Assembly (NCBI RefSeq): GCF_018449695.1 | Contig: NZ_JAAVUY010000002.1 | Location: 62,001 to 126,000, forward strand | Reading direction: 5' to 3' | Length of the DNA stretch: 64,000 nucleotides | Source: Bradyrhizobium sp. dw_411 | GTDB taxonomy: Bacteria; Pseudomonadota; Alphaproteobacteria; Rhizobiales; Xanthobacteraceae | Shown here: positions 1 through 64,000 of the stretch, in pieces | Layout of the letters: every line of letters begins with the position of its first letter | Position numbering within the stretch: position 1 is the first letter of the stretch | The notes under the pieces: generated by a model | The model's database searches: none | Told to the model about the DNA's origin: nothing | The model's input: only the letters and a program-made list of their open reading frames with translations | Made by a program: the position numbers and the translations under genes

Positions 1-151
1 ATGCAGATCCGAAACATGATGCCCCCCTGTTGAGGCGGGCTGTATCGCACGAGAATCCCGTTGCCGCAAAATTCTTTGCGGAAGATCGGCCATGGGGGGC
101 GGCTGATTAAATCTCGCGCAAAACGGGATTTAGGCGGCATCGCGGCTAACC

Positions 152-225
152 CTCTAACTCGCAAGCCCGCTTCTAACTCCAAGGTTTGCTTCAACTCGCA
201 GGTCTGTTTCTAACTCGAATGTGAA
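152..225. repeat. Four imperfect copies of an 18-19 bp unit
   Basis: Four head-to-tail units each carry a core like TCTAACTCGCAAG or TTCAACTCGCAGG, starting near 152, 170, 189 and 207. They sit just upstream of the DUF1194 gene. The rest of 1-298 holds no gene that I can support. The function is unknown; the units could be a repeated regulator site or simple local duplication. Confidence 0.5.
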
Positions 226-298
226 CGTCACATGATGTTCCCGCTTTTCGAAATCCGCTTTGCGTGTCAACATCGCGTCACACGACGGGAGGGCCGCT

Positions 299-1165
299 AT
301 GCGCTGGTATGTCTCGATCGGAGCGGTGCTTGTCGCGGGAGCGCTCGCCGGAGGTGACGTCGCGGGCATTGCGGCGCCAAATCCGCAAAGCCGGCTCAGC
401 CATCAATCGGCCGCGAAAGACGACGCGCCGTTGGTCGATGTCGAACTCGTTCTGGCCGTCGATGTCTCCTATTCGATGGATATGGACGAACTTGCGATCC
501 AGCGCGAAGGCTACGCGCAGGCGATCGTTTCCAAGGAATTTCTGCAGGCGCTCAAGGCCCTGCCGAACGGCAAGATTTCGGTGACCTATTTCGAATGGGC
601 CGCCTCGAGCGATCAGAAGATCATCATCCCCTGGCGGGTGATCGATGGTCCGGAAACCGCCGATGCGGTTGCCGAGGAAATCCTGAAAACCCCGATCCGC
701 CGCGCCTCCCGTACCTCGATCTCGGGCGCGATCTATTTTGCGATGCCGCTGTTCGACGAGAATCCGTATCGCGGGCTGCGGCGCGTCATCGATATCTCCG
801 GCGACGGTCCCAACAACAACGGTTCGCCGGTGACCGGCGCGCGCGACATCGCGCTGTCGAAGGGGATCACCATCAACGGTCTGCCGATCATGGTGAAGGA
901 GCCGTCCTATTCGACCATGGATATCGAGAACCTCGATTTTTACTACGAGGATTGCGTGATCGGCGGTCCGGGTTCTTTCGTGGTGTCGATCAAGGACCGC
1001 GACAAATTCAAGGAAGCGATCCGCACCAAGCTGCTGCTCGAAGTCGCCGGCCGCACGCCGGAACGCCCGGTTGTCCCGGTCGCCGAGAAGTCCGTGGTCG
1101 AGAGAGAGCCGCGGGTGTCGTGTTTGATCGGCGAGAAGATCTGGCAGGACCGCTGGGGAAGGTAA
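299..1165 (+). CDS. DUF1194 family secreted vWA-like protein
   Basis: This is a 288-residue protein of the DUF1194 family, which has a von Willebrand factor A-like fold. A signal peptide covers about residues 1-25 (MRWYVSIGAVLVAGALAGG), so the product is probably periplasmic. The metal-site motif DVSYSMD (DxSxS type) follows the first strand at about residue 56, and a second conserved stretch, DISGDGPNNNG, lies near residue 165. The start at 299 is chosen because GGGAGGG lies about 8 bases upstream and because a longer in-frame start at 260 would bury the signal peptide. The biological role of the family is not established. It stands alone, convergent with the methyltransferase gene downstream. 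Family assignment is confident; function is open. Confidence 0.85.
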   Translation: MRWYVSIGAVLVAGALAGGDVAGIAAPNPQSRLSHQSAAKDDAPLVDVELVLAVDVSYSMDMDELAIQREGYAQAIVSKEFLQALKALPNGKISVTYFEWAASSDQKIIIPWRVIDGPETADAVAEEILKTPIRRASRTSISGAIYFAMPLFDENPYRGLRRVIDISGDGPNNNGSPVTGARDIALSKGITINGLPIMVKEPSYSTMDIENLDFYYEDCVIGGPGSFVVSIKDRDKFKEAIRTKLLLEVAGRTPERPVVPVAEKSVVEREPRVSCLIGEKIWQDRWGR

Positions 1166-1170
1166 CGCAA

Positions 1171-1250
1171 ACCCTCATGGTGAGGAGGCGCCAACGGGTC
1201 CGCGCAAGGCGCGGTCCGACGATAAACTCCGCGCCGTCTCGAACCATGGG
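1171..1250. repeat. Palindromic intergenic repeat, family A
   Basis: The ends CCCTCATGGTGAGGAG and CGTCTCGAACCATGGG form an imperfect inverted repeat. The same family, in opposite orientation, recurs inside the element at 11307-11551 (CTCATGGTTCGAGACG ... CTCCTCACCATGAGG). It lies between two convergent genes, where it may also act as a bidirectional terminator. Confidence 0.6.
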
Positions 1251-1302
1251 ATTGTAGCCATCCTTCACGACGCCGCTTGCGCGGCTCCCCAGGATAAGGA
1301 TG

Positions 1303-2568
1303 TCACTTCCTGAACCGCGCCACCAGCTCGACATGCGGCGTATGGCGGAACTGGTCGACCGGCGTCACGCCTTCGATGGTGTAGCCGCCGTCGATCAGGA
1401 TCCGCGCATCGCGGGCGAAGGTCGCGACGTTGCAGGACACCGCGACCACCACGGGGATTTTGCTGGCGGCGAGTTGCTGGGCCTGCGCCTGCGCGCCCTG
1501 GCGCGGCGGGTCGAATACGACGGCGTCGTAGTCGCGTAATTCCTGCGGCACCAACGGACGCCGGAACAGATCGCGGCTCTCGGCCTTGATCGGCTTCAGG
1601 CCGGATGTCGAGGTCGCCGCCTTCTGAAGTGCGGTGACCGCGCCGGCATCGCTGTCGAAGGCCGACACCCGCGACTTCGCGGCCAGTCTCAGCGCAAACG
1701 GTCCGACTCCGCAAAACAGATCGGCGATATGTTTGGCGCGCTTGCAATGTTCCGCGACCAGCGCCGCCAGCGCCTCTTCGCCGGCGACGGTGGCCTGCAG
1801 GAATGAACCCGGCGGCAGCGTCACGCGGGCGGTACCGATCGCGATCGTCGGCGGGGTTCGCATCAGCACCAGCTCGCCATGGCGGGTCAGCCGCGCGAGC
1901 CCGCGTTGCTCGGCCAGTCGCGATAGTGTTGCGATCATGGCGGTCGGCAGCGGCCCGGAGCCGCGCACATCGACATCGAGGCCGTTGTCGGTGGCCGTGA
2001 TCTGGATATCGAGCGGCTTGCCGATCGCTATCAGCAGCTCGGCGATCGCCCGCGCCGCATCCAGCGCGCCGCTCAGGCCGGGATCGAGGATCGGGCAGCG
2101 ATCGATGGGCACGATGTCGTGTGAGTTGGCGGCGGCGAAGCCGACCTTGAGCGCGCCTTGCGAGTCCTTTTGCGAGTCCTTTCGCGCGTCCTGGCGGGCG
2201 TGCAGCGTGATCCGCCGGCGGCCTAAACCGTGGGCATCGACCAGCGGATGCACCTCGCAGGCGATTTTTGCCTGAGCGAGCGTCGAGACTACCAGTTCAC
2301 GTTTCCACGCGCGGTAGTGGTCGGGCTGCCAATGCTGGATCGCGCAGCCGCCGCAGCTTCCAAAATGCGGACAGAATGGTTCGATCCGCTCGGGGCTGGC
2401 GTGTTCTATGGCGAGGAGCCGGCGGCGGTCGGGATGATTGCCGGGCACGGGCGCCACTTCGACGGTCTCGCCGCCCAGCGTGTAGGGCACATATATGGTG
2501 TGGTCGCCGGCATGGGCGATGCCGTCGCCGAGATGACCGACGTGATCGATGACAAGGCGTTCACCCAC
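1303..2568 (-). CDS. 23S rRNA (uracil-5-)-methyltransferase, RumA/RlmD-like
   Basis: A 421-residue class I SAM-dependent RNA m5U methyltransferase of the TrmA/RumA family. A TRAM-like N-terminal part (residues 1-60) is followed by a Cys-rich iron-sulphur cluster motif, [10 protein letters not shown], near residues 65-75. The SAM-binding motif [13 protein letters not shown] is near residue 283, DPPRQGA near 360, and the catalytic cysteine lies in [12 protein letters not shown] near 385. All the expected catalytic motifs are intact, so it should methylate a uridine of 23S rRNA; which one cannot be told from this sequence. Its start overlaps the end of tlyA by 8 bases, so the two rRNA methyltransferases are probably translationally coupled. 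Confidence 0.9.
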
Positions 2569-3301
2569 GGCGCGCGCCGATGAAAAATTCGATATTTCCG
2601 TCCCCGCCCGCGATGGATGATGGAAACACGCTGATATCCGTGCATCCCAGCGACGCTGCGAATGCCGCGATGTCGTCGCAGACTTCCTGGTGCACCTCAG
2701 CGCTGCGGATAATGCCGCGCTTGGAATGTTTCCGCGCGGCCTCGAATTGCGGTTTGATCAGCGCCAGCAAATACATCGGCGCGGCGGCGAGCGACAGGGC
2801 CACGGGCAGCACAGTCTTCAATGAAATGAAACTGACGTCGATCACGACAATATCCGGCCGCATCGGCAGGCGCTTGCCCTCGAAGGCGCGAATATCGGTC
2901 TCCTCCATGGAGACGATCTTGGGATGGCCATGCAGCGAGGGGTGCAGTTGCGCGCGCCCGACATCGACAGCGAATACCATGCTGGCGCCATTGGCCAGCA
3001 ACACTTCGGTAAACCCGCCGGTCGATGCGCCGACATCGAGGCAGACATGATCCTCGATGTCGATCGGGTATCGCTCCAGCGCGCCCGTCAGCTTGACGCC
3101 GCCGCGCGACACAAAGGGATGCGCCGGCTGCGCCTGCAGCACGGCGTCGGCGGGAACGCCCTCGGACGGCTTGACCACCGGTCTGTCATTGGCGGTGACG
3201 AGGCCGGCCTCGATCGCGGCCTGGGCTCGCGCCCGGCTTTCGAACAGGCCGCGCTCGACCAGCAACAAATCCGCGCGCTTGCGAGGGGGCGTATTGGCCA
3301 C
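2561..3301 (-). CDS. tlyA: TlyA-type rRNA 2'-O-methyltransferase
   Basis: A 246-residue protein with an N-terminal S4 RNA-binding domain (residues 8-65, [19 protein letters not shown]) followed by an FtsJ/RrmJ-type methyltransferase domain. The SAM motif [14 protein letters not shown] lies near residue 89, and [13 protein letters not shown] near residue 155 carries the expected catalytic Asp and Lys. Family members 2'-O-methylate cytidines of 16S and 23S rRNA, and the family is often mislabelled hemolysin. It lies between dxs and the RumA-like gene on the same strand. The same dxs-tlyA-methyltransferase order is familiar from Bradyrhizobium relatives. The 62-base gap to dxs contains a hairpin, so it may have its own promoter. 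Confidence 0.9.
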
Positions 3302-3351
3302 GGTTCAATCCGATACGCGTGTAGAGCAGATTGCGGCCGCAACAGCCGCAA

Positions 3352-3375
3352 AAGCTGGCCGGATCAGGCCAGCTT
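3352..3375 (-). terminator. Hairpin over the dxs stop codon
   Basis: A perfect 9-bp inverted repeat (AAGCTGGCC / GGCCAGCTT, 6-base loop) spans the dxs stop codon, which falls in the loop. On the transcribed (minus) strand it is followed by a short T run (TTTTGCGG). It looks like an intrinsic terminator, though the T tract is short. Confidence 0.45.
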
Positions 3376-5289
3376 CACCGTTTCGGCCTTGAAGTCCTTG
3401 CCGAGAGCTTCGAACACCTTGGCGACGATGCCCTTGGCGTCGAGACCGGCGCGGGCGTACATCGCCGTCGGCGAGTCGTGATCGAGGAATACGTCGGGCA
3501 GCACCATCGAGCGCATCCGCAAGCCGCCGTCGAGCATGCCGTGATCGGACAGCGTCTGCATCACATGGGAGCCGAACCCGCCGATCGAGCCTTCCTCGAT
3601 CGTGAGCAGGATTTCGTGCTCGCGCGCGAGCTTCAGCACCAGGTCGAGGTCGAGCGGCTTCATGAAGCGCGCGTCCGCGATGGTGGTGGAGAGGCCGTGC
3701 GCGGCCAGCTCATCGGCGGCCTTCTCGCATTCGGCCAGACGGGTGCCGAACGACAACAGCGCGATCTTGCTGCCTTCGCGGATGATGCGGCCCTTGCCGA
3801 TCTCAAGCGGGATGCCGACTTCCGGCATTTCGACGCCGCGGCCTTCGCCGCGCGGATAGCGCAGCGAACTCGGGCGATCGTTGATCGCGACTTGCGTTGC
3901 GACCATGTGAACCAGTTCGGCCTCATCCGACGCTGCCATGATGACGAAGTTCGGCAGGCAGCCGAGATAGGCGTTGTCGAACGAGCCGGCATGGGTGGCG
4001 CCGTCGGCGCCGACCAGTCCGGCGCGGTCGATCGCAAATCGGACCGGCAGACCTTGAATCGCCACGTCATGGACGATCTGGTCGTAGCCGCGCTGCAGGA
4101 AGGTCGAGTAGATCGCGCAGAACGGCTTGTAGCCTTCGGTCGCAAGACCCGCGGCGAAGGTCACCGCGTGCTGCTCGGCAATGCCGACGTCGAAGGTGCG
4201 GTCGGGGAAGGCCTTGGCGAAGATGTCGATGCCGGTTCCCGACGGCATCGCCGCGGTGATGCCGACGATCTTGTCGTCCTTCTCCGCTTCCTTGACGAGG
4301 CTCGCGCCGAACACGTTCTGGTACGACGGTGCATTCGGCTTGGCCTTGGCCTGGGCGCCGGTGGCGACGTCGAATTTGACGACCGCGTGGTATTTGTCGG
4401 CGGAAGCTTCCGCCGGGCCATAGCCCTTGCCCTTTTGGGTGACGACATGGACCAGGATCGGGCCGTCCTTCATGTCGCGGACGTTCTTCAGGACGGGCAG
4501 CAGATGGTCGAGGTTATGGCCGTCGATCGGGCCGACATAATAGAAGCCGAGTTCCTCGAACAGCGTGCCGCCGCCGACCATGAAGCCGCGTGAATATTCT
4601 TCGACACGGTTGGCGCGGTCGGCCAGCACTTTCGGCAGACGCTTGTTGATCTGTTTCGCGGCGTCGCGCAGCGAGCGATAGGTCTTGCCCGAGTACAGCC
4701 GCGACAGATAGGCCGACATCGCGCCGACCGGCGGCGCAATCGACATGTCGTTGTCGTTGAGAATGACGATCAGCCGGGAATTCATCGCGCCGGCATTGTT
4801 CATGGCCTCGTAGGCCATGCCGGCGGACATCGCGCCGTCGCCGATCACGGCGATCACATTGTTATCGCCGCCGGAGAGATCGCGGGCTACCGCCATGCCG
4901 AGGCCGGCGGAGATCGAGGTCGAGGAGTGGGCGGCGCCGAACGGATCGTAATCGCTCTCGGTGCGCTTGGTGAAACCGGACAGCCCGCCAGCGGTGCGCA
5001 GCGTGCGGATGCGGTCGCGCCGGCCGGTCAGGATCTTGTGCGGATAGGCCTGATGGCCGACGTCCCAGATCAGGCGATCGCGCGGGGTATCGAACACGTA
5101 ATGCAGCGCGGTGGTCAGTTCGACGACGCCGAGGCCGGCGCCGAAATGGCCGCCCGTCACCGAGACCGCATCGATGGTTTCCTGGCGCAGCTCGTCAGCG
5201 ACTTGCTGGACTTGTTCCACCTTGAGCCGGCGCAGATCTTCCGGTGTCTTGATGGTGTCGAGGAGCGGCGTTTTACTAAATGTGGTCAC
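3364..5289 (-). CDS. dxs: 1-deoxy-D-xylulose-5-phosphate synthase
   Basis: Dxs condenses pyruvate and glyceraldehyde 3-phosphate to DXP, the thiamin-diphosphate-dependent first step of the MEP isoprenoid pathway. The 641-residue length is normal. Visible motifs are the N-terminal [10 protein letters not shown], the ThDP/Mg motif [16 protein letters not shown], the central [10 protein letters not shown], and the C-terminal transketolase region with [17 protein letters not shown] (catalytic Glu). I prefer the GTG start at 5289 ([13 protein letters not shown]), because the family begins this way and a GGA lies upstream. An ATG 21 bases further up (5310) has no ribosome binding site. xseB lies upstream on the same strand but is separated by about 650 bases holding a tandem repeat, so cotranscription is uncertain. 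Confidence 0.97.
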
Positions 5290-5310
5290 GGCGATATTCC
5301 AATTTTGCAT

Positions 5311-5820
5311 GTCGGGAAAGCGGCCCGACGTGTGATGGGTTGCGCGGGTTCAGCGCAAAGATAATCCAGACGCCGGATGCCACCTGAGCAGGCCAAGGAG
5401 CACACCAAGGCCTGTTTCAATAGTCTAGATCGGCTCCGGATCGTTCAATGTGATGTACATCACCTTTGGTGACTTCACCCTTCCCAATCATTTTTCCAAG
5501 CTATTTGAGACGCTTACCGCCATCCCAAATCGGCGGAAGGGCGCCCCTCATCAGCCCACAGAACCCCAAGCTTTACACCAAAGCGGCAGCCAAAGCCAAC
5601 CCGCAAGGACATGCCAAGGATATGCCAAGCGTATCAGGCCGGCGTGCATGATGGTGATGGAACCCGGGATTTCAATCGCAATGGGGCATCCCGGAGGGCG
5701 ATTGTAGCAATATCGACGGCATCCAGGCGGCCGATGGCGCCTTTTTGGCGATTTAGCGCGCCGCCCGCTGGCTCCCGGCGATTAACTATCGCCGCAGAGA
5801 GTCGCGTAATTGCATACCCC
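5311..5820. other. Intergenic region upstream of dxs
   Basis: No coding region or RNA gene can be supported here. The longest ORFs lack ribosome binding sites and family resemblance. The region should hold the dxs promoter, but no box can be picked with confidence. Confidence 0.5.
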
Positions 5821-5911
5821 CCAAATGATCTTGCCAAATGATCTTGCCAAATGATCTTGCCAAATGATCTTGCCAAATGATCTTGCCAAATGATCTTGCC
5901 AAATGATCTTG
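5821..5911. repeat. Seven perfect tandem copies of a 13-bp unit
   Basis: The unit CCAAATGATCTTG is repeated seven times without error, followed by a partial CAATGATCC. It begins right after the 3' end of xseB on the transcribed strand. Each unit contains a GATC site. The 13-bp period rules out conserved coding use. Perfect copies suggest recent slippage expansion. Confidence 0.95.
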
Positions 5912-5936
5912 CAATGATCCTTCCGTGAGGGGGAAG

Positions 5937-6188
5937 TTACTGCACGTCGAGCGGTTCGGTCCCGACGGCCTGGCCGCTGGCGTCGGTGGTGATCTTGTCG
6001 ACCCGCGCTTCGGCCTGCCGCAGCAATTCTTCGCAGCGCCGTTTCAGGGCTTCGCCGCGCTCATAGATGGTGACGGATTCTTCCAGCGGGACCTTGCCGT
6101 CTTCCAGCCGCTTGACGATCGATTCAAGCTCTTCGATCGCGCGCTCAAAGCTCAGCTTCTTGACGTCCGCCTGGGTGTTTTCGGCCAT
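5937..6188 (-). CDS. xseB: Exodeoxyribonuclease VII small subunit
   Basis: An 83-residue protein with the XseB signature: the helix LSFERAIEELESIVKRLEDG followed by the second helix of the coiled hairpin, YERGEALKRRCEELL. XseB associates in several copies with XseA to form the exonuclease that degrades single-stranded DNA to oligonucleotides. The size is typical. It follows the HDAC-like gene on the same strand with a gap of about 100 bases. The array of 13-bp repeats begins 25 bases beyond its stop codon. Confidence 0.93.
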   Translation of the reverse strand: MAENTQADVKKLSFERAIEELESIVKRLEDGKVPLEESVTIYERGEALKRRCEELLRQAEARVDKITTDASGQAVGTEPLDVQ

Positions 6189-6286
6189 ATTGTGCTTTTC
6201 CGGATGCGCCCTTTGCCGGCGCGGATTCGAAGATATTTATGCGGGCATATTGTGGCGAGATTTCCAGGGAAGTTACTTGCTGGAAA

Positions 6287-7213
6287 TCACGCGCCCATCA
6301 ATGCGGTGACATGGGCCGCGACTGATTCTTTGAGGCCCTGCAGATCATAGCCACCCTCGAGCACCGACACAATTCGGCCACCGGCGCTGGCGTCGGCGAG
6401 GTCCATCAGCTTGCGCGTGACCCAGCCGAAATCCTCGGCCTGCAGATTAAGCGAGGCGAGGGGATCGCGATGATGCGCGTCGAAGCCGGCCGAAATGATG
6501 ATCAGTTCGGGGCTGAATTTCTTCAACTGCGGCAGGATCACATTCTCGAACGCGGCGCGGAATTTGGCGCCGCCGTCTTCGGAGGCCAGCGGTGCGTTCA
6601 CGATATTGTCGTGCTCGCCGCGTTCGCCGCTGGCGCCGGTGCCGGGAAACAGCGGCATCTGGTGCGTCGAGCAATACATCACGGTCGGGTCGGCCCAGAA
6701 GATGTCCTGGGTGCCATTGCCGTGATGGACGTCGAAATCGACCACCGCGGCGCGGGCGATGCCATATTTGCGCTGCGCGTGGCGCGCCGCGATCGCGGCC
6801 TGGTCGAAAAAGCAGAAGCCCATCGGCTTGTTGGTTTCGGCGTGATGGCCCGGCGGGCGGGTCGCGACGAACGCATTATGATGCGTGCCCGCCATCACCG
6901 CATCGGCCGCGGCCACCGCGCCGCCGACGCCGCGCATCACCGCTTCCCAGGTGCCCGGCGACATCGAGGTGTCGCCGTCGAGATAGACAAGGCCGCTGGC
7001 GGGCGCGATGCGCCTGAGTTCATCGACGTAATGCTCGTCATGGCACAGCGTGACCAGATCGAGCGACCCCTCCGGCGCCGTATCGCGCACCAGCGCATCG
7101 AACTGCTTTTGGCCGAGCACCTCGTTGACCGCGCGAATCCGGTCCGGCCGTTCGGGATGTCCCGGCGGCGTAAGATGGTCGAGGCTGGCGGGATGGCTCA
7201 GAAGAAGCGTCAT
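6287..7213 (-). CDS. Histone deacetylase-like amidohydrolase
   Basis: A 308-residue class II HDAC-like zinc hydrolase of the acetoin-utilisation/acetylpolyamine amidohydrolase type. It opens with HPERPDRIRAV, then shows TRPPGHHAE with the tandem active-site histidines near residue 140, the Zn ligands in DFDVHHGNGTQDIF (about 178-191), and GFDAHHRDP (about 263) with the third ligand. All catalytic residues are present. Likely substrates are acetylated polyamines or lysines, but the sequence does not decide. It is the first gene of the run HDAC-xseB-dxs-tlyA on the minus strand. Confidence 0.92.
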   Translation of the reverse strand: MTLLLSHPASLDHLTPPGHPERPDRIRAVNEVLGQKQFDALVRDTAPEGSLDLVTLCHDEHYVDELRRIAPASGLVYLDGDTSMSPGTWEAVMRGVGGAVAAADAVMAGTHHNAFVATRPPGHHAETNKPMGFCFFDQAAIAARHAQRKYGIARAAVVDFDVHHGNGTQDIFWADPTVMYCSTHQMPLFPGTGASGERGEHDNIVNAPLASEDGGAKFRAAFENVILPQLKKFSPELIIISAGFDAHHRDPLASLNLQAEDFGWVTRKLMDLADASAGGRIVSVLEGGYDLQGLKESVAAHVTALMGA

Positions 7214-7405
7214 GCGATACCCCGGCGCGTTCGACGCGCTTTTCGAGAAGGGGGTAACTTAAGGGTTCGTTGCTGGTTGGGAAAGAGCCGGGGTGACGGC
7301 CGGAACGTCACCGCACCTCGTGTGCCGGAGAAGTCGCTGCGCTTATTGCGCGGGAGGTGAGGGGAGAATAGAATTTTGGTTTCGGCCAGCCTCGGAGAAC
7401 GAGGA

Positions 7406-8347
7406 ATGCTTCCAGCGGATTCCGTTTTGCGGTTGCCCGAGCCTCCCGTGGCCATGTTCAGTGCGCCGGGCCATCGCGACACCATCTGGTCCGATGTGAA
7501 AGGCAGCGTTGTCCATTCGAAAATGATCAAATGGACCGGTGGCGTCGCTGCAACTCACGCGATCGGCAAGGTATCGGGCGCCGCCGAAGTCAGGACGCGG
7601 TCGCTGGAGTTACATTTCTCGTGGAACTCCGGTGTTGCGGAGGCGGATGCGGAATCCGGCAAGCGGGTCTGGGCCTACAAGAACCGGCCGCGCTACAGTC
7701 TTGTTTTGCCGCCAGGCACGAACGTGGAGTTCAGAATCAAGGAGAAATCGAACTACCGCTTTCTCGCGATGGAGTTCGACCCTGAATTTTTTCTGAGAGC
7801 CGCGGAACTCGAGCATCTCGGTTCGGTCGAATTTGCCGAAACCTAGGAGCACGATCACCCGCTGACCTGGCATCTGGCCGAGGCCATCTTTGAGGAGTGT
7901 GAAAGCGTAGCCCGGCAGGGATTGCTCTATTCCGAGACGGCGGCGACTCTGCTGGCGCTACATGTCGTCCGCAATCTCTCCAACCGAAGCCGCCCAACCA
8001 GTCTGCTCCGTCGCGGCGGACTTCCGCCTACAATTCTCTCTCGTGCCTGCGACTACATGAACAGCCGCCTCGGCGACGATATCGCGCTTTCGGAACTTGC
8101 CGCCGTCAGCGGTCTTTCGGCGGGGCATTTTGCATTCGCCTTCAAACAGTCCATGGGAATTTCCCCTCATGGCTGGCTGCGTCGTCAGCGGATAGACGTG
8201 GCCAAGACGCTACTCCGCAATCAGCAACTGAGCCTCTCATCCATTGCAACGAGCGTCGGCTTTGGCAATCAAAGCGCCTTTGGCGTGGCGTTTCGCAAGG
8301 AGACGCGGATGACGCCGACCGCGTGGCGACGGCTTCATTGGTCGTAA
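7406..8347 (+). pseudogene. AraC-family regulator with in-frame amber stop
   Basis: Two ORFs in the same frame (ending at 7846 and starting in frame before 7922) together read as one AraC/XylS regulator of about 313 residues. They are interrupted only by a TAG codon at 7844-7846: EFAET, stop, EHDHPLTWHLAEAIFEE. The N-terminal half is a sensor-like domain. The C-terminal half has both AraC helix-turn-helix motifs (DIALSELAAVSGLSAGHFAFAFKQ and LSLSSIATSVGFGNQSAFGVAFRKE). A start at 7406 is chosen because GGAG lies about 8 bases upstream; a TTG at 7376 is also in frame. The gene is either a recent nonsense pseudogene or a sequencing error. Reinitiation downstream could still make the DNA-binding half. 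The FAH gene downstream may have been its target. Confidence 0.8.
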
Positions 8348-8616
8348 TCACTGTAGCCAACCAATCGCTACTATTTTTTTCCGGAGCCCATGCTGTTGCA
8401 ACATGGTCCGCGTGACCTGCCATGCGTGCCGGCGCAAAGGCGTCTTTGCCTGCCTGACCGGCTTTCGTCCAAAACCGAGGTGTTTCTCGTCAGAACAAGA
8501 TGAAGAGACCATCGCCGATCCACGGATGCTTCGCAAAGATAGCCGGAATACGTACCTTCACTTCCACAATGAGCGTTCCTTGAAACGTCATTTGGCTTTG
8601 TGGTGGAGAGCAGACG

Positions 8617-9441
8617 ATGCAGCAATTCGCGCGTATACTGACGGACAAGGGCGCTGTTCCCGTCATCTTGAAAGGAACGGCGCATCTCGATTTGCGTCCG
8701 GTCGTGTCCGACATCAGCCCGGATACGATAGAAGGCGGCGCGTTGATCGATGTCGATATCTCGCGCCTTTCCCCTGTTGGCGGCGACTTCACCTACCTCG
8801 CGCCCATCAACGGCATGCGGCAGATTGCAGCGACGGGATTCAATTACAAAAAGCACATCGAGGAATTCAAGATGAAGCCGCCCAAGGAGCCGGAGGTGTT
8901 CCTGAAGGCGATAACGTCGCTGACCGGACCTTTCGATCCGATCTCCCGGGGCGGCGATAACAGCGTGAAGCTGGATTGGGAAACGGAGCTTGCGATCGTC
9001 CTCGGTCGCGAGACCAGGAACGTTTCCACTGCCGAAGCGGCGGGCCATATCTTCGGCTATGTCTGCATCAACGACATCTCCGACCGTGCAACGCAAGTCG
9101 ATGAAGAAGGCCAGCAGCATTTGGTGCGCGCCAAGTCGCGGCCGACCTACAGTCCCGTCGGTCCCTATCTGGCGACCGGCATCGATGGCATGAAGCTCGA
9201 CGTCTGGACGAAACTGAACGGTCGATTTGAGCAGCAGGGCAACACGAGCGATATGCTGTTCAGCGTCAACGAAATGGTGGCTTATTTTTCATCGCATATG
9301 ACGCTTCTTCCCGGCGACATCATCGCGACGGGTACGCCGCCGGGCGTCGGTTTCGGCAAGAACCGATTTATGGCGGTCGGTGACGTGCTTGAGTGTGGCA
9401 TCACCGATCTCGGCGCCCAGCGACACGATATTCAGAGCTAG
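8617..9441 (+). CDS. Fumarylacetoacetate hydrolase family protein
   Basis: A 274-residue FAH-family hydrolase/isomerase. After an N-terminal extension, the catalytic domain starts near residue 65 (GFNYKKHIEE). The metal ligands are seen in DWETELAIVLG (ExE near 123), with the conserved CINDISDRATQ after it. The end motif LLPGDIIATGTPPGVGFG is typical. Family members cleave C-C bonds of oxo-acids or isomerise homoprotocatechuate products; the substrate here cannot be assigned. The gene follows the broken AraC regulator by 270 bases on the same strand and is convergent with the 5'-nucleotidase gene. Confidence 0.9.
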   Translation: MQQFARILTDKGAVPVILKGTAHLDLRPVVSDISPDTIEGGALIDVDISRLSPVGGDFTYLAPINGMRQIAATGFNYKKHIEEFKMKPPKEPEVFLKAITSLTGPFDPISRGGDNSVKLDWETELAIVLGRETRNVSTAEAAGHIFGYVCINDISDRATQVDEEGQQHLVRAKSRPTYSPVGPYLATGIDGMKLDVWTKLNGRFEQQGNTSDMLFSVNEMVAYFSSHMTLLPGDIIATGTPPGVGFGKNRFMAVGDVLECGITDLGAQRHDIQS

Positions 9442-9460
9442 GAGCCGCGCGGGAGAAGCC

Positions 9461-9540
9461 GTCATTCCGGGATGGTGCGTAGCACCAGACCCGGAATCTC
9501 GAGATTCCGGGTTCGATGCTTCGCATCGCCCCGGAATGAC
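9461..9540. repeat. Palindromic REP-like element between convergent genes
   Basis: Outer arms GTCATTCCGGG / CCCCGGAATGAC enclose an inner palindrome ACCCGGAATCTCGAGATTCCGGGT. The element fills the gap between the convergent FAH and 5'-nucleotidase genes and could terminate both transcripts. I recall very similar elements scattered through Bradyrhizobium and Rhodopseudomonas genomes. Confidence 0.85.
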
Positions 9541-9547
9541 GGAGCTC

Positions 9548-11221
9548 TCAGTTCACCCGCCCAATCCGGTCGGCCTTCACCGGCGCGATCGGGCTATTGG
9601 CCTGGAAATAGGCAAACAGCGCATCGGCGTCGTAGATGCCGATCTGCTGCGCGGTGCCGTCTTTCAGCGCGGTGAACCCATCGCCGCCGACCGAGAGATA
9701 ATTATTCACCGTCACGCGGTAGCTCGCGGCGGGATCGATCCGCGCGCCATTCAGCGTCATCTTGTCGGCCGCGACGCGCTCGCCAAACGGCTTGGCGCCG
9801 TCCCAGGCATAGGCAAAGCCCTTCGAGACCTGCAGGATTCGGGGCCGCTTCGGATCGAGCCATTGCTGTTCGAGCATGGTCCTGATCTGGCTGCCGGTCA
9901 GAGTCAGCGTGACCAGTTGGTTCCGGAACGGCTGGCTCGCGAACACATCGGCATAGGTCACCGCGCCGTCGTCCTTCTTTGTAATGTCGCTGCGCACGCC
10001 GCCGGGATTGGTGAAGGCCATGACAGCAGCGCCATTGGCGGCGGAACTGGTCGCGGCCAGTTGCGCATCGGCGATGATATCGCCGAGCGCGCTCTCGCCG
10101 GACTCATTGGGCGCGCGCGACAGCGTCTCCACGATCGATCCCGCGCGGCGGTTGGCGATCGGCGCGGCGAGCTTCTCGTAAGCGTCCAATAAAGCGGTCT
10201 GTTCGGGATCGCTGGCGTAGCTCGCTATGCGGACAATGACATTGTCGGCCTTGGCGCTGACGATGTCGCGCGTCGCCGGATCGAGCTTAAGGTCGATCGC
10301 GGTGACGATGGTGCCGTATTTGTCGCCTGACGTGACCAGCCGGCCGTCGATCTCGCAGACATAGGCTTGATGGGTGTGGCCGCTGACCACGACGTCAACC
10401 GCGCGATCGAATTTTTTGACGATGTCGACGATCGCGCCTGAAATCCCCGGACACTCATTGTAATCGCCGGTGGGCCAGCCGCCCTCGTGGATCAGCACCA
10501 CGATGGCCTCGACGCCACGCGCTTTCAGTTCCGGCACCAGCGCATTCACGGTCTCCGCCTCGTCCTTGAATTCCATGCCGGCCGCGCTGACCGGCGAGAT
10601 GATGCCGGGCGTGCCCTTTAATGTCAGGCCGATGAAGGCCACCGGAATGCCGTCGAATATCCGGATCTCATAGGGCGGAAAGACAGTCTTGCCGGTATCG
10701 GTCATGACGGTGGAGGCGGCGAGATAGTGGAATTTCGCGCCCAGAAATGGATGCGGCCCCTGGCATTTATCGGTGGGATGGCAGCCGCCATTCTGCATGC
10801 GCAGCAGCTCGTCCTTGCCCTCGTCGAATTCGTGATTGCCCACCGAAGCGACTTCGAGCCCCATCATCGAGAGCGCCTCGATGGTGGGCTCGTCGTGAAA
10901 CGTCGCCGACAGGAACGGGCTGGCGCCGATCAGGTCGCCGGCCGCGACGAAGATCGTGTTCTTGCGGCCCTCGCGCAGTTGCCGCACCAGCGTCGCCATA
11001 TGCTCGGCGCCGCCGGCCGGCACCATGATCTTTTTGGTCTTGTCGGCCGGATCGGCAATCCGGATCCCGCCGCTCGGCGGGCGCAAATTGCCGTGGAAGT
11101 CGTTGATCGCGAGAATGCGGACATCGACGGGGGCGGCGGTTTGGGCGTTGATTGGCGAGGCGGTGCCGAACGCGAGTGTCAGTACAGCAGCGGTCAAATG
11201 TAGTGAAAGCAAATGTTTCAT
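9548..11221 (-). CDS. Periplasmic 5'-nucleotidase, UshA-like
   Basis: A 557-residue secreted bifunctional 5'-nucleotidase/2',3'-cyclic phosphodiesterase family protein. The signal peptide covers residues 1-26 (cleavage after NAQ). The metallophosphatase domain carries ILAINDFHGNL, VAAGDLIGASPF, SVGNHEFDEGKDEL, IHEGG and VVSGHTHQAYVCEI, giving the full dimetal ligand set. The C-terminal 5'-nucleotidase domain (from about residue 350) includes FTNPGGVRSDI and the substrate-clamp region VTVNNYLSVGGDGF. Role: scavenging phosphate or nucleosides from extracellular nucleotides. The gene stands alone between two repeat elements. Confidence 0.93.
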   Translation of the reverse strand: MKHLLSLHLTAAVLTLAFGTASPINAQTAAPVDVRILAINDFHGNLRPPSGGIRIADPADKTKKIMVPAGGAEHMATLVRQLREGRKNTIFVAAGDLIGASPFLSATFHDEPTIEALSMMGLEVASVGNHEFDEGKDELLRMQNGGCHPTDKCQGPHPFLGAKFHYLAASTVMTDTGKTVFPPYEIRIFDGIPVAFIGLTLKGTPGIISPVSAAGMEFKDEAETVNALVPELKARGVEAIVVLIHEGGWPTGDYNECPGISGAIVDIVKKFDRAVDVVVSGHTHQAYVCEIDGRLVTSGDKYGTIVTAIDLKLDPATRDIVSAKADNVIVRIASYASDPEQTALLDAYEKLAAPIANRRAGSIVETLSRAPNESGESALGDIIADAQLAATSSAANGAAVMAFTNPGGVRSDITKKDDGAVTYADVFASQPFRNQLVTLTLTGSQIRTMLEQQWLDPKRPRILQVSKGFAYAWDGAKPFGERVAADKMTLNGARIDPAASYRVTVNNYLSVGGDGFTALKDGTAQQIGIYDADALFAYFQANSPIAPVKADRIGRVN

Positions 11222-11306
11222 GACTTTATTATAGATCGCGCGCGCAACAATTTCACGAAGCTTGATGCACGACGAGGCCGGGTCGTCGCAGCATCGAAAA
11301 TGCGCT

Positions 11307-11551
11307 CCCTCTCCCGCGCTTGCGCAGGGCTATCGCATATGACTTTCCGCCGCGGCAATCGCCTGGGGCCTCATGGTTCGAGACGCCTCGAAGACGAGGC
11401 TCCTCACCATGAGGGTTCAAGATTTAGCCGCACAGAAAGTCCTCATCCTGAGGGGACACCGCAGGCGGCCGTCTCGAAGGATGGCCGCACAAAGACTGCA
11501 GGCCCAATCTCTTTCTTCATATGCGATAGCCCTACCCGCAAGCGGGAGAGG
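11307..11551. repeat. 245-bp element with near-perfect 35-bp inverted ends
   Basis: The left end (11307-11342, CCCTCTCCCGC ... GGGCTATCGCATATGA) is the reverse complement of the right end (11517-11551, TCATATGCGATAGCCC ... GCGGGAGAGG) apart from a few bases in the middle. The interior holds a family-A palindrome (about 11367-11417) and a related CTCATCCTGAGG ... GTCTCGAAGGATGG unit. It encodes nothing credible and looks like a non-autonomous (MITE-like) or composite intergenic repeat. Confidence 0.75.
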
Positions 11552-11558
11552 TGACCAA

Positions 11559-12320
11559 TCATCCCCTTTTCCTCGAAAAGAACGCCTTGAACGCCGCGAT
11601 CGCTTCCGTCGAACGCATGCGTTCGCCAAACAGATGGCTTTCCTGATCGATCCGGCGGGTCAAATCTTCCGGCGGCAATTTCAGCAATTTGCGCGAGATC
11701 GCGACCGCCTCGGCCGGTAGCGCACAAATCTCGCGAGCCACCTTGCGGGCCTCGCTGTCGGTGTGACCGTGCGCCACCACTGCATTGACGAAGCCGGCGG
11801 TGTGGGCGTCCTCCGCGCTCAAGGGGCGCCCCATCACCAGCATGGCGAAGGCGCGCTGGTGTCCGATGCTGCGCGGGATCAGCAGGCTGGAGGCGCCTTC
11901 CGGCACCAGACCGAGATGGATGAACGGCGTCGAAAATGTCGCGGCCGAACTTGCGACCACGTAATCGCAATGGAACAGCATCGTGGTGCCGATGCCGATC
12001 GCGATGCCGTCGACCGCTGCGATCAGCGGCTTGGTGTTGTGGGCCAGCGAATACAGAAACGTCACCGCGTCGGACGCCCGCGGCGTGTCGGTATTCGTGG
12101 TGCCGTCTTTGAGGAAATCCTCCAGATCGTTGCCGGCGGTGAAGACGCCCGGACCGCCCGAGATCACGAGGCAGCGGATCGCCGGATCGGCCTGCGCGCT
12201 GTCGATCGCGGCACTCATCGCGCGATACATTTCGCGGGTCAGCGCGTTCTTTTTTTCCGGCCGCCGCAGCGTGATCACGCGCGTGGCGTCTTCGTCGGTA
12301 ACGATCAGGTGCCCGGTCAT
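11559..12320 (-). CDS. Enoyl-CoA hydratase/isomerase family protein
   Basis: A 253-residue crotonase-fold protein. The oxyanion-hole segments are KKNALTREMYRAM (about 23) and FTAGNDLEDFL (about 60), followed by AVDGIAIGIGTTML (about 102). One acidic catalytic residue is retained in HLGLVPEGASS (about 139). The C-terminal helix EAIAAFKAFFSRK closes the fold. Reactions in this family include hydration or isomerisation of enoyl-CoA; with a single clear Glu, an isomerase or hydratase of modified specificity is possible. It stands alone and is not clearly in an operon. Confidence 0.9.
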   Translation of the reverse strand: MTGHLIVTDEDATRVITLRRPEKKNALTREMYRAMSAAIDSAQADPAIRCLVISGGPGVFTAGNDLEDFLKDGTTNTDTPRASDAVTFLYSLAHNTKPLIAAVDGIAIGIGTTMLFHCDYVVASSAATFSTPFIHLGLVPEGASSLLIPRSIGHQRAFAMLVMGRPLSAEDAHTAGFVNAVVAHGHTDSEARKVAREICALPAEAVAISRKLLKLPPEDLTRRIDQESHLFGERMRSTEAIAAFKAFFSRKRG

Positions 12321-12454
12321 AATGCGGCCTTCGCAAGCGGGAGGGGAAGCAGCGAGTCGGCAACAGCTAGCCTACATCATCTCCCGCAACGTCCAAAAGC
12401 CGGGTATGCCGGCCCTGAATGTGACGCAACGACGCGTGGGGTTTGTAGGGACTT

Positions 12455-12547
12455 CGTAGGGTGGGTTAGCGAAGCGTAACCCACCGTAACCTATCATCGC
12501 GTTGCGAATTTAATGGCGGATTACGCCTTCGGCTAATCCGCCCTACG
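12455..12547. repeat. Palindromic repeat (GTGGGTTA type)
   Basis: Outer arms CGTAGGG / CCCTACG enclose two hairpins: GGTGGGTTA-GCGAAGCG-TAACCCACC (12459-12485) and GGCGGATTA ... TAATCCGCC (12515-12542). A half-copy of the same style lies at 13549-13580 (GGTGGACACGC ... CCCACCCTACG). The rest of 12321-12654 shows no gene. Confidence 0.8.
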
Positions 12548-12654
12548 GACCGGATTCGCGTCATTTTCCCGCGCGCGTGTGATTTCGTTCACATTCGCCG
12601 CAAGCAACCCGCGCTACAACAAGCATTCGAATTGCCAATGAAGGAAATTCGCCA

Positions 12655-12801
12655 ATGCTCGCCGAGAAGTTCTTGCTTCTGCTTGAGACGCTCAGGAGCC
12701 GCGCTCAACCCGACGGGAGCGAGCGCGTGGTGAGTTCGTCGCGCCATATCCCGGTCGAACTGCCCGAGGTAAAATCCCCACCGTCGCAACCCGTGCAATA
12801 G
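12655..12801 (+). CDS. Small conserved-looking protein, 48 residues
   Basis: A short ORF starts MLAEKFLLLLETLRSRA and ends in SPPSQPVQ. A strong AAGGAA ribosome binding site sits 9-10 bases before the ATG. The first 17 residues form an amphipathic helix; the rest is polar and Pro-rich. I recall small Bradyrhizobium proteins beginning MLAEKF, which supports it being real, but the function is unknown. Confidence 0.6.
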   Translation: MLAEKFLLLLETLRSRAQPDGSERVVSSSRHIPVELPEVKSPPSQPVQ

Positions 12802-12853
12802 CCGAGGTCTCTTCACTCACAACCCAGGAAGACGATTACCCGGTCGCAATCCG

Positions 12854-12991
12854 CTAGCCGCGGTCTTTCTTGGCTTGCGGCGGACGCTTCGGTTCGGGCT
12901 GCGTATTGCGAACCGCCTCGGTCAGCATCTCGCGAAGCTGAGCTTTTGTTTTGGGCGGTTCGCGCGTGGAGGTTTTTGTCCATGTGGCCAT
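12854..12991 (-). CDS. Small basic protein, 45 residues
   Basis: A short ORF with a highly charged product (MATWTKTSTREPPKTKAQLR ... KKDRG) has a predicted helix KAQLREMLTEAVRN in the middle. The composition is Lys/Arg/Pro-rich at both ends. It resembles small uncharacterised Bradyrhizobium proteins that I recall. No strong ribosome binding site is seen, and an ATG two codons upstream (12997) is an alternative start. Confidence 0.5.
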   Translation of the reverse strand: MATWTKTSTREPPKTKAQLREMLTEAVRNTQPEPKRPPQAKKDRG

Positions 12992-13168
12992 GAACATTAT
13001 ATGGGGACGCCGCCGTCGGTATTAAACCCCTGATGGAACTCGATTAGTTGCTGCAGACGCCATAGTTCCCTTCGCGCTGAACAGGGAACCCGACAAGATT
13101 GGTTAATGGCAGGAACTAATCCGGCCATCGTAGCTTATCGCGCATACCTCACAGACCGGGAGACTGCC

Positions 13169-13465
13169 ATGAAGATCGCCAGGATTCTTTCGGCTGGTGC
13201 CGCGGCGGCACTCATCATCAGCTCAGCGGCTTTGGCGCAGCAGACACTGACGGGAACGATCACCGGAATTAACCGGCTCAACGACACCATCGCGATCCAG
13301 CAGACGCAGAGCGGCACCGTTGGCGCGAATACCGGCGGCGCCGGCGAAGAGTTCAAGGTGCAAAAGGGCCTGTCGCTGGAAGACTTGCATGCCGGCGACA
13401 AGGTCAGCTTCACGGTCAGTGAGACCGGCGGCAGCAAGACGGTTACGAAACTGCAGAGGCAGTAG
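13169..13465 (+). CDS. Secreted CusF/OB-fold-like small protein
   Basis: A 98-residue protein with a signal peptide (residues 1-24, ending AALAQ) followed by a small beta-barrel-like domain (TLTGTITGINRLNDTIAIQQ ... LHAGDKVSFTV). The layout resembles CusF or DUF1344-type periplasmic proteins. The Met/His/Trp copper ligands of true CusF are missing, so copper binding is doubtful. The start at 13169 is chosen for the GGGAG 9 bases upstream and the signal peptide; an in-frame ATG at 13106 would hide it. Confidence 0.75.
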   Translation: MKIARILSAGAAAALIISSAALAQQTLTGTITGINRLNDTIAIQQTQSGTVGANTGGAGEEFKVQKGLSLEDLHAGDKVSFTVSETGGSKTVTKLQRQ

Positions 13466-13699
13466 ATATTCTGAAGCTGCAACTGATGGTTCGCGGGGTG
13501 AGGAAAGGCGCATTTGCGCCGTGCCCACTGTCTTCCGATGGCATACGTTGGTGGACACGCTTCGCTTTGCCCACCCTACGTCCTCTGCGCAAAAACTAAT
13601 TTCTCTTGCCGGATCAAGATGATTCCGTGTGTCCAGTCGGACGCGCAAAAATAAACTCCTTCGCAAAGCAACCCAAATCAAAGCAGAATCCGCGCTGTC

Positions 13700-14036
13700 T
13701 CGTCCCACTCGAGGGGCGTATCGCGATCGTCACGGACGCGGGGCGGGATGCGATGGACGCAGATGTGCCTTTGACGAATGGCACTGAAGCGGACGGCGAA
13801 GTCGTGTGGTCCTGACGCCTCGACGCCGGCGTCAAGTTTTGCGGACGTTTTGCGAAGCGACGGTGACAAAAGAGCCCGATCACCGGGGAGAGCACGAAGG
13901 AAACCGTTAACACCATCGCGTGCGGGAATGCCGGGTTCTCCGGTGCACCGTGGTGACTAACGCGCGTGCTACCACCCACTACACGCGCGGCTGCGGGTGC
14001 ATCGAGCACCCGGCATTCCCCACGCCCTCTGGTTTA
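13700..14036. repeat. Composite intergenic repeat, Bradyrhizobium type
   Basis: This stretch contains signatures I recall from a long repeat common in Bradyrhizobium genomes, such as GAGGGGCGTATCGCGATCGT, CGGTGACAAAAGAGCCCGAT and GGGGAGAGCACGAAG. Its right part holds an inverted repeat, GGAATGCCGGGT (13925-13936) and ACCCGGCATTCC (14008-14019). No coding function is supported in 13466-14108. Confidence 0.6.
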
Positions 14037-14108
14037 TGGGCGGAAATTTCAGGCATGACTCGGGCGTGATGAGCCGCGGGAATGAGAAGGTGTGTCTGTC
14101 TCTCACAC

Positions 14109-14231
14109 CGTCGTCCCGGCGCAGGCCGGGACCCATAACCACAGGACGTTGTGTTGCGCGCAAACCGTCGAACAGCGTCGTTGAACTCAGGCGACACGGC
14201 GTATGGGTCCCGGCTCAAGGCCGGGACGACG
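14109..14231. repeat. Palindromic element (CGTCGTCCCGG type)
   Basis: The arms CGTCGTCCCGGCGCAGGCCG ... (14109-14137) and CCGGCTCAAGGCCGGGACGACG (ending 14231) are inverted repeats flanking about 65 bases. The element lies just past the end of the acyl-CoA dehydrogenase gene and may terminate its transcript. Confidence 0.8.
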
Positions 14232-14257
14232 AACGGGAAATGCAGAACCTGCGATCT

Positions 14258-16042
14258 TTAGCCCAGCAACACCGCATCCGCGCCGTTCACGGCCTCGGCG
14301 CTGTCCATCACCGTGCGCTCCAGCGCGCCGGCCTGCACCGAAATGTTTTCGGCAAAAAATCTCGCCAGCGTGACATAGCGCTGCGGATCGCCGACGCTCT
14401 CGCCGAGATCGCGCATCGCGAGCGCTTCGCCGGCCAGCATGCAGCCGCCCAGCGTCGATCCGAACAGTCGCAGATAGGGCGTCGCACCCGCAAGCGCGTC
14501 GTTCGGCGCAGAGGCGACGCGCTCCAGGAGCCATCGGCTGGTGCGATCGAGCGATCCCAGCGCGTCGCGCAATTTGGCGCCGGTCGTGCCGAAGGCGGGA
14601 TCGTTGGAGGCCTCGACCTTGCTCACGATATCGGACAATTCACTGAGCAGCGCCCACACCGACTCGCCGCCATTGGCCGCGAGCTTGCGTGTGACCAGAT
14701 CGATCGACTGGATGCCGTTGGTGCCTTCATAGATCGCGGTGATGCGCGCATCGCGATAATGCTGCGCGGCGCCGGTTTCCTCGATAAAACCCATGCCGCC
14801 GTGAATCTGCACGCCGAGCGAGGTTACTTCATTGCCGATATCGGTGGAGAAAGCCTTTGCAATCGGCGTCAGCAACGCGCCGCGGGCCGCAGCGGCGGCG
14901 CGAACTTTCGCATCGGTCGCGCGGACCGACACATCGAGCGCCACAGCCGTGGCGTAGCAGATCGTGCGTGCGGCCGCGGTCATCGAGCGCATCTGCATCA
15001 GCATGCGCTTGACATCGGGATGCACGATGATGGGGTCCGAACCGCTGCCTTGCTTGCCGATCGCGCGGCCCTGGCGGCGCTCCTGCGCAAAGGCCAGCGC
15101 CTGCTGATAGGCGCGGTCGGCGATGCCGACCCCTTCGAGGCCGACGCCGAGCCGGGCCTGGTTCATCATCGTGAACATGCACAGCATGCCGCGATTTTCC
15201 TCGCCGATCAGGTAGCCGATTGCGCCGCCCTTGTCGCCCATGGTCATGGTGCAGGTCGGCGCGGCATGCATGCCGAGCTTGTGCTCGATGCCGCTCGCAT
15301 AGATGTCGTTGCGCGCGCCGAGCGAGCCGTCGGCATTGACGAGAAACTTTGGGATCAGGAACAGCGAAATGCCTTTGGTGCCCGCGGGCGCATCAGGCAA
15401 TCTCGCCAGCACGAAATGAACGATGTTGTCGGTCATGTCGTGGTCGCCATAGGTGATGAAGATCTTGGTGCCGGTGATGCGATAGCTGCCGTCAGCAGCG
15501 CGTTCGGCGCGGGTGCGCAATGCGCCGACATCCGACCCGGCCTGCGGCTCGGTCAACTGCATGGTGCCGGGCCATTCACCCGACACCAGCTTTTCGAGAT
15601 AGATCTTCTTGAGTTCGGCGCTGCCATGGGCGTCGAGCGCCTCGATCGCGCTCAGCGTCAAGAGCGGGCAAAGGCCGAAGGAGATATTCGAGGCGCTCCA
15701 GATTTCGGTGCAGGCCGCATTCACCGCGAGCGGAAGGCCTTGGCCACCGAATGCTTCGGGTCCCGACACGGCGTTCCAGCCGGCTTGCGTCCAGCGCTTG
15801 TACGCGTCGGGCCAGCCGGGCGCGGTGGTGACCTTGCCGGCGTCCAGCTTGATGCCGTTTTCGTCGCCCACTCTGTTCAGGGGCGCCAGCACATCGGAGG
15901 CGAAACGCCCGGCTTCCTCCAGCACGGCGGCGGCAATATCGCCGTCGAAATCACCGTAATGGCCGGCCTTGAGGGCCGCCTGCAGGCCGGCACCATGGTT
16001 GAGGGCCAGCAGCATGTCATTGATCGGCGCGCGATAGGTCAT
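14258..16042 (-). CDS. Acyl-CoA dehydrogenase, long type
   Basis: A 594-residue flavoprotein of the long acyl-CoA dehydrogenase type: an N-terminal extension (residues 1-35), the usual alpha/beta/alpha core, and an extra C-terminal domain (about 470-594). The FAD/substrate motif MQLTEPQAGSDVGALRT is near residue 161, and the catalytic region YEGTNGIQSIDLVTRKL is near 435. It should introduce the alpha-beta double bond into acyl-CoAs, passing electrons to ETF; chain length is not predictable. It is monocistronic, with tRNA-Gln divergent upstream. Confidence 0.93.
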   Translation of the reverse strand: MTYRAPINDMLLALNHGAGLQAALKAGHYGDFDGDIAAAVLEEAGRFASDVLAPLNRVGDENGIKLDAGKVTTAPGWPDAYKRWTQAGWNAVSGPEAFGGQGLPLAVNAACTEIWSASNISFGLCPLLTLSAIEALDAHGSAELKKIYLEKLVSGEWPGTMQLTEPQAGSDVGALRTRAERAADGSYRITGTKIFITYGDHDMTDNIVHFVLARLPDAPAGTKGISLFLIPKFLVNADGSLGARNDIYASGIEHKLGMHAAPTCTMTMGDKGGAIGYLIGEENRGMLCMFTMMNQARLGVGLEGVGIADRAYQQALAFAQERRQGRAIGKQGSGSDPIIVHPDVKRMLMQMRSMTAAARTICYATAVALDVSVRATDAKVRAAAAARGALLTPIAKAFSTDIGNEVTSLGVQIHGGMGFIEETGAAQHYRDARITAIYEGTNGIQSIDLVTRKLAANGGESVWALLSELSDIVSKVEASNDPAFGTTGAKLRDALGSLDRTSRWLLERVASAPNDALAGATPYLRLFGSTLGGCMLAGEALAMRDLGESVGDPQRYVTLARFFAENISVQAGALERTVMDSAEAVNGADAVLLG

Positions 16043-16343
16043 GACCGTGGTCTCGCTTCAACTGGGAATGGCAGGGTGCCGTCTTCCCACGAAACCGCCA
16101 TTGCCTCAACTCCCCGCTGGGTGCGGCGAACTGGCTGGGGCAGGGCGGATGGTGCGATTTGGGGCCGGGGAAGGCCCGCTCGGAGGGCAAAAATGCCGCT
16201 ATTATAGAGAGAGAAAATCCGGGTGCGGATTAAGGCGAAAATAGCGGTTCTGGCCGGTTGAAATGGCTCAACTCCCCCTATAGACCGGCGTTGCCAGAGG
16301 GAATCCGCGCGGCTATCGTCCCGCCGCTTTCCAGACAGGTTAT
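16043..16343. other. Promoter region between acyl-CoA dehydrogenase and tRNA-Gln
   Basis: No gene is supported here. It should contain the divergent promoters of the acyl-CoA dehydrogenase and tRNA-Gln genes. Confidence 0.5.
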
Positions 16344-16418
16344 TGGGGCGTCGCCAAGTGGTAAGGCAGTGGATTTTGATTCCACCATGCGGAGGTTCGA
16401 ATCCTCCCGCCCCAGCCA
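16344..16418 (+). tRNA. tRNA-Gln (anticodon UUG)
   Basis: The acceptor stem TGGGGCG pairs with CGCCCCA, with discriminator G and an encoded CCA. The anticodon stem GTGGA/TCCAC encloses loop TTTTGAT with anticodon TTG. The T arm GGAGG-TTCGAAT-CCTCC is perfect. The 3' half is repeated at 53656-53708, which marks this gene as the attachment site of the island. Confidence 0.97.
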
Positions 16419-16424
16419 GGCATT
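16372..16424 (+). repeat. Left 53-bp direct repeat (att-like, in tRNA-Gln)
   Basis: It begins GATTTTGATTCCACC in the anticodon arm and ends 6 bases past the CCA (AGGCATT). It is identical base for base to 53656-53708; the flanks then differ (TGATC versus CCGGG). Confidence 0.95.
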
Positions 16425-16619
16425 TGATCAATAAAATCAGACACCTGATGCATGGACTGTTTTTCATTCTGAATGCGTTCGAAAAAAATTCTCCAACGGA
16501 CATCTTCCAACTGCGGCTGAAAATCAGATTACTCGATTAGACTACGCAAGAGCTGAAGTCTGTAGCGTCGGGTTGAAACTTTGGGGCACGGGCCCGGTTT
16601 ACCTGCTGCACCGGCACGT

Positions 16620-16970
16620 TGCTGCATCGTACAAAATATCGGGCCGTTAGTTCGACGTCTATTGGCCTTTGGCGCGTCGAACAATTGGGTGTTTGCGGCA
16701 TTCTGGGCAGCACTGGTGATCTCAGCTCTGTTCGGGCCGCTTGTTGGACATCAAATTGATCGAATGGGCGGCGATGTTCTGTACGCGTCCAACATCATCC
16801 TGGCCGCTGGTCCTGTCTCGCGGTGTTTCATCGTCCCCGCTCGTCATGGCGATTGCATGGTTCATCCTCGGTGTGGGCATGAGCATGGCTTTACAACGAG
16901 GCATTTGGTGCGCTCGGTCGCGTCTACGGCGCAACGCATGGGCGAGGGCATCGAACTCGATACAAATTCA
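16620..16970 (+). pseudogene. Remnant of an MFS transporter gene
   Basis: Three short pieces in different frames read in order like one major facilitator transporter: LAFGASNNWVFAAFWAALVI and LFGPLVGHQIDRMGG, then GVSSSPLVMAIAWFILGVGM, then LYNEAFGALGRVYGATH. At least two frameshifts separate them, and there is no start or end, so only an internal segment remains. It lies directly inside the left end of the island, a typical place for debris. The rest of 16425-17008 holds nothing supportable. Confidence 0.65.
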
Positions 16971-17008
16971 TCAAAATGTTCAAAGTCACGATACGGGCCG
17001 AAACGTGA

Positions 17009-17434
17009 CTACTGTTTAATAACGCAGGAATTTATCAGTGCTTGAATGGGCTCGGCAAAGATTGGAATTTTCGCTATAATTTCGCCGTCTTCGGTTCTAA
17101 ATTGGATCATAACGCGCCAAAGTTTCGAAGGAGGCACGACAGCTCCGATGCCTACTGATGCCTGTATTGCGCGTGTCAAATCGTCTTCTGTCTGAACTTT
17201 ATTCAGATCACCAAGAACGATCAGCTCAAATTTATCATTGAATTCCAACTCTGACACGTATCTGTCGATGGGCTGTTCGTCATTGAAGCGACACAAAACC
17301 GGTGCTGCGTTGGGCACTCCTGGATTGTGTATCACACGCATCGCCTTTCCATCGGCATGAACAATTAGACCCGAAAATGTGACCGCCGCCTTTTCTGCAG
17401 TTTCCAACGATTTCAATTGCGCCGCCGCCATCAT
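17009..17434 (-). CDS. Hypothetical protein, 141 residues
   Basis: I do not recognise this protein. It is a soluble-looking alpha/beta sequence without signal peptide or membrane segment. The N-terminus (AAAQLKSLETAEKAAVTFSG) is helical, and a stretch FRTEDGEIIAKIPIFAEPI near the end looks like beta strands. Two adjacent ATGs (17434, 17431) can start it. It is more A+T-rich than the core genes and lies in the island's left end, next to gene remnants. It could itself be a fragment. Confidence 0.45.
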   Translation of the reverse strand: MMAAAQLKSLETAEKAAVTFSGLIVHADGKAMRVIHNPGVPNAAPVLCRFNDEQPIDRYVSELEFNDKFELIVLGDLNKVQTEDDLTRAIQASVGIGAVVPPSKLWRVMIQFRTEDGEIIAKIPIFAEPIQALINSCVIKQ

Positions 17435-17482
17435 TCTTTTGAAAGGATCTTATAACTACGTCGGTTTTATCGGTCATTTCGT

Positions 17483-17830
17483 TTAGCAGCCTTGGTTCTT
17501 GCCGCTCTCTCTCTCTATGGCTGCCGCTCTCTCAGTCGCTTCTTTTTCAAGCCTCAACTTCTCCGCCGCGGCCCGCTCGATGGCTGCTATCTTTTCCGCC
17601 GCTTCTTTTTCGATCCTCACTTTTGCCGCTAATTCGTCTGCAGCCTTTGTTGCCGCTGCCTTCTCCGCCGCAATGCGGTCTGCTTCCGCCTGATCGACAA
17701 CGACTGGTTGCTCGGCTGGGAGCGGCGTTACCGCCTGCCGTTTGGAATCGTCAGGTAATTTATTTGCGGTCGTCGGTGGCTCGCTTGAATAAGTTTTAGA
17801 GTTTCCATCATTAACCCGATCTGAGACCAC
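17483..17830 (-). CDS. Ala/Glu/Lys-rich coiled-coil protein, possibly a fragment
   Basis: A 115-residue ORF starts with GTG. Residues 48-108 form one long charged helix with repeated AAEKAAA/IEKEAAEKIAAIER patterns, like the linker of TolA or of Bradyrhizobium caspase-like proteins. The N-terminal 45 residues are polar and disordered, and the chain ends abruptly (GKNQGC). There is no signal peptide. It sits 47 bases downstream of the frameshifted gene at 17878-18547 and may be the tail of the same ancestral gene. Confidence 0.4.
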   Translation of the reverse strand: MVSDRVNDGNSKTYSSEPPTTANKLPDDSKRQAVTPLPAEQPVVVDQAEADRIAAEKAAATKAADELAAKVRIEKEAAEKIAAIERAAAEKLRLEKEATERAAAIERESGKNQGC

Positions 17831-17877
17831 CTCGGTTGACGATTAATCATATACTGATGGGTTGGCTGCCAGAAATC

Positions 17878-18547
17878 TCAATAAACCTTTCCATCTGCGC
17901 CCCAGCTTGCGATCCAAATGAATCCCGGGCCACCACTCAAACGATAGATTGGCAATCCGAGCTGCGCAGTTCTACGAAAGCTGCCAAGATAGCTAACCAA
18001 AAATCCTGCGCGAATATCCCTATTCGCGGCAAGCTCGCTCACGGGCGACGGTGCAAGCGGCTCTACTTTTATTTGTCCCCAAATCGGAATTATGCCAGAC
18101 AGGACAGGCGAGCCTTGAGTAATTTTTAGAATTTGCGGAACGCCATATTTCTTCGATAGACGCCCGATGTCTTCATCCGCTTCACCCAGTCGGAAAAAGG
18201 CTGGTTCCAAACTGCGATTCAAATATGCGCAGAGTACCATCTGCGGCGTGCAGCATCGTGTAGTTTGAGACGAATGGTCCGCGAGACTCGTGCTCGTCTA
18301 CTTTTTTCCTGCAGATAGTGAAGCGTTGAAATTGCTCGCTCGCAGAACAAGCGTACGCTGCGTATGCGCTGGTGCCATACTCAACTTTACCGCCGAGCGA
18401 CATCCCATCAATTGAATAACTCGTCGTAGCCGAAACACTGCTAGCGGCCCGTTCAGCAGAATTGGGACTTCTGCACGAAGAGCGTTCGGCGAACACGCGA
18501 GGATCGGATGGATTAATGCCTTTTACCTGAACATGTTTGTAGCGCAA
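17878..18547 (-). pseudogene. Frameshifted hypothetical gene, two reading frames
   Basis: Two overlapping ORFs on the minus strand, 18182-18547 and 17878-18240, appear to be halves of one protein. The first carries ACSASEQFQRFTICRKK and SNYTMLHAADGTL, then runs out. The second continues AYLNRSLEPAFFRLGEADED and ends LPIYRLSGGPGFIWIASWG. Together they resemble a C-terminal domain that I recall from Bradyrhizobium proteins, some of which are fused to caspase-like or TPR domains. A single-base indel near 18230 would restore one frame. The 5' part of the family is missing. Function is unknown. Confidence 0.55.
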
Positions 18548-18589
18548 TTTAAGATATGTGTATCGGTGGGAAACAAGAAGGATTACATC

Positions 18590-19231
18590 TCAGGAGGTGT
18601 CTGACCGTCGGTCCCAAGCTGAGGGTATTTGGAGCTTTTCAGCGAATCTCACCAAATCTGCAAGGGATCCGGCCTCCATCTTGTGCATGATTTTGCTGCG
18701 ATGAATCTGGAGAGTGACCTCACTTATACCAAGCTCCGCGGCGGCCTGCTTGTTGAGCAGGCCGCTGACCACCAAAGGCAGCACTTCGCGCTCGCGGGGG
18801 GTGAGGCTTGAAAGGCAGTGCTGCAGCTTGGTCAGTTCGACTCTCGCCAAGCGAGATATGCGATCCTGGGCGATCGCTATACGGATCGCTTCTAACAATT
18901 CCGACTCAATGAACGGCTTGGTCAGAAAGTCGATGGCTCCGTTCCTAATGGCTCGCACCGAAGCTGGAATGTCCCCGTGTGCGGTAATGAAGATGATCGG
19001 TGGGTGCTGTTCACCGGCGATTTGTTCCTGAAAATCCAGGCCGTTGATGTCCGGAAGCTCAACATCCAGTAACAGGCACGAAGGCAAATCGAGCTTGGAA
19101 AAGTTCATATATTCAGAGACCGCGCCGAATGAGACGGCACGTAGACTTCGTGACGCCATAAGCTCGCATAGAGCCTCGCGCATACGATCGTCATCATCCA
19201 CTATGAAAATGGTATGGTCGTCTTCGATCAT
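18590..19231 (-). CDS. NodW/FixJ-type response regulator
   Basis: A 213-residue two-domain regulator. The receiver domain (about 5-120) has the acidic pocket VDDDDR, phosphoacceptor Asp56 in LLLDVELPD and the conserved Lys in FLTKPF. A LuxR-type HTH follows (LTPREREVLPLVVSGLLNKQ, about 142-200). The start at 19231 is chosen because its ATG overlaps the stop codon of the kinase gene (ATGA). That overlap makes the pair translationally coupled and certain to be partners. FixJ/NodW proteins activate nodulation, nitrogen-fixation or catabolic genes; the target is not visible here. Confidence 0.92.
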   Translation of the reverse strand: MIEDDHTIFIVDDDDRMREALCELMASRSLRAVSFGAVSEYMNFSKLDLPSCLLLDVELPDINGLDFQEQIAGEQHPPIIFITAHGDIPASVRAIRNGAIDFLTKPFIESELLEAIRIAIAQDRISRLARVELTKLQHCLSSLTPREREVLPLVVSGLLNKQAAAELGISEVTLQIHRSKIMHKMEAGSLADLVRFAEKLQIPSAWDRRSDTS

Positions 19232-21114
19232 TGGGAGTCGTCCGCGTACGCGGGGATAGTGAAAGAAAATGTTGTTCCTCCGGAATCGTTTGCAGTGGCC
19301 CACAGCCGGCCACCGTGCTTCTCAACGATAGAGCGGCAGATGGCGAGCCCCATACCCATGCCCTTGTTCTTTGTCGTGAAGAAAGGCTCGAAGATTTTCT
19401 CGATATCTTCGACGCCTATGCCATGATCCTGTATCTCGACCAGCACCATGTGAGGTCCATCGAGTCGCGATCGGACTAATAGCGGCTGCGTTGCTTCGTG
19501 CTCTGTATCGATCGCATCAATGCCGTTACGAAGCAGGTTGACAAGAACTTGCTGCAATTGCGTGCGGTCAGCCACGATCCGAGGCAGGTTATCTTCCAAA
19601 TTGGTCTGAAAACTCACGCCCTTTGCGATGGCCTCGTCGTGCATCAGTTGAAGTACTTCGGAAATGACTTCGGTGAGGTTTAGTCCGGTCTTGATTATGG
19701 CGTCTTGCTTGAACAATGCGCGGGTGCGGTTCACAACCTGCGCAGCCGAGCTCGCGTCGCGAACGATACGCTCCATGACGATTAGCGCGCGGGGGAGGTT
19801 GGGCGGCTTCGCTGAAAGCCATTGCTGGCATGCATAACTATTGGTGACTACCGCTGCCAAGGGCTGGCTGACCTCATGGGCGATCGAAGCCGACATTTCT
19901 GCCAGGCTTGCAGCCTGTGAAGCGCGCGCGAGCCTGTCCAGCGTGGATCGAAGCGTGTCTTGGATACGCGTCGCGTCGTCGATATCCACAGTTACGCAAT
20001 ACCACTGGAGGATTCCTCCCTTCTCGTCACGCAGCGCCTCGCCACGTCCATCGACCCAGCGAAACACGCCGTCGGCTCGGCGAAGCCGGTACCGGCAGGT
20101 GAACGCCTCTCCGGTCACGACGGCGCTAGACCATATGCGCGCCATCATCGGAATGTCAGCCGGATGAACAACAGATCGTATCGCTACCGACTGGCGGCTC
20201 TTTTTTTCCGGATTGTCGAAACTCTCCAGGGTCAAACCGATGTAATCTATCAGGCGCTTGTTCAGGTAGGACGGTTCTCCGTCCGGCGTGGCGCACCAGA
20301 CCAATGCCGGCATGGTGTCAACAAGAAGACGAAGCTGCTGCTCGCTCTTGCGGAGCGCTTCTTCCGCCTTTCGCTGATCGTCAATGTCGATCGTTGTGCC
20401 GTACCAGCCGGTTATCCGGCCGTCTTGATCGCGCGATGACCGGCCCGTGTTACGAAACCAGCGATAGATGCCGTCGAATCGACGAACCCGATGTTCAGTC
20501 TCGTAAGGCGCGCCGGTTTTAAGACAATGCAACCAGAGCTCCACGGCATGATCGACGTCATCGGGATGGACCAACTGCCTCCATCCGAAATCATCCGAGC
20601 CTTCGATGCGACTCATAGCTTCGGGGGGGATGCCGACATAATCCATAACGCTCCGATTGACATATTTGAAGTTGCCTTCGGGGTCGGTGGACCATCCCAG
20701 TCCAGGCATGCTCTCCACGATTAGGCGCGTGTCGCTCTCGACGCGATGCGATGAAGTTATGTTCTGAAAGTTGCGGATGAGCAGGCTGATAGCGAGCGCC
20801 GATGCAAGGAAGGTGGAAAATCTAATATAGGTCTTGAGTTCTGCCTGGATTTCCGATCCGGGGAGGAGAAAGAAAATGCCAAGGATGCAAGCAACGAATC
20901 CGATGGCGAGCGGTGTCGGCCATCTGTCGGCGTAAACGCATATCGCCGCGATAGCGGCGAGTAAGGGAGATGGCTCGCCGGATAGCCAAGCCAATACCAG
21001 GCCGCCGCATGAGGTTGCAATTATCCAGCCGTATCGCCCTATCGAAGATGATACTTCCATCGCACAAGGCCTCGGCCGCTCTGCTGTGTCGGGGCAGCAA
21101 TTCTTGGGAAGCAT
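19228..21114 (-). CDS. PAS-containing sensor histidine kinase, NodV-like
   Basis: A 628-residue membrane sensor kinase. Several hydrophobic segments lie in the first 120 residues (WIIATSCGGLVLAWLSG, LAIGFVACILGIFFLLP, FLASALAISLLIR), then two PAS/PAC domains (about 135-265 and 265-390, with FGWRQLVHPDD and YLNKRLIDYIG). The H-box IAHEVSQPLAAVV follows, then the ATPase with LLRNGIDAI, DHGIGVE, FEPFFTTK and GMGLAICRSIVEKHGG. The arrangement matches the NodV/FixL-like family. An alternative start at 21060 (MEVSSSIGRYG) is plausible. It heads the kinase-regulator operon, with a divergent AraC gene 340 bases away. Confidence 0.92.
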   Translation of the reverse strand: MLPKNCCPDTAERPRPCAMEVSSSIGRYGWIIATSCGGLVLAWLSGEPSPLLAAIAAICVYADRWPTPLAIGFVACILGIFFLLPGSEIQAELKTYIRFSTFLASALAISLLIRNFQNITSSHRVESDTRLIVESMPGLGWSTDPEGNFKYVNRSVMDYVGIPPEAMSRIEGSDDFGWRQLVHPDDVDHAVELWLHCLKTGAPYETEHRVRRFDGIYRWFRNTGRSSRDQDGRITGWYGTTIDIDDQRKAEEALRKSEQQLRLLVDTMPALVWCATPDGEPSYLNKRLIDYIGLTLESFDNPEKKSRQSVAIRSVVHPADIPMMARIWSSAVVTGEAFTCRYRLRRADGVFRWVDGRGEALRDEKGGILQWYCVTVDIDDATRIQDTLRSTLDRLARASQAASLAEMSASIAHEVSQPLAAVVTNSYACQQWLSAKPPNLPRALIVMERIVRDASSAAQVVNRTRALFKQDAIIKTGLNLTEVISEVLQLMHDEAIAKGVSFQTNLEDNLPRIVADRTQLQQVLVNLLRNGIDAIDTEHEATQPLLVRSRLDGPHMVLVEIQDHGIGVEDIEKIFEPFFTTKNKGMGMGLAICRSIVEKHGGRLWATANDSGGTTFSFTIPAYADDSQ

Positions 21115-21456
21115 ATTTTAGTGCTGCGCGGCGTGGCCCCGCCGGAGAGCGGTTCGGATCACGCTCACGTCTAATGGAAAGATATAATAGACGATGGTTT
21201 GGTCGAGAGCTAGGCTCGTCCGTGCCGTGTAGTCTGAGCGGACGCAAGTCTGTTGTCAGGCGTTGGCGTCGGAGGCACCCAGGGTGCGAAAGTGGTGGTG
21301 GCGTGAACCACCAGACTATTGCTGCCGGGGTCTTTTTTGGCGCCTTGGCGGCTTTCGTCCCGCGTCTTTGCTGAGAAGAAACTGTCGAACCATTGCTTCT
21401 GTTTCAGAGTTCGACCGTAGCTGGCTATTTGGATCAGTCATTGGAGGTTCGCGAAG
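21115..21456. other. Divergent promoter region of kinase and AraC genes
   Basis: No ORF here is credible. The region should hold both promoters and perhaps the binding site of the AraC protein. I see no clear palindrome or repeat. Confidence 0.4.
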
Positions 21457-22500
21457 GTGCTCGCTCAAGGCATACCGCTGTCATGGGTCTCCCGGCATTG
21501 CGCGGGGGTCGTCGCGCATGGCGTGCCGCCTGACGTCCTGTTCCAGGAATGCCTTATTGACCGGCGGTTCGGCGATGACCGTGACCAGATTTCGTTCGCT
21601 CAGTTCGGCCTGTTGTGGCTGAATGCAGGGCTCGTGGTCGAGGACGAAGGCCTGGGGCTGACCAGGAAAGGAATGCCACTGGGATTTAGCACGCTCGCGC
21701 TTCGCGTCATGCTGGGCTGCGCAACCGTTGAGCGGGCAATCACGTCCATTATACGGTTCTACAAATTCGCTCCGGTTAGGTTCAGTCTGACGTTCGATGG
21801 TGATGAGGCAATTTTGGCCGCATACAGCGACGACGACGACAGCGGCCCGAATGCGACGATTGTCGAGGAACTGCATCTGACCTTCCTGTACGGATGCCTG
21901 AGCTTGTTCCTTGGCCGTCCGCTGCCCGTGCGCATGTTCCAAACGCGAGATCGCTGCCATGCAAATCTCGACGGATTACACTGGGCAACATTCGCAGCCG
22001 TACGTTACGAACGACTGGCGGCCCTGCGATTCACAAAATCGATCCTGTCGGCGCAGCGTGTCACGGCCGGAACGGACGAGGTCTATTGGGATATGGTCCG
22101 CCCGTGGCTGATGCTAAGTGAAGCGAAATCGACCCTGAGCGAAGAACGCTGGGTTACGCTCGGGGACCTGCGCCTGGACGCACTTGCGCGGGAGGCCGGC
22201 GTCAGCCTCTCAACCGTCCGCCGGCAGATGACATCGACGCATGGAGGGTTCCGGCTGGTGCGAGAAAGGCTTCTTGTTGAGGCAAGCACTCAGCTCCTGA
22301 CCAGTTGCTCACGAAGCGTCGAATCGATCGCCGCCCAATTGGGCTATTCAGATGCGCGCAGTTTCAGACGATTTCTCAAGGGCGCGACGGGAAAGACACC
22401 TGACGCATTGCGCGCGGAAGGTCTGCGCCCTCAGATGGGCGTCCTGACCCCGGAGATATTTGACAGGGCCCGGGAGGCCGCACTTAGGCGGAGCGCTTAG
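21457..22500 (+). CDS. AraC-family regulator with arabinose-binding-like N-domain
   Basis: A 347-residue regulator. The N-terminal half (about 20-200) matches the ligand-binding domain of OruR/ArgR-type AraC proteins (LLWLNAGLVVEDEGLGLTRK, LALRVMLGCATVERAI). The C-terminal AraC HTH pair lies at about 235-330 (LRLDALAREAGVSLSTVRRQ and SIAAQLGYSDARSFRRFLKG). The start is GTG at 21457, backed by a strong TTGGAGG 9 bases upstream. The next gene on the strand is also a regulator, so no obvious structural target is adjacent. Confidence 0.88.
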   Translation: MLAQGIPLSWVSRHCAGVVAHGVPPDVLFQECLIDRRFGDDRDQISFAQFGLLWLNAGLVVEDEGLGLTRKGMPLGFSTLALRVMLGCATVERAITSIIRFYKFAPVRFSLTFDGDEAILAAYSDDDDSGPNATIVEELHLTFLYGCLSLFLGRPLPVRMFQTRDRCHANLDGLHWATFAAVRYERLAALRFTKSILSAQRVTAGTDEVYWDMVRPWLMLSEAKSTLSEERWVTLGDLRLDALAREAGVSLSTVRRQMTSTHGGFRLVRERLLVEASTQLLTSCSRSVESIAAQLGYSDARSFRRFLKGATGKTPDALRAEGLRPQMGVLTPEIFDRAREAALRRSA

Positions 22501-22636
22501 TCGAATCTGTCCCCATCGCCCGGAATGCGTTGAGCGGATACGTCCTTGTCGGTTCGACCGGCGCATGTTTCAGGTACCGCTTGAGATGCCCAGCGGTCCT
22601 CAGGAATGCCGTTTTCAAGCGAGACCGGAGCGAAGC

Positions 22637-25582
22637 ATGACAACGTTAGTTGGCCTGTCGAAGACGTCGTTTCGTTCTTCCCCGTCCATCTCGCTCCCGC
22701 GGTCACCCGATTGCGGCAAATTGTCCTCGTTAAGTAAGCACTTCAAGGACCGTGATGACTTGGATATTGGGACAGGTATCGCATTTGGTCCGTTCCGTTT
22801 GTTGGTGACGGAACGCCTTCTCGAGAAGGCAGGCGTTCCCGTTCCTTTGGGCAGCCGCGCGCTCGACATCCTGATTCTTCTGGCAGAACGTGCAGGTGAG
22901 GTGGTGAGCAAGAGGGACTTGATCTCTCGGGTGTGGCCTGACCTTACAGTGGATGAAAACAGCCTGCGCGTTCATATCGTCAGCCTCCGCAAGGCGCTCG
23001 GAGATGGAAAGGCCGGGGCCCGTTACGTGACCAATGTCACTGGCCGCGGTTATTGCTTCGTGGCGCCAATCACGCAGGCGGTTAAGTCGAAATTTCCCTC
23101 AATTAGAGAAGCCGCGGGCTCCGAACAGCCGCAGACACTTCCACTTCGCTTGAGCAGGATGGTCGGACGTGACGCGACCGTGCGTACGATTTCGGAGCGG
23201 CTTGAGGCGCAGCGCTTTGTGACCATCCACGGACCCGGCGGCATCGGCAAGACCACGGTCGCGGTGTGGGTCGGCCACGCCCAGCTTGCTGCCTTTGAGG
23301 GAGCCGTATGCTTCGTTGATCTCGGGACCCTAAAGAATCCCAGTCTCGTGCCTAGCGCGGTGGCTTCCGCGCTTGGACTTCCCGTTCAATCCAGTGATCC
23401 GACTCCAGACCTCATCCACTTCCTGAGAAATCGGCGGATGCTGTTGATCCTCGATAACTGCGAACACGTTATCGATATCGCGGCTACGCTGGCCGCGCGT
23501 ATTTTCCAACAAGCCCCACGTGTGGCCATTCTGGCGACGAGTCGAGAAGTGCTGAAGGTGGAAGGCGAGCATATATATCGGCTCTCGGCGCTGGAGTGCC
23601 CGCCTGAAGGCATCGAACTGACGGCGGCGCAGATTCTTGCCTTCCCGGCAGCGCATTTATTTGCCGAGCGGGCGGCAGCGGGAGGCTTTCAGTTCAGGCT
23701 CACCGACGAGGATGCCGCGATCGTTGCGGAAATCTGCCGCAAGCTGGATGGCGTAGCGCTAGCGATTGAACTTGCCGCAGGACGGGTGGACACTTACGGG
23801 CTCCTTGAAACTGCGGGTCTCCTCGATAACCGGCTCAGCCTGTTCTGGCATGGACAGCGTACGGCGCTGTCGCGCCATCGAACATTAGCCACGATGGTCG
23901 ACTGGAGTCACGATCTCCTGACGGATGTCGAGCGTACAGTGCTCCGACGCCTTTCGATTTTTGTCGGCTTCTTCAAACTCGAAGCGGCGCAGGCGGTGGC
24001 GGCCGACGACCTTGACGCGACGCAGATCGCAGACGCAGTAGGGCGGCTGGCTGCCAAGTCGCTCATATCCGTCGACGCTTGCGGACCGACGATGCGGTAT
24101 CGGTTGCTCGACGCGACGCGAAATTACGCCTTCGCGAAGTTGGTCGATTGCGGCGAGGAAGATGCGGTCGCACGGAGGCATGCCGTTTATTGTCGAGCAT
24201 TTCTCGAACGTGCCGACGGCGATGACAATAGACGCTCCATTTATATGGAGCATCTTGGCAATGTGCGTGCCGCACTGCAATGGAGCTTCGATCGGGGGGA
24301 TGTGGCGCTCGGCATCGCTCTTGCTGCTGTAGCAACTCGCCTATTCCTCGAACTGTCGCTTTTGAATGAATGTCGCCGCTGGACCGAGCGAGCGCTCTCG
24401 ATGCTAAATGATGCTGCGCTCGGAACACAGGATGAAATGAAACTCCAGGAGGCGCTCGGCCTGTCGCTGATGTTCACGATCGGTAACAACAAGCAGGCTC
24501 ATGCTGCGCTTTCGAGAGGTTTGGAGCTCGCAGAGAAATTTCCCGACCGCATCAACCAATTTCGGCTCATTGGCCGGTTGCACCTGTATCATCGAAGAGC
24601 AGGCAATCTCAGGCTTATGCTCAAGTTTGCAATGCGGGCCATGGCCATAGCGAAGCAAATGGCCGATCCGGTTGGAATAGCCGCCGCAAATTCGCTGGTC
24701 GGCGTCTCACGTCATCTCGTCGGCAACCAGACCGACTCCAGAGCTCACCTGGAAATGGCGCTGGTGCGGCTGCCTTTTTCCAATCGTACCAAAGCCAGCG
24801 ATTTCGGCTTTTATCGCGAGCGTGCGCGGATCGCTCTGGCCCGGACGCTTTGGCTTCAGGGTTATCCAGACCAGGCGGTTCGAATCGCAAGACAAGTGGT
24901 TAGCGAACCCGCGACCTTTGAACCCGTGACACTCTGCATCGTGCTCATTTGGGGCTTTTCTGTTTTTCGCTGGACTGGCGATTGGGCGAGTGGCGAGGAA
25001 TGCGTTGAACGTCTGATTCCGCACGCCGAACGGCATTCTCTGACGGCGTATCGGGCCGTCGGTTTCGGCCTTGCGGGCGAAATGTTGATCAAACGTGGAG
25101 AAATCGAGGCCGGTATGGATCTGCTGCGGGGCTCCATGCAAACGCTGCACGCGGATCAATATACGTTGTATGCGACGGAGTTTAACGCCGCTTTGGCGGA
25201 CGGCTTTGCAATGACGGGTCGCATAGACCAGGCACTTGCGACCATCGACCAAACAATCGCTCGTGTAAGCCGCGATGGGAATTTTCTGATGCCGGAGCTG
25301 TTGCGCGCCCGGGGAAAGCTCCTCGAGCAAACTGCGGATGAGCGGGGAGCCGAAGCCTGCTTCCTGCGTTCGATCGAATTGGCTGGACGGCAATCGGCGC
25401 TATCCTGGCGCCTCCGTGCGTCGACCGACCTTGCCCGACTGAGGTTTAGTCGAGGCCGCTGCGAAGAAGCGCGAAAGTTATTGGCTGAAACCTATGCCTG
25501 TTTCAATGAAGGATTTCATACGGTCGATCTCAGGGCCGCAAAGCAGACGCTTGAAGACATGAGTCAGACGATCGTCGGCTAA
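22637..25582 (+). CDS. Winged-helix regulator fused to NTPase and TPR-like repeats
   Basis: A protein of 981 residues. An OmpR-type winged helix (about 30-140; ALDILILLAERAGEVVSKRD and YVTNVTGRGYCFV) is followed by an NB-ARC/STAND-type NTPase with Walker A HGPGGIGKTTVAV and Walker B MLLILDNCEHV. A helical TPR-like C-terminus runs from about residue 560 to the end. This is the architecture of large signal-integrating ATPase regulators (CadC-like DNA-binding domain, MalT/AfsR-like switch). The start at 22637 is preferred for the GGAG 7 bases upstream; an earlier in-frame ATG (22460) lies inside the previous gene. Trigger and targets are unknown. Confidence 0.88.
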   Translation: MTTLVGLSKTSFRSSPSISLPRSPDCGKLSSLSKHFKDRDDLDIGTGIAFGPFRLLVTERLLEKAGVPVPLGSRALDILILLAERAGEVVSKRDLISRVWPDLTVDENSLRVHIVSLRKALGDGKAGARYVTNVTGRGYCFVAPITQAVKSKFPSIREAAGSEQPQTLPLRLSRMVGRDATVRTISERLEAQRFVTIHGPGGIGKTTVAVWVGHAQLAAFEGAVCFVDLGTLKNPSLVPSAVASALGLPVQSSDPTPDLIHFLRNRRMLLILDNCEHVIDIAATLAARIFQQAPRVAILATSREVLKVEGEHIYRLSALECPPEGIELTAAQILAFPAAHLFAERAAAGGFQFRLTDEDAAIVAEICRKLDGVALAIELAAGRVDTYGLLETAGLLDNRLSLFWHGQRTALSRHRTLATMVDWSHDLLTDVERTVLRRLSIFVGFFKLEAAQAVAADDLDATQIADAVGRLAAKSLISVDACGPTMRYRLLDATRNYAFAKLVDCGEEDAVARRHAVYCRAFLERADGDDNRRSIYMEHLGNVRAALQWSFDRGDVALGIALAAVATRLFLELSLLNECRRWTERALSMLNDAALGTQDEMKLQEALGLSLMFTIGNNKQAHAALSRGLELAEKFPDRINQFRLIGRLHLYHRRAGNLRLMLKFAMRAMAIAKQMADPVGIAAANSLVGVSRHLVGNQTDSRAHLEMALVRLPFSNRTKASDFGFYRERARIALARTLWLQGYPDQAVRIARQVVSEPATFEPVTLCIVLIWGFSVFRWTGDWASGEECVERLIPHAERHSLTAYRAVGFGLAGEMLIKRGEIEAGMDLLRGSMQTLHADQYTLYATEFNAALADGFAMTGRIDQALATIDQTIARVSRDGNFLMPELLRARGKLLEQTADERGAEACFLRSIELAGRQSALSWRLRASTDLARLRFSRGRCEEARKLLAETYACFNEGFHTVDLRAAKQTLEDMSQTIVG

Positions 25583-25927
25583 TAAGCGTTGGTATTTGAA
25601 TCAAGGGCGCGCGCCTGAAAGTCGCGGCCATTCAATCGATGTTGTCGGCAGAAGCGGGCAAACAATCGATCCTTCCTCTTCTTTGAGTGACGAATTCCAC
25701 ACCGATTTGGATCGGCAGTGGCCACGAGCCTGCAAGGTCGGGCTCATATGTTGCTTTCAGCAACAACAGCCAAGCGTCCCGGATCGATCCGGACATCCGA
25801 CGCACAAAGATTCACACTTCTTAAGTCGCGCCCGAAGGCTTTTCGTGGGAATAGCTCACATCCGGAAATTCAGCAGCGAAGTAAAGTTTACGTCGTAGAT
25901 TATCCATTTAACTCAGAGATCAATCCC
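25583..25927. other. Intergenic stretch before histidine kinase
   Basis: No gene is convincing. The kinase ORF is open upstream to 25718, so the kinase could start there, but that N-terminal extension looks random. Confidence 0.4.
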
Positions 25928-26656
25928 ATGAGCTTAATAGAGCAGCCAGTAAATACGGGGATGACGGGAAGGGCAGGCCTGCAACGGGCCGCTGACTTCC
26001 AGGCCGTTCTCCTCGGTATGATTGCACATGATCTTCGACAGCCGTTGCAGGTAATACAAAACGTTGGCGATCTCCTTGGCGTCGGCATTCGAACAAAATC
26101 CGAACAGCGTCTGTTGCGAATGGGTCGGCACGCGACCGATCGCCTGACCAGGCAACTCGATCAACTACTGGGTGCTCTGCGTCTCCACGATCACTGCGGG
26201 GGCGTAAAGATTTCGGCCGTCGCTCTTGAGCCGCTATTTTGGCAGGCTTGTCGTGAAAACAAGGAATTTGCGTCGCAGAAAGGCGTGGAAATCAGCGTAT
26301 GTCCGACGACGGTGTCGGTGATGAGCAACGCCGTGCTCCTCACCGGAATCCTTCGAAATCTGGTCAGCAACGCCGTCAAATATACCGAGCCCAAAGGCCG
26401 GGTTCTTATCGGGTGCCGCCGTTCGAGCGAATATGTACGTATCGATGTTTACGATACCGGGATAGGCATCACGCAGGATCAATTGCCTGGAATTTTTGAA
26501 GCGTTCCATCGTCTCGACTACGCACGCTGTAGCGGTATTGGCGTTGGTTTATTCATCGTGCGGCGGACCGCCGACGTGCTCGGACACGGCATCGACGTCA
26601 GCTCGGTCGTCTCCCGCGGTTCGCGCTTTTCCATATCAGCAGCACGAGCCGACTAG
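25928..26656 (+). CDS. Soluble sensor histidine kinase, short
   Basis: A 242-residue kinase core with no visible sensor or membrane domain. The H-box is LGMIAHDLRQPLQVIQN with His34. The ATPase domain has ILRNLVSNAVKYTE, YDTGIGI, GIFEAFHRLD and GIGVGLFIVRRTADVLGHGI. All catalytic boxes are intact, so it is probably active and must receive its signal through a partner. The start at 25928 is chosen because the sequence before it is not conserved-looking; the ribosome binding site is weak. It is followed 63 bases later by a DNA-binding protein that lacks a receiver domain, an odd pairing. Confidence 0.85.
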   Translation: MSLIEQPVNTGMTGRAGLQRAADFQAVLLGMIAHDLRQPLQVIQNVGDLLGVGIRTKSEQRLLRMGRHATDRLTRQLDQLLGALRLHDHCGGVKISAVALEPLFWQACRENKEFASQKGVEISVCPTTVSVMSNAVLLTGILRNLVSNAVKYTEPKGRVLIGCRRSSEYVRIDVYDTGIGITQDQLPGIFEAFHRLDYARCSGIGVGLFIVRRTADVLGHGIDVSSVVSRGSRFSISAARAD

Positions 26657-26719
26657 CGCGGCGACGCCTTCGATGAGCGCCTTTCCCGCAGGCGAACATC
26701 CAACTTAGAGGTCGATCCA

Positions 26720-27337
26720 GTGGCACTCCCATCCATCCGCCGAAAGATGAATATCAATCTCGAACGTTTGCAACGAGAGAGATCGGCAAGCGGAGACCGG
26801 CAGGAGAAACGAGCCACGGCGCGTGGGGAGGGCTCGTCCTCGAGATCGGGTATCACTCAAGATACATTCGTCCAGCCCCTTACGCGGGCGATGAAGGAGC
26901 GGCTTTGGGAAAAATTTCAAGAGAACGAGGATATCCTCGTCAATGCACTATTCATCATAGTCGAGTCGGTCACCAGCCTCGATCGCGCCGCAAGAATTGA
27001 GGCCCCTCCGCTGGGGCCAGATCTGCCGCGCGTAACGCTGCGGCGCGTAGGCTCACTGGAGCTTGATCTCCTCGATCGCACGGCGAGACGTGGCGAACGT
27101 ACAATCGAATTGCTGCCGCGGGAGTATCGGCTTCTCGACTTCATGATGCAGCGAAGCAACGAGTTGCTGACTCGTGCGATGCTCTTCAAGGAGGTTTGGA
27201 ACTATAAATTTGTTCCCACAACAAATCTGGTGGACGTCCATATGAGCCGATTGCGTCGCAAGGTCGACATGCCCAATGAAGCTCCGATGATCGAAAGCAT
27301 TCGCGGTGCTGGCTTTATTCTGCGGGCGTGGCCGTGA
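26720..27337 (+). CDS. OmpR-type winged-helix protein without a receiver
   Basis: A 205-residue protein. The C-terminal 95 residues are a complete OmpR/PhoB DNA-binding domain (IELLPREYRLLDFMMQRSNE, VDVHMSRLRRKVD, SIRGAGFILRAW). The N-terminal 110 residues are not a receiver: there is no phosphoacceptor Asp pattern, and the first 50 are basic and Ser/Arg-rich. The start is GTG at 26720, with AGAGG 8 bases upstream. It follows the short histidine kinase on the same strand and is probably cotranscribed. How, or whether, the kinase controls it is unclear. Confidence 0.85.
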   Translation: MALPSIRRKMNINLERLQRERSASGDRQEKRATARGEGSSSRSGITQDTFVQPLTRAMKERLWEKFQENEDILVNALFIIVESVTSLDRAARIEAPPLGPDLPRVTLRRVGSLELDLLDRTARRGERTIELLPREYRLLDFMMQRSNELLTRAMLFKEVWNYKFVPTTNLVDVHMSRLRRKVDMPNEAPMIESIRGAGFILRAWP

Positions 27338-27509
27338 AACATATTCGATCGGGCTGGAGATTGAACCAACCTTACGGCGATCGACGGTCATAGGATTTTG
27401 CTTAACAGCTTTCGCTATCTCATCCGGGCTCTTACGTGGCAACGACGTCGCCAAGGCTAAGGACTATATTCGCCACGTCCGCCTTCGAACGCCGTGGTGA
27501 AAGAAAACG

Positions 27510-27701
27510 CTAATCGTTGGTTGGCTCCGAGGGAATCTGGATTGCGCCGGCTCTCGATACTGCTGCGGCCGTGACGATCCTCGCGTTGGCGCGATCCTGT
27601 GGATCGTCATTCGAGCTGAAGCTGTTGAAGCTGATAACAGCCGTGCCCACGACCGCCAGAAGGGCGGCTACCAGTATGGGTACTGTTCTTTGATCGTGCA
27701 T
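27510..27701 (-). CDS. Small single-pass membrane protein
   Basis: A 63-residue protein with one N-terminal hydrophobic segment (VPILVAALLAVVGTAVI) and a polar tail with Asp/Asn (SNDDPQDRANARIVTAAAV). A GAGAGAGA ribosome binding site precedes the ATG. I recall similar small Bradyrhizobium proteins, but no function. It lies just downstream of the secreted protein at 27762-28046 on the same strand, so the two may be cotranscribed. Confidence 0.65.
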   Translation of the reverse strand: MHDQRTVPILVAALLAVVGTAVISFNSFSSNDDPQDRANARIVTAAAVSRAGAIQIPSEPTND

Positions 27702-27761
27702 ATGTCTCTCTCACCAATCCGCTGCCTCTATGCGATTGACGTCCGTAAGCCGGCCCTCTGA

Positions 27762-28046
27762 TCAACAGCCTCGGCAGATTCCTTCTATCATCTTGTCGAC
27801 CGTCGCTTCTTCGCGGTCGATTTCGGGACTGGTTCCAAGTAGTGGCCCTGGCACGGGGCCGCGGCCGATGCCAGACGACGAAAGCGCCGTGCCCAACGAG
27901 TTGGTGCCGGGCGCAGCGGCACTGCTGCCAAACGCACCACCCATTACGGACATCTGGTGCGATCCCATGCCGCCGCCCCGGGCAAACGCGGCGGTGGTCG
28001 AAAAGCCAACGCACAGGACGACACAAAAAATGGAAAGCTTTTGCAT
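27762..28046 (-). CDS. Small secreted Gly/Ser-rich protein
   Basis: A 94-residue protein with a clear signal peptide (residues 1-22, cleavage after AFA) and a Gly/Ser/Met-rich mature part (RGGGMGSHQMSVMGGAFGSS). The C-terminal end EEATVDKMIEGICRGC carries two cysteines. A strong AGGAG lies 7 bases before the ATG. The PGTNSLGTALSSSGIGRGPV segment recalls the low-complexity style of the secreted protein at 32784-33593. Function is unknown. Confidence 0.75.
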   Translation of the reverse strand: MQKLSIFCVVLCVGFSTTAAFARGGGMGSHQMSVMGGAFGSSAAAPGTNSLGTALSSSGIGRGPVPGPLLGTSPEIDREEATVDKMIEGICRGC

Positions 28047-28446
28047 GTTGGTGCTCCTACGAATACGCGATCACCGTGATGGTTGATCGCCGACGATGTA
28101 TCTGATGACGATGTATCTGATGTAGGTTCGAAATTCGCCACCACCATTAAATTGGACTTCATTAAATCCCGGTATAGCGCTTCGCGGATCCGCTAGTCAT
28201 GCATCACAGTGGGCTCAGTTGAAGAGTCGAGCGCGAACTCCGGGTCAGCAAGCTGAAGGCTTTCACAGTTGACAAGACTTGCAGCAAGGTCGGCCGCGAC
28301 TATCGTGACCCAATTAAATTTACGTTCAGAATGCCCGCAGGATCATGCCACCATGAAATCTCGGGCAAGCGAATTCAGGAGACGATGCATCGTTCGGATC
28401 GATGCAGCATCTCCGGGACAATCGAGCGTCACCGGTCAAGGGACAT
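28047..28446. other. Intergenic region between secreted protein and RND pump
   Basis: No gene is supported. A short direct repeat GATGTATCTGATGA / GATGTATCTGATGT lies near 28094-28122. It may hold the promoter of the secreted protein and the terminator of the RND operon. Confidence 0.4.
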
Positions 28447-31400
28447 TCATTCGGCAGGCGCGGGAGCAACGCGGCTGGGCGCTGCATGACCGGATGCCGC
28501 ATGCTTCCTGTTCCTGAAGAGCCAGCTCTGCAGCCGGTCGAGGTAGATGTAGACGACCGGAGTCGTATAGAGGGTGAGAACCTGCGATACGGCGAGGCCG
28601 CCGACGATTGCATAGCCTAGCGGTTGGCGGATCTCCGAGCCGTTTCCCGTGCCTAACATCATCGGCACGGCACCAAGCAGCGCCGCCATCGTGGTCATCA
28701 GGATCGGCCGAAAGCGCTTGATGCAGGCCTGGTAGATAGCTTCTTCGGTTGTCAGTCCTTGCTGCTCGGCTTGTATGGCGAAATCGACCAGCATGATGCC
28801 GTTCTTCTTGACGATGCCGATGAGCAGTATGATCCCGACGATCGCGATTACGCTGAGGTCGTAGTGAGCCGCCATCATTAGCAGGAGTGCGCCAAGTCCG
28901 GCCGACGGCAATGTCGAGATGATGGTGATCGGATGGATGACGCTTTCGTAGAGCACGCCGAGGATGATGTAGATGACGAAGAGCGAGGCGGCAATGAGGA
29001 TTGGCGTGCTCGAGAGGGATGCGCCGAACGCCTGGGCGTTGCCCTGAAAGCTCGTTTGCAGCGAGAGCGGCGGGTGGAGTTCTTTTTCAACCGCCTGGAT
29101 ACGGCTCACAGCCGCGCCGATCGCGGTGCCCGGCGCGAGATTGAACGAGATCGTCACCGATGGAAACTGGCCCTGATGGTTGACCACGAGTGGAGCGACC
29201 TTCACCACTGAATCGACCAACGTGGACAGCGGCACCTGCTGCCCGCTTGATGACTTCACATAGATGCCGTTGAGCGCTTCAGGTCCGTACTGGAATTTGG
29301 GATCGACCTCGAGGACGACATGGTACTGCTGCAGGTTGGTATACATGGTCGAGACGATACGTTGGCCGAAGGCGTCGTCGAGCGTGTTGTCGATCGTGTT
29401 GGGCAAGATGCCGTAACTCGAAGCCACTTCGCGCTTGATCGTGATGTCGAGCATCGGCCCGGCATTAAGCTGGTCGGTGGTGACGTCGGCGATGCCGGGG
29501 ATTGCCTTGATCCGGTCGTAGAACAGCGCCGTCCAATGGCCGAGTTCACCGGGGTCGGCGTCGTTCATGGTATACTGGAACTGGGTCTTGTTCAGACGTG
29601 CGCCGACGGTAATGTCCTGTGCAGCCTGCATATAGAGCGTGATTCCCTGGATCTTTCCGAGGCTGGTCCGCAGCCGCGCTATCACTTTCTCGATCGGGTC
29701 GCGTTGGTTTGCGGGCTTGAGCTGAATGAAGACACGGCCATCATTGAGCGTATAAGTACCGCCGCCGGCACCCACCGCAGCACCGGTCGCCGCGACGGCG
29801 GGATCTCGCGCGATGGCGTCGAGCAGGGCTTGCTGGCGCTCGGCCATGGCCTGGTACGAGATATCCTCCGCCGCCTCTGATTGGCCGAGTATCAATCCGG
29901 TATCCTGCTGGGGAAAGAAGCCCTTTGGGATGACGATATAGAGATAGCCTGTGAGCGCGATGGTGCCGAGCATTGTCATGAGCGTGATGAAACTGTGCCG
30001 CAGCGCGATCTTGAGGCCGGCCTCATAGATGTTGAGCAGGCCGTCGAAGCCGCGCTCGGACAGCCGGTAAAGCCATCCGTGCTCCGTGCTTTCCGGCTTC
30101 AGCAGGTAGGCGCACATCATCGGCGTGAGTGTCCGCGAGATCACCAACGAAAGAACGAGAGCCACGCTTACCGTCACCGCGAACTCACGCAACAGCAAGC
30201 CGACATAGCCACCCATCAGGAACAAAGGAATGAATACGGCGATAAGCGAGAATGTGATCGCCATGACGGTGAAGCCGATCTCGCCGGATCCCTTCATCGC
30301 CGCATCGTATGGCGAGAGACCTTCTTCCATGTGTCGCACGATATTTTCGATCTCGACCACCGCATCGTCGACTACGAATCCGACCGCGATCGACAAGGCC
30401 ATCAGAGAGAGGTTGTCGAGGCTGTAGCCCAATTCGTAAAGGATCGCGAAAGTACCGATCAGTGACAGCGGTACGGTGACGGCCGGGATAATGGTCGCCC
30501 AGAAATTGCGCAGGAATATGAAAATCACCATGACGACGAGGGCGACTGTCAACAGCAACGTGAACTGCACGTCGTGGAGCGATGCGCGGATGGTCTGGGT
30601 GCGGTCGGAAATGACATTGACTTTGACGGCGGCCGGGATCGAGGCCTGCAATATCGGCATCATCGCCTTGATCCGCTGCACGGTCTCGACGACATTGGCG
30701 CCTGGCTGGCGCTGGACAGACAGAAGGATGGCCGGTTTGGTGTTGTACCAGCCACGGATCAGATCGTTCTCTCCTGCACTAATGGCACGACCGATGTCGC
30801 GAATGCGGACCGGCGATCCGTTGCGATAGGCGACGACGAGATCGGCGTATTCGTCGGGGTGGAAAAGCTGGTCGTTGGTATTGAGCGTGTAGGTCTGGCG
30901 GGGGCTGTTGAGCGTGCCTTTCGCAAGGTCGACATTGGCCTGACCGAGTACGGTGCGGACATCCTCGAGGTTGATGCCGCGAGCAGCCAGCGCCTCCGGG
31001 TCAACCTGTACGCGGACGGCCGGCTGCTGTTGACCGCCGATGCCCACGAGGCCGACTCCGGATATCTGCGAGATCTTTTGCAGCAGGATATTCTGCGCAT
31101 AAGCGTCGACGACGGTCAGCGGCAAGCTGTCGGACGTGATGCCGAGCACCAGGATCGGCGTGTCGGCCGGGTTGACCTTGCGGATCGTCGGCGGATACGG
31201 CAGGCCCACCGGCAGATACGGTGTCGCGGCGTTAATTGCCGACAGCGTGTCGCTGACCGCCCCGTCAATTTGGCGATTCAAATCGTATTGCAGGGTGATC
31301 TGGGTATAGCCGAGCGCACTTGCGGATGTCATCTGGGTCAGGCCCGGGATCTGGCCGAACTGCAGTTCGAGCGGTGACGCCACCGTGGAGGCCATCGTCT

Positions 31401-31569
31401 GCGGGTCGGCCCCCGGCAACTGGGCCGTGACGGTAAGCGTCGGATAGTTGACGTTCGGCAACGCCGCCACCGGCAAAAATGGATAAGCGACCAGACCACC
31501 CACCAGCAACGCCACCATCAGCAGGGCCGTCGCGATCGGCCGTTCGATAAACGGTGCGGAAATGTTCAT
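28447..31569 (-). CDS. RND multidrug efflux permease, MdtB/MdtC-like
   Basis: A 1,040-residue inner-membrane RND transporter. The N-terminus MNISAPFIERPIATALLMVA is the first transmembrane helix. The proton-relay pair is in SIAVGFVVDDAVVEIENIVR near residue 400, and the second half repeats the topology (VIAIVGIILLIGIVKKNGIM). The sequence style is MdtB/MdtC rather than AcrB, but only one permease gene is present where E. coli has two. It pumps small molecules across the envelope with the adaptor encoded upstream, whose gene overlaps this one by 4 bases (ATGA). No outer-membrane channel gene is adjacent, so a shared TolC-type channel is implied. Confidence 0.95.
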   Translation of the reverse strand: MNISAPFIERPIATALLMVALLVGGLVAYPFLPVAALPNVNYPTLTVTAQLPGADPQTMASTVASPLELQFGQIPGLTQMTSASALGYTQITLQYDLNRQIDGAVSDTLSAINAATPYLPVGLPYPPTIRKVNPADTPILVLGITSDSLPLTVVDAYAQNILLQKISQISGVGLVGIGGQQQPAVRVQVDPEALAARGINLEDVRTVLGQANVDLAKGTLNSPRQTYTLNTNDQLFHPDEYADLVVAYRNGSPVRIRDIGRAISAGENDLIRGWYNTKPAILLSVQRQPGANVVETVQRIKAMMPILQASIPAAVKVNVISDRTQTIRASLHDVQFTLLLTVALVVMVIFIFLRNFWATIIPAVTVPLSLIGTFAILYELGYSLDNLSLMALSIAVGFVVDDAVVEIENIVRHMEEGLSPYDAAMKGSGEIGFTVMAITFSLIAVFIPLFLMGGYVGLLLREFAVTVSVALVLSLVISRTLTPMMCAYLLKPESTEHGWLYRLSERGFDGLLNIYEAGLKIALRHSFITLMTMLGTIALTGYLYIVIPKGFFPQQDTGLILGQSEAAEDISYQAMAERQQALLDAIARDPAVAATGAAVGAGGGTYTLNDGRVFIQLKPANQRDPIEKVIARLRTSLGKIQGITLYMQAAQDITVGARLNKTQFQYTMNDADPGELGHWTALFYDRIKAIPGIADVTTDQLNAGPMLDITIKREVASSYGILPNTIDNTLDDAFGQRIVSTMYTNLQQYHVVLEVDPKFQYGPEALNGIYVKSSSGQQVPLSTLVDSVVKVAPLVVNHQGQFPSVTISFNLAPGTAIGAAVSRIQAVEKELHPPLSLQTSFQGNAQAFGASLSSTPILIAASLFVIYIILGVLYESVIHPITIISTLPSAGLGALLLMMAAHYDLSVIAIVGIILLIGIVKKNGIMLVDFAIQAEQQGLTTEEAIYQACIKRFRPILMTTMAALLGAVPMMLGTGNGSEIRQPLGYAIVGGLAVSQVLTLYTTPVVYIYLDRLQSWLFRNRKHAASGHAAPSRVAPAPAE

Positions 31570-32753
31570 GGAATTGGCGCCTGCATTGCGTCCTGCGCGG
31601 CCACTTCCGCTGCCGCCTTGCCGTGCACCATCGTGACACGGGTGCCCGGCTGCAGCTTGTATTGCCCGTCAACCACGACTTGCTCGTTGGCCTCGAGGCC
31701 GGATTCGATCAGCGCCTGACCGTCGCTGATCTGCGCTACCTTGATCGGGTGTATGGCCACGGTATTGTCGGGATTGACGACGTAGGCATAAGGTCCGTCA
31801 GGACCTTGTTGTACGACCGCCGCGGAAACAGTCAGGCCGTTATGCCTGGTCTCGACGAGCAGCCGTGCATTGACGAGTTGACCAGGCCACAGCCGACGCG
31901 ATTTGTTGGCAAAATTCGCCTTAAGCTGGATCGAGCCCGTTGTCTGCAGAATCTCGTTGTTGACAAGGCCCAGCACGCCTTGACCCAACCTGATCGTATC
32001 GTCCTGGTTGTAGGCGACGACGGGGAGCGGTGCATTGCTTTGCTGCTGTCGCTGCTGGATTTGCGGCAGAACCGTCTCCGGCAGCGTGAAGATCAGCGAA
32101 ATCGGATCGGTCTGCGTGACGACGACGAGCCCGTTTGCGCTCGAAGGGCTGATGATATTACCGACATCGATCTGACGGATCCCGGCCACGCCATCGATCG
32201 GCGACGTCAGGCGCGTGAAGCTGAGTTCGACCTGCGCGGCGTCAATCAGGGCCTGATCCGACTTGATCGCCGCCTGCAACTGGTCGACTTGCGCCTTCTG
32301 GGTTTCCAGCAATTGCGGAGTGGCCCACCCCTGCTGCCCCAATGTGGTGTAACGCGTGAGATTGGCCTGGGCGTTCACGAGCTGGGCCTGATCGCGTTCC
32401 AGGTTTCCGGTGTCTTGATCGATCAGTGCCTGATAGGGGCGTGGATCGATCTGGGCGAGCAGGTCGCCGGCATGCACGGCCTGGCCTTCGGTGAAATTGA
32501 TGCTGATGATTTGCCCCTGGATCTGGGCGCGCACGATGTCGGTGTTATACGCGATCACCGTGCCGACGCCGCTGAGATAGATCGGCACATCATGCTGGGC
32601 GACCGTTTCGGCGACAATCGGCACTGCCGGGGATAGAGCCTGTCCGGTAGCTGCCGCCTTCTCAAAGGGCATGGCATGCGTGAAATAGAGGAGACCGCCG
32701 GCTATGAGAACGGCAGCCAGCAATGCAGCGGGAATCGCGATTTTCTTTTTCAT
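31566..32753 (-). CDS. RND efflux periplasmic adaptor (MdtA-like)
   Basis: A 395-residue membrane fusion protein. It has an N-terminal membrane anchor/signal (AIPAALLAAVLIAGGLLYF), split lipoyl halves (GQIISINFTEGQAVHAGDLL and SFTRLTSPIDGVAGIRQIDV) flanking a helical hairpin rich in Gln and Asp (about 105-175), and C-terminal beta-barrel and proximal domains (LWPGQLVNARLLVE). It links the RND permease to an outer-membrane channel. It overlaps the permease gene and is 30 bases downstream of the secreted-protein gene, all on one strand. Confidence 0.94.
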   Translation of the reverse strand: MKKKIAIPAALLAAVLIAGGLLYFTHAMPFEKAAATGQALSPAVPIVAETVAQHDVPIYLSGVGTVIAYNTDIVRAQIQGQIISINFTEGQAVHAGDLLAQIDPRPYQALIDQDTGNLERDQAQLVNAQANLTRYTTLGQQGWATPQLLETQKAQVDQLQAAIKSDQALIDAAQVELSFTRLTSPIDGVAGIRQIDVGNIISPSSANGLVVVTQTDPISLIFTLPETVLPQIQQRQQQSNAPLPVVAYNQDDTIRLGQGVLGLVNNEILQTTGSIQLKANFANKSRRLWPGQLVNARLLVETRHNGLTVSAAVVQQGPDGPYAYVVNPDNTVAIHPIKVAQISDGQALIESGLEANEQVVVDGQYKLQPGTRVTMVHGKAAAEVAAQDAMQAPIP

Positions 32754-32783
32754 GGTTGGCTCTTGCTCGGAGAATTGAACCGT

Positions 32784-33593
32784 TCAGCAGTTGCTCGGAT
32801 TGATCGAGTTCAGGCACGGGAAGAAGTTTGTCGTCGGAGAGGTAACAGTTGGTGGAGATGTGACGGTCGGTACTGTGGGTATGACCGGGCTCGGCGCCAT
32901 GGTGCCTGCAATGGCAGATGTGATCGGTACCGCCGCGGCGGAGCTGACGCCGAGATTGCCGATCTCGGTCGATCCCAACGGAATCCCGGTTCTGGCGATG
33001 CCACCTGAAACAACCGGTAACGTTGATGTCGGTGTCGACATTGGCGTCGAAGACGACGCAATGCTGCCCGAGCCGGAGCCGCACATTCCTGACATCCCCG
33101 AAGTTTCCAGCATCCCTGATGTCGTCGGCACTCCCGACGACATCGAGATACCCGCGGGGGCGGCGGGCGGCGCGGTTCCGAGAGACATGCCACCGCCATC
33201 GAAGCTTGCAGTGGATCCGAACATGGAGGACGGCGCACTTCCCAGGGTCGAGCATGTCGTGCCGCTTGGCGTTGCAATTGTGCCGGTTGCGTTGGCGGGA
33301 GCCGGACTGATACCGGGGGATACGATTTCGGTGGAGCCGAGGGGAATGCCGGTCCGGGCGACGGCCGAAGCTGGTCCCATGCCAAGTGGCGATGTCGCGC
33401 CGATGATGGGGGTCGGCGTGGCCATTCCCGTAACTTGAGCCGTGGCGACGTTGCAGACGAAGAGCATTGGAAGAGCCGCAAAAATCAGCGGGATTCGCTT
33501 CGGCCTTCTTCGTTTGAAAGCCGCGTCGCCGCGGTGAGTACCCGCATCGATCGGCTTTGCGACGATCTTGCTCGGTGTGATTTGATCGGACAT
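32784..33593 (-). CDS. Secreted low-complexity protein with internal repeats
   Basis: A 269-residue protein with a basic N-terminal extension (residues 1-33), a signal-like segment (IPLIFAALPMLFVCNVATAQ) and a mature part almost entirely Ser/Thr/Pro/Gly/Ala. The 12-residue segment ARTGIPLGSTEI occurs twice (about 79 and 200). A final pair of cysteines (PCLNSINPSNC) could form a disulphide. The GGAG ribosome binding site lies inside the end of the sigma-factor gene 3 bases upstream, showing tight coupling. An opposite-strand ORF here is a shadow: it lacks a signal peptide and a binding site. The role is unknown, perhaps a cell-surface or envelope-stress protein. Confidence 0.75.
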   Translation of the reverse strand: MSDQITPSKIVAKPIDAGTHRGDAAFKRRRPKRIPLIFAALPMLFVCNVATAQVTGMATPTPIIGATSPLGMGPASAVARTGIPLGSTEIVSPGISPAPANATGTIATPSGTTCSTLGSAPSSMFGSTASFDGGGMSLGTAPPAAPAGISMSSGVPTTSGMLETSGMSGMCGSGSGSIASSSTPMSTPTSTLPVVSGGIARTGIPLGSTEIGNLGVSSAAAVPITSAIAGTMAPSPVIPTVPTVTSPPTVTSPTTNFFPCLNSINPSNC

Positions 33594-33596
33594 CAG

Positions 33597-34526
33597 TTAC
33601 TCCTCGGTGATGGCCCATGGCTCGCCGTCGGCGCTTTTACGCTGAGGTTGCTTGGCCGCCTTTCGTACCTTCTCGAACGCGCGCCCCTCGATTTGCCGGA
33701 CGCGCTCACGCGACACATTGAAGCTCGTCGCCAGTTCGTCGAGCGTAAGCGGCTCTTCGGCGAGAAACCGCGCCTCGAAGATGCGACGTTCGCGGTCGTT
33801 CAGGACATCGATTGCGGCGATGAGTGCCCTGTGTCGGTATTCCTGTTCGTCATGGTCGGCGATGATGGCTTCCGGCGAAGGTGATTGATCGACGAGATTG
33901 TCCTGCCATTCGCCGGCTTTTCCATCATCACTGATAGGGGTATTGATCGATTTGTCACCGCCGAGGCGTCGGTTCATGTCGATGACATCCTGGTCGGTGA
34001 CATCGAGACTTTTTGCGATCGAAGCGACGTGATCGGGATGCAGATCGCCGCTTTCGAGGGCGTCGATCCTGCTTTTCGTGGAGCGCAGCTTGAAAAAAAG
34101 TTTTTTCTGGTTCGCGGTGGTGCCGATTTTAACAAGCGACCACGAACGCAGAATATAGTCCTGGATGGAGGCCTTGATCCACCACATCGCATAGGTGGCG
34201 AAGCGAAAGCCTTTTTCGGGCTCAAAGCGGTTCAACGCCTGCATCAGCCCGACATTGCCTTCGGAGATGATTTCCGAAAACGGTAGACCGTAACCGCGAT
34301 AACCCCTGGCGACTTTTGCGGCAAGACGCAGGTGGCTCGTGACAAGCTGGTTCGCGGCATCACGGTCACCGCGGTCGCGCCACCGTTTGGCGAGCTCATA
34401 CTCCTGTTCCCGCTCGAGCAACGCAAAGCGCCGGATGTCGCAGAGATAACCTTTGTCGGGTCCGTCGTTGGCAAACGCGGGTTTTGTTCGAGCTGTGAGG
34501 CTCACGGATTGTCCCTCAATGCTCAT
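33597..34526 (-). CDS. RpoH-like sigma-32 factor
   Basis: A 309-residue sigma-70-family factor of the RpoH group. Region 2 shows SHLRLAAKVARGYRGYGLPF and EKGFRFATYAMWWIKASIQDYILRSWSLVK. The RpoH box QKKLFFKLRSTK follows, and region 4 ends LTLDELATSFNVSRERVRQI. Alphaproteobacteria often carry several rpoH paralogues. This one is the first gene of an apparent operon with a secreted protein and an RND pump, inside the island, so it is likely an accessory copy directing envelope or stress genes. Confidence 0.93.
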   Translation of the reverse strand: MSIEGQSVSLTARTKPAFANDGPDKGYLCDIRRFALLEREQEYELAKRWRDRGDRDAANQLVTSHLRLAAKVARGYRGYGLPFSEIISEGNVGLMQALNRFEPEKGFRFATYAMWWIKASIQDYILRSWSLVKIGTTANQKKLFFKLRSTKSRIDALESGDLHPDHVASIAKSLDVTDQDVIDMNRRLGGDKSINTPISDDGKAGEWQDNLVDQSPSPEAIIADHDEQEYRHRALIAAIDVLNDRERRIFEARFLAEEPLTLDELATSFNVSRERVRQIEGRAFEKVRKAAKQPQRKSADGEPWAITEE

Positions 34527-34858
34527 ATCAATCTCTCCATCGTTGGAAATGGAATAACTTTGATCGTTCGAAATTCGATCGGATCATTAAATGATAGGTG
34601 CAGCGCGCGGAGCTGCCATTAAATTGAAATTAACGACCGTAAATTCGAATTAACGCATGTATCTCGTATGCTGCTTGGCGGATTTCCGATCGCCGTTGAT
34701 TGGCTGCGGGTTCACCGCTAATGAGCGCGCGCAGGAGACCGATCGAACTGCGCCTCGTATAACGTCGAGTCGAAGCCACCGCGTTCGTGGGTTGGGCTCG
34801 CCTGGCAGAGTTGACGTTATTCGCCAATTCTCCAGGTGGCCCAAGATCGGTCTGCTAC
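34527..34858. other. Intergenic region upstream of the sigma-factor operon
   Basis: This A+T-richer stretch has no credible ORF. It should contain the promoter of the sigma-factor operon; I cannot place the boxes reliably. Confidence 0.4.
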
Positions 34859-35233
34859 TCAGTAAGCGCAGACATATGGCAAGCTGTATGACGTGTAATA
34901 TGGGTCATACGGGCAGCCGGGACCGTAGCCATAACTGTAACCGTTGTAGCCGCCGCTGAAACGACGTCGTCCAGCGCCGAGATGATCGGGGTCCAGGCGG
35001 GCCATGTGATCGCCGCCAGCTCCATCGACGTGATCTCCGCGAAGACCTTCGGCGTGGCCGCCGTCAAAGCCGCCGATGTGACCTTCACTGAAGCCACCCA
35101 TGTGACCGCCGCCGAAGCCGCCACCACCGTGTCCTCCGCCTCCGCCGCCACCGCCGCGGGCTTGTGCACCCGTGGCAAGAAGGCTGCCGGCAAGCATGAC
35201 GCTTGCCAAAATCATCGTTACTCGTCCTCTCAT
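34859..35233 (-). CDS. Secreted Gly/His-rich small protein
   Basis: A 124-residue protein with a signal peptide (residues 1-25, ending GAQA) followed by a Gly-rich run and imperfect repeats of the form GGHMGGFSEGHIGGFDGGH, with a Tyr/Pro-rich tail (YDPYYTSYSLPYVCAY). His and Asp in the repeats could bind metal. Another minus-strand frame covering the same bases lacks a signal peptide and is a shadow. This is the third small secreted protein around the sigma-factor/efflux operon. Confidence 0.7.
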   Translation of the reverse strand: MRGRVTMILASVMLAGSLLATGAQARGGGGGGGGHGGGGFGGGHMGGFSEGHIGGFDGGHAEGLRGDHVDGAGGDHMARLDPDHLGAGRRRFSGGYNGYSYGYGPGCPYDPYYTSYSLPYVCAY

Positions 35234-35369
35234 GACACTCTCCGTTGTGACGGGCGGACCTTCCGCCCGGTCGTTGTCAGACGTTGGCGTGTCTCAGCAT
35301 GTTAAACGCCAGCATCGCGATGGACTGGAGATGGGAATGCCTGCTGATCGCTTCTACTAAATTCGCGTT

Positions 35370-36145
35370 AATCTGCACGAACACAAGGCGCGCTCAAGCC
35401 AGGACAGCGCAGCTGAAGCTGGACGACGCAAGCGTATGGAGGATACTTGGTATCATCCAGGCCAGCTTCGGAGGGAGGAAGAAGCGGCCGCTGAGCTATC
35501 AGCAGGCGCTCAAGTTCAATCCCGATGACGGGGACAAGGCGTATAAGTCCGGCCTTCTTCTGCGTGAACTGGGGCGGATCGAAGAAGCCTTGGCCTGCTT
35601 CAACCTGCACGAAAGGATCGCGGCCGGCAGCGCTCTCAAGCCGCTGATGCATGCGTTGGTCTTGTTCATTCTCAACAGGGTCTAGGAGGGCTTGGCCGAG
35701 ATCAAAAACGCCCACGCACTCGATCCGGCGAACGCCGAAATCTGCAACTATGCCGGTCTTTTTCTCTCCCGGCTCGGAAGAGATGACGAGGCGCTGCTGT
35801 GGTACGACCGGTCACTCGATCTGCAACCCGGCTTTCCGAATGCCTCGGCAATGACAGCAAGCTGCAGGTAGGTCTGGTCCGGCAATCCGGGCCATGTGAA
35901 CGATCGTAACCGGTTGATCGGCGTTTCTCCGGCTGATGTCCCGCTTTCTCGACGTTGACGCGACGTTCATCAGCTTGCAGAAAGATCCGAAACCCGATGG
36001 CCGGGTACTACTCGCGCAGACCGACATCATCGACCTCACTGCCGATCTCACCGACTTCCACGAGACCGCGGCGCTGATCAGCTGCCTCGATCTGGTCATT
36101 ACCGTCGACACCAGCGTCGCCCATCTTGCCGCGATGCACATGTAA
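35370..36145 (+). pseudogene. Decayed TPR-glycosyltransferase gene
   Basis: Successive pieces read in order like the TPR-plus-glycosyltransferase proteins of Bradyrhizobium. TPR repeats (YQQALKFNPDDGDKAYKSG, LLRELGRIEEALACF) run to a TAG at 35683. The same frame continues EIKNAHALDPANAEICNYAG to another stop near 35870. Then VWSGNPGHVNDRNR appears in another frame, and finally FLDVDATFISLQKDPKPDGR and LDLVITVDTSVAHLAAMHM end early at 36145, where the family would go on. At least two stops and one or more frameshifts make it non-functional. Confidence 0.7.
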
Positions 36146-36155
36146 CAAAGTCACG

Positions 36156-36548
36156 TCAGCGCTTGAGTATATGAAAAAGTTTGCCGCTATAAAAGTGCCT
36201 CTCCTCCCTTAACCATTGCGGCCATATCGCCGGCTGCGGCGTTAGTGGATTATCCGTTAGTGGGAGAATAAGGTGCTTGAGTTCAATACCCGGTCCAAGT
36301 GTGGCGGCAAGGTCTTCAGGCCGCGGATTTAAATAGGCATGCCGACCATTGATTTCACGTAAGGTTATAAGTTCGGGCAACAAGTCGAAAGGCATGTGGC
36401 GCGGCTTTTGGCGGAGCAACTGGTCAAGCGCGGCCTTCCGATTATTACGGGCAGTATTGATTGCCCGTGCGGAACTTCCCGTCCGCTGCGAAGCGTAAGG
36501 ATCAGATATCGGTAATGCTACGAGAAAGCTGTTTGTTTCAACATTCAT
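36156..36548 (-). CDS. Hypothetical protein, 130 residues
   Basis: I do not recognise this ORF. It has no signal peptide or membrane segment; the middle is basic (RNNRKAALDQLLRQKPRH) and the end is PQWLREERHFYSGKLFHILK. The ATG at 36548 lacks a clear ribosome binding site, and a TTG at 36587 is an alternative. It lies between a pseudogene and the dienelactone hydrolase gene and may be another fragment. Confidence 0.3.
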   Translation of the reverse strand: MNVETNSFLVALPISDPYASQRTGSSARAINTARNNRKAALDQLLRQKPRHMPFDLLPELITLREINGRHAYLNPRPEDLAATLGPGIELKHLILPLTDNPLTPQPAIWPQWLREERHFYSGKLFHILKR

Positions 36549-36661
36549 AGCAGACGATGACCGAACATTCCCCTCAGCCGCTCCCAATCAGCCGAAGCTC
36601 CAGAGAATCATATCGCCAGCCCAATGAGCGGGGTTTTTGAAGGCGTCCAACCAGCGACCGT

Positions 36662-37330
36662 TTACGTCAGATGCTTGGCAAAAAAAGCAAGTGAAAGCTT
36701 CAATGCCGCAGCCGACGATTCAGGCACGAAGTTGGCTCGCTCATCACAGTTAAAACCGTGGCGCCCCGGATGGATGTGCACAGGAATGTCCGGATAGGCT
36801 GAGCGGATACGCTCGACATCGCTCAAGGGAATGCTCGCATCGGTGTCGCCGAAGTGTAACATCAACGGAGCTTTAAGAGGCTCTCCCAGGTAGTCGACAA
36901 TTTGACTTCCATAATAGCCGACCGAGCAAGCAACCGCCGCAAGACGCGTTGCACTTAGGAAAGCGAGCGTTCCTCCCCAGCAATAACCAATGATTCCGAG
37001 CTTGCCGCGCGACTTCACATGATCGATGGCCGCCTGCGTGTCGAGCAGACTGTCCGCGGGCTGCACCTGCGCTCGCATCCGCCGGCCGCCTTCGATACCC
37101 TCTGGGCTATAGTCGAAATTGACGCCGGGCTCGATCCGGTCGAACAGGCCGGGAACGATGACATCATAGCCGAGTGCCGCATACCGGTCGGCCACGTTCC
37201 GAATGTGGCTGTTGAGCCCGAAGAACTCGTGCAACACGACCAGCGGCGCCACCAAGGGCGCGGTCGGTGACGCGCAATAGGCAGAGAGCCGATGCCCGTC
37301 GGCCGCCTGAAGAACAATCATCTCACCCAT
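36662..37330 (-). CDS. Dienelactone hydrolase family protein
   Basis: An alpha/beta hydrolase of about 222 residues with the DLH triad: Cys in GIIGYCWGG, Asp in FGDTDASIP and His in HPGRHGFNCDE. The N-terminal LVVLHEFFGLNSHIRNVADR is typical. DLH opens the lactone ring of dienelactone in chlorocatechol degradation, but many relatives act on other esters. The start is set at 37330 (MGEMIVLQAAD); an in-frame start at 37366 is possible. It is divergent from an IclR regulator, 114 bases away, which is therefore its likely controller. Confidence 0.88.
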   Translation of the reverse strand: MGEMIVLQAADGHRLSAYCASPTAPLVAPLVVLHEFFGLNSHIRNVADRYAALGYDVIVPGLFDRIEPGVNFDYSPEGIEGGRRMRAQVQPADSLLDTQAAIDHVKSRGKLGIIGYCWGGTLAFLSATRLAAVACSVGYYGSQIVDYLGEPLKAPLMLHFGDTDASIPLSDVERIRSAYPDIPVHIHPGRHGFNCDERANFVPESSAAALKLSLAFFAKHLT

Positions 37331-37444
37331 TTTGTCACCCACATCACCCGTCGCAGCATCAAACACGCCTTGTTATTATCATCTATTATCGTATTGTGGT
37401 ATTTAAGGCAAGAAGCTGATCAATGGCACACGGGGGAATCGCGA

Positions 37445-38254
37445 ATGAGCAGTCTCAACAAGATGTTGGGAATTATGACTCTGTTCAGCGACCAGAAGTT
37501 CGCTTGGACAATCGAGGAGATGGAGGCCCGGCTCAGCCTCCCCCGATCGACGCTGTACCGCTACTTGCGCGAGCTTGTTGACGCTGAGTTTCTGACCTCT
37601 CTGCCGGAAATGGGGTACACGCTGGGCCCCAAGATCATCGAGCTGGAAAGCATCGTCCAGCGGCAGGATCCATTGATCACCGCCAGCCGCCCCTTGATGA
37701 AGGAGCTGGTCGCGGAATTCGGCGGCGTCGCGGCATTGTGCCGGAACTACCGGCAGAAGGTCTTGTGCGTTCATCAAGAGCAAGGCGCGGACGGGTTCCG
37801 CAGCGGATATCTCAAAGGGCAGTCCAGGCCGTTGCTGATGGGCTCGGCGTCGCGGGTGATCTTCGCGCACTTGCCGAACCAAATGGTCGCCAAGCTATTT
37901 GACGATCACGCCGATGCGTTTCGGCTCGCGGGACTGGGAAGCGATATCGAAGCGGTTCGTCAAAGCCTGAAAACGATCCGGCAACGCGGCTGGGATGTCA
38001 CCATCGGACAGGTGACATCCGGCGTAACCGGCGTCGCCGCGCCGATCTTCGATGGCCGCGAGAATGTGGCCGGAAGCCTCAGCGTCGTCCTGCGCAGGAC
38101 CGATCTTTCGGAAGAGCGCCTCTCCGTCATTGCGGACAAGACCACCTTCTGCGCGCGCGCCATTACGCGCGCGCTCAGCGATTCAGGCGAGGAAGAGAGT
38201 AATCCGAACGTGCGGCCCGGTCGCTCACTCAGTCGTCTTATTCCCACAATATAG
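37445..38254 (+). CDS. IclR-family transcriptional regulator
   Basis: A 269-residue regulator. The N-terminal winged helix lies at about 5-60 (WTIEEMEARLSLPRSTLYRY), then the IclR effector-binding domain (about 75-250; GYLKGQSRPLLMGSASRVIF and TIGQVTSGVTGVAAPIFDGR). IclR proteins sense small aromatic or organic acids. The start is at 37445, with GGGGGAA 6 bases upstream. It faces the dienelactone hydrolase gene divergently and is followed by the ABC transporter/monooxygenase operon, so it probably controls one or both. Confidence 0.9.
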   Translation: MSSLNKMLGIMTLFSDQKFAWTIEEMEARLSLPRSTLYRYLRELVDAEFLTSLPEMGYTLGPKIIELESIVQRQDPLITASRPLMKELVAEFGGVAALCRNYRQKVLCVHQEQGADGFRSGYLKGQSRPLLMGSASRVIFAHLPNQMVAKLFDDHADAFRLAGLGSDIEAVRQSLKTIRQRGWDVTIGQVTSGVTGVAAPIFDGRENVAGSLSVVLRRTDLSEERLSVIADKTTFCARAITRALSDSGEEESNPNVRPGRSLSRLIPTI

Positions 38255-38370
38255 AATTACATTATAATTTTCTTGACGAGTTTAAAACCCGCCGATAGGC
38301 TTCCTCCGGCATCAAGCGATGCAGCAAGGCCGGTGGATAATTTCGTCATGACTGAATCGAGGACCGGCTG

Positions 38371-39408
38371 ATGTGGCGATCGAAACGGCGCGTGGGTGCC
38401 CTGGTGGCGGCCGCACTCGCCGCCTGCTCCGCCACTGCTGGCATGGCGCAGGCGCAGCAGAGCGTTTCCATGGGAGTGGTCGGCTCGATCAGCGACGCAC
38501 CGTTTTTCATCGCGGAAGCCAAGGGATATTTCGTCGACGAAGGGTTGAAGGTCGAGATTTCAACCTTCGATTCCGCGGCCAACATGATCGCACCCATGGG
38601 CATGGGACAGTTGGATGTCGGAGCCGGCGCCGTCTCGGTTGGTCTGTTCAATGCGATCGAGCGGGGACTGGGAATCAAAATCGTTGCTGACAAGGCGCGA
38701 AACTCCCCCGGCTACAGCTACTCCTCGATCATGGTCCGCAAGGCGCTGGTCGACAGCGGCAAGGTCAAATCCTTTGCCGACTTCAAAGGGCTCAAGGTTG
38801 CCGTGGCGGGACCCGGCATCACCGACCTTTCCACGATCGATCAGGCGATGCGCAAAGGCGATCACACCATCGACGACGCCGAAATCGTTTTTCTGGGCAT
38901 GGGCCAGCATGTCGCGGCCTATGCCAACGGCGCGATCGACGCGAGCCTGACGGCGGAACCTTCCACCACCCGCATTCTGGATCAGGGCACGGCGGTGCGC
39001 TTCGCCAGCGTGGCGAGCTTCTATCCAAATCAGCAAACGGCGGTCGTTCTGTTTTCCGAGCACTTCCTGAAGAATGCCGATGCCGCATCCCGCTTCATGC
39101 GCGCCTATCTGAGGGCGGCGCGCTTCTATAACGGCGCCCTCAAGGACGGCCACTTCTTCGGCGACCAGGGCGAGGAAGTCGTGGACATCCTTTCTCGCTA
39201 CTCCATCGTCAAGGACAAGGCGTTGCTCCGGCGAATCTCTCCCAACGCGATCGACCCCAGCGGCCAGCTCGACATGAACAGTTTGGCCATCGACCTCGCC
39301 TTTTTCGTGCAGCACGGCTGGGTCAAGGACCCTGACATCCTCAAGCGGGCCGTCGATCTTTCGGTGGTTACGGCGGCGAATGCCCAGCTCGATAACGGTG
39401 CCCATTGA
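38371..39408 (+). CDS. NitT/TauT-type ABC substrate-binding protein
   Basis: A 345-residue secreted protein with a signal peptide at about 1-28 (ending AQAQ). The mature protein opens SVSMGVVGSISDAPFFIAEA and GYFVDEGLKVEISTFDSAAN, the SsuA/ThiY/NitT fold. With the ATPase and permease encoded at 41030-42651 it forms one importer; a monooxygenase gene is inserted between them. The relatives bind sulfonates, nitrate, pyrimidine precursors or aromatic acids. Given the monooxygenase, an aromatic substrate is the likelier guess. Confidence 0.92.
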   Translation: MWRSKRRVGALVAAALAACSATAGMAQAQQSVSMGVVGSISDAPFFIAEAKGYFVDEGLKVEISTFDSAANMIAPMGMGQLDVGAGAVSVGLFNAIERGLGIKIVADKARNSPGYSYSSIMVRKALVDSGKVKSFADFKGLKVAVAGPGITDLSTIDQAMRKGDHTIDDAEIVFLGMGQHVAAYANGAIDASLTAEPSTTRILDQGTAVRFASVASFYPNQQTAVVLFSEHFLKNADAASRFMRAYLRAARFYNGALKDGHFFGDQGEEVVDILSRYSIVKDKALLRRISPNAIDPSGQLDMNSLAIDLAFFVQHGWVKDPDILKRAVDLSVVTAANAQLDNGAH

Positions 39409-39439
39409 TACGCCTGGATTACACGGAAGCAGAACAGCA

Positions 39440-41026
39440 ATGACGGACATGCGCTACCAGGTCGCCATCGTAGGCGGCGGCCCCGTCGGCGTGGGACTGG
39501 CGGTCGATCTCGGGCTGCGCGGCGTCTCATGCGTGTTGCTGGAGCGGCGAAACACGATCCAGCGCATTCCGAAAGGTCAGAATCTGACTCAACGGACGCT
39601 GGAGCATTTTCAGGTATGGGGAATTGCGGATACGTTGCGCGCCGCGCGGGTGATGCCGCCGGGCTTTCCGATCGGTGGCGTGACCGCCTACGGGAATCTC
39701 CTGTCCGAATACTGGAAGGCGCCCCCTGGCCGGGAAGTCGTGCGCGCCTTCTACGCCCAGGACAACGATCGGATGCCGCAATATCAGCTCGAGCAGGTGC
39801 TGCGCGATAAGCTGCAGACCGTGCAGGGCGTCGATACCCGCTTCGGCTGGACCGTGACCGCGCTGGAGCAGGACGCAGCGGGTGCGCGCGTCTCGGCAGT
39901 CGCCGACGATGGACGAAACCTGACGCTGGAGGCCGATTATATCGTAGGCTGCGATGGCGGACGGTCCACCATTCGCGAGCTTGCCGGCATTCAGCGCTTC
40001 GGGACGGATTTCGAGCAAATGATGGTGCTCGTGGTGTTCCGTTCGCGCGAGTTGCATGAACGTCTCAAGCGCTTTCCGGGGCGTTCCACCTACCGGGTGA
40101 TGAGTCCCGCGTTGCAGGGCTTTTGGCAATTTTTCGGCCGGGTAGACGCAGATGAAACCTGGTTCTTTCACGCCCCCGTCCCGCGCGCGGCGCGCTCGCA
40201 GGACTTCGACTTCAAGGGACTGCTTCAGGAAGCGGCGGGGTTCGAGTTCGAATGCACCTTCGAACATGTCGGCTTTTGGGATCTCGCGGTGTCCGTCGCC
40301 GATGAATATTGGGCGGGACGCGTCTTCATTGCCGGCGACGCCGCGCACAGCCACCCGCCCTATGGGAGCTTCGGCTTGAACAACGGCCTGGAAGATGCCG
40401 TCAATCTGAGCTGGAAGCTGGCCGCCACGTTGCGCGGCTGGGGCGGCAAAGACCTGTTGCCGTCTTACAGCCTTGAGCGCAGTCCGATCTTCAAGGAACT
40501 GGGCGAGGACTTCATCGCCGCCGGCATCCGGGCCGAGAAGGCTTTCCTGGAAACCTACAGCCCCGAGCGCGACCGGGTGGAATTCGAACGCGAATGGAGC
40601 AGGATAGACGCCGACGACGGCACGCGGGTACGAGACTATGAACCTAATTACGAGGGCTCTCCCATCATCTGGGGACCGCCGGATGGAAGATGTCGCGCCA
40701 GCGGGACGCATATGCTGCGCGCCCGGCCGGGGCATCATTTGGCGCCGCAACGCCTTTCAAACGGACAAAGCATCTTCGATGTCCTTGATCGCGATTTCAC
40801 GTTGTTGGGGTTCGATGCCGATGACGATGCCGTCAAGGCGTTCAGCGACGCGGCTGCGGCTTTGGGCGTCCCGCTCAAGCTGGTCCGGGATACGTCGGCG
40901 GAAGGCCGGGAGGCCTACGAAGCCCGCCTGGTTCTCGTCCGTCCGGACCAATTCGTTGCCTGGGCCGGTCAGGAGACTCCAGCCGATGCTGGCGCCATTC
41001 TGTCGCGTGCCATCGGCCGGTGTTAG
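39440..41026 (+). CDS. FAD-dependent aromatic monooxygenase (MhpA/PheA-like)
   Basis: A 528-residue class A flavoprotein hydroxylase. It has the N-terminal dinucleotide fold VAIVGGGPVGVGLAVDLGLR with LLERR, the DG motif VGCDGGRSTIRELAGI near 170, the second FAD motif VFIAGDAAHSHPPYGSFGLN near 297, and a C-terminal thioredoxin-like part (about 400-528). Size and layout match 3-hydroxyphenylpropionate and phenol hydroxylases. The ATG at 39440 is chosen because the motif starts 7 residues later. It lies inside the ABC transporter operon, so its substrate is probably what the transporter imports. Confidence 0.9.
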   Translation: MTDMRYQVAIVGGGPVGVGLAVDLGLRGVSCVLLERRNTIQRIPKGQNLTQRTLEHFQVWGIADTLRAARVMPPGFPIGGVTAYGNLLSEYWKAPPGREVVRAFYAQDNDRMPQYQLEQVLRDKLQTVQGVDTRFGWTVTALEQDAAGARVSAVADDGRNLTLEADYIVGCDGGRSTIRELAGIQRFGTDFEQMMVLVVFRSRELHERLKRFPGRSTYRVMSPALQGFWQFFGRVDADETWFFHAPVPRAARSQDFDFKGLLQEAAGFEFECTFEHVGFWDLAVSVADEYWAGRVFIAGDAAHSHPPYGSFGLNNGLEDAVNLSWKLAATLRGWGGKDLLPSYSLERSPIFKELGEDFIAAGIRAEKAFLETYSPERDRVEFEREWSRIDADDGTRVRDYEPNYEGSPIIWGPPDGRCRASGTHMLRARPGHHLAPQRLSNGQSIFDVLDRDFTLLGFDADDDAVKAFSDAAAALGVPLKLVRDTSAEGREAYEARLVLVRPDQFVAWAGQETPADAGAILSRAIGRC

Positions 41027-41029
41027 ACA

Positions 41030-41839
41030 GTGACGGGGTTGTCAGCATCATACGGTCGCGAGGCTGGGACGGCTATCCGTATCAGGGACTTGATGTGCTG
41101 TTACGGCGACTTCGTCGCGCTCGATCGAATGACGTTGGACATCCCCGCCGGGCAGTTCTTTGTTATCGTTGGTCCGTCGGGATGCGGGAAGACGACGCTG
41201 CTTCGAATCCTTGCCGGCCTGGATCAGCCGAGCAGCGGCACAATCGAAATCAGTGCAAGCGGTCAGGACAGACCGGGCAACGCCATGGTTTTCCAGGGTG
41301 ACTCGCTCTTCCCGTGGATGACGGTATGGGACAATGCCGCCTACGGCCTGAAAATGCGTCGAGCGCCGCCGTCCCAGATCCAAGAGGCCGTTAGCCATTA
41401 TCTTGATCGGACCGGACTCACCCGATTTGCCAAATTGTATCCGCATCAACTCTCCGGCGGCATGCGCCAGCGCGTCTCTATCGCCCGCGCCTTCGCCAAC
41501 GATCCCGACATTCTTCTGATGGATGAGCCCTTCTCGGCGCTGGATGCGCAGAACAGGCTGCTGCTGCAAGAGGAGTTGCTGCGCATTTGGGAAGAGCACC
41601 GCAAGACGGTGGTGTTCATCACCCACAGCGTTGACGAGGCGGTGATCCTGGGCGACCGGATCATGGTGATGACGGCGCAGCCCGGATCCCTCAAAACGCT
41701 CGTCGACGTCAGCCTGCCCCGCCCGCGTGACATCATGGAGCTGCAGCGGGAACCGGCCTATGGCGAACTCGTCCATAACCTTTGGACCAGTTTGCGCGAG
41801 GAAGTGAACCGGGCAAAACAACAGACGGAGGGCGGATGA
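41030..41839 (+). CDS. NitT/TauT-type ABC transporter ATPase
   Basis: A 269-residue ABC ATPase. Walker A is IVGPSGCGKTTLL, the Q-loop NAMVFQGDSLFPWMT, the signature LSGGMRQRVSIARA, Walker B ILLMDEPFSALD, and the H-loop VVFITHSVDEAV. SsuB/TauB/NitD type. The start is GTG, 3 bases after the monooxygenase stop codon. Its stop overlaps the permease start by 4 bases (ATGA). Confidence 0.94.
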   Translation: MTGLSASYGREAGTAIRIRDLMCCYGDFVALDRMTLDIPAGQFFVIVGPSGCGKTTLLRILAGLDQPSSGTIEISASGQDRPGNAMVFQGDSLFPWMTVWDNAAYGLKMRRAPPSQIQEAVSHYLDRTGLTRFAKLYPHQLSGGMRQRVSIARAFANDPDILLMDEPFSALDAQNRLLLQEELLRIWEEHRKTVVFITHSVDEAVILGDRIMVMTAQPGSLKTLVDVSLPRPRDIMELQREPAYGELVHNLWTSLREEVNRAKQQTEGG

Positions 41840-42651
41840 GCAGCATTGGTCTGGAGCCTGCGTCCGCAAGGCCGGTTAAACGCGCGCCGTTATTGTCGAA
41901 CCACACACGCGAACGCATTATCGGCATCGCGTCGCCCGTCGTGCTGTTGATGCTGTGGGAAATTTCCGCGCGTACCGGCGTGATCGATGTCCGGTTCTTC
42001 CCGGCCCCGTCGGCTATCCTGTCGAGGATGGTGTCGCTGCTTCGCAGCGGCAGTCTGGAGCGCGACACGTGGCTGACGTTGCAGCGATTGTTCTGGGGAA
42101 CCCTTACCGGCGCCGTCCCCGGACTCGTGCTCGGCATCGCGATGGGATTGAACAGAACGCTACGCATCATGACGGAGCCGTTGATTGCCGCGATCTATCC
42201 GGTGCCGAAGAGTTCCATCGTACCCCTGGTGCTTCTGATATTCGGCCTCGGTGAATCTTCGAAGATATTCATGGTCGCGATAGGTGTTTTCTTCCCCGTG
42301 GTCATCAACGCCTGCACCGGCGTTCTGGGGATCGATAAAATCTTTCTTGATGTCGGCCGAAACTACAAGGCAGGGCGCTGGAATACGTTTTGGACGATCG
42401 CGCTGCCGGGCGCTTTGCCCGTAATCATGACCGGCGTTCGGTTGGGGATCGGCATGGGATTGGTATTGATCGCCATTGCCGAGATGACCGGCGCCCGTAA
42501 CGGCCTCGGCTTCATGATGTGGAACGCTTGGCAGACTTTCTCCGTCGAAGACATGTATGTCGGCCTGTTCGCCATTGCCCTGATCGGCTTTGTATCGACT
42601 TTGGCGTTGAACGAGCTGGAGCGGCTGCTGATGCCCTGGCGTTTCAACTGA
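41836..42651 (+). CDS. NitT/TauT-type ABC transporter permease
   Basis: A 271-residue inner-membrane permease of the SsuC/TauC class with about six membrane segments. The EAA loop region is VGRNYKAGRWNTFWTIALPG followed by ALPVIMTGVRLGIGMGL. The ATG at 41836 has GGAGGG just upstream and overlaps the ATPase stop codon. It completes the importer of the 38.4-42.7 kb operon. Confidence 0.93.
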   Translation: MSSIGLEPASARPVKRAPLLSNHTRERIIGIASPVVLLMLWEISARTGVIDVRFFPAPSAILSRMVSLLRSGSLERDTWLTLQRLFWGTLTGAVPGLVLGIAMGLNRTLRIMTEPLIAAIYPVPKSSIVPLVLLIFGLGESSKIFMVAIGVFFPVVINACTGVLGIDKIFLDVGRNYKAGRWNTFWTIALPGALPVIMTGVRLGIGMGLVLIAIAEMTGARNGLGFMMWNAWQTFSVEDMYVGLFAIALIGFVSTLALNELERLLMPWRFN

Positions 42652-42772
42652 TCCGCGCCTCAGGACTCGCGATCAGAGCGGTGCCCTGAAGAAAAGGATG
42701 CGGCGAGATGGACCGAATCCTGTTGAGATCGGTCCTCCAAAGGCTCCGCAGCGAACCCGCGGCTGGCTGAGC

Positions 42773-43999
42773 TCAGCGAGCCTCCGGAACCTGGCGGGTG
42801 GCGAGGAATTCATCGAAGGTCTCGCCACGCATCGAGGCGTAGACTTCGAGATTGGTCTGGCCGACCAGTCGCGCGAACTTCTCGAGGACGAAGAAATTGG
42901 CGCCATGCTTGATCAAGCCCAGCCAGTTTCGGTCGCGCACCAATGCGGTCTCCTCCTCGGTCAGCCCGGCCTTGCGACAGGCTGCGGCTTCGTCCTGCTC
43001 GAACTCCGCCCGGCTTGCCGGCGTCTTCATGTTCCAGAAGAACCGGTTCAGGCGAATGGATTCGGTTCCGGTCTTGATGTCGAAAGCATAGGTCCCGGCG
43101 ATATCCTCGATCCCGGTCAGTTGAGGATTCTGTGAAACGATGGCGTTGTTCTTCGCGGTCTGATCGTTCTCCTCGAACACCAGCACGGTCATCGCGGTCG
43201 TGGTCGCCAGATAGTAGTTCTGATGGACCTTCTTGATGTCGTTACTAAGCGCGCCGCGCATCGCCAGCCACATGATGACTTCAACGCTCTCGGCGCCGCC
43301 GAGACGGATGTAGTCGACATGCTTCATCTCGGCGAGCACCATCGGATCCTTCTCGATCAAATCGATGAATCGCATGTCCCAATCAGTATCGTTGTAGCCA
43401 GTTCTTTCGCCATGGATCTGATGTGAAAGACCGCCGGTTCCAACCACGACGACCTTAAGATCTTCAGGATAGGATTCGATGGCACGTCGCAGCGCCTGGC
43501 CCAGCCGGAAACACCGCATCGCCGTCGGCAGCGGATATTGGACGACATTGACCTGGATCGGAACCACCGCGCCGGGCCAGCCATCCTTATGCGGCCAGAG
43601 CAGCGGTAGCGGCGAGAACACGCCGTGATCCAGCGGCCGGTCCTGAAACACCGACAGGTCGAATTCCTCGTTGATCATGCTCTCGGCGATGTGCCGCGCA
43701 AATTCCGGATGCCCAGGCAGCGCCGGCAGCGGACGAAGACCCGCGCCCTCGTCGGCCACGCCGTAACTCGGCGCCACGCCGATCGCGAAGGTGGGATACA
43801 GATCGTAGAAGAACGCGTTGAGATGATCGTTATAGAAGAACACCAAAACGTCGGGCTTCTTCTCCTGCAGCCAGTTGAATGCCGGCTCGAAACCCTTGAA
43901 CAGCGGCGCCCATGCCGGAAAATCCTGCCGGTTCTTGTCGTAGGCCACCCCGATCGTCGGTACGTGGGAAGAGCCGATGCCGCCAATAATTCTTGCCAT
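42773..43999 (-). CDS. Gallate dioxygenase-type extradiol ring-cleavage enzyme
   Basis: A 408-residue fusion of a LigB-like catalytic domain (about 1-275) and a LigA-like domain (about 300-400), the order and size of gallate dioxygenases (GalA/DesB). Catalytic residues are visible: SSHVPTIG (Fe-ligand His), FFYNDHLNAFF (second His), and GTGGLSHQIHG with the acid-base His. The LigA part includes NWLGLIKHGANFFVLEKFAR. It should cleave gallate, or a related trihydroxy or dihydroxy acid, between C4 and C5. The start at 43999 follows an AAGGA 6-7 bases upstream. It is downstream of the isochorismatase-like gene on the same strand, 70 bases away. The later gallate-pathway genes are not in the window. 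Confidence 0.88.
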   Translation of the reverse strand: MARIIGGIGSSHVPTIGVAYDKNRQDFPAWAPLFKGFEPAFNWLQEKKPDVLVFFYNDHLNAFFYDLYPTFAIGVAPSYGVADEGAGLRPLPALPGHPEFARHIAESMINEEFDLSVFQDRPLDHGVFSPLPLLWPHKDGWPGAVVPIQVNVVQYPLPTAMRCFRLGQALRRAIESYPEDLKVVVVGTGGLSHQIHGERTGYNDTDWDMRFIDLIEKDPMVLAEMKHVDYIRLGGAESVEVIMWLAMRGALSNDIKKVHQNYYLATTTAMTVLVFEENDQTAKNNAIVSQNPQLTGIEDIAGTYAFDIKTGTESIRLNRFFWNMKTPASRAEFEQDEAAACRKAGLTEEETALVRDRNWLGLIKHGANFFVLEKFARLVGQTNLEVYASMRGETFDEFLATRQVPEAR

Positions 44000-44069
44000 C
44001 TGTCGTTCCTTCTTGCTGCGCCGTATGAGCACCAGCCTGCGGCCGAAGCGCCGTTGCCCAACGCCGGGC

Positions 44070-44744
44070 TTACACCACCAGGTCGTTGAGTACATCTTCC
44101 ATGGTCATGACATCGCCGAAGCTCTGAAACACCGTGGAGAAGCCGATATTGTGATCCTCGATGAAGCGCGCCGCGTTGGCGTCGGGGACCATCACGACAC
44201 GGAAGTCGAGCATCATCGCATCGCGTGCCGAGGTTTCGCAGCACATGTTGGTCAACATCCCGGTAATCACGACGTTCTTGATTCCCGCTTCCTGCAACTT
44301 CTCGGGTAGCTCCGATTTTGACGGCATGAACGCGCTGAAGCGTGATTTGCTCGCATGGATGTCCGTCGGCAGCGCGTCGAGCGTTTGATACAGCTCGTGC
44401 CCCTCAACGCCCTCGGTCAAATTATCGCGATGGCGGGCGGCATTCTGCTTGCTGAAAAAATAGTCATGGTAGAGCGGCCACAGGCTTTTCCCGTTATCGC
44501 CGGCCGTCATCTTGACCCACGCCACCTTCGCTCCCCGCTCGCGGAACTTCGCGGCCAGTTTGTTGATGTTCGGCACGATGGCAACCGCAGCCGGGACATC
44601 GGAGACATAGAATTTCTGCATATCGATGACCACCAGCGCCGTCTCGCTGGCTTCGAAGCGGTCGAAAACGCGCAACCGCCCGCGTTTTTTCATAACCCGA
44701 TCGATCACGTAAGGCGGCATCTCGTAGGCTGCGGGTGATGTCAT
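44070..44744 (-). CDS. Isochorismatase-family cysteine hydrolase
   Basis: A 224-residue hydrolase with the family triad: Asp in ALVVIDMQKFY, Lys in ASKSRFSAFM and Cys in GMLTNMCCETSARDAM. Relatives include N-carbamoylsarcosine amidase, maleamate amidohydrolase (NicF) and nicotinamidase; the sequence alone does not choose. It appears to be the first gene of a two-gene operon with the gallate-type dioxygenase, so it may act on a ring-cleavage product or on an amide of the aromatic acid. A LysR gene is divergent upstream. Confidence 0.9.
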   Translation of the reverse strand: MTSPAAYEMPPYVIDRVMKKRGRLRVFDRFEASETALVVIDMQKFYVSDVPAAVAIVPNINKLAAKFRERGAKVAWVKMTAGDNGKSLWPLYHDYFFSKQNAARHRDNLTEGVEGHELYQTLDALPTDIHASKSRFSAFMPSKSELPEKLQEAGIKNVVITGMLTNMCCETSARDAMMLDFRVVMVPDANAARFIEDHNIGFSTVFQSFGDVMTMEDVLNDLVV

Positions 44745-44902
44745 CTTGATCCAGTCCCAAGGCTCATCGGTTGCGCATAAGGTCAGGTAAATTAGCTTGC
44801 CCGATGGCGCTGCCTAGCTGCAAATCCCACCGGATGATATCTAAATTCGTTATATGATGACCTTGACGGCCAAGTCCGGCGGCGACGGAGTTCAGCCAGC
44901 TT

Positions 44903-46105
44903 TTGTTAAACATCAGAAATCTTCGCGCTTTCGTCTCGGTCGCCCATTCCGGAAGCGTCATTCAATCGAGCCGGCTGATCCGGCGGGCGCAATCCGCCGT
45001 GACGCGCTCGATCAAGGAGCTCGAGGCAGAGGTCGGCGTCCCGCTGTTCGAGCGGCGATCCCAGGGCATGCTGCTGACGGAAGCCGGACGCGTCCTGAGA
45101 GTCCGGGTTGAACGCGCGTTCTTCGAGATGGAAACGGCGAAAGCCGCCATCAAGGACGCCCTGTCATCGCCCGGCCTGATCGACAAGGCGCCGATCTTCT
45201 CGCTCGCGATCAGCCGGCAGCGGCTGCTGGTGTTCGCCGAGCTGGTGGAGCAGCATCATATGGGCGCGGTGGCGGACAGCCTCGGTATTTCGCAACCCGC
45301 CGCCAGCCAGTCGCTGCGGGAGATCGAGACCAGCATCGGCTGCCGGCTGTTCATCCGCGGCCCCGGCGGCATGAAGCCGACGCCGCTGGGGGCGCTGCTG
45401 GGCATGCACATCCGGCGTGCCCTCGCCGAGATCCGCGCCGGCGAGGTCGAGATCAGGTCGCTGCGCGGCGCGATTGCCGGCAGCGTCGTGGTGGGGACAT
45501 TGTCGCTCGGCCGCACCCGGCTGCTGCCCAAGGCCATCATCCAGTTGACGCAGGCCTATCCAAATCTCACGATTTCAACGATCGAGGGTGCGTTCGAATA
45601 CCTTGCGATGCGGCTTCGCGCCGGCGACGTCGATTTCATCCTTGGCGCCCTGCGCCCACAGGAACATACGATCGGCCTAATGCGAGAAGTCGTGGCACAC
45701 GACGTGCTGTCGCTGGTGGTCGGAAAATCGCACCGGCTCGCCAAGAAGCGGCAGCCTTCGTTTTCCGATCTGATGTCCGCCGAATGGGTGCTGCCTCCAC
45801 ACGGCTCCCCGACGCGAGAGCTGCTCGCAGGCGCGATGAAAGCCCATGGTCTCCCCGAGCCGAGGGTCACCGTGGAGACCGCCGATCTTGCCATCACGCG
45901 GGGAATCCTGCTCGGCAGCAACATGGTGACCGCGGTTTCCGCGCACCTGTTCTACGAGGACATTGAGGCCGGAAACCTCAAGGTGCTACCTCTGGCGCTG
46001 CCGGAGACGGGCCGGCCGATCGGCATCCTGCAGCGGTCGACCAGCAGTCCCTCGCTCGCCGCCCGGCTGCTGATGGCCAATATCAGGGCGATCGGAGAAC
46101 TTTGA
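44903..46105 (+). CDS. LysR-type regulator with two tandem HTH domains
   Basis: A 400-residue LysR protein, about 100 residues longer than usual. Two complete LysR winged helices follow each other: residues 5-64 (AFVSVAHSGSVIQSSRLIRR ... PLFERRSQGMLLTEAG) and 105-165 (VFAELVEQHHMGAVADSLGI ... CRLFIRGPGGMKPTPLG). A normal effector-binding domain occupies about 190-400. The start is TTG at 44903, with GGAG about 12 bases upstream. It is divergent from the isochorismatase-dioxygenase operon, its likely target, and convergent with pobA. Confidence 0.9.
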   Translation: MLNIRNLRAFVSVAHSGSVIQSSRLIRRAQSAVTRSIKELEAEVGVPLFERRSQGMLLTEAGRVLRVRVERAFFEMETAKAAIKDALSSPGLIDKAPIFSLAISRQRLLVFAELVEQHHMGAVADSLGISQPAASQSLREIETSIGCRLFIRGPGGMKPTPLGALLGMHIRRALAEIRAGEVEIRSLRGAIAGSVVVGTLSLGRTRLLPKAIIQLTQAYPNLTISTIEGAFEYLAMRLRAGDVDFILGALRPQEHTIGLMREVVAHDVLSLVVGKSHRLAKKRQPSFSDLMSAEWVLPPHGSPTRELLAGAMKAHGLPEPRVTVETADLAITRGILLGSNMVTAVSAHLFYEDIEAGNLKVLPLALPETGRPIGILQRSTSSPSLAARLLMANIRAIGEL

Positions 46106-46126
46106 CCGGGCTATGCCAGACGCCGC

Positions 46127-47302
46127 TCAGAGCGGATCGAGTGGCGTGCCGACATATCGTTCGGCGATGGTGGTCTGGGCTGCCCGGGAGCCGAAGATAT
46201 ATTCCAGCTCCGCGAGTTGAAGGTTGCGTTCAAACGGCGAATGCTCCGGAAATTTGTGCAGCAGCCCGGTCAGCGTGGTGGAGAACCGCACCGTTTTCCA
46301 GACCCGATCCAGGCACTTCCCGGAGTAGCCATTAATGCGGTCGCGGTTGCCGGTTCGGTAGAAGTCGACCAGCGCCGCCGCCATGACGCGGACATCGGCC
46401 ACCGCCAGGTTGAGGCCCTTGGCGCCCGCCGGCGGCGTGATGTGAACGGCATCACCGGCGAGCAGCAGCCGGCCATATTGCATCGGCGAGGCGACGAAGG
46501 AACGCAGCCGGGCGATATCGCGCTGGAATATCTCGCCCTCGACGATTTCGTCGCGATTCTCGTCGAACATGCGCGCATGCAGTTCGTCCCAGAAGCGGTC
46601 TTCGGACCACGATTCATGATCGTCATTGGCATCGATCTGCAGATAAAGCCGGGACACGGTGCCGGAGCGCCGGCTGCACAGTGCAAAGCCGCGGTCGCTG
46701 TTGCTGTAGGTCATGTCGGCAAGCGGCTTCGATCTCGATAGCACGCCGAGCCACGCAAAATCGTAGACGCGCTCGAAGTCGGTGATCCGCCCGGCAGGTA
46801 CCGCAGCCCGGCTGACGCCATGGAAGCCGTCGCAGCCGGCGACGTAATCACACTCAAGCACCTCGTCCCGGCCGTCATGGTTGAAATGGATCTTCGGCCG
46901 ATCGCCATCGAGATCGGATATCCCCGACACCTTTGCATCGAACAGCAGCGGCTGCGAATCCTTCAGTCTCGCTTCGATAAGGTCTTTGACCACTTCCTGC
47001 TGGCCATAGATCGTCACCCGCTTGCCGGTCAGCCCGGGAAGGTCGAGGTGGATGGTCTTGCCGCGAAAGCGGATGTCGAGGCCTTCGTCGACCATGCCCT
47101 CGCGCCGCATCCGTGCATCAAGGCCGAGATATTCAAGGGTTTCGATCGTCCCCGGCTCGAGTACGCCGGCCCGCACACGGCCTTCCACATAAGCGCGACT
47201 CCGGGCCTCGAGGACCACGCAGTCGATGCCGGCGCGATGCAGGAGATGGGACAGAAACAGCCCGGCAGGCCCGGCGCCGATGATACCAATTTGAGTTCTC
47301 AT
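46127..47302 (-). CDS. pobA: 4-hydroxybenzoate 3-monooxygenase
   Basis: A 391-residue class A flavoprotein that converts 4-hydroxybenzoate to protocatechuate with NADPH (or NADH) and O2. Visible are the FAD fold IGIIGAGPAGLFLSHLLHRA, the PobA-specific EGRVRAGVLEPGT, the DG motif VAGCDGFHGVSR, and LLLAGDAVHITPPAGAKGLN near 285. The length equals the Pseudomonas enzyme. It stands alone on the minus strand, between the convergent LysR gene and a divergent hydrolase gene. The protocatechuate product would need a dioxygenase; the LigAB-like enzyme at 42773 might accept it, but that is a guess. Confidence 0.93.
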   Translation of the reverse strand: MRTQIGIIGAGPAGLFLSHLLHRAGIDCVVLEARSRAYVEGRVRAGVLEPGTIETLEYLGLDARMRREGMVDEGLDIRFRGKTIHLDLPGLTGKRVTIYGQQEVVKDLIEARLKDSQPLLFDAKVSGISDLDGDRPKIHFNHDGRDEVLECDYVAGCDGFHGVSRAAVPAGRITDFERVYDFAWLGVLSRSKPLADMTYSNSDRGFALCSRRSGTVSRLYLQIDANDDHESWSEDRFWDELHARMFDENRDEIVEGEIFQRDIARLRSFVASPMQYGRLLLAGDAVHITPPAGAKGLNLAVADVRVMAAALVDFYRTGNRDRINGYSGKCLDRVWKTVRFSTTLTGLLHKFPEHSPFERNLQLAELEYIFGSRAAQTTIAERYVGTPLDPL

Positions 47303-47771
47303 ATTCGGGATTCTCTTATTCTTGTCGACAACCGGGGATCATGGCCGCCGCCGGTTCGGCCGGAGCGATTGCAGGCCTCAAGGTCCTGCGCGAACACGGA
47401 CCGCGCAAGGCATAAATACTAATACTCCGATCTAACTTGGTTATTGGCGATGACAAGCGGCGACGGCCCGCCGCCTCCTGGAATTAAGCGATCCCGATAA
47501 GCATTTTCGATACCGCAGTTCCCATTTTTCATTGGCCCGGCATGGCCGATAACTGAAATAATTCGGCATGGAAGTCAGCAATCATCTGCGACCCCCGCTT
47601 GCTGGATTCGAAGTCGCAAGACTTCGAAATTGCTGATCATGAAGGCTGGCCTGCCTCCTTTCTTTTCTGGACTTCTCTCCCGCGGGCTGCCTCCATCATC
47701 GTCAGCCAAGAACAGCCGCCGCAGAGTTTCATCTGCGACTCTCCCCGACCTGATCTGAAAGAGACGTCACG
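47303..47771. other. Divergent promoter region of pobA and hydrolase operon
   Basis: No gene is supported in these 470 bases. It must hold the pobA promoter and the promoter of the hydrolase-Liv operon, and it contains the palindrome listed at 47607-47628. Confidence 0.45.
47607..47628. promoter_or_regulatory. Perfect 9-bp inverted repeat, possible operator
   Basis: TTCGAAGTC-GCAA-GACTTCGAA lies about 145 bases before the hydrolase start. It could be a regulator binding site or, in RNA, a hairpin with a GCAA tetraloop. There is no T tract, so it is unlikely to be a terminator. Confidence 0.4.
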
Positions 47772-48677
47772 ATGCGCGACCATTCGATCTGGACCTTCGA
47801 ATACTGCGCGGGGAAACTTCCCGGTGATTTTATGGGAGGCACCCCGATCCGCAGCAATCAGGGCCTCGTTGACATCACGATGGTTTATTCGCTGATCCGC
47901 ACGGCGCCGGCGGCCGAAGTGCCGCTCAATATCCTGGTCGACACCGGCTTCCTGTCCGCCGTCTCGATGACCGGACGCGCCTTCGAGGGCAATGAGCATC
48001 CATCCACGGTATTGGCCAAGGTAGGGGTCGGCCCCGAAGACATCGATATCGTCGTGCTTACGCATCTGCATTTCGATCACGCCGGCGCGTTCGATGCATT
48101 CCCGAATGCCCGCATTCTGGTGCAACGCCGTGAATATGACGGCTGGAAAGAACATCTTGCCGCGATGCCTGACAAATCGCAGGGCCGGCAACATTGGGAA
48201 CTGTCGTCGATCGATCTCGATGTGATGGCGCGCTTCGACGCCGCGGTCGACGCCGGCCGCATCGAATTGATCGATGGCGATCTGGAGATCAGCCCCGGTA
48301 TTCGCTGTCACCTCGCGCCCGATAACCACACTTTCGGCATGCAATGGATCGAGATCGAAACCGCCGACGGCCCTTATGTCATCGCGAGCGATTGCGTCTA
48401 TCTGTACCTCAACATCGAACGCATGTGGCCGCCCGGTTATGTCCAGGGCAATAGCTGGAACCTGATGAAGACCTATCGCCGGCTGCTCGAAGCGGTCGGC
48501 GCTGACAATCTCGATCGCATCATTCCCGGACACGATCCGCAGATATTCAGCCGCCACCCAAGCTGGATCCGCGGCCTCCACCCCGTTGCGGAAGTTCATC
48601 TCGCGCGGGGCGAGCCGACCCGGGTGCATGCTGCCCCTTCCATCACCTCGACGAGCCATGGAGAAGTTGCGCGATGA
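47772..48677 (+). CDS. Metallo-beta-lactamase-fold hydrolase (AHL lactonase-like)
   Basis: A 301-residue MBL-fold protein. The zinc motif is VVLTHLHFDHAGAFDAF near 96; further ligands are in APDNHTFGMQWIEIE, IASDCVYLYLN and IIPGHDPQIFSRH. The closest annotated relatives are called N-acyl homoserine lactonases, yet many family members hydrolyse other lactones or esters. It is the first gene of the operon encoding a Liv-type importer (4-base overlap with the binding-protein gene), so a catabolic lactone or ester substrate is more likely than quorum quenching. Confidence 0.88.
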   Translation: MRDHSIWTFEYCAGKLPGDFMGGTPIRSNQGLVDITMVYSLIRTAPAAEVPLNILVDTGFLSAVSMTGRAFEGNEHPSTVLAKVGVGPEDIDIVVLTHLHFDHAGAFDAFPNARILVQRREYDGWKEHLAAMPDKSQGRQHWELSSIDLDVMARFDAAVDAGRIELIDGDLEISPGIRCHLAPDNHTFGMQWIEIETADGPYVIASDCVYLYLNIERMWPPGYVQGNSWNLMKTYRRLLEAVGADNLDRIIPGHDPQIFSRHPSWIRGLHPVAEVHLARGEPTRVHAAPSITSTSHGEVAR

Positions 48678-49870
48678 AATTTGCTGCGTTTGGAATTGCG
48701 ACAGCGTTGCAGTTTGCCGCGACGGTGTCCGGTTTCGCCGCCGATCCCATTCGAATTGGCGACATCAACAGCTATTCGGCGATTCCGGCATTCACGATTC
48801 CATATCGTAACGGCGCGACGCTGGCACTCGAAGAAATCAATGCTGCCGGCGGCGTTCTGGGCCGCCCTCTCGAACTCGTCAGCCGTGACGACAACGGCAA
48901 GCCGGAAGACGCGCTGCGCGCCGCCAACGACCTCGTCTTCAACCAAAAGGTCGTCGCCCTGAGCGGCACCTTCTTTTCCAATGTCGGACTGGCCGTTTCG
49001 GATTTCGCCAAGACCAACAAGGTGCCGTTTTTGGCCGCCGAAGCGCTCAGTGATGCGCTGACCTGGCAGCAAGGCCATCGCTACGCTTTTCGGGTCCGCT
49101 CCAGCACCTACATGCAGGCCGCGATGCTGGCCGAGGAAGCCGCAAAATTGCCGGCCAAGCGCTGGGCCGTGATCGCGCCGAACTACGAGTTCGGCCACGC
49201 CGTCGTCAACGCCTTCAAGAAGCTGCTGTCGGAAAAGCGCAGCGACGTGGAATGGGTGTCAGAGCAGTTTCCGACCCAGGGCAAGATCGATGCCGGCGCG
49301 ACCCTGCAGGCGATCGGCGCGGCGAATCCCGACGCCATCTTCAATGCCATGGTGCTGCCCGACCTCGTTCGTCTGGTTCGCGAAGGAAACGATCGCGATT
49401 TCTTCAAGGGCAAGGCCATCGTCAGCGTCATGACCGGTCAGCCGGACTTCCTCGATCCTCTCAAGGACGAAGCGCCGGTTGGTTGGATCGTCACCGGCTA
49501 TCCCTGGGGCGAGATCACGACGCCGGAGCACACGGCGTTCCTCGCCGCCTATCGCAAACGCTTCAACGATTATCCGCGCGCCGGATCGGTAAGCGGCTAC
49601 ACGACGATTAAGGCCCTCGCCGCCGCCATGGTGCGCGCCGGCAAGACCGATTCCGAGAGTATCGTTGACGCCATGAGCGGCCTCGACGTCGAAAGTCCGT
49701 TTGGTAAGGTAACGTTCCGCTCCATCGACCATCAATCCACGATGGGCATGTATGTCGGCAGGATCGCCCTCAAGAACGGCGTCGGAACGATGTCCGATTT
49801 CCACTATGCCGACGGCGCGAAGTACCTGCCCCCCGACGACGAAGTTCGCCGGCTACGTCCACAAAACTGA
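48674..49870 (+). CDS. Liv-type ABC transporter substrate-binding protein
   Basis: A 398-residue periplasmic binding protein (LivJ class). The signal peptide is at 1-22 (cleavage after GFA). The mature part shows IRIGDINSYSAIPAFTIPYR, LALEEINAAGGVLGRPLELV and RDDNGKPEDALRAANDL. In alphaproteobacteria this class often binds aromatic acids as well as amino acids. Its start overlaps the hydrolase stop codon (ATGA), and the permease gene follows 21 bases later. Confidence 0.94.
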   Translation: MKFAAFGIATALQFAATVSGFAADPIRIGDINSYSAIPAFTIPYRNGATLALEEINAAGGVLGRPLELVSRDDNGKPEDALRAANDLVFNQKVVALSGTFFSNVGLAVSDFAKTNKVPFLAAEALSDALTWQQGHRYAFRVRSSTYMQAAMLAEEAAKLPAKRWAVIAPNYEFGHAVVNAFKKLLSEKRSDVEWVSEQFPTQGKIDAGATLQAIGAANPDAIFNAMVLPDLVRLVREGNDRDFFKGKAIVSVMTGQPDFLDPLKDEAPVGWIVTGYPWGEITTPEHTAFLAAYRKRFNDYPRAGSVSGYTTIKALAAAMVRAGKTDSESIVDAMSGLDVESPFGKVTFRSIDHQSTMGMYVGRIALKNGVGTMSDFHYADGAKYLPPDDEVRRLRPQN

Positions 49871-49891
49871 TCGAATCGGACAAACAGCGCG

Positions 49892-51739
49892 ATGTCGCTT
49901 GGCCTCTTTCTCGCGCAAGCCCTCACGGGGCTGGCATCCGCAGCGACGCTGTTCCTCGTTTCGGTCGGACTTTCGCTCGTCTTCGGAATTACCCGGGTTG
50001 TCAATTTCGCTCACGGCGCGTTCTTCATGGTCGGCGCCTATGTCGGCTACACGCTGACGAACTACTTTGCGGCCAGCGATGCCTTGTCCTACTGGCTTTG
50101 CGTTGTTGCCGCCGCCGTCATCGTCGGTGCGATCGGAATGGCGGTCGAACTGCTGTTGATGCGACGCATGTACAAGGTGCCGGAGCTGTTTCAGCTTCTG
50201 GCAACATTCGCCGTTTCATTGCTGATTGACGACATCCTTCCGATCATCTTCGGCCCGGAGGACCTGCTTGCTCCGCGGGTGAGGTCGTTGCGGGGCGGTA
50301 TCGACCTTTTCGGCGCGCGGATGCCGGTCTACGATCTGTACATGATCGCAGCCGCGGCGATCGTGCTCTTGCTTCTTTACATTGCGATCACGCGCACGCG
50401 ATGGGGCGTTCTCATTCGCGCGGCCACCCAGGACCGCGACATGGTCGGCGCTCTCGGCGTCAATCAGGCATGGCTGTTCACCGGTGTATTCACGCTCGGC
50501 GTATTCCTCGCCGGCCTTGCGGGCGCGCTGCAACTGGGGCGCACATCGGCCAATCTCGGCATGGGCACCAGTGCGATCACTGAAGCTTTCGTCGTCGTCG
50601 TTATCGGCGGCATGGGAAGCGTTACCGGCGCACTGGTGGCAGCGATCCTGATCGGTGAACTCTCCGCGCTCGGTGTCGCATATTTTCCGCAGCTTAACCT
50701 GGTCCTGATGTTCCTGATCATGGCTGCCGTTCTCGCTGTGCGGCCATCGGGCCTGTTCGGCAAGCCCGAGGCGTTGACACGCCAGCATGAATTTTCGGAC
50801 GAACCGCCGCTGCGGGCCATCAGCCGCCCGCTGGCTTTCGCCGCGATTGCGTTGCTCGCGCTGCTGACCATTGCACCGGCCGTACTCGGGACTTACGGGC
50901 TCAGCGTCGTCGTCGATGTCATGATTGCGATCGTGTTTGCCGGCAGCCTCTATTTGATACTGGGGCCGGGCGGACTCGTGACCTTCGGCCACGCCTGCTA
51001 TTTTGGCGTCGGTGCGTATGCCGTCGCTTTGGGGATACGCTATGCCGGTTTGTCGTTCGCGAGCGCCCTCGTGCTGGCACCGCTGGCGGCGAGCCTGTTC
51101 GCCCTCGCTTTCGGCTGGCTGTCGGTTCGCGTCTCCGGTGTCTACTTCGCCATGCTGACATTCGCATTGGCGCAGATCGTCTGGTCGGTCGTGTTCCAGT
51201 GGTACGATGTGACAGGCGGCGATAACGGCCTGATCGGACTTTGGCCAACCAGCCTGTCGCCGCTGGTTTTCTATTTCGTCACGCTTGCCCTGACCGCGGG
51301 ATCCATCGCAATCCTCGGCTGGATCCCGCACAGCGCGCTCGGCTACGCCTTGCGTGTCACGCGAGATTCGCCGGCGCGGGCAGCGGCAATCGGCATCGAC
51401 GTACGCCTGGTACGGCTCTTCGCGTTCGTGATCGCGAGTCTTTTTGCCGGTCTGGCCGGCGGCTTGTCGGCTTTCGCCAAAGGCAGCGTGTTTCCGACCG
51501 CGATCAGCATTGGCCGATCGATCGATGGTTTGGTCATGGTACTGATGGGCGGTGTCGAGTCGATTGCCGGACCGGTGGTGGGGGCGGCCATGTTCTACCT
51601 AATGCAGACCGAGATACTTCGCTATACCGACCGATGGCGGCTGGTATTGGGGGTATTGATCATTCTGATCGTGCTGGTGTTCCCAAAGGGAGTCGTTGGC
51701 TCTATCAGCCAACGGCTGCGCGGAGAGGAATCCCGATGA
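49892..51739 (+). CDS. Fused LivH-LivM ABC transporter permease
   Basis: A 615-residue membrane protein joining both permeases of a branched-chain-amino-acid-type importer in one chain. Residues 1-290 are LivH-like (LVSVGLSLVFGITRVVNFAH, VVVIGGMGSVTGALVAAILI), residues 290-320 a polar linker (GLFGKPEALTRQHEFSDEP), and 320-615 LivM-like (LVTFGHACYFGVGAYAVALG, GLVMVLMGGVESIAGPVVGA). Usually these are two genes. The reading frame is continuous with no sign of error. The stop overlaps the next ATPase gene by 4 bases. Confidence 0.93.
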   Translation: MSLGLFLAQALTGLASAATLFLVSVGLSLVFGITRVVNFAHGAFFMVGAYVGYTLTNYFAASDALSYWLCVVAAAVIVGAIGMAVELLLMRRMYKVPELFQLLATFAVSLLIDDILPIIFGPEDLLAPRVRSLRGGIDLFGARMPVYDLYMIAAAAIVLLLLYIAITRTRWGVLIRAATQDRDMVGALGVNQAWLFTGVFTLGVFLAGLAGALQLGRTSANLGMGTSAITEAFVVVVIGGMGSVTGALVAAILIGELSALGVAYFPQLNLVLMFLIMAAVLAVRPSGLFGKPEALTRQHEFSDEPPLRAISRPLAFAAIALLALLTIAPAVLGTYGLSVVVDVMIAIVFAGSLYLILGPGGLVTFGHACYFGVGAYAVALGIRYAGLSFASALVLAPLAASLFALAFGWLSVRVSGVYFAMLTFALAQIVWSVVFQWYDVTGGDNGLIGLWPTSLSPLVFYFVTLALTAGSIAILGWIPHSALGYALRVTRDSPARAAAIGIDVRLVRLFAFVIASLFAGLAGGLSAFAKGSVFPTAISIGRSIDGLVMVLMGGVESIAGPVVGAAMFYLMQTEILRYTDRWRLVLGVLIILIVLVFPKGVVGSISQRLRGEESR

Positions 51740-52530
51740 CTCCGCAACATCCGACCGCACCGCTTTTGCAGGTCCGAGACCTTCTGGTGCGTTACGGCGA
51801 AACGCTCGCCGTGAACGGCGTCAGTCTTGATGTCGAAGCAGGCAAGCTGATCGCCATCATCGGGCCGAATGGCGCCGGCAAGAGCACCTGCTTCAACGCG
51901 ATCAGTGGTCAACGGCCGCCCAACGCAGGCGAAGTGTTGCTGGACGGAAAAAGCATCTCCGGCCTACTCCCCGAAACCATCTTTAGCCTCGGTGTGGGCC
52001 GCACGTTTCAGGTTACCGCGACTGTGCCAACCATGACGGTTCGGGAGAACGTGCAGGTCGCGCTGATATCTTATCACCGGCGGACGTTTTCGCCGTGGGT
52101 CTCGGCGCGGCGATTGTATCGCGAGGAAGCCGACCGCTTGTTGGAATTGATCGGGATGACAGGCCAGCGTGACCGGGCCTGTGGCGTGCTGGCTTACGGT
52201 GACCTGAAGCGGCTGGAGTTGGCGATCGCGCTCGCCAACGCACCGCGTTTGCTTCTGATGGACGAGCCGACCGCCGGGATGGCTCCGGCGGAACGCAACG
52301 AACTGATGGCGCTGGTGGCGCGTTTGGCCGCTGACCGAGGCATCGGCGTGCTGTTCACGGAACACGATATCGACATCGTTTTCTCGCTGGCGCATCGAAT
52401 CGTGGTGATGAATCGTGGACAGTTGCTGGCGACCGGTACCCCCGATGTCATCCGCGCCGATCCCAGGGTCCAGGAGATCTACCTCGGCAGAGACGACCAT
52501 ACCGGGTCCGCAGAGAAGCAACCGTCATGA
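51736..52530 (+). CDS. Liv-type ABC transporter ATPase (LivG-like)
   Basis: A 264-residue ATPase. Walker A is IIGPNGAGKSTCFNAISG, signature-equivalent AYGDLKRLELAIALAN, Walker B LLLMDEPTAGMAPAE, and H-loop LFTEHDIDIVFSLAHRI. Note that the ABC signature reads AYGDLK rather than LSGGQ, as in many LivG proteins. The start at 51736 has GGAGAGGAA upstream and overlaps the permease stop codon; the longer open frame upstream is a shadow inside the permease gene. Confidence 0.94.
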   Translation: MTPQHPTAPLLQVRDLLVRYGETLAVNGVSLDVEAGKLIAIIGPNGAGKSTCFNAISGQRPPNAGEVLLDGKSISGLLPETIFSLGVGRTFQVTATVPTMTVRENVQVALISYHRRTFSPWVSARRLYREEADRLLELIGMTGQRDRACGVLAYGDLKRLELAIALANAPRLLLMDEPTAGMAPAERNELMALVARLAADRGIGVLFTEHDIDIVFSLAHRIVVMNRGQLLATGTPDVIRADPRVQEIYLGRDDHTGSAEKQPS

Positions 52531-53240
52531 CGTCGTCGCCGCTTCTCGAAGTCTCGGGCCTGGTGGCGCGTTACGGCAAGGCCCGCGTGCTTGACGGCCT
52601 TGATCTGACAGTAAATCGCGGCGAGACGGTTGCCATCCTCGGCCGCAACGGCGCCGGCAAGTCAACCTTGATGAAATGCATCATCGGGCTGATCACCGAG
52701 AAGACCGGATCAATCCGCTTCAACGGCGCCGAAATCGCTACGCTGCCGCCCTATAAGGTCAGCCGCGCCGGCATTGGCTATGTCCCGGAAGAACGGCGGA
52801 TCTTTACCGAGTTGACGGTCCGCGAAAATCTTGAGGTCGGCCGGCTGCGTGGACGCAGCAACACGCGGTGGCCGCTGGACCGCATCATCGAAATATTTCC
52901 CAATTTGAAGAGGCTGCTGGACCGACCGGGCGCGCAGATGAGCGGCGGGGAACAGCAAATGGTCACCATGGCGCGGACGCTCCTCACCGGTCCCGATCTC
53001 ATTCTGCTGGACGAGCCGTCGGAAGGCCTGGCGCCGGTCATCGTCGATCAGATGGCTGGAATGATCCGGGATATGCAGGCTTCTGGACTCTCGATCCTGA
53101 TTTCCGAACAGAACATGCGGTTTGCCAGCAAGATAAGCCAGCGTGCCTACCTGCTCGAGCGCGGCGAAATCAAATTCTCCGGCCCGATGCAAACAATTGC
53201 GACCAATCAGGAATTGTATCACGCCCATCTCGCGGTGTGA
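52527..53240 (+). CDS. Liv-type ABC transporter ATPase (LivF-like)
   Basis: A 237-residue ATPase. Walker A is ILGRNGAGKSTLMKCIIGL, signature MSGGEQQMVTMARTLL, Walker B LILLDEPSEGLAPVI, and the H-loop-like ISEQNMRFASKIS. It is the last gene of the hydrolase-Liv operon, overlapping livG-like by 4 bases. Together with 48674-52530 it forms a complete importer. Confidence 0.94.
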   Translation: MTSSPLLEVSGLVARYGKARVLDGLDLTVNRGETVAILGRNGAGKSTLMKCIIGLITEKTGSIRFNGAEIATLPPYKVSRAGIGYVPEERRIFTELTVRENLEVGRLRGRSNTRWPLDRIIEIFPNLKRLLDRPGAQMSGGEQQMVTMARTLLTGPDLILLDEPSEGLAPVIVDQMAGMIRDMQASGLSILISEQNMRFASKISQRAYLLERGEIKFSGPMQTIATNQELYHAHLAV

Positions 53241-53655
53241 TCGGCTGACGACGTAATCAGGACTGCTGCGTTTCAGCAACGAACTTGCGAGCCTGTCGAG
53301 ATTGCACGATCGCGATTAACTAATTGGCGCCATTCACTCCCGTGAAACCCTTATATCAGGGGGCTTAATTCTCCTGAACTTGATGCGGTGCCACAAGGCG
53401 TCTCGACGATTGTTCGGGCGGGCCGCAACCATAGGCACTCGAAAGTGGCAGCCACCCAGGCGGTGTTACAAGAGTGACGAGGAGATTCGGCCGGACTTCG
53501 GAGGTAGGGAGCAAACCCGCGCCCGTGGGCCCCAGCGTTCACACTTGATAGGTCGTTATGTTCATTCTGAATCGTCAGCTAACCTATTGATACATATGGG
53601 GTCAAATTCCGCCGGTTATTCAGAATGCGCGTTGATTTCATTGAAGGTCCTGCCT
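53241..53655. other. Right end of the island, no gene
   Basis: About 415 bases without a credible gene. Where an integrase might be expected next to the right repeat, no recombinase motif is readable in any frame. Confidence 0.5.
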
Positions 53656-53708
53656 GATTTTGATTCCACCATGCGGAGGTTCGAATCCTCCCGCCCCAGC
53701 CAGGCATT
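53656..53708 (+). repeat. Right 53-bp direct repeat (orphan tRNA-Gln 3' part)
   Basis: It is identical to 16372-16424, from the anticodon arm of tRNA-Gln through CCA and 6 bases more. The 5' half of the tRNA is absent here, so it is not a working tRNA gene but an attachment-site remnant. Confidence 0.95.
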
Positions 53709-53894
53709 CCGGGGTTTCCCCCACGTCCTGAAGAGACCCGAGAATAGGCCGGAAATACGGGCTTTTCGCGTATCTGATTTTGTCTCTGTGCCCTGGTTCA
53801 GCGATCTCAAGGGCGAAATCTGCGAAAGTCTCCAGCCTTGTCCGGGAATATTCCCGTTTTGCGGAGACTATCGGCAGAGACAGGTTTGATCGCG

Positions 53895-54050
53895 ACTGCC
53901 GCCTGACCTGGCACACCGTTTAGACCAAGTCTCTGCTCCCGAATACGTGGATTTGGGAGTGCTTCGTCGTAACTGCCACGCGACCTTGGCACTCCGTTTC
54001 GAGCAAGTCTCTGCTCCTGACCACGTGGATTTGGGAATTTTTCGTCGAAA
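53895..54050. repeat. Two imperfect tandem copies of a 76-78 bp unit
   Basis: The units start at about 53895 and 53971. They share ACTGCC, GGCAC.CCGTTT, GCAAGTCTCTGCTCC or CCAAGTCTCTGCTCC, ACGTGGATTTGGGA and TTCGTCG. A third copy begins (ACTGCCGCGCAAG) and is cut off. Short ORFs across it inherit the repeat and do not look like genes. No gene is supported in 53709-54303. Confidence 0.75.
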
Positions 54051-54303
54051 CTGCCGCGCAAGCCGCAGTGCGATACGTCTAGTTCTTCCCCGGTTGCAGG
54101 GAGACGGGGCAAATTTCGTTGCGTGGCCCTCCAAAAACTAACTTTCGATCCCAAACTCATTTGACTCCAACAGCCTACTCAAGGTTGTTTGTTCTCCATG
54201 CCGATTATGCGCGATTTACCCTTGCGGTACTTTGACTTGCTGCGGATACATGGAAAACCATCGGATTACGCCGTAATCCATATCACTACGAAATGGTTGG
54301 GCG

Positions 54304-57300
54304 ATGAAAATTGAATTTCTCAATCCCCAGGGGCCGCAGCCGACCGAAATGGTTGGGCTTACCGAACTGCGCACCAAGTTGCCGTCCTCGTGGCGCGGCT
54401 TCGCAAATTTTAATATGCGTAATACACGCCAACGAGGGCAGGACCGAGAAATTGATGTCGTGCTAATCGTTCCTGATAGACTAATTCTTGTTGACCTTAA
54501 GCATATGAGGGGACGAATCGAAAGCCGAAGCGGGCGTTGGTATAAGGGCACGGAGGATATTGGCCAGTCGGCTGCGAACAAGGTACGAGAAAACGCTAAG
54601 GTGTTTGCGGACCTAATTCGCAAGCAGGTATCTCAGATTCCCGGCTCACCTCCGATAGAATCCGCGGTCGTATTCACGCATCATGACGTTGATTTGGGTG
54701 GATTGACTCAGAATGAAAAGGACAGGTGTTTCAAACTTGTTGATTTTCTAAGAATTGCGAATCCAAGCGAGTTCGCTAAACCGTTTACAGCGCGCAGTAA
54801 CTTTGGCGCTGATGAAACTCTAAATTCAGGCCCATACTTTCAAGCGCTTCAAAAACTTTTCACGAATGGGAAGTTTATCGAGCCTCGAAAAGCCAAGTAT
54901 CACGGTTTCATTCCTACGGGCGACCCGGAATTCGAGCATGCTTTATTTGAGGAGTACGCTTGCAACGACGTGGCCGATCCTAATTACGCCGGTCTTCTTC
55001 GCATTTGGGATTTTTCGAAGGATCCTGACACCTTTGCTCTCGAAGAAGAACGACGTCCCGTTGCAGAACGAGAGAGAGCGCTTCTGGGGTACGTTCGGAC
55101 ACAGAACCCGAATTTCTTTGATAATTACGTTCTTCGGTCGATCGCTCATGATCGTGATTACAGTCTTCGTTATACCGAGATTTTCGAGCGACACGACGAA
55201 CTGGCTCGCCTAACGCGCCTCGCGGGCAGCATGGTTGATTTAGAAATTGAGCGACGGATAGAACTATCCCGCTTATTTCTTGACAGAGTTGCATCACTGC
55301 ACCGCATGCGCATTGCACACCGCGACCTGGATCGTCACTCCGTTTGGGTTAATGAACGAAGGAGTAGCATTGTCCTGTCGGGATTTGGAGCGTCACACTA
55401 CCCGGAAAGGCAAACCCTAGGGGACCAGCGCGCCAAGTTGCTCGCTAGCGGACATCGGGTCCCAGAAGATACAGGGGACGGCAAGCCTGGGACCGTATTT
55501 CAACAAGACGTATTTCTGGCAGCAGCAACGGTATGGATTTTACTAACAGGAGAGCGTTTGCCCGCTTTAAACGGTGTGCCCGTTTGGAGTGCGTCGTTGC
55601 TAGAAGCAAACAAAGAATTGCCCCCAGAGTTAGGTCCTTGGTTTGACACTTCTATGTCGATCGACGCTGCTGATCGATATGTTGACGGGGTTGAAGGAGC
55701 CGAAAAATTCGGCGAAGCCCTAGCGAAAAATAATCGAATTGCGCTTGACCAACAGCTCAATCGTTTCGTCAGGGAGGTAGATCCGTTGGTGGATTTTCCT
55801 GTCCTTCCCAATGGATGGATCGTCAAACGGCCCTACCGCGTGTTCAAAGCTCGATACGAATCTGAAGCCTCCACGGTATTAGTGAAAAGTTGGCCGAGCC
55901 AATATCTCGGCGACCGGCGCAAATCTGCAGCTCGTCTTCTTGATTTCTTTGCCCGTACGGAACGGCTAGAGGTGCTTGCTGCCGATTGGGCTCCGTGCAT
56001 TCGGCTTTCTTGTCTATGCATGGACGGGCTCCTGTTGATCCAAGATTGGGTTGAAGGCGAAACTCTTGCCGCCCCATCAACTGTGGCCCCGTGGTCCTTA
56101 GACATATTGAAGGAATTCCTTCTCAAGTTTGTCTTAGCGGTAGAGGAGCTCCACAAGGCCGGCCTCGCACATGGAGATCTTAAACCAAGCAACGTCGTCG
56201 TTTCTTATGGTGTGGATGACGACAACGCGCCCCGTCCAGTGCTTATAGATTTGCTGGATTACTCTCCCGAGGGCGCGGGAGAGCGGATGACCTTGGCTTA
56301 CTGCCCGCCTCATTCGGCTGATGATATTCAACTGAGAGACCGATTTGCCGTAGGCCAAATCGTTCGCGAGCTAGTAGCGAGCTTCGCTGACAGAGACCAA
56401 GGACTAGTACAGAAGATCCTGGCCGCTGTAGATGCATGTGATGCCGGGGATGAACCTTGGATTAGTCTCCGTCCGCTGCGTGATGCGCTGACGACTACTA
56501 CGAAGCTTCACGCTCCAATCGCTGATTTGATGCATCTGTCAATCGAGATTCGTAACCCCTTGGCTGAAGGTCCGATGTTGGCAGATAACGGTTCGTTTCA
56601 CGTGGTTACAAAGTTCGCCGAGAGCACGATTGTCGTTTACGGCTTCGATCAGAAGGTTGACATCAAGATTGACTTAGCCGACGGCATTCCTCGATATGCC
56701 GGCACGTATTCATTCAACACAATGGAAGCTGATTGGGCTCTCAATCACTGCGATTTTTCATTTAAGGGCGAGGTCAAAATTTCGCGTTCTGCTACGCCGA
56801 GGTTTTCGGGCTTCGAAGGATTGCGTCCTCATTTAGCAAAGATTGCAGGCTTCAACCCGGATTCGACGGGTCCAATACAGTCCGCAGTCCTGGGATTGCC
56901 AAAGCCCATTCAAGAGGTCTCGCCCGAAGCCACAAGAAAGACGGGATTGCTGCAGTTAGCGAAATTCCCGGTCGTCCGTTTTTGGCAAGAAACTATTGCA
57001 GTAGAGGAGAGCATCCAACCCGAGCTTACTTTGGTGGAGGCTCCGAGAGAAACACACGAGCCTGGGATAATAATCCTGTCATGCGCTGAGGCGATCGGTG
57101 ACCTGTCCGACTTCGGGGATGGTTCAGCTAACGTAAGCGTCACATGGAATGGAATAAAGGTTGGCGATCTAGATTCGGAGCGTTCAAAAGGAGATTTAAT
57201 CACTATTCGGAATGCGCGGTTTTACAACCGGCTCCGTACGGGTGATACGCTCAAGATCCAATTTTCGAACGATTTGGCGAGCTTTCAGCGGAGGTCGCGT

Positions 57301-59148
57301 GCGGTAGCGCGAATTCTGCAGGGTAAGGGCCAACTTACAAATCTAGTCCAGTATTTCGATCCGCAAGCTTCGTTAACGCCCGAAGTTATGGCGGAAGCCA
57401 TAGAAGAAGGCGCCCTTGATGATTACGGATTAAACGACGATCAAGAAGAGGCCTTCCGCCATCTTTGGCGTCACGGACCTGTCGGACTTCTCCAAGGACC
57501 ACCAGGCACCGGAAAGACGCTATTCATCGCGAGCTTTGTTCATTGGGCCCTCAGTAAAAAAGGCCAGATGCGAAATGTGCTCGTGCTTTCGCAATCTCAT
57601 GAAGCCGTCAATACCGCTGCAGAGCGCATTCTGAAGGTTTTTGGCGAACTCGGAGGGGAGGTCGATCTTCTCAGGATTGGACAGCACGACAAAATATCGC
57701 CTCCACTACTTCGCTATCACTCGCAGTCAATTCAAGATCGTAATCGGGAGCTATTTCAGGCCGAAATAAAGGAGCGTCTAGCAATAGCAGCAAGAAAATT
57801 GGGGCTTAATCGATCTTACGTTAAGGAGTCTTACGAAGTTGAGGCCACCTTTGGAGCTTTAGTACGGCAGATCAATCTTTCGAGTCAGGATGCGCAGCAG
57901 AACGATGCAGATGCTGTTCGGGCGGCACGGCAGCGGTTGGGCTCACTCGAAGCTTCGTTTCACCGACTAGTCTCTGAAAAGGCGACGCCCTACGACGGAT
58001 TACCGAGCGAAATCCTTGAGGATATTCGCGATGATACTGCCCGACGTCACGTCGTTTTCGACCCTGATGCTCGACGGAGATTTTTGAAACTTGAAGAATT
58101 ATCTCGAAAATGGGTTTCAGTTTTAAATACGCGCAACAGAAATTTGGAAGAATTCTTTGCGCGGAGCCGTAATTTGGTTTGCGGGACGTGCGTCGGGATC
58201 GGTCGTCAGGGAATGCGAATAGATCGCGGGACTTTCGATCTAGTGATCATTGATGAAGCTGCCCGCTGCACTCCCGGGGAACTAGCTGTTGGTATGCAGT
58301 CCGGCAAACGCGTGCTCCTAGTCGGTGATCATCGCCAGCTCCCCCCGCTATTCGGGCATGAACTTTTGAGTGAGGTCAGCACAAAGCTTCCTGGCATTGA
58401 TAAAAAGGAACTTCAAAGAAGCGATTTCGAACGCGCCTTCGGGTCAAGCTACGGAAAATCCAATGGGCGAACGCTTCGAAAGCAGTACAGGATGGCGCCC
58501 GAAATTGGAGCGATTGTATCCGATGTTTTTTATCCAGGAGAAAAACTGGAGACTTTGCGAGGCGCGCCTCATGTAATTTACAGTGAATTGCCGGCCCCGT
58601 TGGACCAACAAATTCTTTGGATCGATACAGGAAGTCCGGGGAAGGGCGGGCGCGAGACTGCGTCGGGCACCAGTTTCACGAACCGAAGAGAGGCGGTAAT
58701 CATCCTTGAGCTTTTACGTCGTATTGCAAGATGCAAATCATTTATGGACAACGCCGCCCAAGCTCTAGAGCTGAAGGATGGGGAGCCACTGGTTGGTGTA
58801 ATCTGCACATATGCCCAACAAGCAGAGCTTCTTGAGAATATGCTGCTCGCGTCAGATGTGCCGCCGGCAATTCGCTCGTTAGTTAAGATAGATACCGTCG
58901 ATGCCTATCAAGGTAAAGAAAATCGGATAGTTATCCTTTCGCTCGTCAGAAGTAACCCCGAGAGTAATATGGGTTTTGTACGAAATCAAAACCGGATCAA
59001 CGTGGCCTTATCAAGGGCTATGGACAGATTAATTTTAGTTGGGGCGGCTGCTATGTTCGAGCATACTCACAACCCGCTTCGCTCTGTGGTCAAGCGGCTG
59101 CGAATGATCCATCGAATTCGTTCATCCGCGAATGTCTTAGGATTATAA
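54304..59148 (+). CDS. NERD - kinase-like - kinase - UPF1-type helicase fusion
   Basis: A 1,614-residue multidomain protein. Residues 15-150 are a NERD nuclease-related domain (TELRTKLP, DREIDVVLI, LILVDLKHMRG). About 200-500 is a protein-kinase-like domain with HRD at 339-341 but an unusual HRDLDRHSVW loop and SGFG instead of DFG, so probably inactive. About 515-750 is a second kinase domain with STVLVKSW (Lys), HGDLKPSN at 623-630 and LIDLLDYS. About 750-1030 is unassigned. From about 1045 an SF1 helicase follows: Walker A GPPGTGKT (1065-1072), LSQSHEAVN, Walker B IIDEAARC (Asp1317-Glu1318), GDHRQLPP, RKQYRMAP, DTVDAYQGKENRIVILS and INVALSRA. The region is A+T-richer than the core. It is coupled to the next gene by a TAATG overlap. 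Likely an anti-phage effector/sensor; this is inference. Confidence 0.9.
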   Translation: MKIEFLNPQGPQPTEMVGLTELRTKLPSSWRGFANFNMRNTRQRGQDREIDVVLIVPDRLILVDLKHMRGRIESRSGRWYKGTEDIGQSAANKVRENAKVFADLIRKQVSQIPGSPPIESAVVFTHHDVDLGGLTQNEKDRCFKLVDFLRIANPSEFAKPFTARSNFGADETLNSGPYFQALQKLFTNGKFIEPRKAKYHGFIPTGDPEFEHALFEEYACNDVADPNYAGLLRIWDFSKDPDTFALEEERRPVAERERALLGYVRTQNPNFFDNYVLRSIAHDRDYSLRYTEIFERHDELARLTRLAGSMVDLEIERRIELSRLFLDRVASLHRMRIAHRDLDRHSVWVNERRSSIVLSGFGASHYPERQTLGDQRAKLLASGHRVPEDTGDGKPGTVFQQDVFLAAATVWILLTGERLPALNGVPVWSASLLEANKELPPELGPWFDTSMSIDAADRYVDGVEGAEKFGEALAKNNRIALDQQLNRFVREVDPLVDFPVLPNGWIVKRPYRVFKARYESEASTVLVKSWPSQYLGDRRKSAARLLDFFARTERLEVLAADWAPCIRLSCLCMDGLLLIQDWVEGETLAAPSTVAPWSLDILKEFLLKFVLAVEELHKAGLAHGDLKPSNVVVSYGVDDDNAPRPVLIDLLDYSPEGAGERMTLAYCPPHSADDIQLRDRFAVGQIVRELVASFADRDQGLVQKILAAVDACDAGDEPWISLRPLRDALTTTTKLHAPIADLMHLSIEIRNPLAEGPMLADNGSFHVVTKFAESTIVVYGFDQKVDIKIDLADGIPRYAGTYSFNTMEADWALNHCDFSFKGEVKISRSATPRFSGFEGLRPHLAKIAGFNPDSTGPIQSAVLGLPKPIQEVSPEATRKTGLLQLAKFPVVRFWQETIAVEESIQPELTLVEAPRETHEPGIIILSCAEAIGDLSDFGDGSANVSVTWNGIKVGDLDSERSKGDLITIRNARFYNRLRTGDTLKIQFSNDLASFQRRSRAVARILQGKGQLTNLVQYFDPQASLTPEVMAEAIEEGALDDYGLNDDQEEAFRHLWRHGPVGLLQGPPGTGKTLFIASFVHWALSKKGQMRNVLVLSQSHEAVNTAAERILKVFGELGGEVDLLRIGQHDKISPPLLRYHSQSIQDRNRELFQAEIKERLAIAARKLGLNRSYVKESYEVEATFGALVRQINLSSQDAQQNDADAVRAARQRLGSLEASFHRLVSEKATPYDGLPSEILEDIRDDTARRHVVFDPDARRRFLKLEELSRKWVSVLNTRNRNLEEFFARSRNLVCGTCVGIGRQGMRIDRGTFDLVIIDEAARCTPGELAVGMQSGKRVLLVGDHRQLPPLFGHELLSEVSTKLPGIDKKELQRSDFERAFGSSYGKSNGRTLRKQYRMAPEIGAIVSDVFYPGEKLETLRGAPHVIYSELPAPLDQQILWIDTGSPGKGGRETASGTSFTNRREAVIILELLRRIARCKSFMDNAAQALELKDGEPLVGVICTYAQQAELLENMLLASDVPPAIRSLVKIDTVDAYQGKENRIVILSLVRSNPESNMGFVRNQNRINVALSRAMDRLILVGAAAMFEHTHNPLRSVVKRLRMIHRIRSSANVLGL

Positions 59149-60644
59149 TGGCGAGCCAAAAGGAATATTTGGAAGCGACTGAGAAGGCGTTAGCTGCTAT
59201 CGAAATCGAGCAGTTGTCGTTTGTCGTTCGTGCGCAGAAATTTAGAATAACTGCGACGGTTATGAAGCGTACAGCTATGCCTCTTGCAACTGAGTACGCT
59301 GTGCGCCTTGTACATCTTGCGCCCGATATCGGCGCAGAAGAGCTTGCAGGCTTTTTCGGCTTTGGGGCTCCCGAGACCCAAGTATTGATTCAAGATATGC
59401 TTGAGACTCAGCTCGTAACGGAACGGGACGGCAGATTTTCGCTGTCTACAAAGGGGCGTGAAGCCGTATCGCCAATGTCCGACGACATTGAGCTTTTCGA
59501 AGTGGACGAAATAAATGCGATTCAATGTTTTGATCTGATTGCCTTCGCTCCGGTGGATGACGCAGACCTCAATGCGGCGGAGGCGCGACGCGTACCTGAG
59601 ATCACCATACCGAATCGGGAACGTGCTGCCGCGGCAGTAGTTGAAGCAAGGCAGGCATTTGAGACGCACTTTGCAGAGTGGTATCAGCGCAACGATAGAC
59701 GCAAGCGCATTGAGGACATACAGCTACATGCGGTGGATGACATACAGCCTCTAAGAACTTTTGGTGCTCCGTTGCATTTTCCAATCCGTTATCGGCTCGA
59801 TGACCCTGCGTCAATCGAAGCTGATTTCGCTTTTCTACGGAATAGAGGGAGGCCTGCCTCGCGAAACGCGCTGATAGAAGCATTGAGTGCCTCTATTCAA
59901 GGACTTTCCTCTCCACCGGATCATGCGGATGGATTTCATTGGTTGTCCAACGTGGACGCAGGTCTTCTGACACGCTCAGGTCTTCGCGATTTTAAAGATC
60001 AAGCAACTTGGGCTCGGCTTTGCGCCGATCCGAGTACGCGTTCCTTCGGCGAGCACGGCTCGCAGGTAGTTCGGCTATTTGGTTCTGTGACGGGAGCACT
60101 GACGCGCGCCACCATTATCCAATGGGCAAAAACAGTCGCAACTGATCGCCCCGAATTGCCCACGCCTATTTTTTGGTTGCCACCACGGGCATCGTATTGG
60201 GGCCGAAGTGTTGCGTTTACGGAATTGGTTCGGGAAATGGCTAGCGCTGATCCAGATGGTATCGTCCTTCTAGCAAGGACAGATGGGTCGTCTCGGGAGG
60301 CGTCGTCTTGGAGGCGTTTCTTTGGTCCAAGAGAAAGTCGATCTCCGTTGTTCAATCGCTGTTTTATTGTGAATCCAAAGATACCGGATTCGGTGGAGAT
60401 TATTATTAAGCCTGGCGCGTGGGGATTGGTATTGGTGCACACACCGGAAATTGCGACGGGCTTTCCGCTCCCCATGGGATATATAACTTCCGACCCTTCG
60501 ATCGCGATGGAACTGCGGCGTTCTCTTGCTGAAGTCGTGGCTGCCTCCGACGGTTCTAAAGCAGTGTTATGGTCGAGCGGCGCCGAACGTCCAGCGATGG
60601 CCTTGGCATACATCGATTTGGCTCTTGGAATTGGCGAAGCGTGA
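59148..60644 (+). CDS. Partner of the helicase: winged-helix protein of unknown function
   Basis: A 498-residue protein that starts on the last base of the helicase stop codon (TAATG), so it is translated with it in a fixed ratio. Residues 50-110 look like a winged helix (GAEELAGFFGFGAPETQVLI, LVTERDGRFSLSTKGRE). About 165-225 is charged and helical. The C-terminal 150 residues alternate strands and helices (PTPIFWLPPRASYWGRSVAF, DGIVLLARTDGSS, FNRCFIVNPKIP, EIIIKPGAWGLVLV) in a way that could be a degenerate PLD-like or other alpha/beta domain, but no HxKxxxxD motif is present. I do not recognise the family. Confidence 0.85.
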   Translation: MASQKEYLEATEKALAAIEIEQLSFVVRAQKFRITATVMKRTAMPLATEYAVRLVHLAPDIGAEELAGFFGFGAPETQVLIQDMLETQLVTERDGRFSLSTKGREAVSPMSDDIELFEVDEINAIQCFDLIAFAPVDDADLNAAEARRVPEITIPNRERAAAAVVEARQAFETHFAEWYQRNDRRKRIEDIQLHAVDDIQPLRTFGAPLHFPIRYRLDDPASIEADFAFLRNRGRPASRNALIEALSASIQGLSSPPDHADGFHWLSNVDAGLLTRSGLRDFKDQATWARLCADPSTRSFGEHGSQVVRLFGSVTGALTRATIIQWAKTVATDRPELPTPIFWLPPRASYWGRSVAFTELVREMASADPDGIVLLARTDGSSREASSWRRFFGPRESRSPLFNRCFIVNPKIPDSVEIIIKPGAWGLVLVHTPEIATGFPLPMGYITSDPSIAMELRRSLAEVVAASDGSKAVLWSSGAERPAMALAYIDLALGIGEA

Positions 60645-60677
60645 CCGAAGCCCGTTTGGACAAGCGGGAAGCATAAT

Positions 60678-60699
60678 CTTTGAGTGTCAGATCTCAAAG
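60678..60699. terminator. Small hairpin between convergent genes
   Basis: CTTTGAG-TGTCAGAT-CTCAAAG is a 7-bp inverted repeat between the helicase partner gene and the convergent gene that ends at 60694. It could terminate transcription from both sides, but the stem is short and the T tract poor. Confidence 0.3.
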
Positions 60700-61806
60700 G
60701 CGATTTATTCTAAGACTTGATAAGAGCTCGACCGCATTAGAAATCTGCTTCTCTTCGAAATCGCGGTTCCGAGTGGCCGGCTTCCAATTGTCCTCGACTC
60801 TCTTTGTTTGTTCTACCATCGCTTCTAGAGCAGCACTCAAAGCATCCACGATGTATGGTTCTCTCGGTAATTCCGATGCACAAAAAGAGATGATCTTAAG
60901 AACCTCGTCGATCTCACCTCGTTTCGCCAAGAACTTGAAGAGCACAGAGAAAAGGCGTTGAGGTCGCAAGAAATCAAATATCAAGAATGGCTCGGCCGCC
61001 AGACGATCACATAGGAAATCTCCAAGTTCGCGCGGCTCGTACCCAAATGTGATCCATCGCTCCAATAGTGCAAAGACTATACTTTTGATTCCAGAATTTT
61101 CCTGTTCCTCCCCACCACGTTGAAAAATCCAATTCAATGCCACTTCAGGAACGCGATCGTCAAATGGGGTTCGTTCGTTCACGAAATGCCATATCTTAGT
61201 CCAATCTGATTTGCCGAAATTTGATCGATTGCTAAGCCAGCGAACAAGGTATTCATCGCTGTAGTTCGATATCGAACCGTAGATTCCACTTTCGGAAGCT
61301 TTGGGCTCGTCCGGTTCTAATGGATCAATTTCGGACCATATCTTCTTCTGCTTCTGGAAGAGGTGCAGTTCTGAATCGACCCAGAATTTTATTTGATCCT
61401 TTTCGTAAAAAACAGTGTCGGCGACCGCTCTCCAAATATCGTAGGAAGGGTTCAGCTCGGCTGACTCGATACGGTTTAATTGTGATTGAAGAATGGGGAT
61501 GTTCGCTATCGCTTCTTGATGCTTCGCGATGTAGGCGAGTATCTCGCTAACATTGCCACAGACGATATTTCCGTCATAGGATCGAAATGCAATTAAGCCC
61601 TTATCGCCAACCGTTATCGTGTGCGAAGATTCGAAAGGGATTAATGGATAGTTCTCATATTCGAGAAATGGGACGACTTCTTTTACTTGCAAATACTCGT
61701 CCATTTGTTGGACGTACGGAAGATTGGTGTTGGGGGATGAGAGGAGTGGTATCAGAACCCCCGGATTTCCCTCAGAGATGTCTAAAAACATTATGAGGCT
61801 AAACAT
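60694..61806 (-). CDS. Unknown protein, 370 residues, defence-region gene
   Basis: I do not recognise this protein. It is acidic and soluble. The first 150 residues are mixed strands and helices; the rest is mainly helical with many Trp and Phe (DEYLVRWLSNRSNFG, DWTKIWHFVNERTPFDD, GYEPRELGDFLCDRLAAEPF), resembling helical-repeat packing. The ATG at 61806 overlaps the stop region of the upstream gene; a GTG at 61818 and an ATG at 61791 are alternatives. It is translationally coupled to the gene at 61799-62662. A+T-rich codon use matches the helicase gene, suggesting shared ancestry of the segment. Confidence 0.75.
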   Translation of the reverse strand: MFSLIMFLDISEGNPGVLIPLLSSPNTNLPYVQQMDEYLQVKEVVPFLEYENYPLIPFESSHTITVGDKGLIAFRSYDGNIVCGNVSEILAYIAKHQEAIANIPILQSQLNRIESAELNPSYDIWRAVADTVFYEKDQIKFWVDSELHLFQKQKKIWSEIDPLEPDEPKASESGIYGSISNYSDEYLVRWLSNRSNFGKSDWTKIWHFVNERTPFDDRVPEVALNWIFQRGGEEQENSGIKSIVFALLERWITFGYEPRELGDFLCDRLAAEPFLIFDFLRPQRLFSVLFKFLAKRGEIDEVLKIISFCASELPREPYIVDALSAALEAMVEQTKRVEDNWKPATRNRDFEEKQISNAVELLSSLRINRL

Positions 61807-62662
61807 TGTAGTAGCCACGACTGGAATAGAAATTATCGAGTTTCTCGTAGATGGAATGGTAATAAAACTCCTTGCGAAGTGGATAAACGGGATACGTTAG
61901 AATCTCTGCGCCAAGTGCCGAAATTTTCGCGATATATTCTTCGTTTGAAAGATATGTCTCCGGAAATATCGCTAGAATGGGTTTGCGATTTGTCAGATCG
62001 ATGTCAGCGTTGAATTGGACTTCAATTGCAAATCGGCGATCGTCAAAACGTTTGTCTTTGTGTTGAATTAATTTGTGAAGAGCTTTCATTTCTTCATCTA
62101 AAACGTCGACATCAAACATCGCTTCGAATTGCTCTTTCGGTCGCGACGCGAGGCGATAATAGCTGCGAGCACTGTTGAAGAACGTGCCAATTATCTTATG
62201 CGGCGCTTCGACATCCGAACTCGTCTCAAAGTCGTTTAGCTCCATCATGTTTATGTAGTTGGGATATCGCTTTGCCGCAAAGGCTCCGGAATCGAAGGGA
62301 AAAATTCTCTTCGCTCCTTCAGTGAAAAAGCTAAAAACTAAACAAGTTGGTAATTCCCAGTATTCCGCCTCCTGTTCCAGGTCGCGCTTGTAGGCAGCTC
62401 GCCCCACAAAAAAATATGAAAGCCTTTCCCCAGCAAAAACGTTGCATCGCTGTGTAGTCAGCTGACCGGAATTTATGATCTTTTTCAGGTAATACGACTC
62501 AGTAGTGTGGACCAGAGGCAGCGGCTTAGCTTTGGTGATGCGGTTTCTTTGCAAAAACTGCGAGAGAGCTGACATAGAGTCTCCGATCATGTCCTCACGA
62601 CAACATAGAGCGATCGAGATATCCTGGCGTGCAACTGCGCTTCTAGCTTCTTGAATATTCAA
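61799..62662 (-). CDS. Unknown protein, possible ADP-ribosyltransferase-like fold
   Basis: A 287-residue protein (or 263 if starting at the ATG at 62590). The segment PLPLVHTTESYYLKKIINSG, then LTTQRCNVFAGERLSYFFVG, resembles the start of DarT/ART-like domains, where an H-T/H-F-T followed by a helix and a basic strand contacts NAD. Further on come CLVFSFFTEGAKRIFPFDSG and FFNSARSYYRLASRPKEQFE. The resemblance is by eye only, and no catalytic Glu can be fixed. It is upstream of, and coupled to, the 370-residue gene. The pair could be a toxin-antitoxin or defence module. Confidence 0.7.
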   Translation of the reverse strand: MNIQEARSAVARQDISIALCCREDMIGDSMSALSQFLQRNRITKAKPLPLVHTTESYYLKKIINSGQLTTQRCNVFAGERLSYFFVGRAAYKRDLEQEAEYWELPTCLVFSFFTEGAKRIFPFDSGAFAAKRYPNYINMMELNDFETSSDVEAPHKIIGTFFNSARSYYRLASRPKEQFEAMFDVDVLDEEMKALHKLIQHKDKRFDDRRFAIEVQFNADIDLTNRKPILAIFPETYLSNEEYIAKISALGAEILTYPVYPLRKEFYYHSIYEKLDNFYSSRGYYNV

Positions 62663-62957
62663 TCGACAATACCAACGAGTCGATCGTATCTTACGATAGC
62701 TTTGATGGTTTATTTCCGAGGTAATAATCTTAGCAGAATTCGACCGAGCTGGAAAACCTTCGATCTGATTGAATAACTTGCGCTTTATTCGTGTCTGGGT
62801 CGCGACTGTCGAGGTGTCGCTGTGCCATGGTCAGGGAGAAAGTGGCAGCAGCCCAATGTTCCATAACCTTCGATGCCGAACTTCATGTCCGCTTTCGAAG
62901 GGGAGAGCGGACTCCGCTCGCTCCTTCACGCTATGTCAGCTTTTGACCCGGAGAGGA
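62663..62957. other. Boundary between the A+T-rich region and ordinary genes
   Basis: No gene is supported. Composition changes back to G+C-rich near 62790. I looked for a further copy of the 53-bp att-like repeat here and found none. Confidence 0.4.
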
Positions 62958-63410
62958 CTAACCGCCCATTCTCCCGCCTCTTGACGGAAGGGCCTTCGCG
63001 TTGCCTCGCAAACCCCACAAAAGCAGTGAGGACGCCAAGATAATGGCAAGTCCGATCAAGACGAATCCTGTGGTGACGAGAACTTCCTGGCTCGGCGCGG
63101 CACTGTGCCCCCCGGCGGTTATGGGGGATAGTGCTGCCGTGCCTAGAATGGCTGCAGTAGTGGTCACAACCCAATTGCCATACGTTCCGCCCAACAGCGC
63201 CCAGTAGGCTATCTTGGTTAAAAGGGATGACAGCCTCACCTCATTCCACATGGCGCCGACTGCGAGAAGCAAAATTCCATTCATGACTCCTTCCAAGTGG
63301 GCAGCAAGCGCCATTCGCACGTTGGTAAAGTGCTGCTCGGCCAGGCCGGTAAGGAGCCCAATCAAGAACAAAGTGATTCCATGGAAGAGAAGTCGTCGCC
63401 GATACTCCAT
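62958..63410 (-). CDS. HAB-mutase/styrene-oxide-isomerase-like membrane protein
   Basis: A 150-residue protein with four membrane segments (LLFHGITLFLIGLLTGLAEQ; HLEGVMNGILLLAVGAMW; AYWALLGGTYGNWVVTTTAA; VLVTTGFVLIGLAIILASSL). The motif AHLEGVMNG is shared with hydroxylaminobenzene mutase and styrene oxide isomerase, small integral membrane isomerases, and the family is plausible at this length. The substrate is unknown. The start MEYRRRLLFHG at 63410 is preferred to an upstream in-frame ATG (63464), since GAGG lies 4-5 bases before it. Confidence 0.7.
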   Translation of the reverse strand: MEYRRRLLFHGITLFLIGLLTGLAEQHFTNVRMALAAHLEGVMNGILLLAVGAMWNEVRLSSLLTKIAYWALLGGTYGNWVVTTTAAILGTAALSPITAGGHSAAPSQEVLVTTGFVLIGLAIILASSLLLWGLRGNAKALPSRGGRMGG

Positions 63411-63792
63411 TGGGCCTCGCCAAATCTCAAGATTCCCTCGATCGTAGCCGTTGTCCAGTAACAATTGAAAGATAGTCCGGCTGCGACCTAGTGTCCGGAT
63501 CTGGCACCGAACGGACGTTGCGGTTCAACTGCTTGATGTCCGATGGTGAGGGAAGAGCGGAAGAGGCACGCCGCCGTTCGGCTTCCGCAAATGACCCTAA
63601 GCCGACTCTGACGCACCGCCAGCCATCGGTAAAATATTATTAGTGGACCCATAGCAAAAAGACGAACCAGCAGTTCCGACGGATCAAATTTTCAGTATCC
63701 GGCTGAAGCGCACTTAAACCGACGAAGGGAACGCAAGCACTCCCGCTGTGGGGGGCCGGTTACGGCGCGCTTCGATAGAAGCGGCGATTATT
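63411..63792. other. Intergenic region before the TonB receptor end
   Basis: No gene is supported in these 380 bases, and nothing repetitive is evident. Confidence 0.4.
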
Positions 63793-64000
63793 TCACCAGC
63801 GGTACCGCAAGCTGGCAAGCACTTGTCGGCGCAAACCGTAAACACAGGCATTGTCGAAAGCCTGAACGGTACATTGCGAGACATAGATGCGATCGAACAA
63901 GTTCGTCGCATTGACGCTGAAACGCATGCCCTTGAACCGGCGGTCGAGATTTTCCAGCTCATAATGAAGCGCGGCATCGACCAGCGTATAGGACGGAACG
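63793..64000 (-). CDS. TonB-dependent siderophore receptor, C-terminal end only
   Basis: The frame read from the window edge gives the last 69 residues of an outer-membrane receptor: YTLVDAALHYELENLDRRFK, then FSVNATNLFDRIYVSQC, then GLRRQVLASLRYRW and stop. The NATNLFD motif and the final strand ending in an aromatic residue (W) are typical of FhuA/FecA-type siderophore receptors. The rest lies beyond 64000. Confidence 0.85.
   Translation of the reverse strand, partial: VPSYTLVDAALHYELENLDRRFKGMRFSVNATNLFDRIYVSQCTVQAFDNACVYGLRRQVLASLRYRW

Follow-up and report, generated by a model that had tools for sequence, protein, structure and literature searches.

We found that two adjacent genes of Bradyrhizobium sp. 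dw_411 form a Mokosh type I pair of a kind that carries a NERD domain. In this pair, the nuclease is likely the NERD domain of MkoA. MkoB has no HKD motif and a predicted PLD-like fold, and would probably act as a sensor or an adaptor without catalytic activity. The pair lies in a 64,000-nucleotide stretch of DNA (the window), to which all positions refer; both genes, their domains and the tRNA-Gln copy described below are on the forward strand. The sequences themselves establish in which order the domains follow, that the motifs of NERD, the second kinase and the helicase are intact, that the genes are coupled, and that HKD is missing from the branch as far as sampled. mkoA (54304 to 59148) encodes 1614 aa with the order NERD, pseudokinase, kinase and UPF1-type SF1 helicase, and mkoB (59148 to 60644) encodes 498 aa. 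According to the ORF coordinates, the two genes are adjacent and co-oriented, and mkoB overlaps the mkoA stop codon by the single shared base 59148, as an earlier note on this DNA had reported. Similarly tight coupling was seen in 29 of 31 NERD-type pairs, the window pair counted, with a spacing of -56 to +5 bases.

A Pfam analysis of MkoA recognized NERD (residues 20-125), protein kinase, AAA_11 and AAA_12. The NERD domain (PF08378; 54361 to 54678), a PD-(D/E)xK-type nuclease-related domain, has E49, D51, D64 and K66 intact. Its active-site residues are conserved in all 108 MkoA homologues compared: every one has D51 and K66, and either D or E at position 64. Across the 31 NERD-type loci, residue 49 is E in 29 and D in 2, D51 is present in 31, residue 64 is E in 21 and D in 10, and K66 is present in 31. 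This retention of the catalytic residues, in homologues and loci alike, makes the earlier proposal that NERD is the nuclease a likely one. The first kinase domain (55234 to 55731) is degenerate and predicted to be a pseudokinase: HRD is present, the DFG Asp is absent, and Ser replaces Asn. Indeed, among the 108 homologues the HRD residue D341 is found in 108, Ser at the catalytic-loop Asn position in 103 and an Asp at the DFG position in none. The second kinase domain (55843 to 56253) is predicted to be active, with K528, HGDLKPSN and D649, and its motifs are retained in nearly all of the same homologues (Lys528 in 107, D625 of HGD in 107, Asn630 in 105, Asp649 in 107). PD-T4-6 kinase models from PADLOC match both kinase regions. 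The UPF1-like helicase core spans 57430 to 59049; its Walker A motif (57496-57516) is invariant in the 108 homologues, and the best PDB matches are NAM7/UPF1. Pfam and the motifs thus bear out the earlier description of NERD, a degenerate kinase, an HGDLKPSN kinase and a complete SF1 helicase in one chain, and the AAA_11/AAA_12 and PDB matches its assignment of the helicase to the UPF1 group.

We then compared both proteins with PADLOC-DB. MkoA matched the MkoA model PDLC03921 with 1343 bits, over residues 1-1600 and profile positions 1-1587 of 1607, and MkoB matched the MkoB model PDLC03923 with 199 bits over residues 18-470. Next in rank for MkoA were further MkoA and MkoC models, whose best stretch was the helicase; PglW also ranked here, with its N-terminal part. 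Three other assignments were tried and rejected. Mokosh type II has helicase and nuclease in one chain (MkoC); two genes are present here, and the MkoC model scored 111.8 bits, with its best stretch on the helicase (residues 1309-1594). Full-length PglW of BREX type 2 scored 86.6 bits versus a cut-off of 990, with the best stretch covering only residues 15-355, and MAD6 of MADS scored 121 bits versus a cut-off of 460, over residues 15-513. No PglZ, PglX, BrxC or methylase was found in the scanned neighbors, namely the downstream ORFs (60694-62662) and two upstream genes, which encode ABC transporter parts; the earlier note had likewise seen neither methylase nor PglZ. In the table of a 2023 review (PMC10952713), which cites Millman 2022, the Mokosh type I entry includes NERD as well as a PLD-like domain. 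NERD is therefore an already known component of Mokosh. By its sequence models, the pair is a member of catalogued Mokosh, and the earlier suggestion of a system distinct from Mokosh is not supported.

In the definition reportedly given by Millman and colleagues in 2022, the MkoB of Mokosh type I is a catalytic PLD (HKD) nuclease; we found no HKD in the window MkoB. Pfam matched zero domains in this protein. Structure prediction indicated a MarR-like winged helix at 59244 to 59495, a region covered by a profile alignment with the N terminus of HKD-type MkoB (window residues 21-138; probability 92.7, E 4e-7). This N-terminal alignment of the NERD-type and HKD-type partners ties both groups together as MkoB. 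A PLD-like fold without HKD was predicted at 60048 to 60572. With the predicted model of the window MkoB, Foldseek ranked PLD proteins first (best E 2.3e-3, prob 1.00); nothing was returned at E <=0.001, and TM-scores were about 0.2 by query and at most 0.5 by target. The predicted model of a Citrobacter MkoB was also PLD-like (E 1.7e-5, prob 1.00), so that the same fold is predicted for two proteins that are 19% identical. Profile searches gave another picture: hhalign of the C-terminal domain of the window MkoB with either PLD half of HKD-type MkoB stayed at a probability under 1%, and Pfam at E 0.01 recognized PLD families in 0 of 33 NERD-type MkoBs and PLDc_2 in 12 of 13 HKD-type MkoBs. 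The modeled fold is thus the one line of evidence for a predicted PLD ancestry of NERD-type MkoB. As for the earlier idea that the partner is a DNA-binding adaptor, the predicted PLD-like C terminus suggests more than an adaptor. The earlier note had also named a plain MkoB PLD protein as the finding that would speak for ordinary Mokosh; our analysis upheld the MkoB identity and not the HKD.

To follow the missing motif across the family, we assembled 159 NERD-type MkoBs from the 31 loci and 128 database proteins. The latter are 136 database matches less 8 shorter than 440 aa, and one database search with 515 matches was covered by its best 120. The window MkoB has no HxK anywhere, and among these 159 sequences (the database matches listed plus the loci) neither H-x-K-x4-[DE] nor a Lys at the HxK position was found at the HKD-corresponding site (0/159 each). 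This is in good agreement with the earlier observation that the partner shows no HKD nuclease motif. Outside the site, H-x-K-x4-[DE] occurred in 4 of the 159, versus a mean of 12.35 after shuffling. Instead of HKD, we found the signature E417...H431...P442-x-G444 (60396 to 60488), which lies where we infer the counterpart of the HKD hairpin to be. It is near-invariant in the 159 proteins (E417 in 158, H431 in 157, G444 in 157), the exceptions being L047 and the cut-short L135 and L150, and this in a family whose identity to the window MkoB is as low as 14-20%. The near-invariant His and Glu may mark an altered active site.

We next asked how NERD and HKD are distributed over loci drawn from genomes and plasmids, taking as partner the next co-oriented gene after mkoA. 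L051 (contig ends past the helicase), L159 (downstream ORF not found) and L162 (piece without MkoA) were dropped before counting, which left 49 loci, 31 NERD-type and 18 NERD-less. At 4 of the 31 (L139, L147, L149, L156), NERD is encoded in a separate upstream ORF rather than in MkoA. None of the 31 MkoBs beside NERD had HKD with its following context, the proteins of L135 and L150 being cut short at the site. Conversely, a partner with HKD in context was present at 13 of the 18 NERD-less loci. The other five comprise L148, whose MkoA is truncated to a helicase of 513 aa, is preceded by a recombinase and VapC, and comes with neither NERD nor HKD; L158, whose partner matches no MkoB model; L054 and L174, which have short partners; and the cyanobacterial L095, which has no kinase match and one HxK-like motif without context. 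The 13 loci of the HKD kind were picked by HKD itself, so that 13/13 is circular and was not used as evidence. Their MkoAs had no Pfam NERD (0/13) and measured 1123-1199 aa in 12 of 13, the exception being a 689-aa ORF (L167); a Pfam kinase was found in 9 of 13 at E <=0.01, 3 of them above Pfam's cut-off. Most of their MkoBs are close to 590 aa long, HKD occurring once or twice in each, and all three loci tested (L052, L160, L161) had PDLC03920/PDLC03922 as best PADLOC match. The search that yielded the NERD-type loci used MkoA and so left the state of their MkoB unbiased; for 12 of the 13 HKD-kind loci the query was an MkoB, which leaves nothing but their NERD state unbiased. In a cross-check, of 8 plasmid records found via HKD-kind MkoA, 7 recurred in the MkoB search, the eighth being L174. 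The sample contains near-copies (L048/L135/L144/L154, L155/L156 and L049/L151).

A helicase tree of 56 rows, built by a quick method with SH-aLRT support, placed the NERD-type helicases in one clade (SH-aLRT 100), with L148 nested inside, and 12 of the 13 HKD-kind helicases in a second one (SH-aLRT 100), together with L174. Other UPF1 helicases and L052 fell outside both. Because the two kinds form separate clades, the reciprocal pattern counts as about one event, which would correspond to about one switch between nuclease types, in either direction (loss of HKD or gain of NERD).

The pair is likely located on a genomic island. Indeed, at 53656 to 53708, about 600 bases left of mkoA-mkoB, the 3' end of tRNA-Gln (16372-16424; gene at 16344-16418) is repeated perfectly over 53 bases, and this copy is a likely island attachment site; the GC content of the segment holding the pair is 44-53%, versus 58-63% to the left; and a serine recombinase (Resolvase/Recombinase) is found about 7.6 kb downstream of mkoB. 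We compared with PADLOC 76 of the 94 ORFs that flank 17 NERD-type loci, as well as the two window neighbors. Among the first 25 of 229 families, the matches included AbiH, CBASS cyclase and phospholipase, Gabija, Avs1, AriA, DruH, DpdE and Ppl. AbiH, by both PADLOC and annotation, adjoins L136, where patatin and nucleotidyltransferase are annotated as well. In ten loci scanned by name, the neighbors were Avs1b at L048, GajB at L047, a DpdE/ZorD-like helicase at L046 and a partial match to HEC-05 at L044; the remaining six had no defense-model neighbor. These defense models beside NERD-type loci fit the defense context foreseen in the earlier note and contradict the possibility, raised there, that the neighbors are never defense related; the two ORFs downstream of the window pair (60694-62662) had no PADLOC match. 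PDLC03921 matched at E <=1e-60 in 9 of 398 genomes of a phylum sample (the window's included), six of them covering at least 94% of the model, and at 1e-80 in 6 of 397 genomes of an order sample. A 3,900-base piece of the NERD-type mkoA of Citrobacter matched 349 of 5426 E. coli genomes, 328 of them across 80% or more of its length.

How the pair might work can be pictured as follows. MkoB would use its winged helix and its inactive PLD-like domain to bind MkoA plus nucleic acid or a ligand, and the helicase would engage foreign nucleic acid and translocate along it. The pseudokinase-kinase pair would restrain NERD until phosphorylation or ATP-driven movement frees it, and the freed NERD would cut. 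A bolder extension is that Mokosh type I comprises two machines with opposite nucleases. In one, a PLD (HKD) MkoB would work with a plain kinase-helicase MkoA; in the other, to which the window pair would belong, the helicase-borne NERD would cut under pseudokinase-kinase control, and MkoB would be a TrmB-like, nuclease-dead sensor keeping its His and Glu for a ligand or for the MkoA kinase. We put this forward tentatively, as somewhat short of an even chance.

Other readings deserve weighing, and it counts against ours that the NERD of PglW was called a backup nuclease in BREX (PMC12839542). MkoB could still be a nuclease, its PLD-like domain cutting with a rearranged site on His431 and Glu417 and NERD being accessory or backup. 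The persistence of these two residues at such low family identity is what this reading would predict, as is the PLD-like fold modeled for both the window and Citrobacter proteins. However, the HxK Lys and HKD are absent from the 159 sequences (database matches listed plus loci), a Pfam PLD match is missing in 33 of 33, and the catalytic residues of NERD are fully conserved, and we regard a catalytic MkoB as unlikely. Less probable still is that the kinase is the effector: NERD would bind nucleic acid without cleaving it, the helicase would sense the phage, and the kinase would halt infection by phosphorylating proteins of the host or the phage. The conservation of the second-kinase motifs (105-107 of 108), the PD-T4-6 matches to both kinase regions and the occurrence of a kinase in HKD-kind MkoAs are all consistent with it, but invariant metal-site residues would not be expected of a NERD that merely binds. 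Finally, the matches of the NERD-kinase part to MAD6 and PglW could point to an orphan BREX type 2 or MADS module instead of Mokosh. We consider this very improbable: both scores are far under their cut-offs, PglZ, BrxC and methylase were not found in the scanned neighbors, and the MkoA and MkoB models give the better fit, along almost all of each protein.

The likely reading remains a NERD nuclease with a non-catalytic MkoB, and we turn to its place among known systems. The closest is catalogued Mokosh type I itself, whose models PDLC03921 and PDLC03923 match both genes over near their whole length, in the same order and with the same coupling. We rate the family as known by sequence and, by mechanism, as a variant of Mokosh type I: the type has a PLD-like domain according to the table in PMC10952713, but HKD is missing from the MkoBs of the window and the other NERD-type loci (0/31). 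The HKD kind (PDLC03920 and PDLC03922; for example on a Mesorhizobium amorphae plasmid, L164) shares a kinase-fronted UPF1 helicase and a winged-helix MkoB, but its MkoA has no NERD, its MkoB has HKD, and its helicases form a separate clade (12/13). If the nuclease differs between the branches, inferences from one, such as those on the HKD of MkoB, are not transferable to the other. MAD6 has a NERD-kinase N terminus in common with the window MkoA (121 bits), its model comprising 612 positions, and acts within a larger methylation-linked operon. TrmB regulators bind a ligand with an inactive PLD fold. In the FAM83 proteins, a pseudo-PLD anchors the kinase CK1 (PMC6008594); the biology of TrmB and FAM83 is unrelated to Mokosh, and they are precedents only for ligand or kinase binding by an inactive PLD fold. 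Swaps between PLD and PD-(D/E)xK nucleases are on record for Dpd-like systems (PMC12458937). On Mokosh itself, a 2026 review (PMC12926258) has an entry listing the mechanism as unknown, and a statement in PMC11291487 has it degrading viral transcripts. Among the titles and abstract openings found by searching PMC, none treats NERD-carrying Mokosh that lacks HKD as a mechanism of its own. PglW of BREX type 2 and some DndF have NERD, then an inactive kinase, then an active kinase, according to PMC12839542, and this is the order of the window MkoA. In PglW, the kinases are followed by wHTHs and an inactive STAND, whereas in MkoA they are followed by the UPF1 helicase; no BREX or Dnd partners were found at the window locus. 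Based on PglW/DndF, the Dpd-like swaps and FAM83, we read the pair as a helicase sensor and a kinase-gated NERD cutter, with MkoB as a putative docking or sensing subunit. Overall, the NERD-pseudokinase-kinase module is shared by Mokosh, PglW and DndF, and a control step common to all three becomes testable.

The 3' end of the tRNA-Gln(ttg) gene recurs in the window as a perfect direct repeat of 53 bases (16344-16424 and 53656-53708). The copy lies 37 kb downstream of the tRNA, in the same direction, an arrangement that typically indicates an integrated element. Immediately to the left of the copy (46-53 kb) the GC content is 58-63%, and in the Mokosh segment to its right it is 44-53%. Because a serine recombinase (L163:10221-11882) and a ParB-DNA-methylase ORF (L163:14768-16237) are found about 7.6 kb and about 12 kb downstream of mkoB, respectively, in the stretch to the right of the window (L163), the data suggest that the island extends past the window's right edge.

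Upstream of mkoA, a 73-base repeat occurs twice (53909-54059), with 85% identity and a spacing of 78 bases. On the other side, mkoB is adjoined by two overlapping, AT-rich ORFs of 374 and 287 aa on the minus strand (60694-62662). Against 72,556 plasmid records (tblastn, 1e-3), the 374-aa ORF had no match and the 287-aa ORF had 13, mostly rhizobial and none with a named function.

Elsewhere in the window, a protein of 1040 aa (22460-25582) combines a Trans_reg_C DNA-binding domain, an NB-ARC/STAND NTPase and TPRs, and is encoded next to a histidine kinase (25718-26656). A 615-aa ORF (49892-51739) joins two branched-chain/urea-type ABC permease parts in a single chain, UrtB-like and then UrtC-like, each match being under the cut-off.

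Among the loci compared, the Acinetobacter plasmid NZ_MT742182.1 harbors a NERD-type Mokosh (L146) and a second, separate locus (L174), in which MkoA is a kinase-helicase of the other, NERD-less kind. Its partner is short (356 aa, without a Pfam match to PLD) and is followed by an IS3 element. Three further NERD-type loci (L149, L139 and L147) have separate genes for the helicase and for NERD or the NERD-kinases; only in L147 does an IS3 element separate the NERD part from the helicase gene. These loci are splits of MkoA, with MkoB still adjacent.
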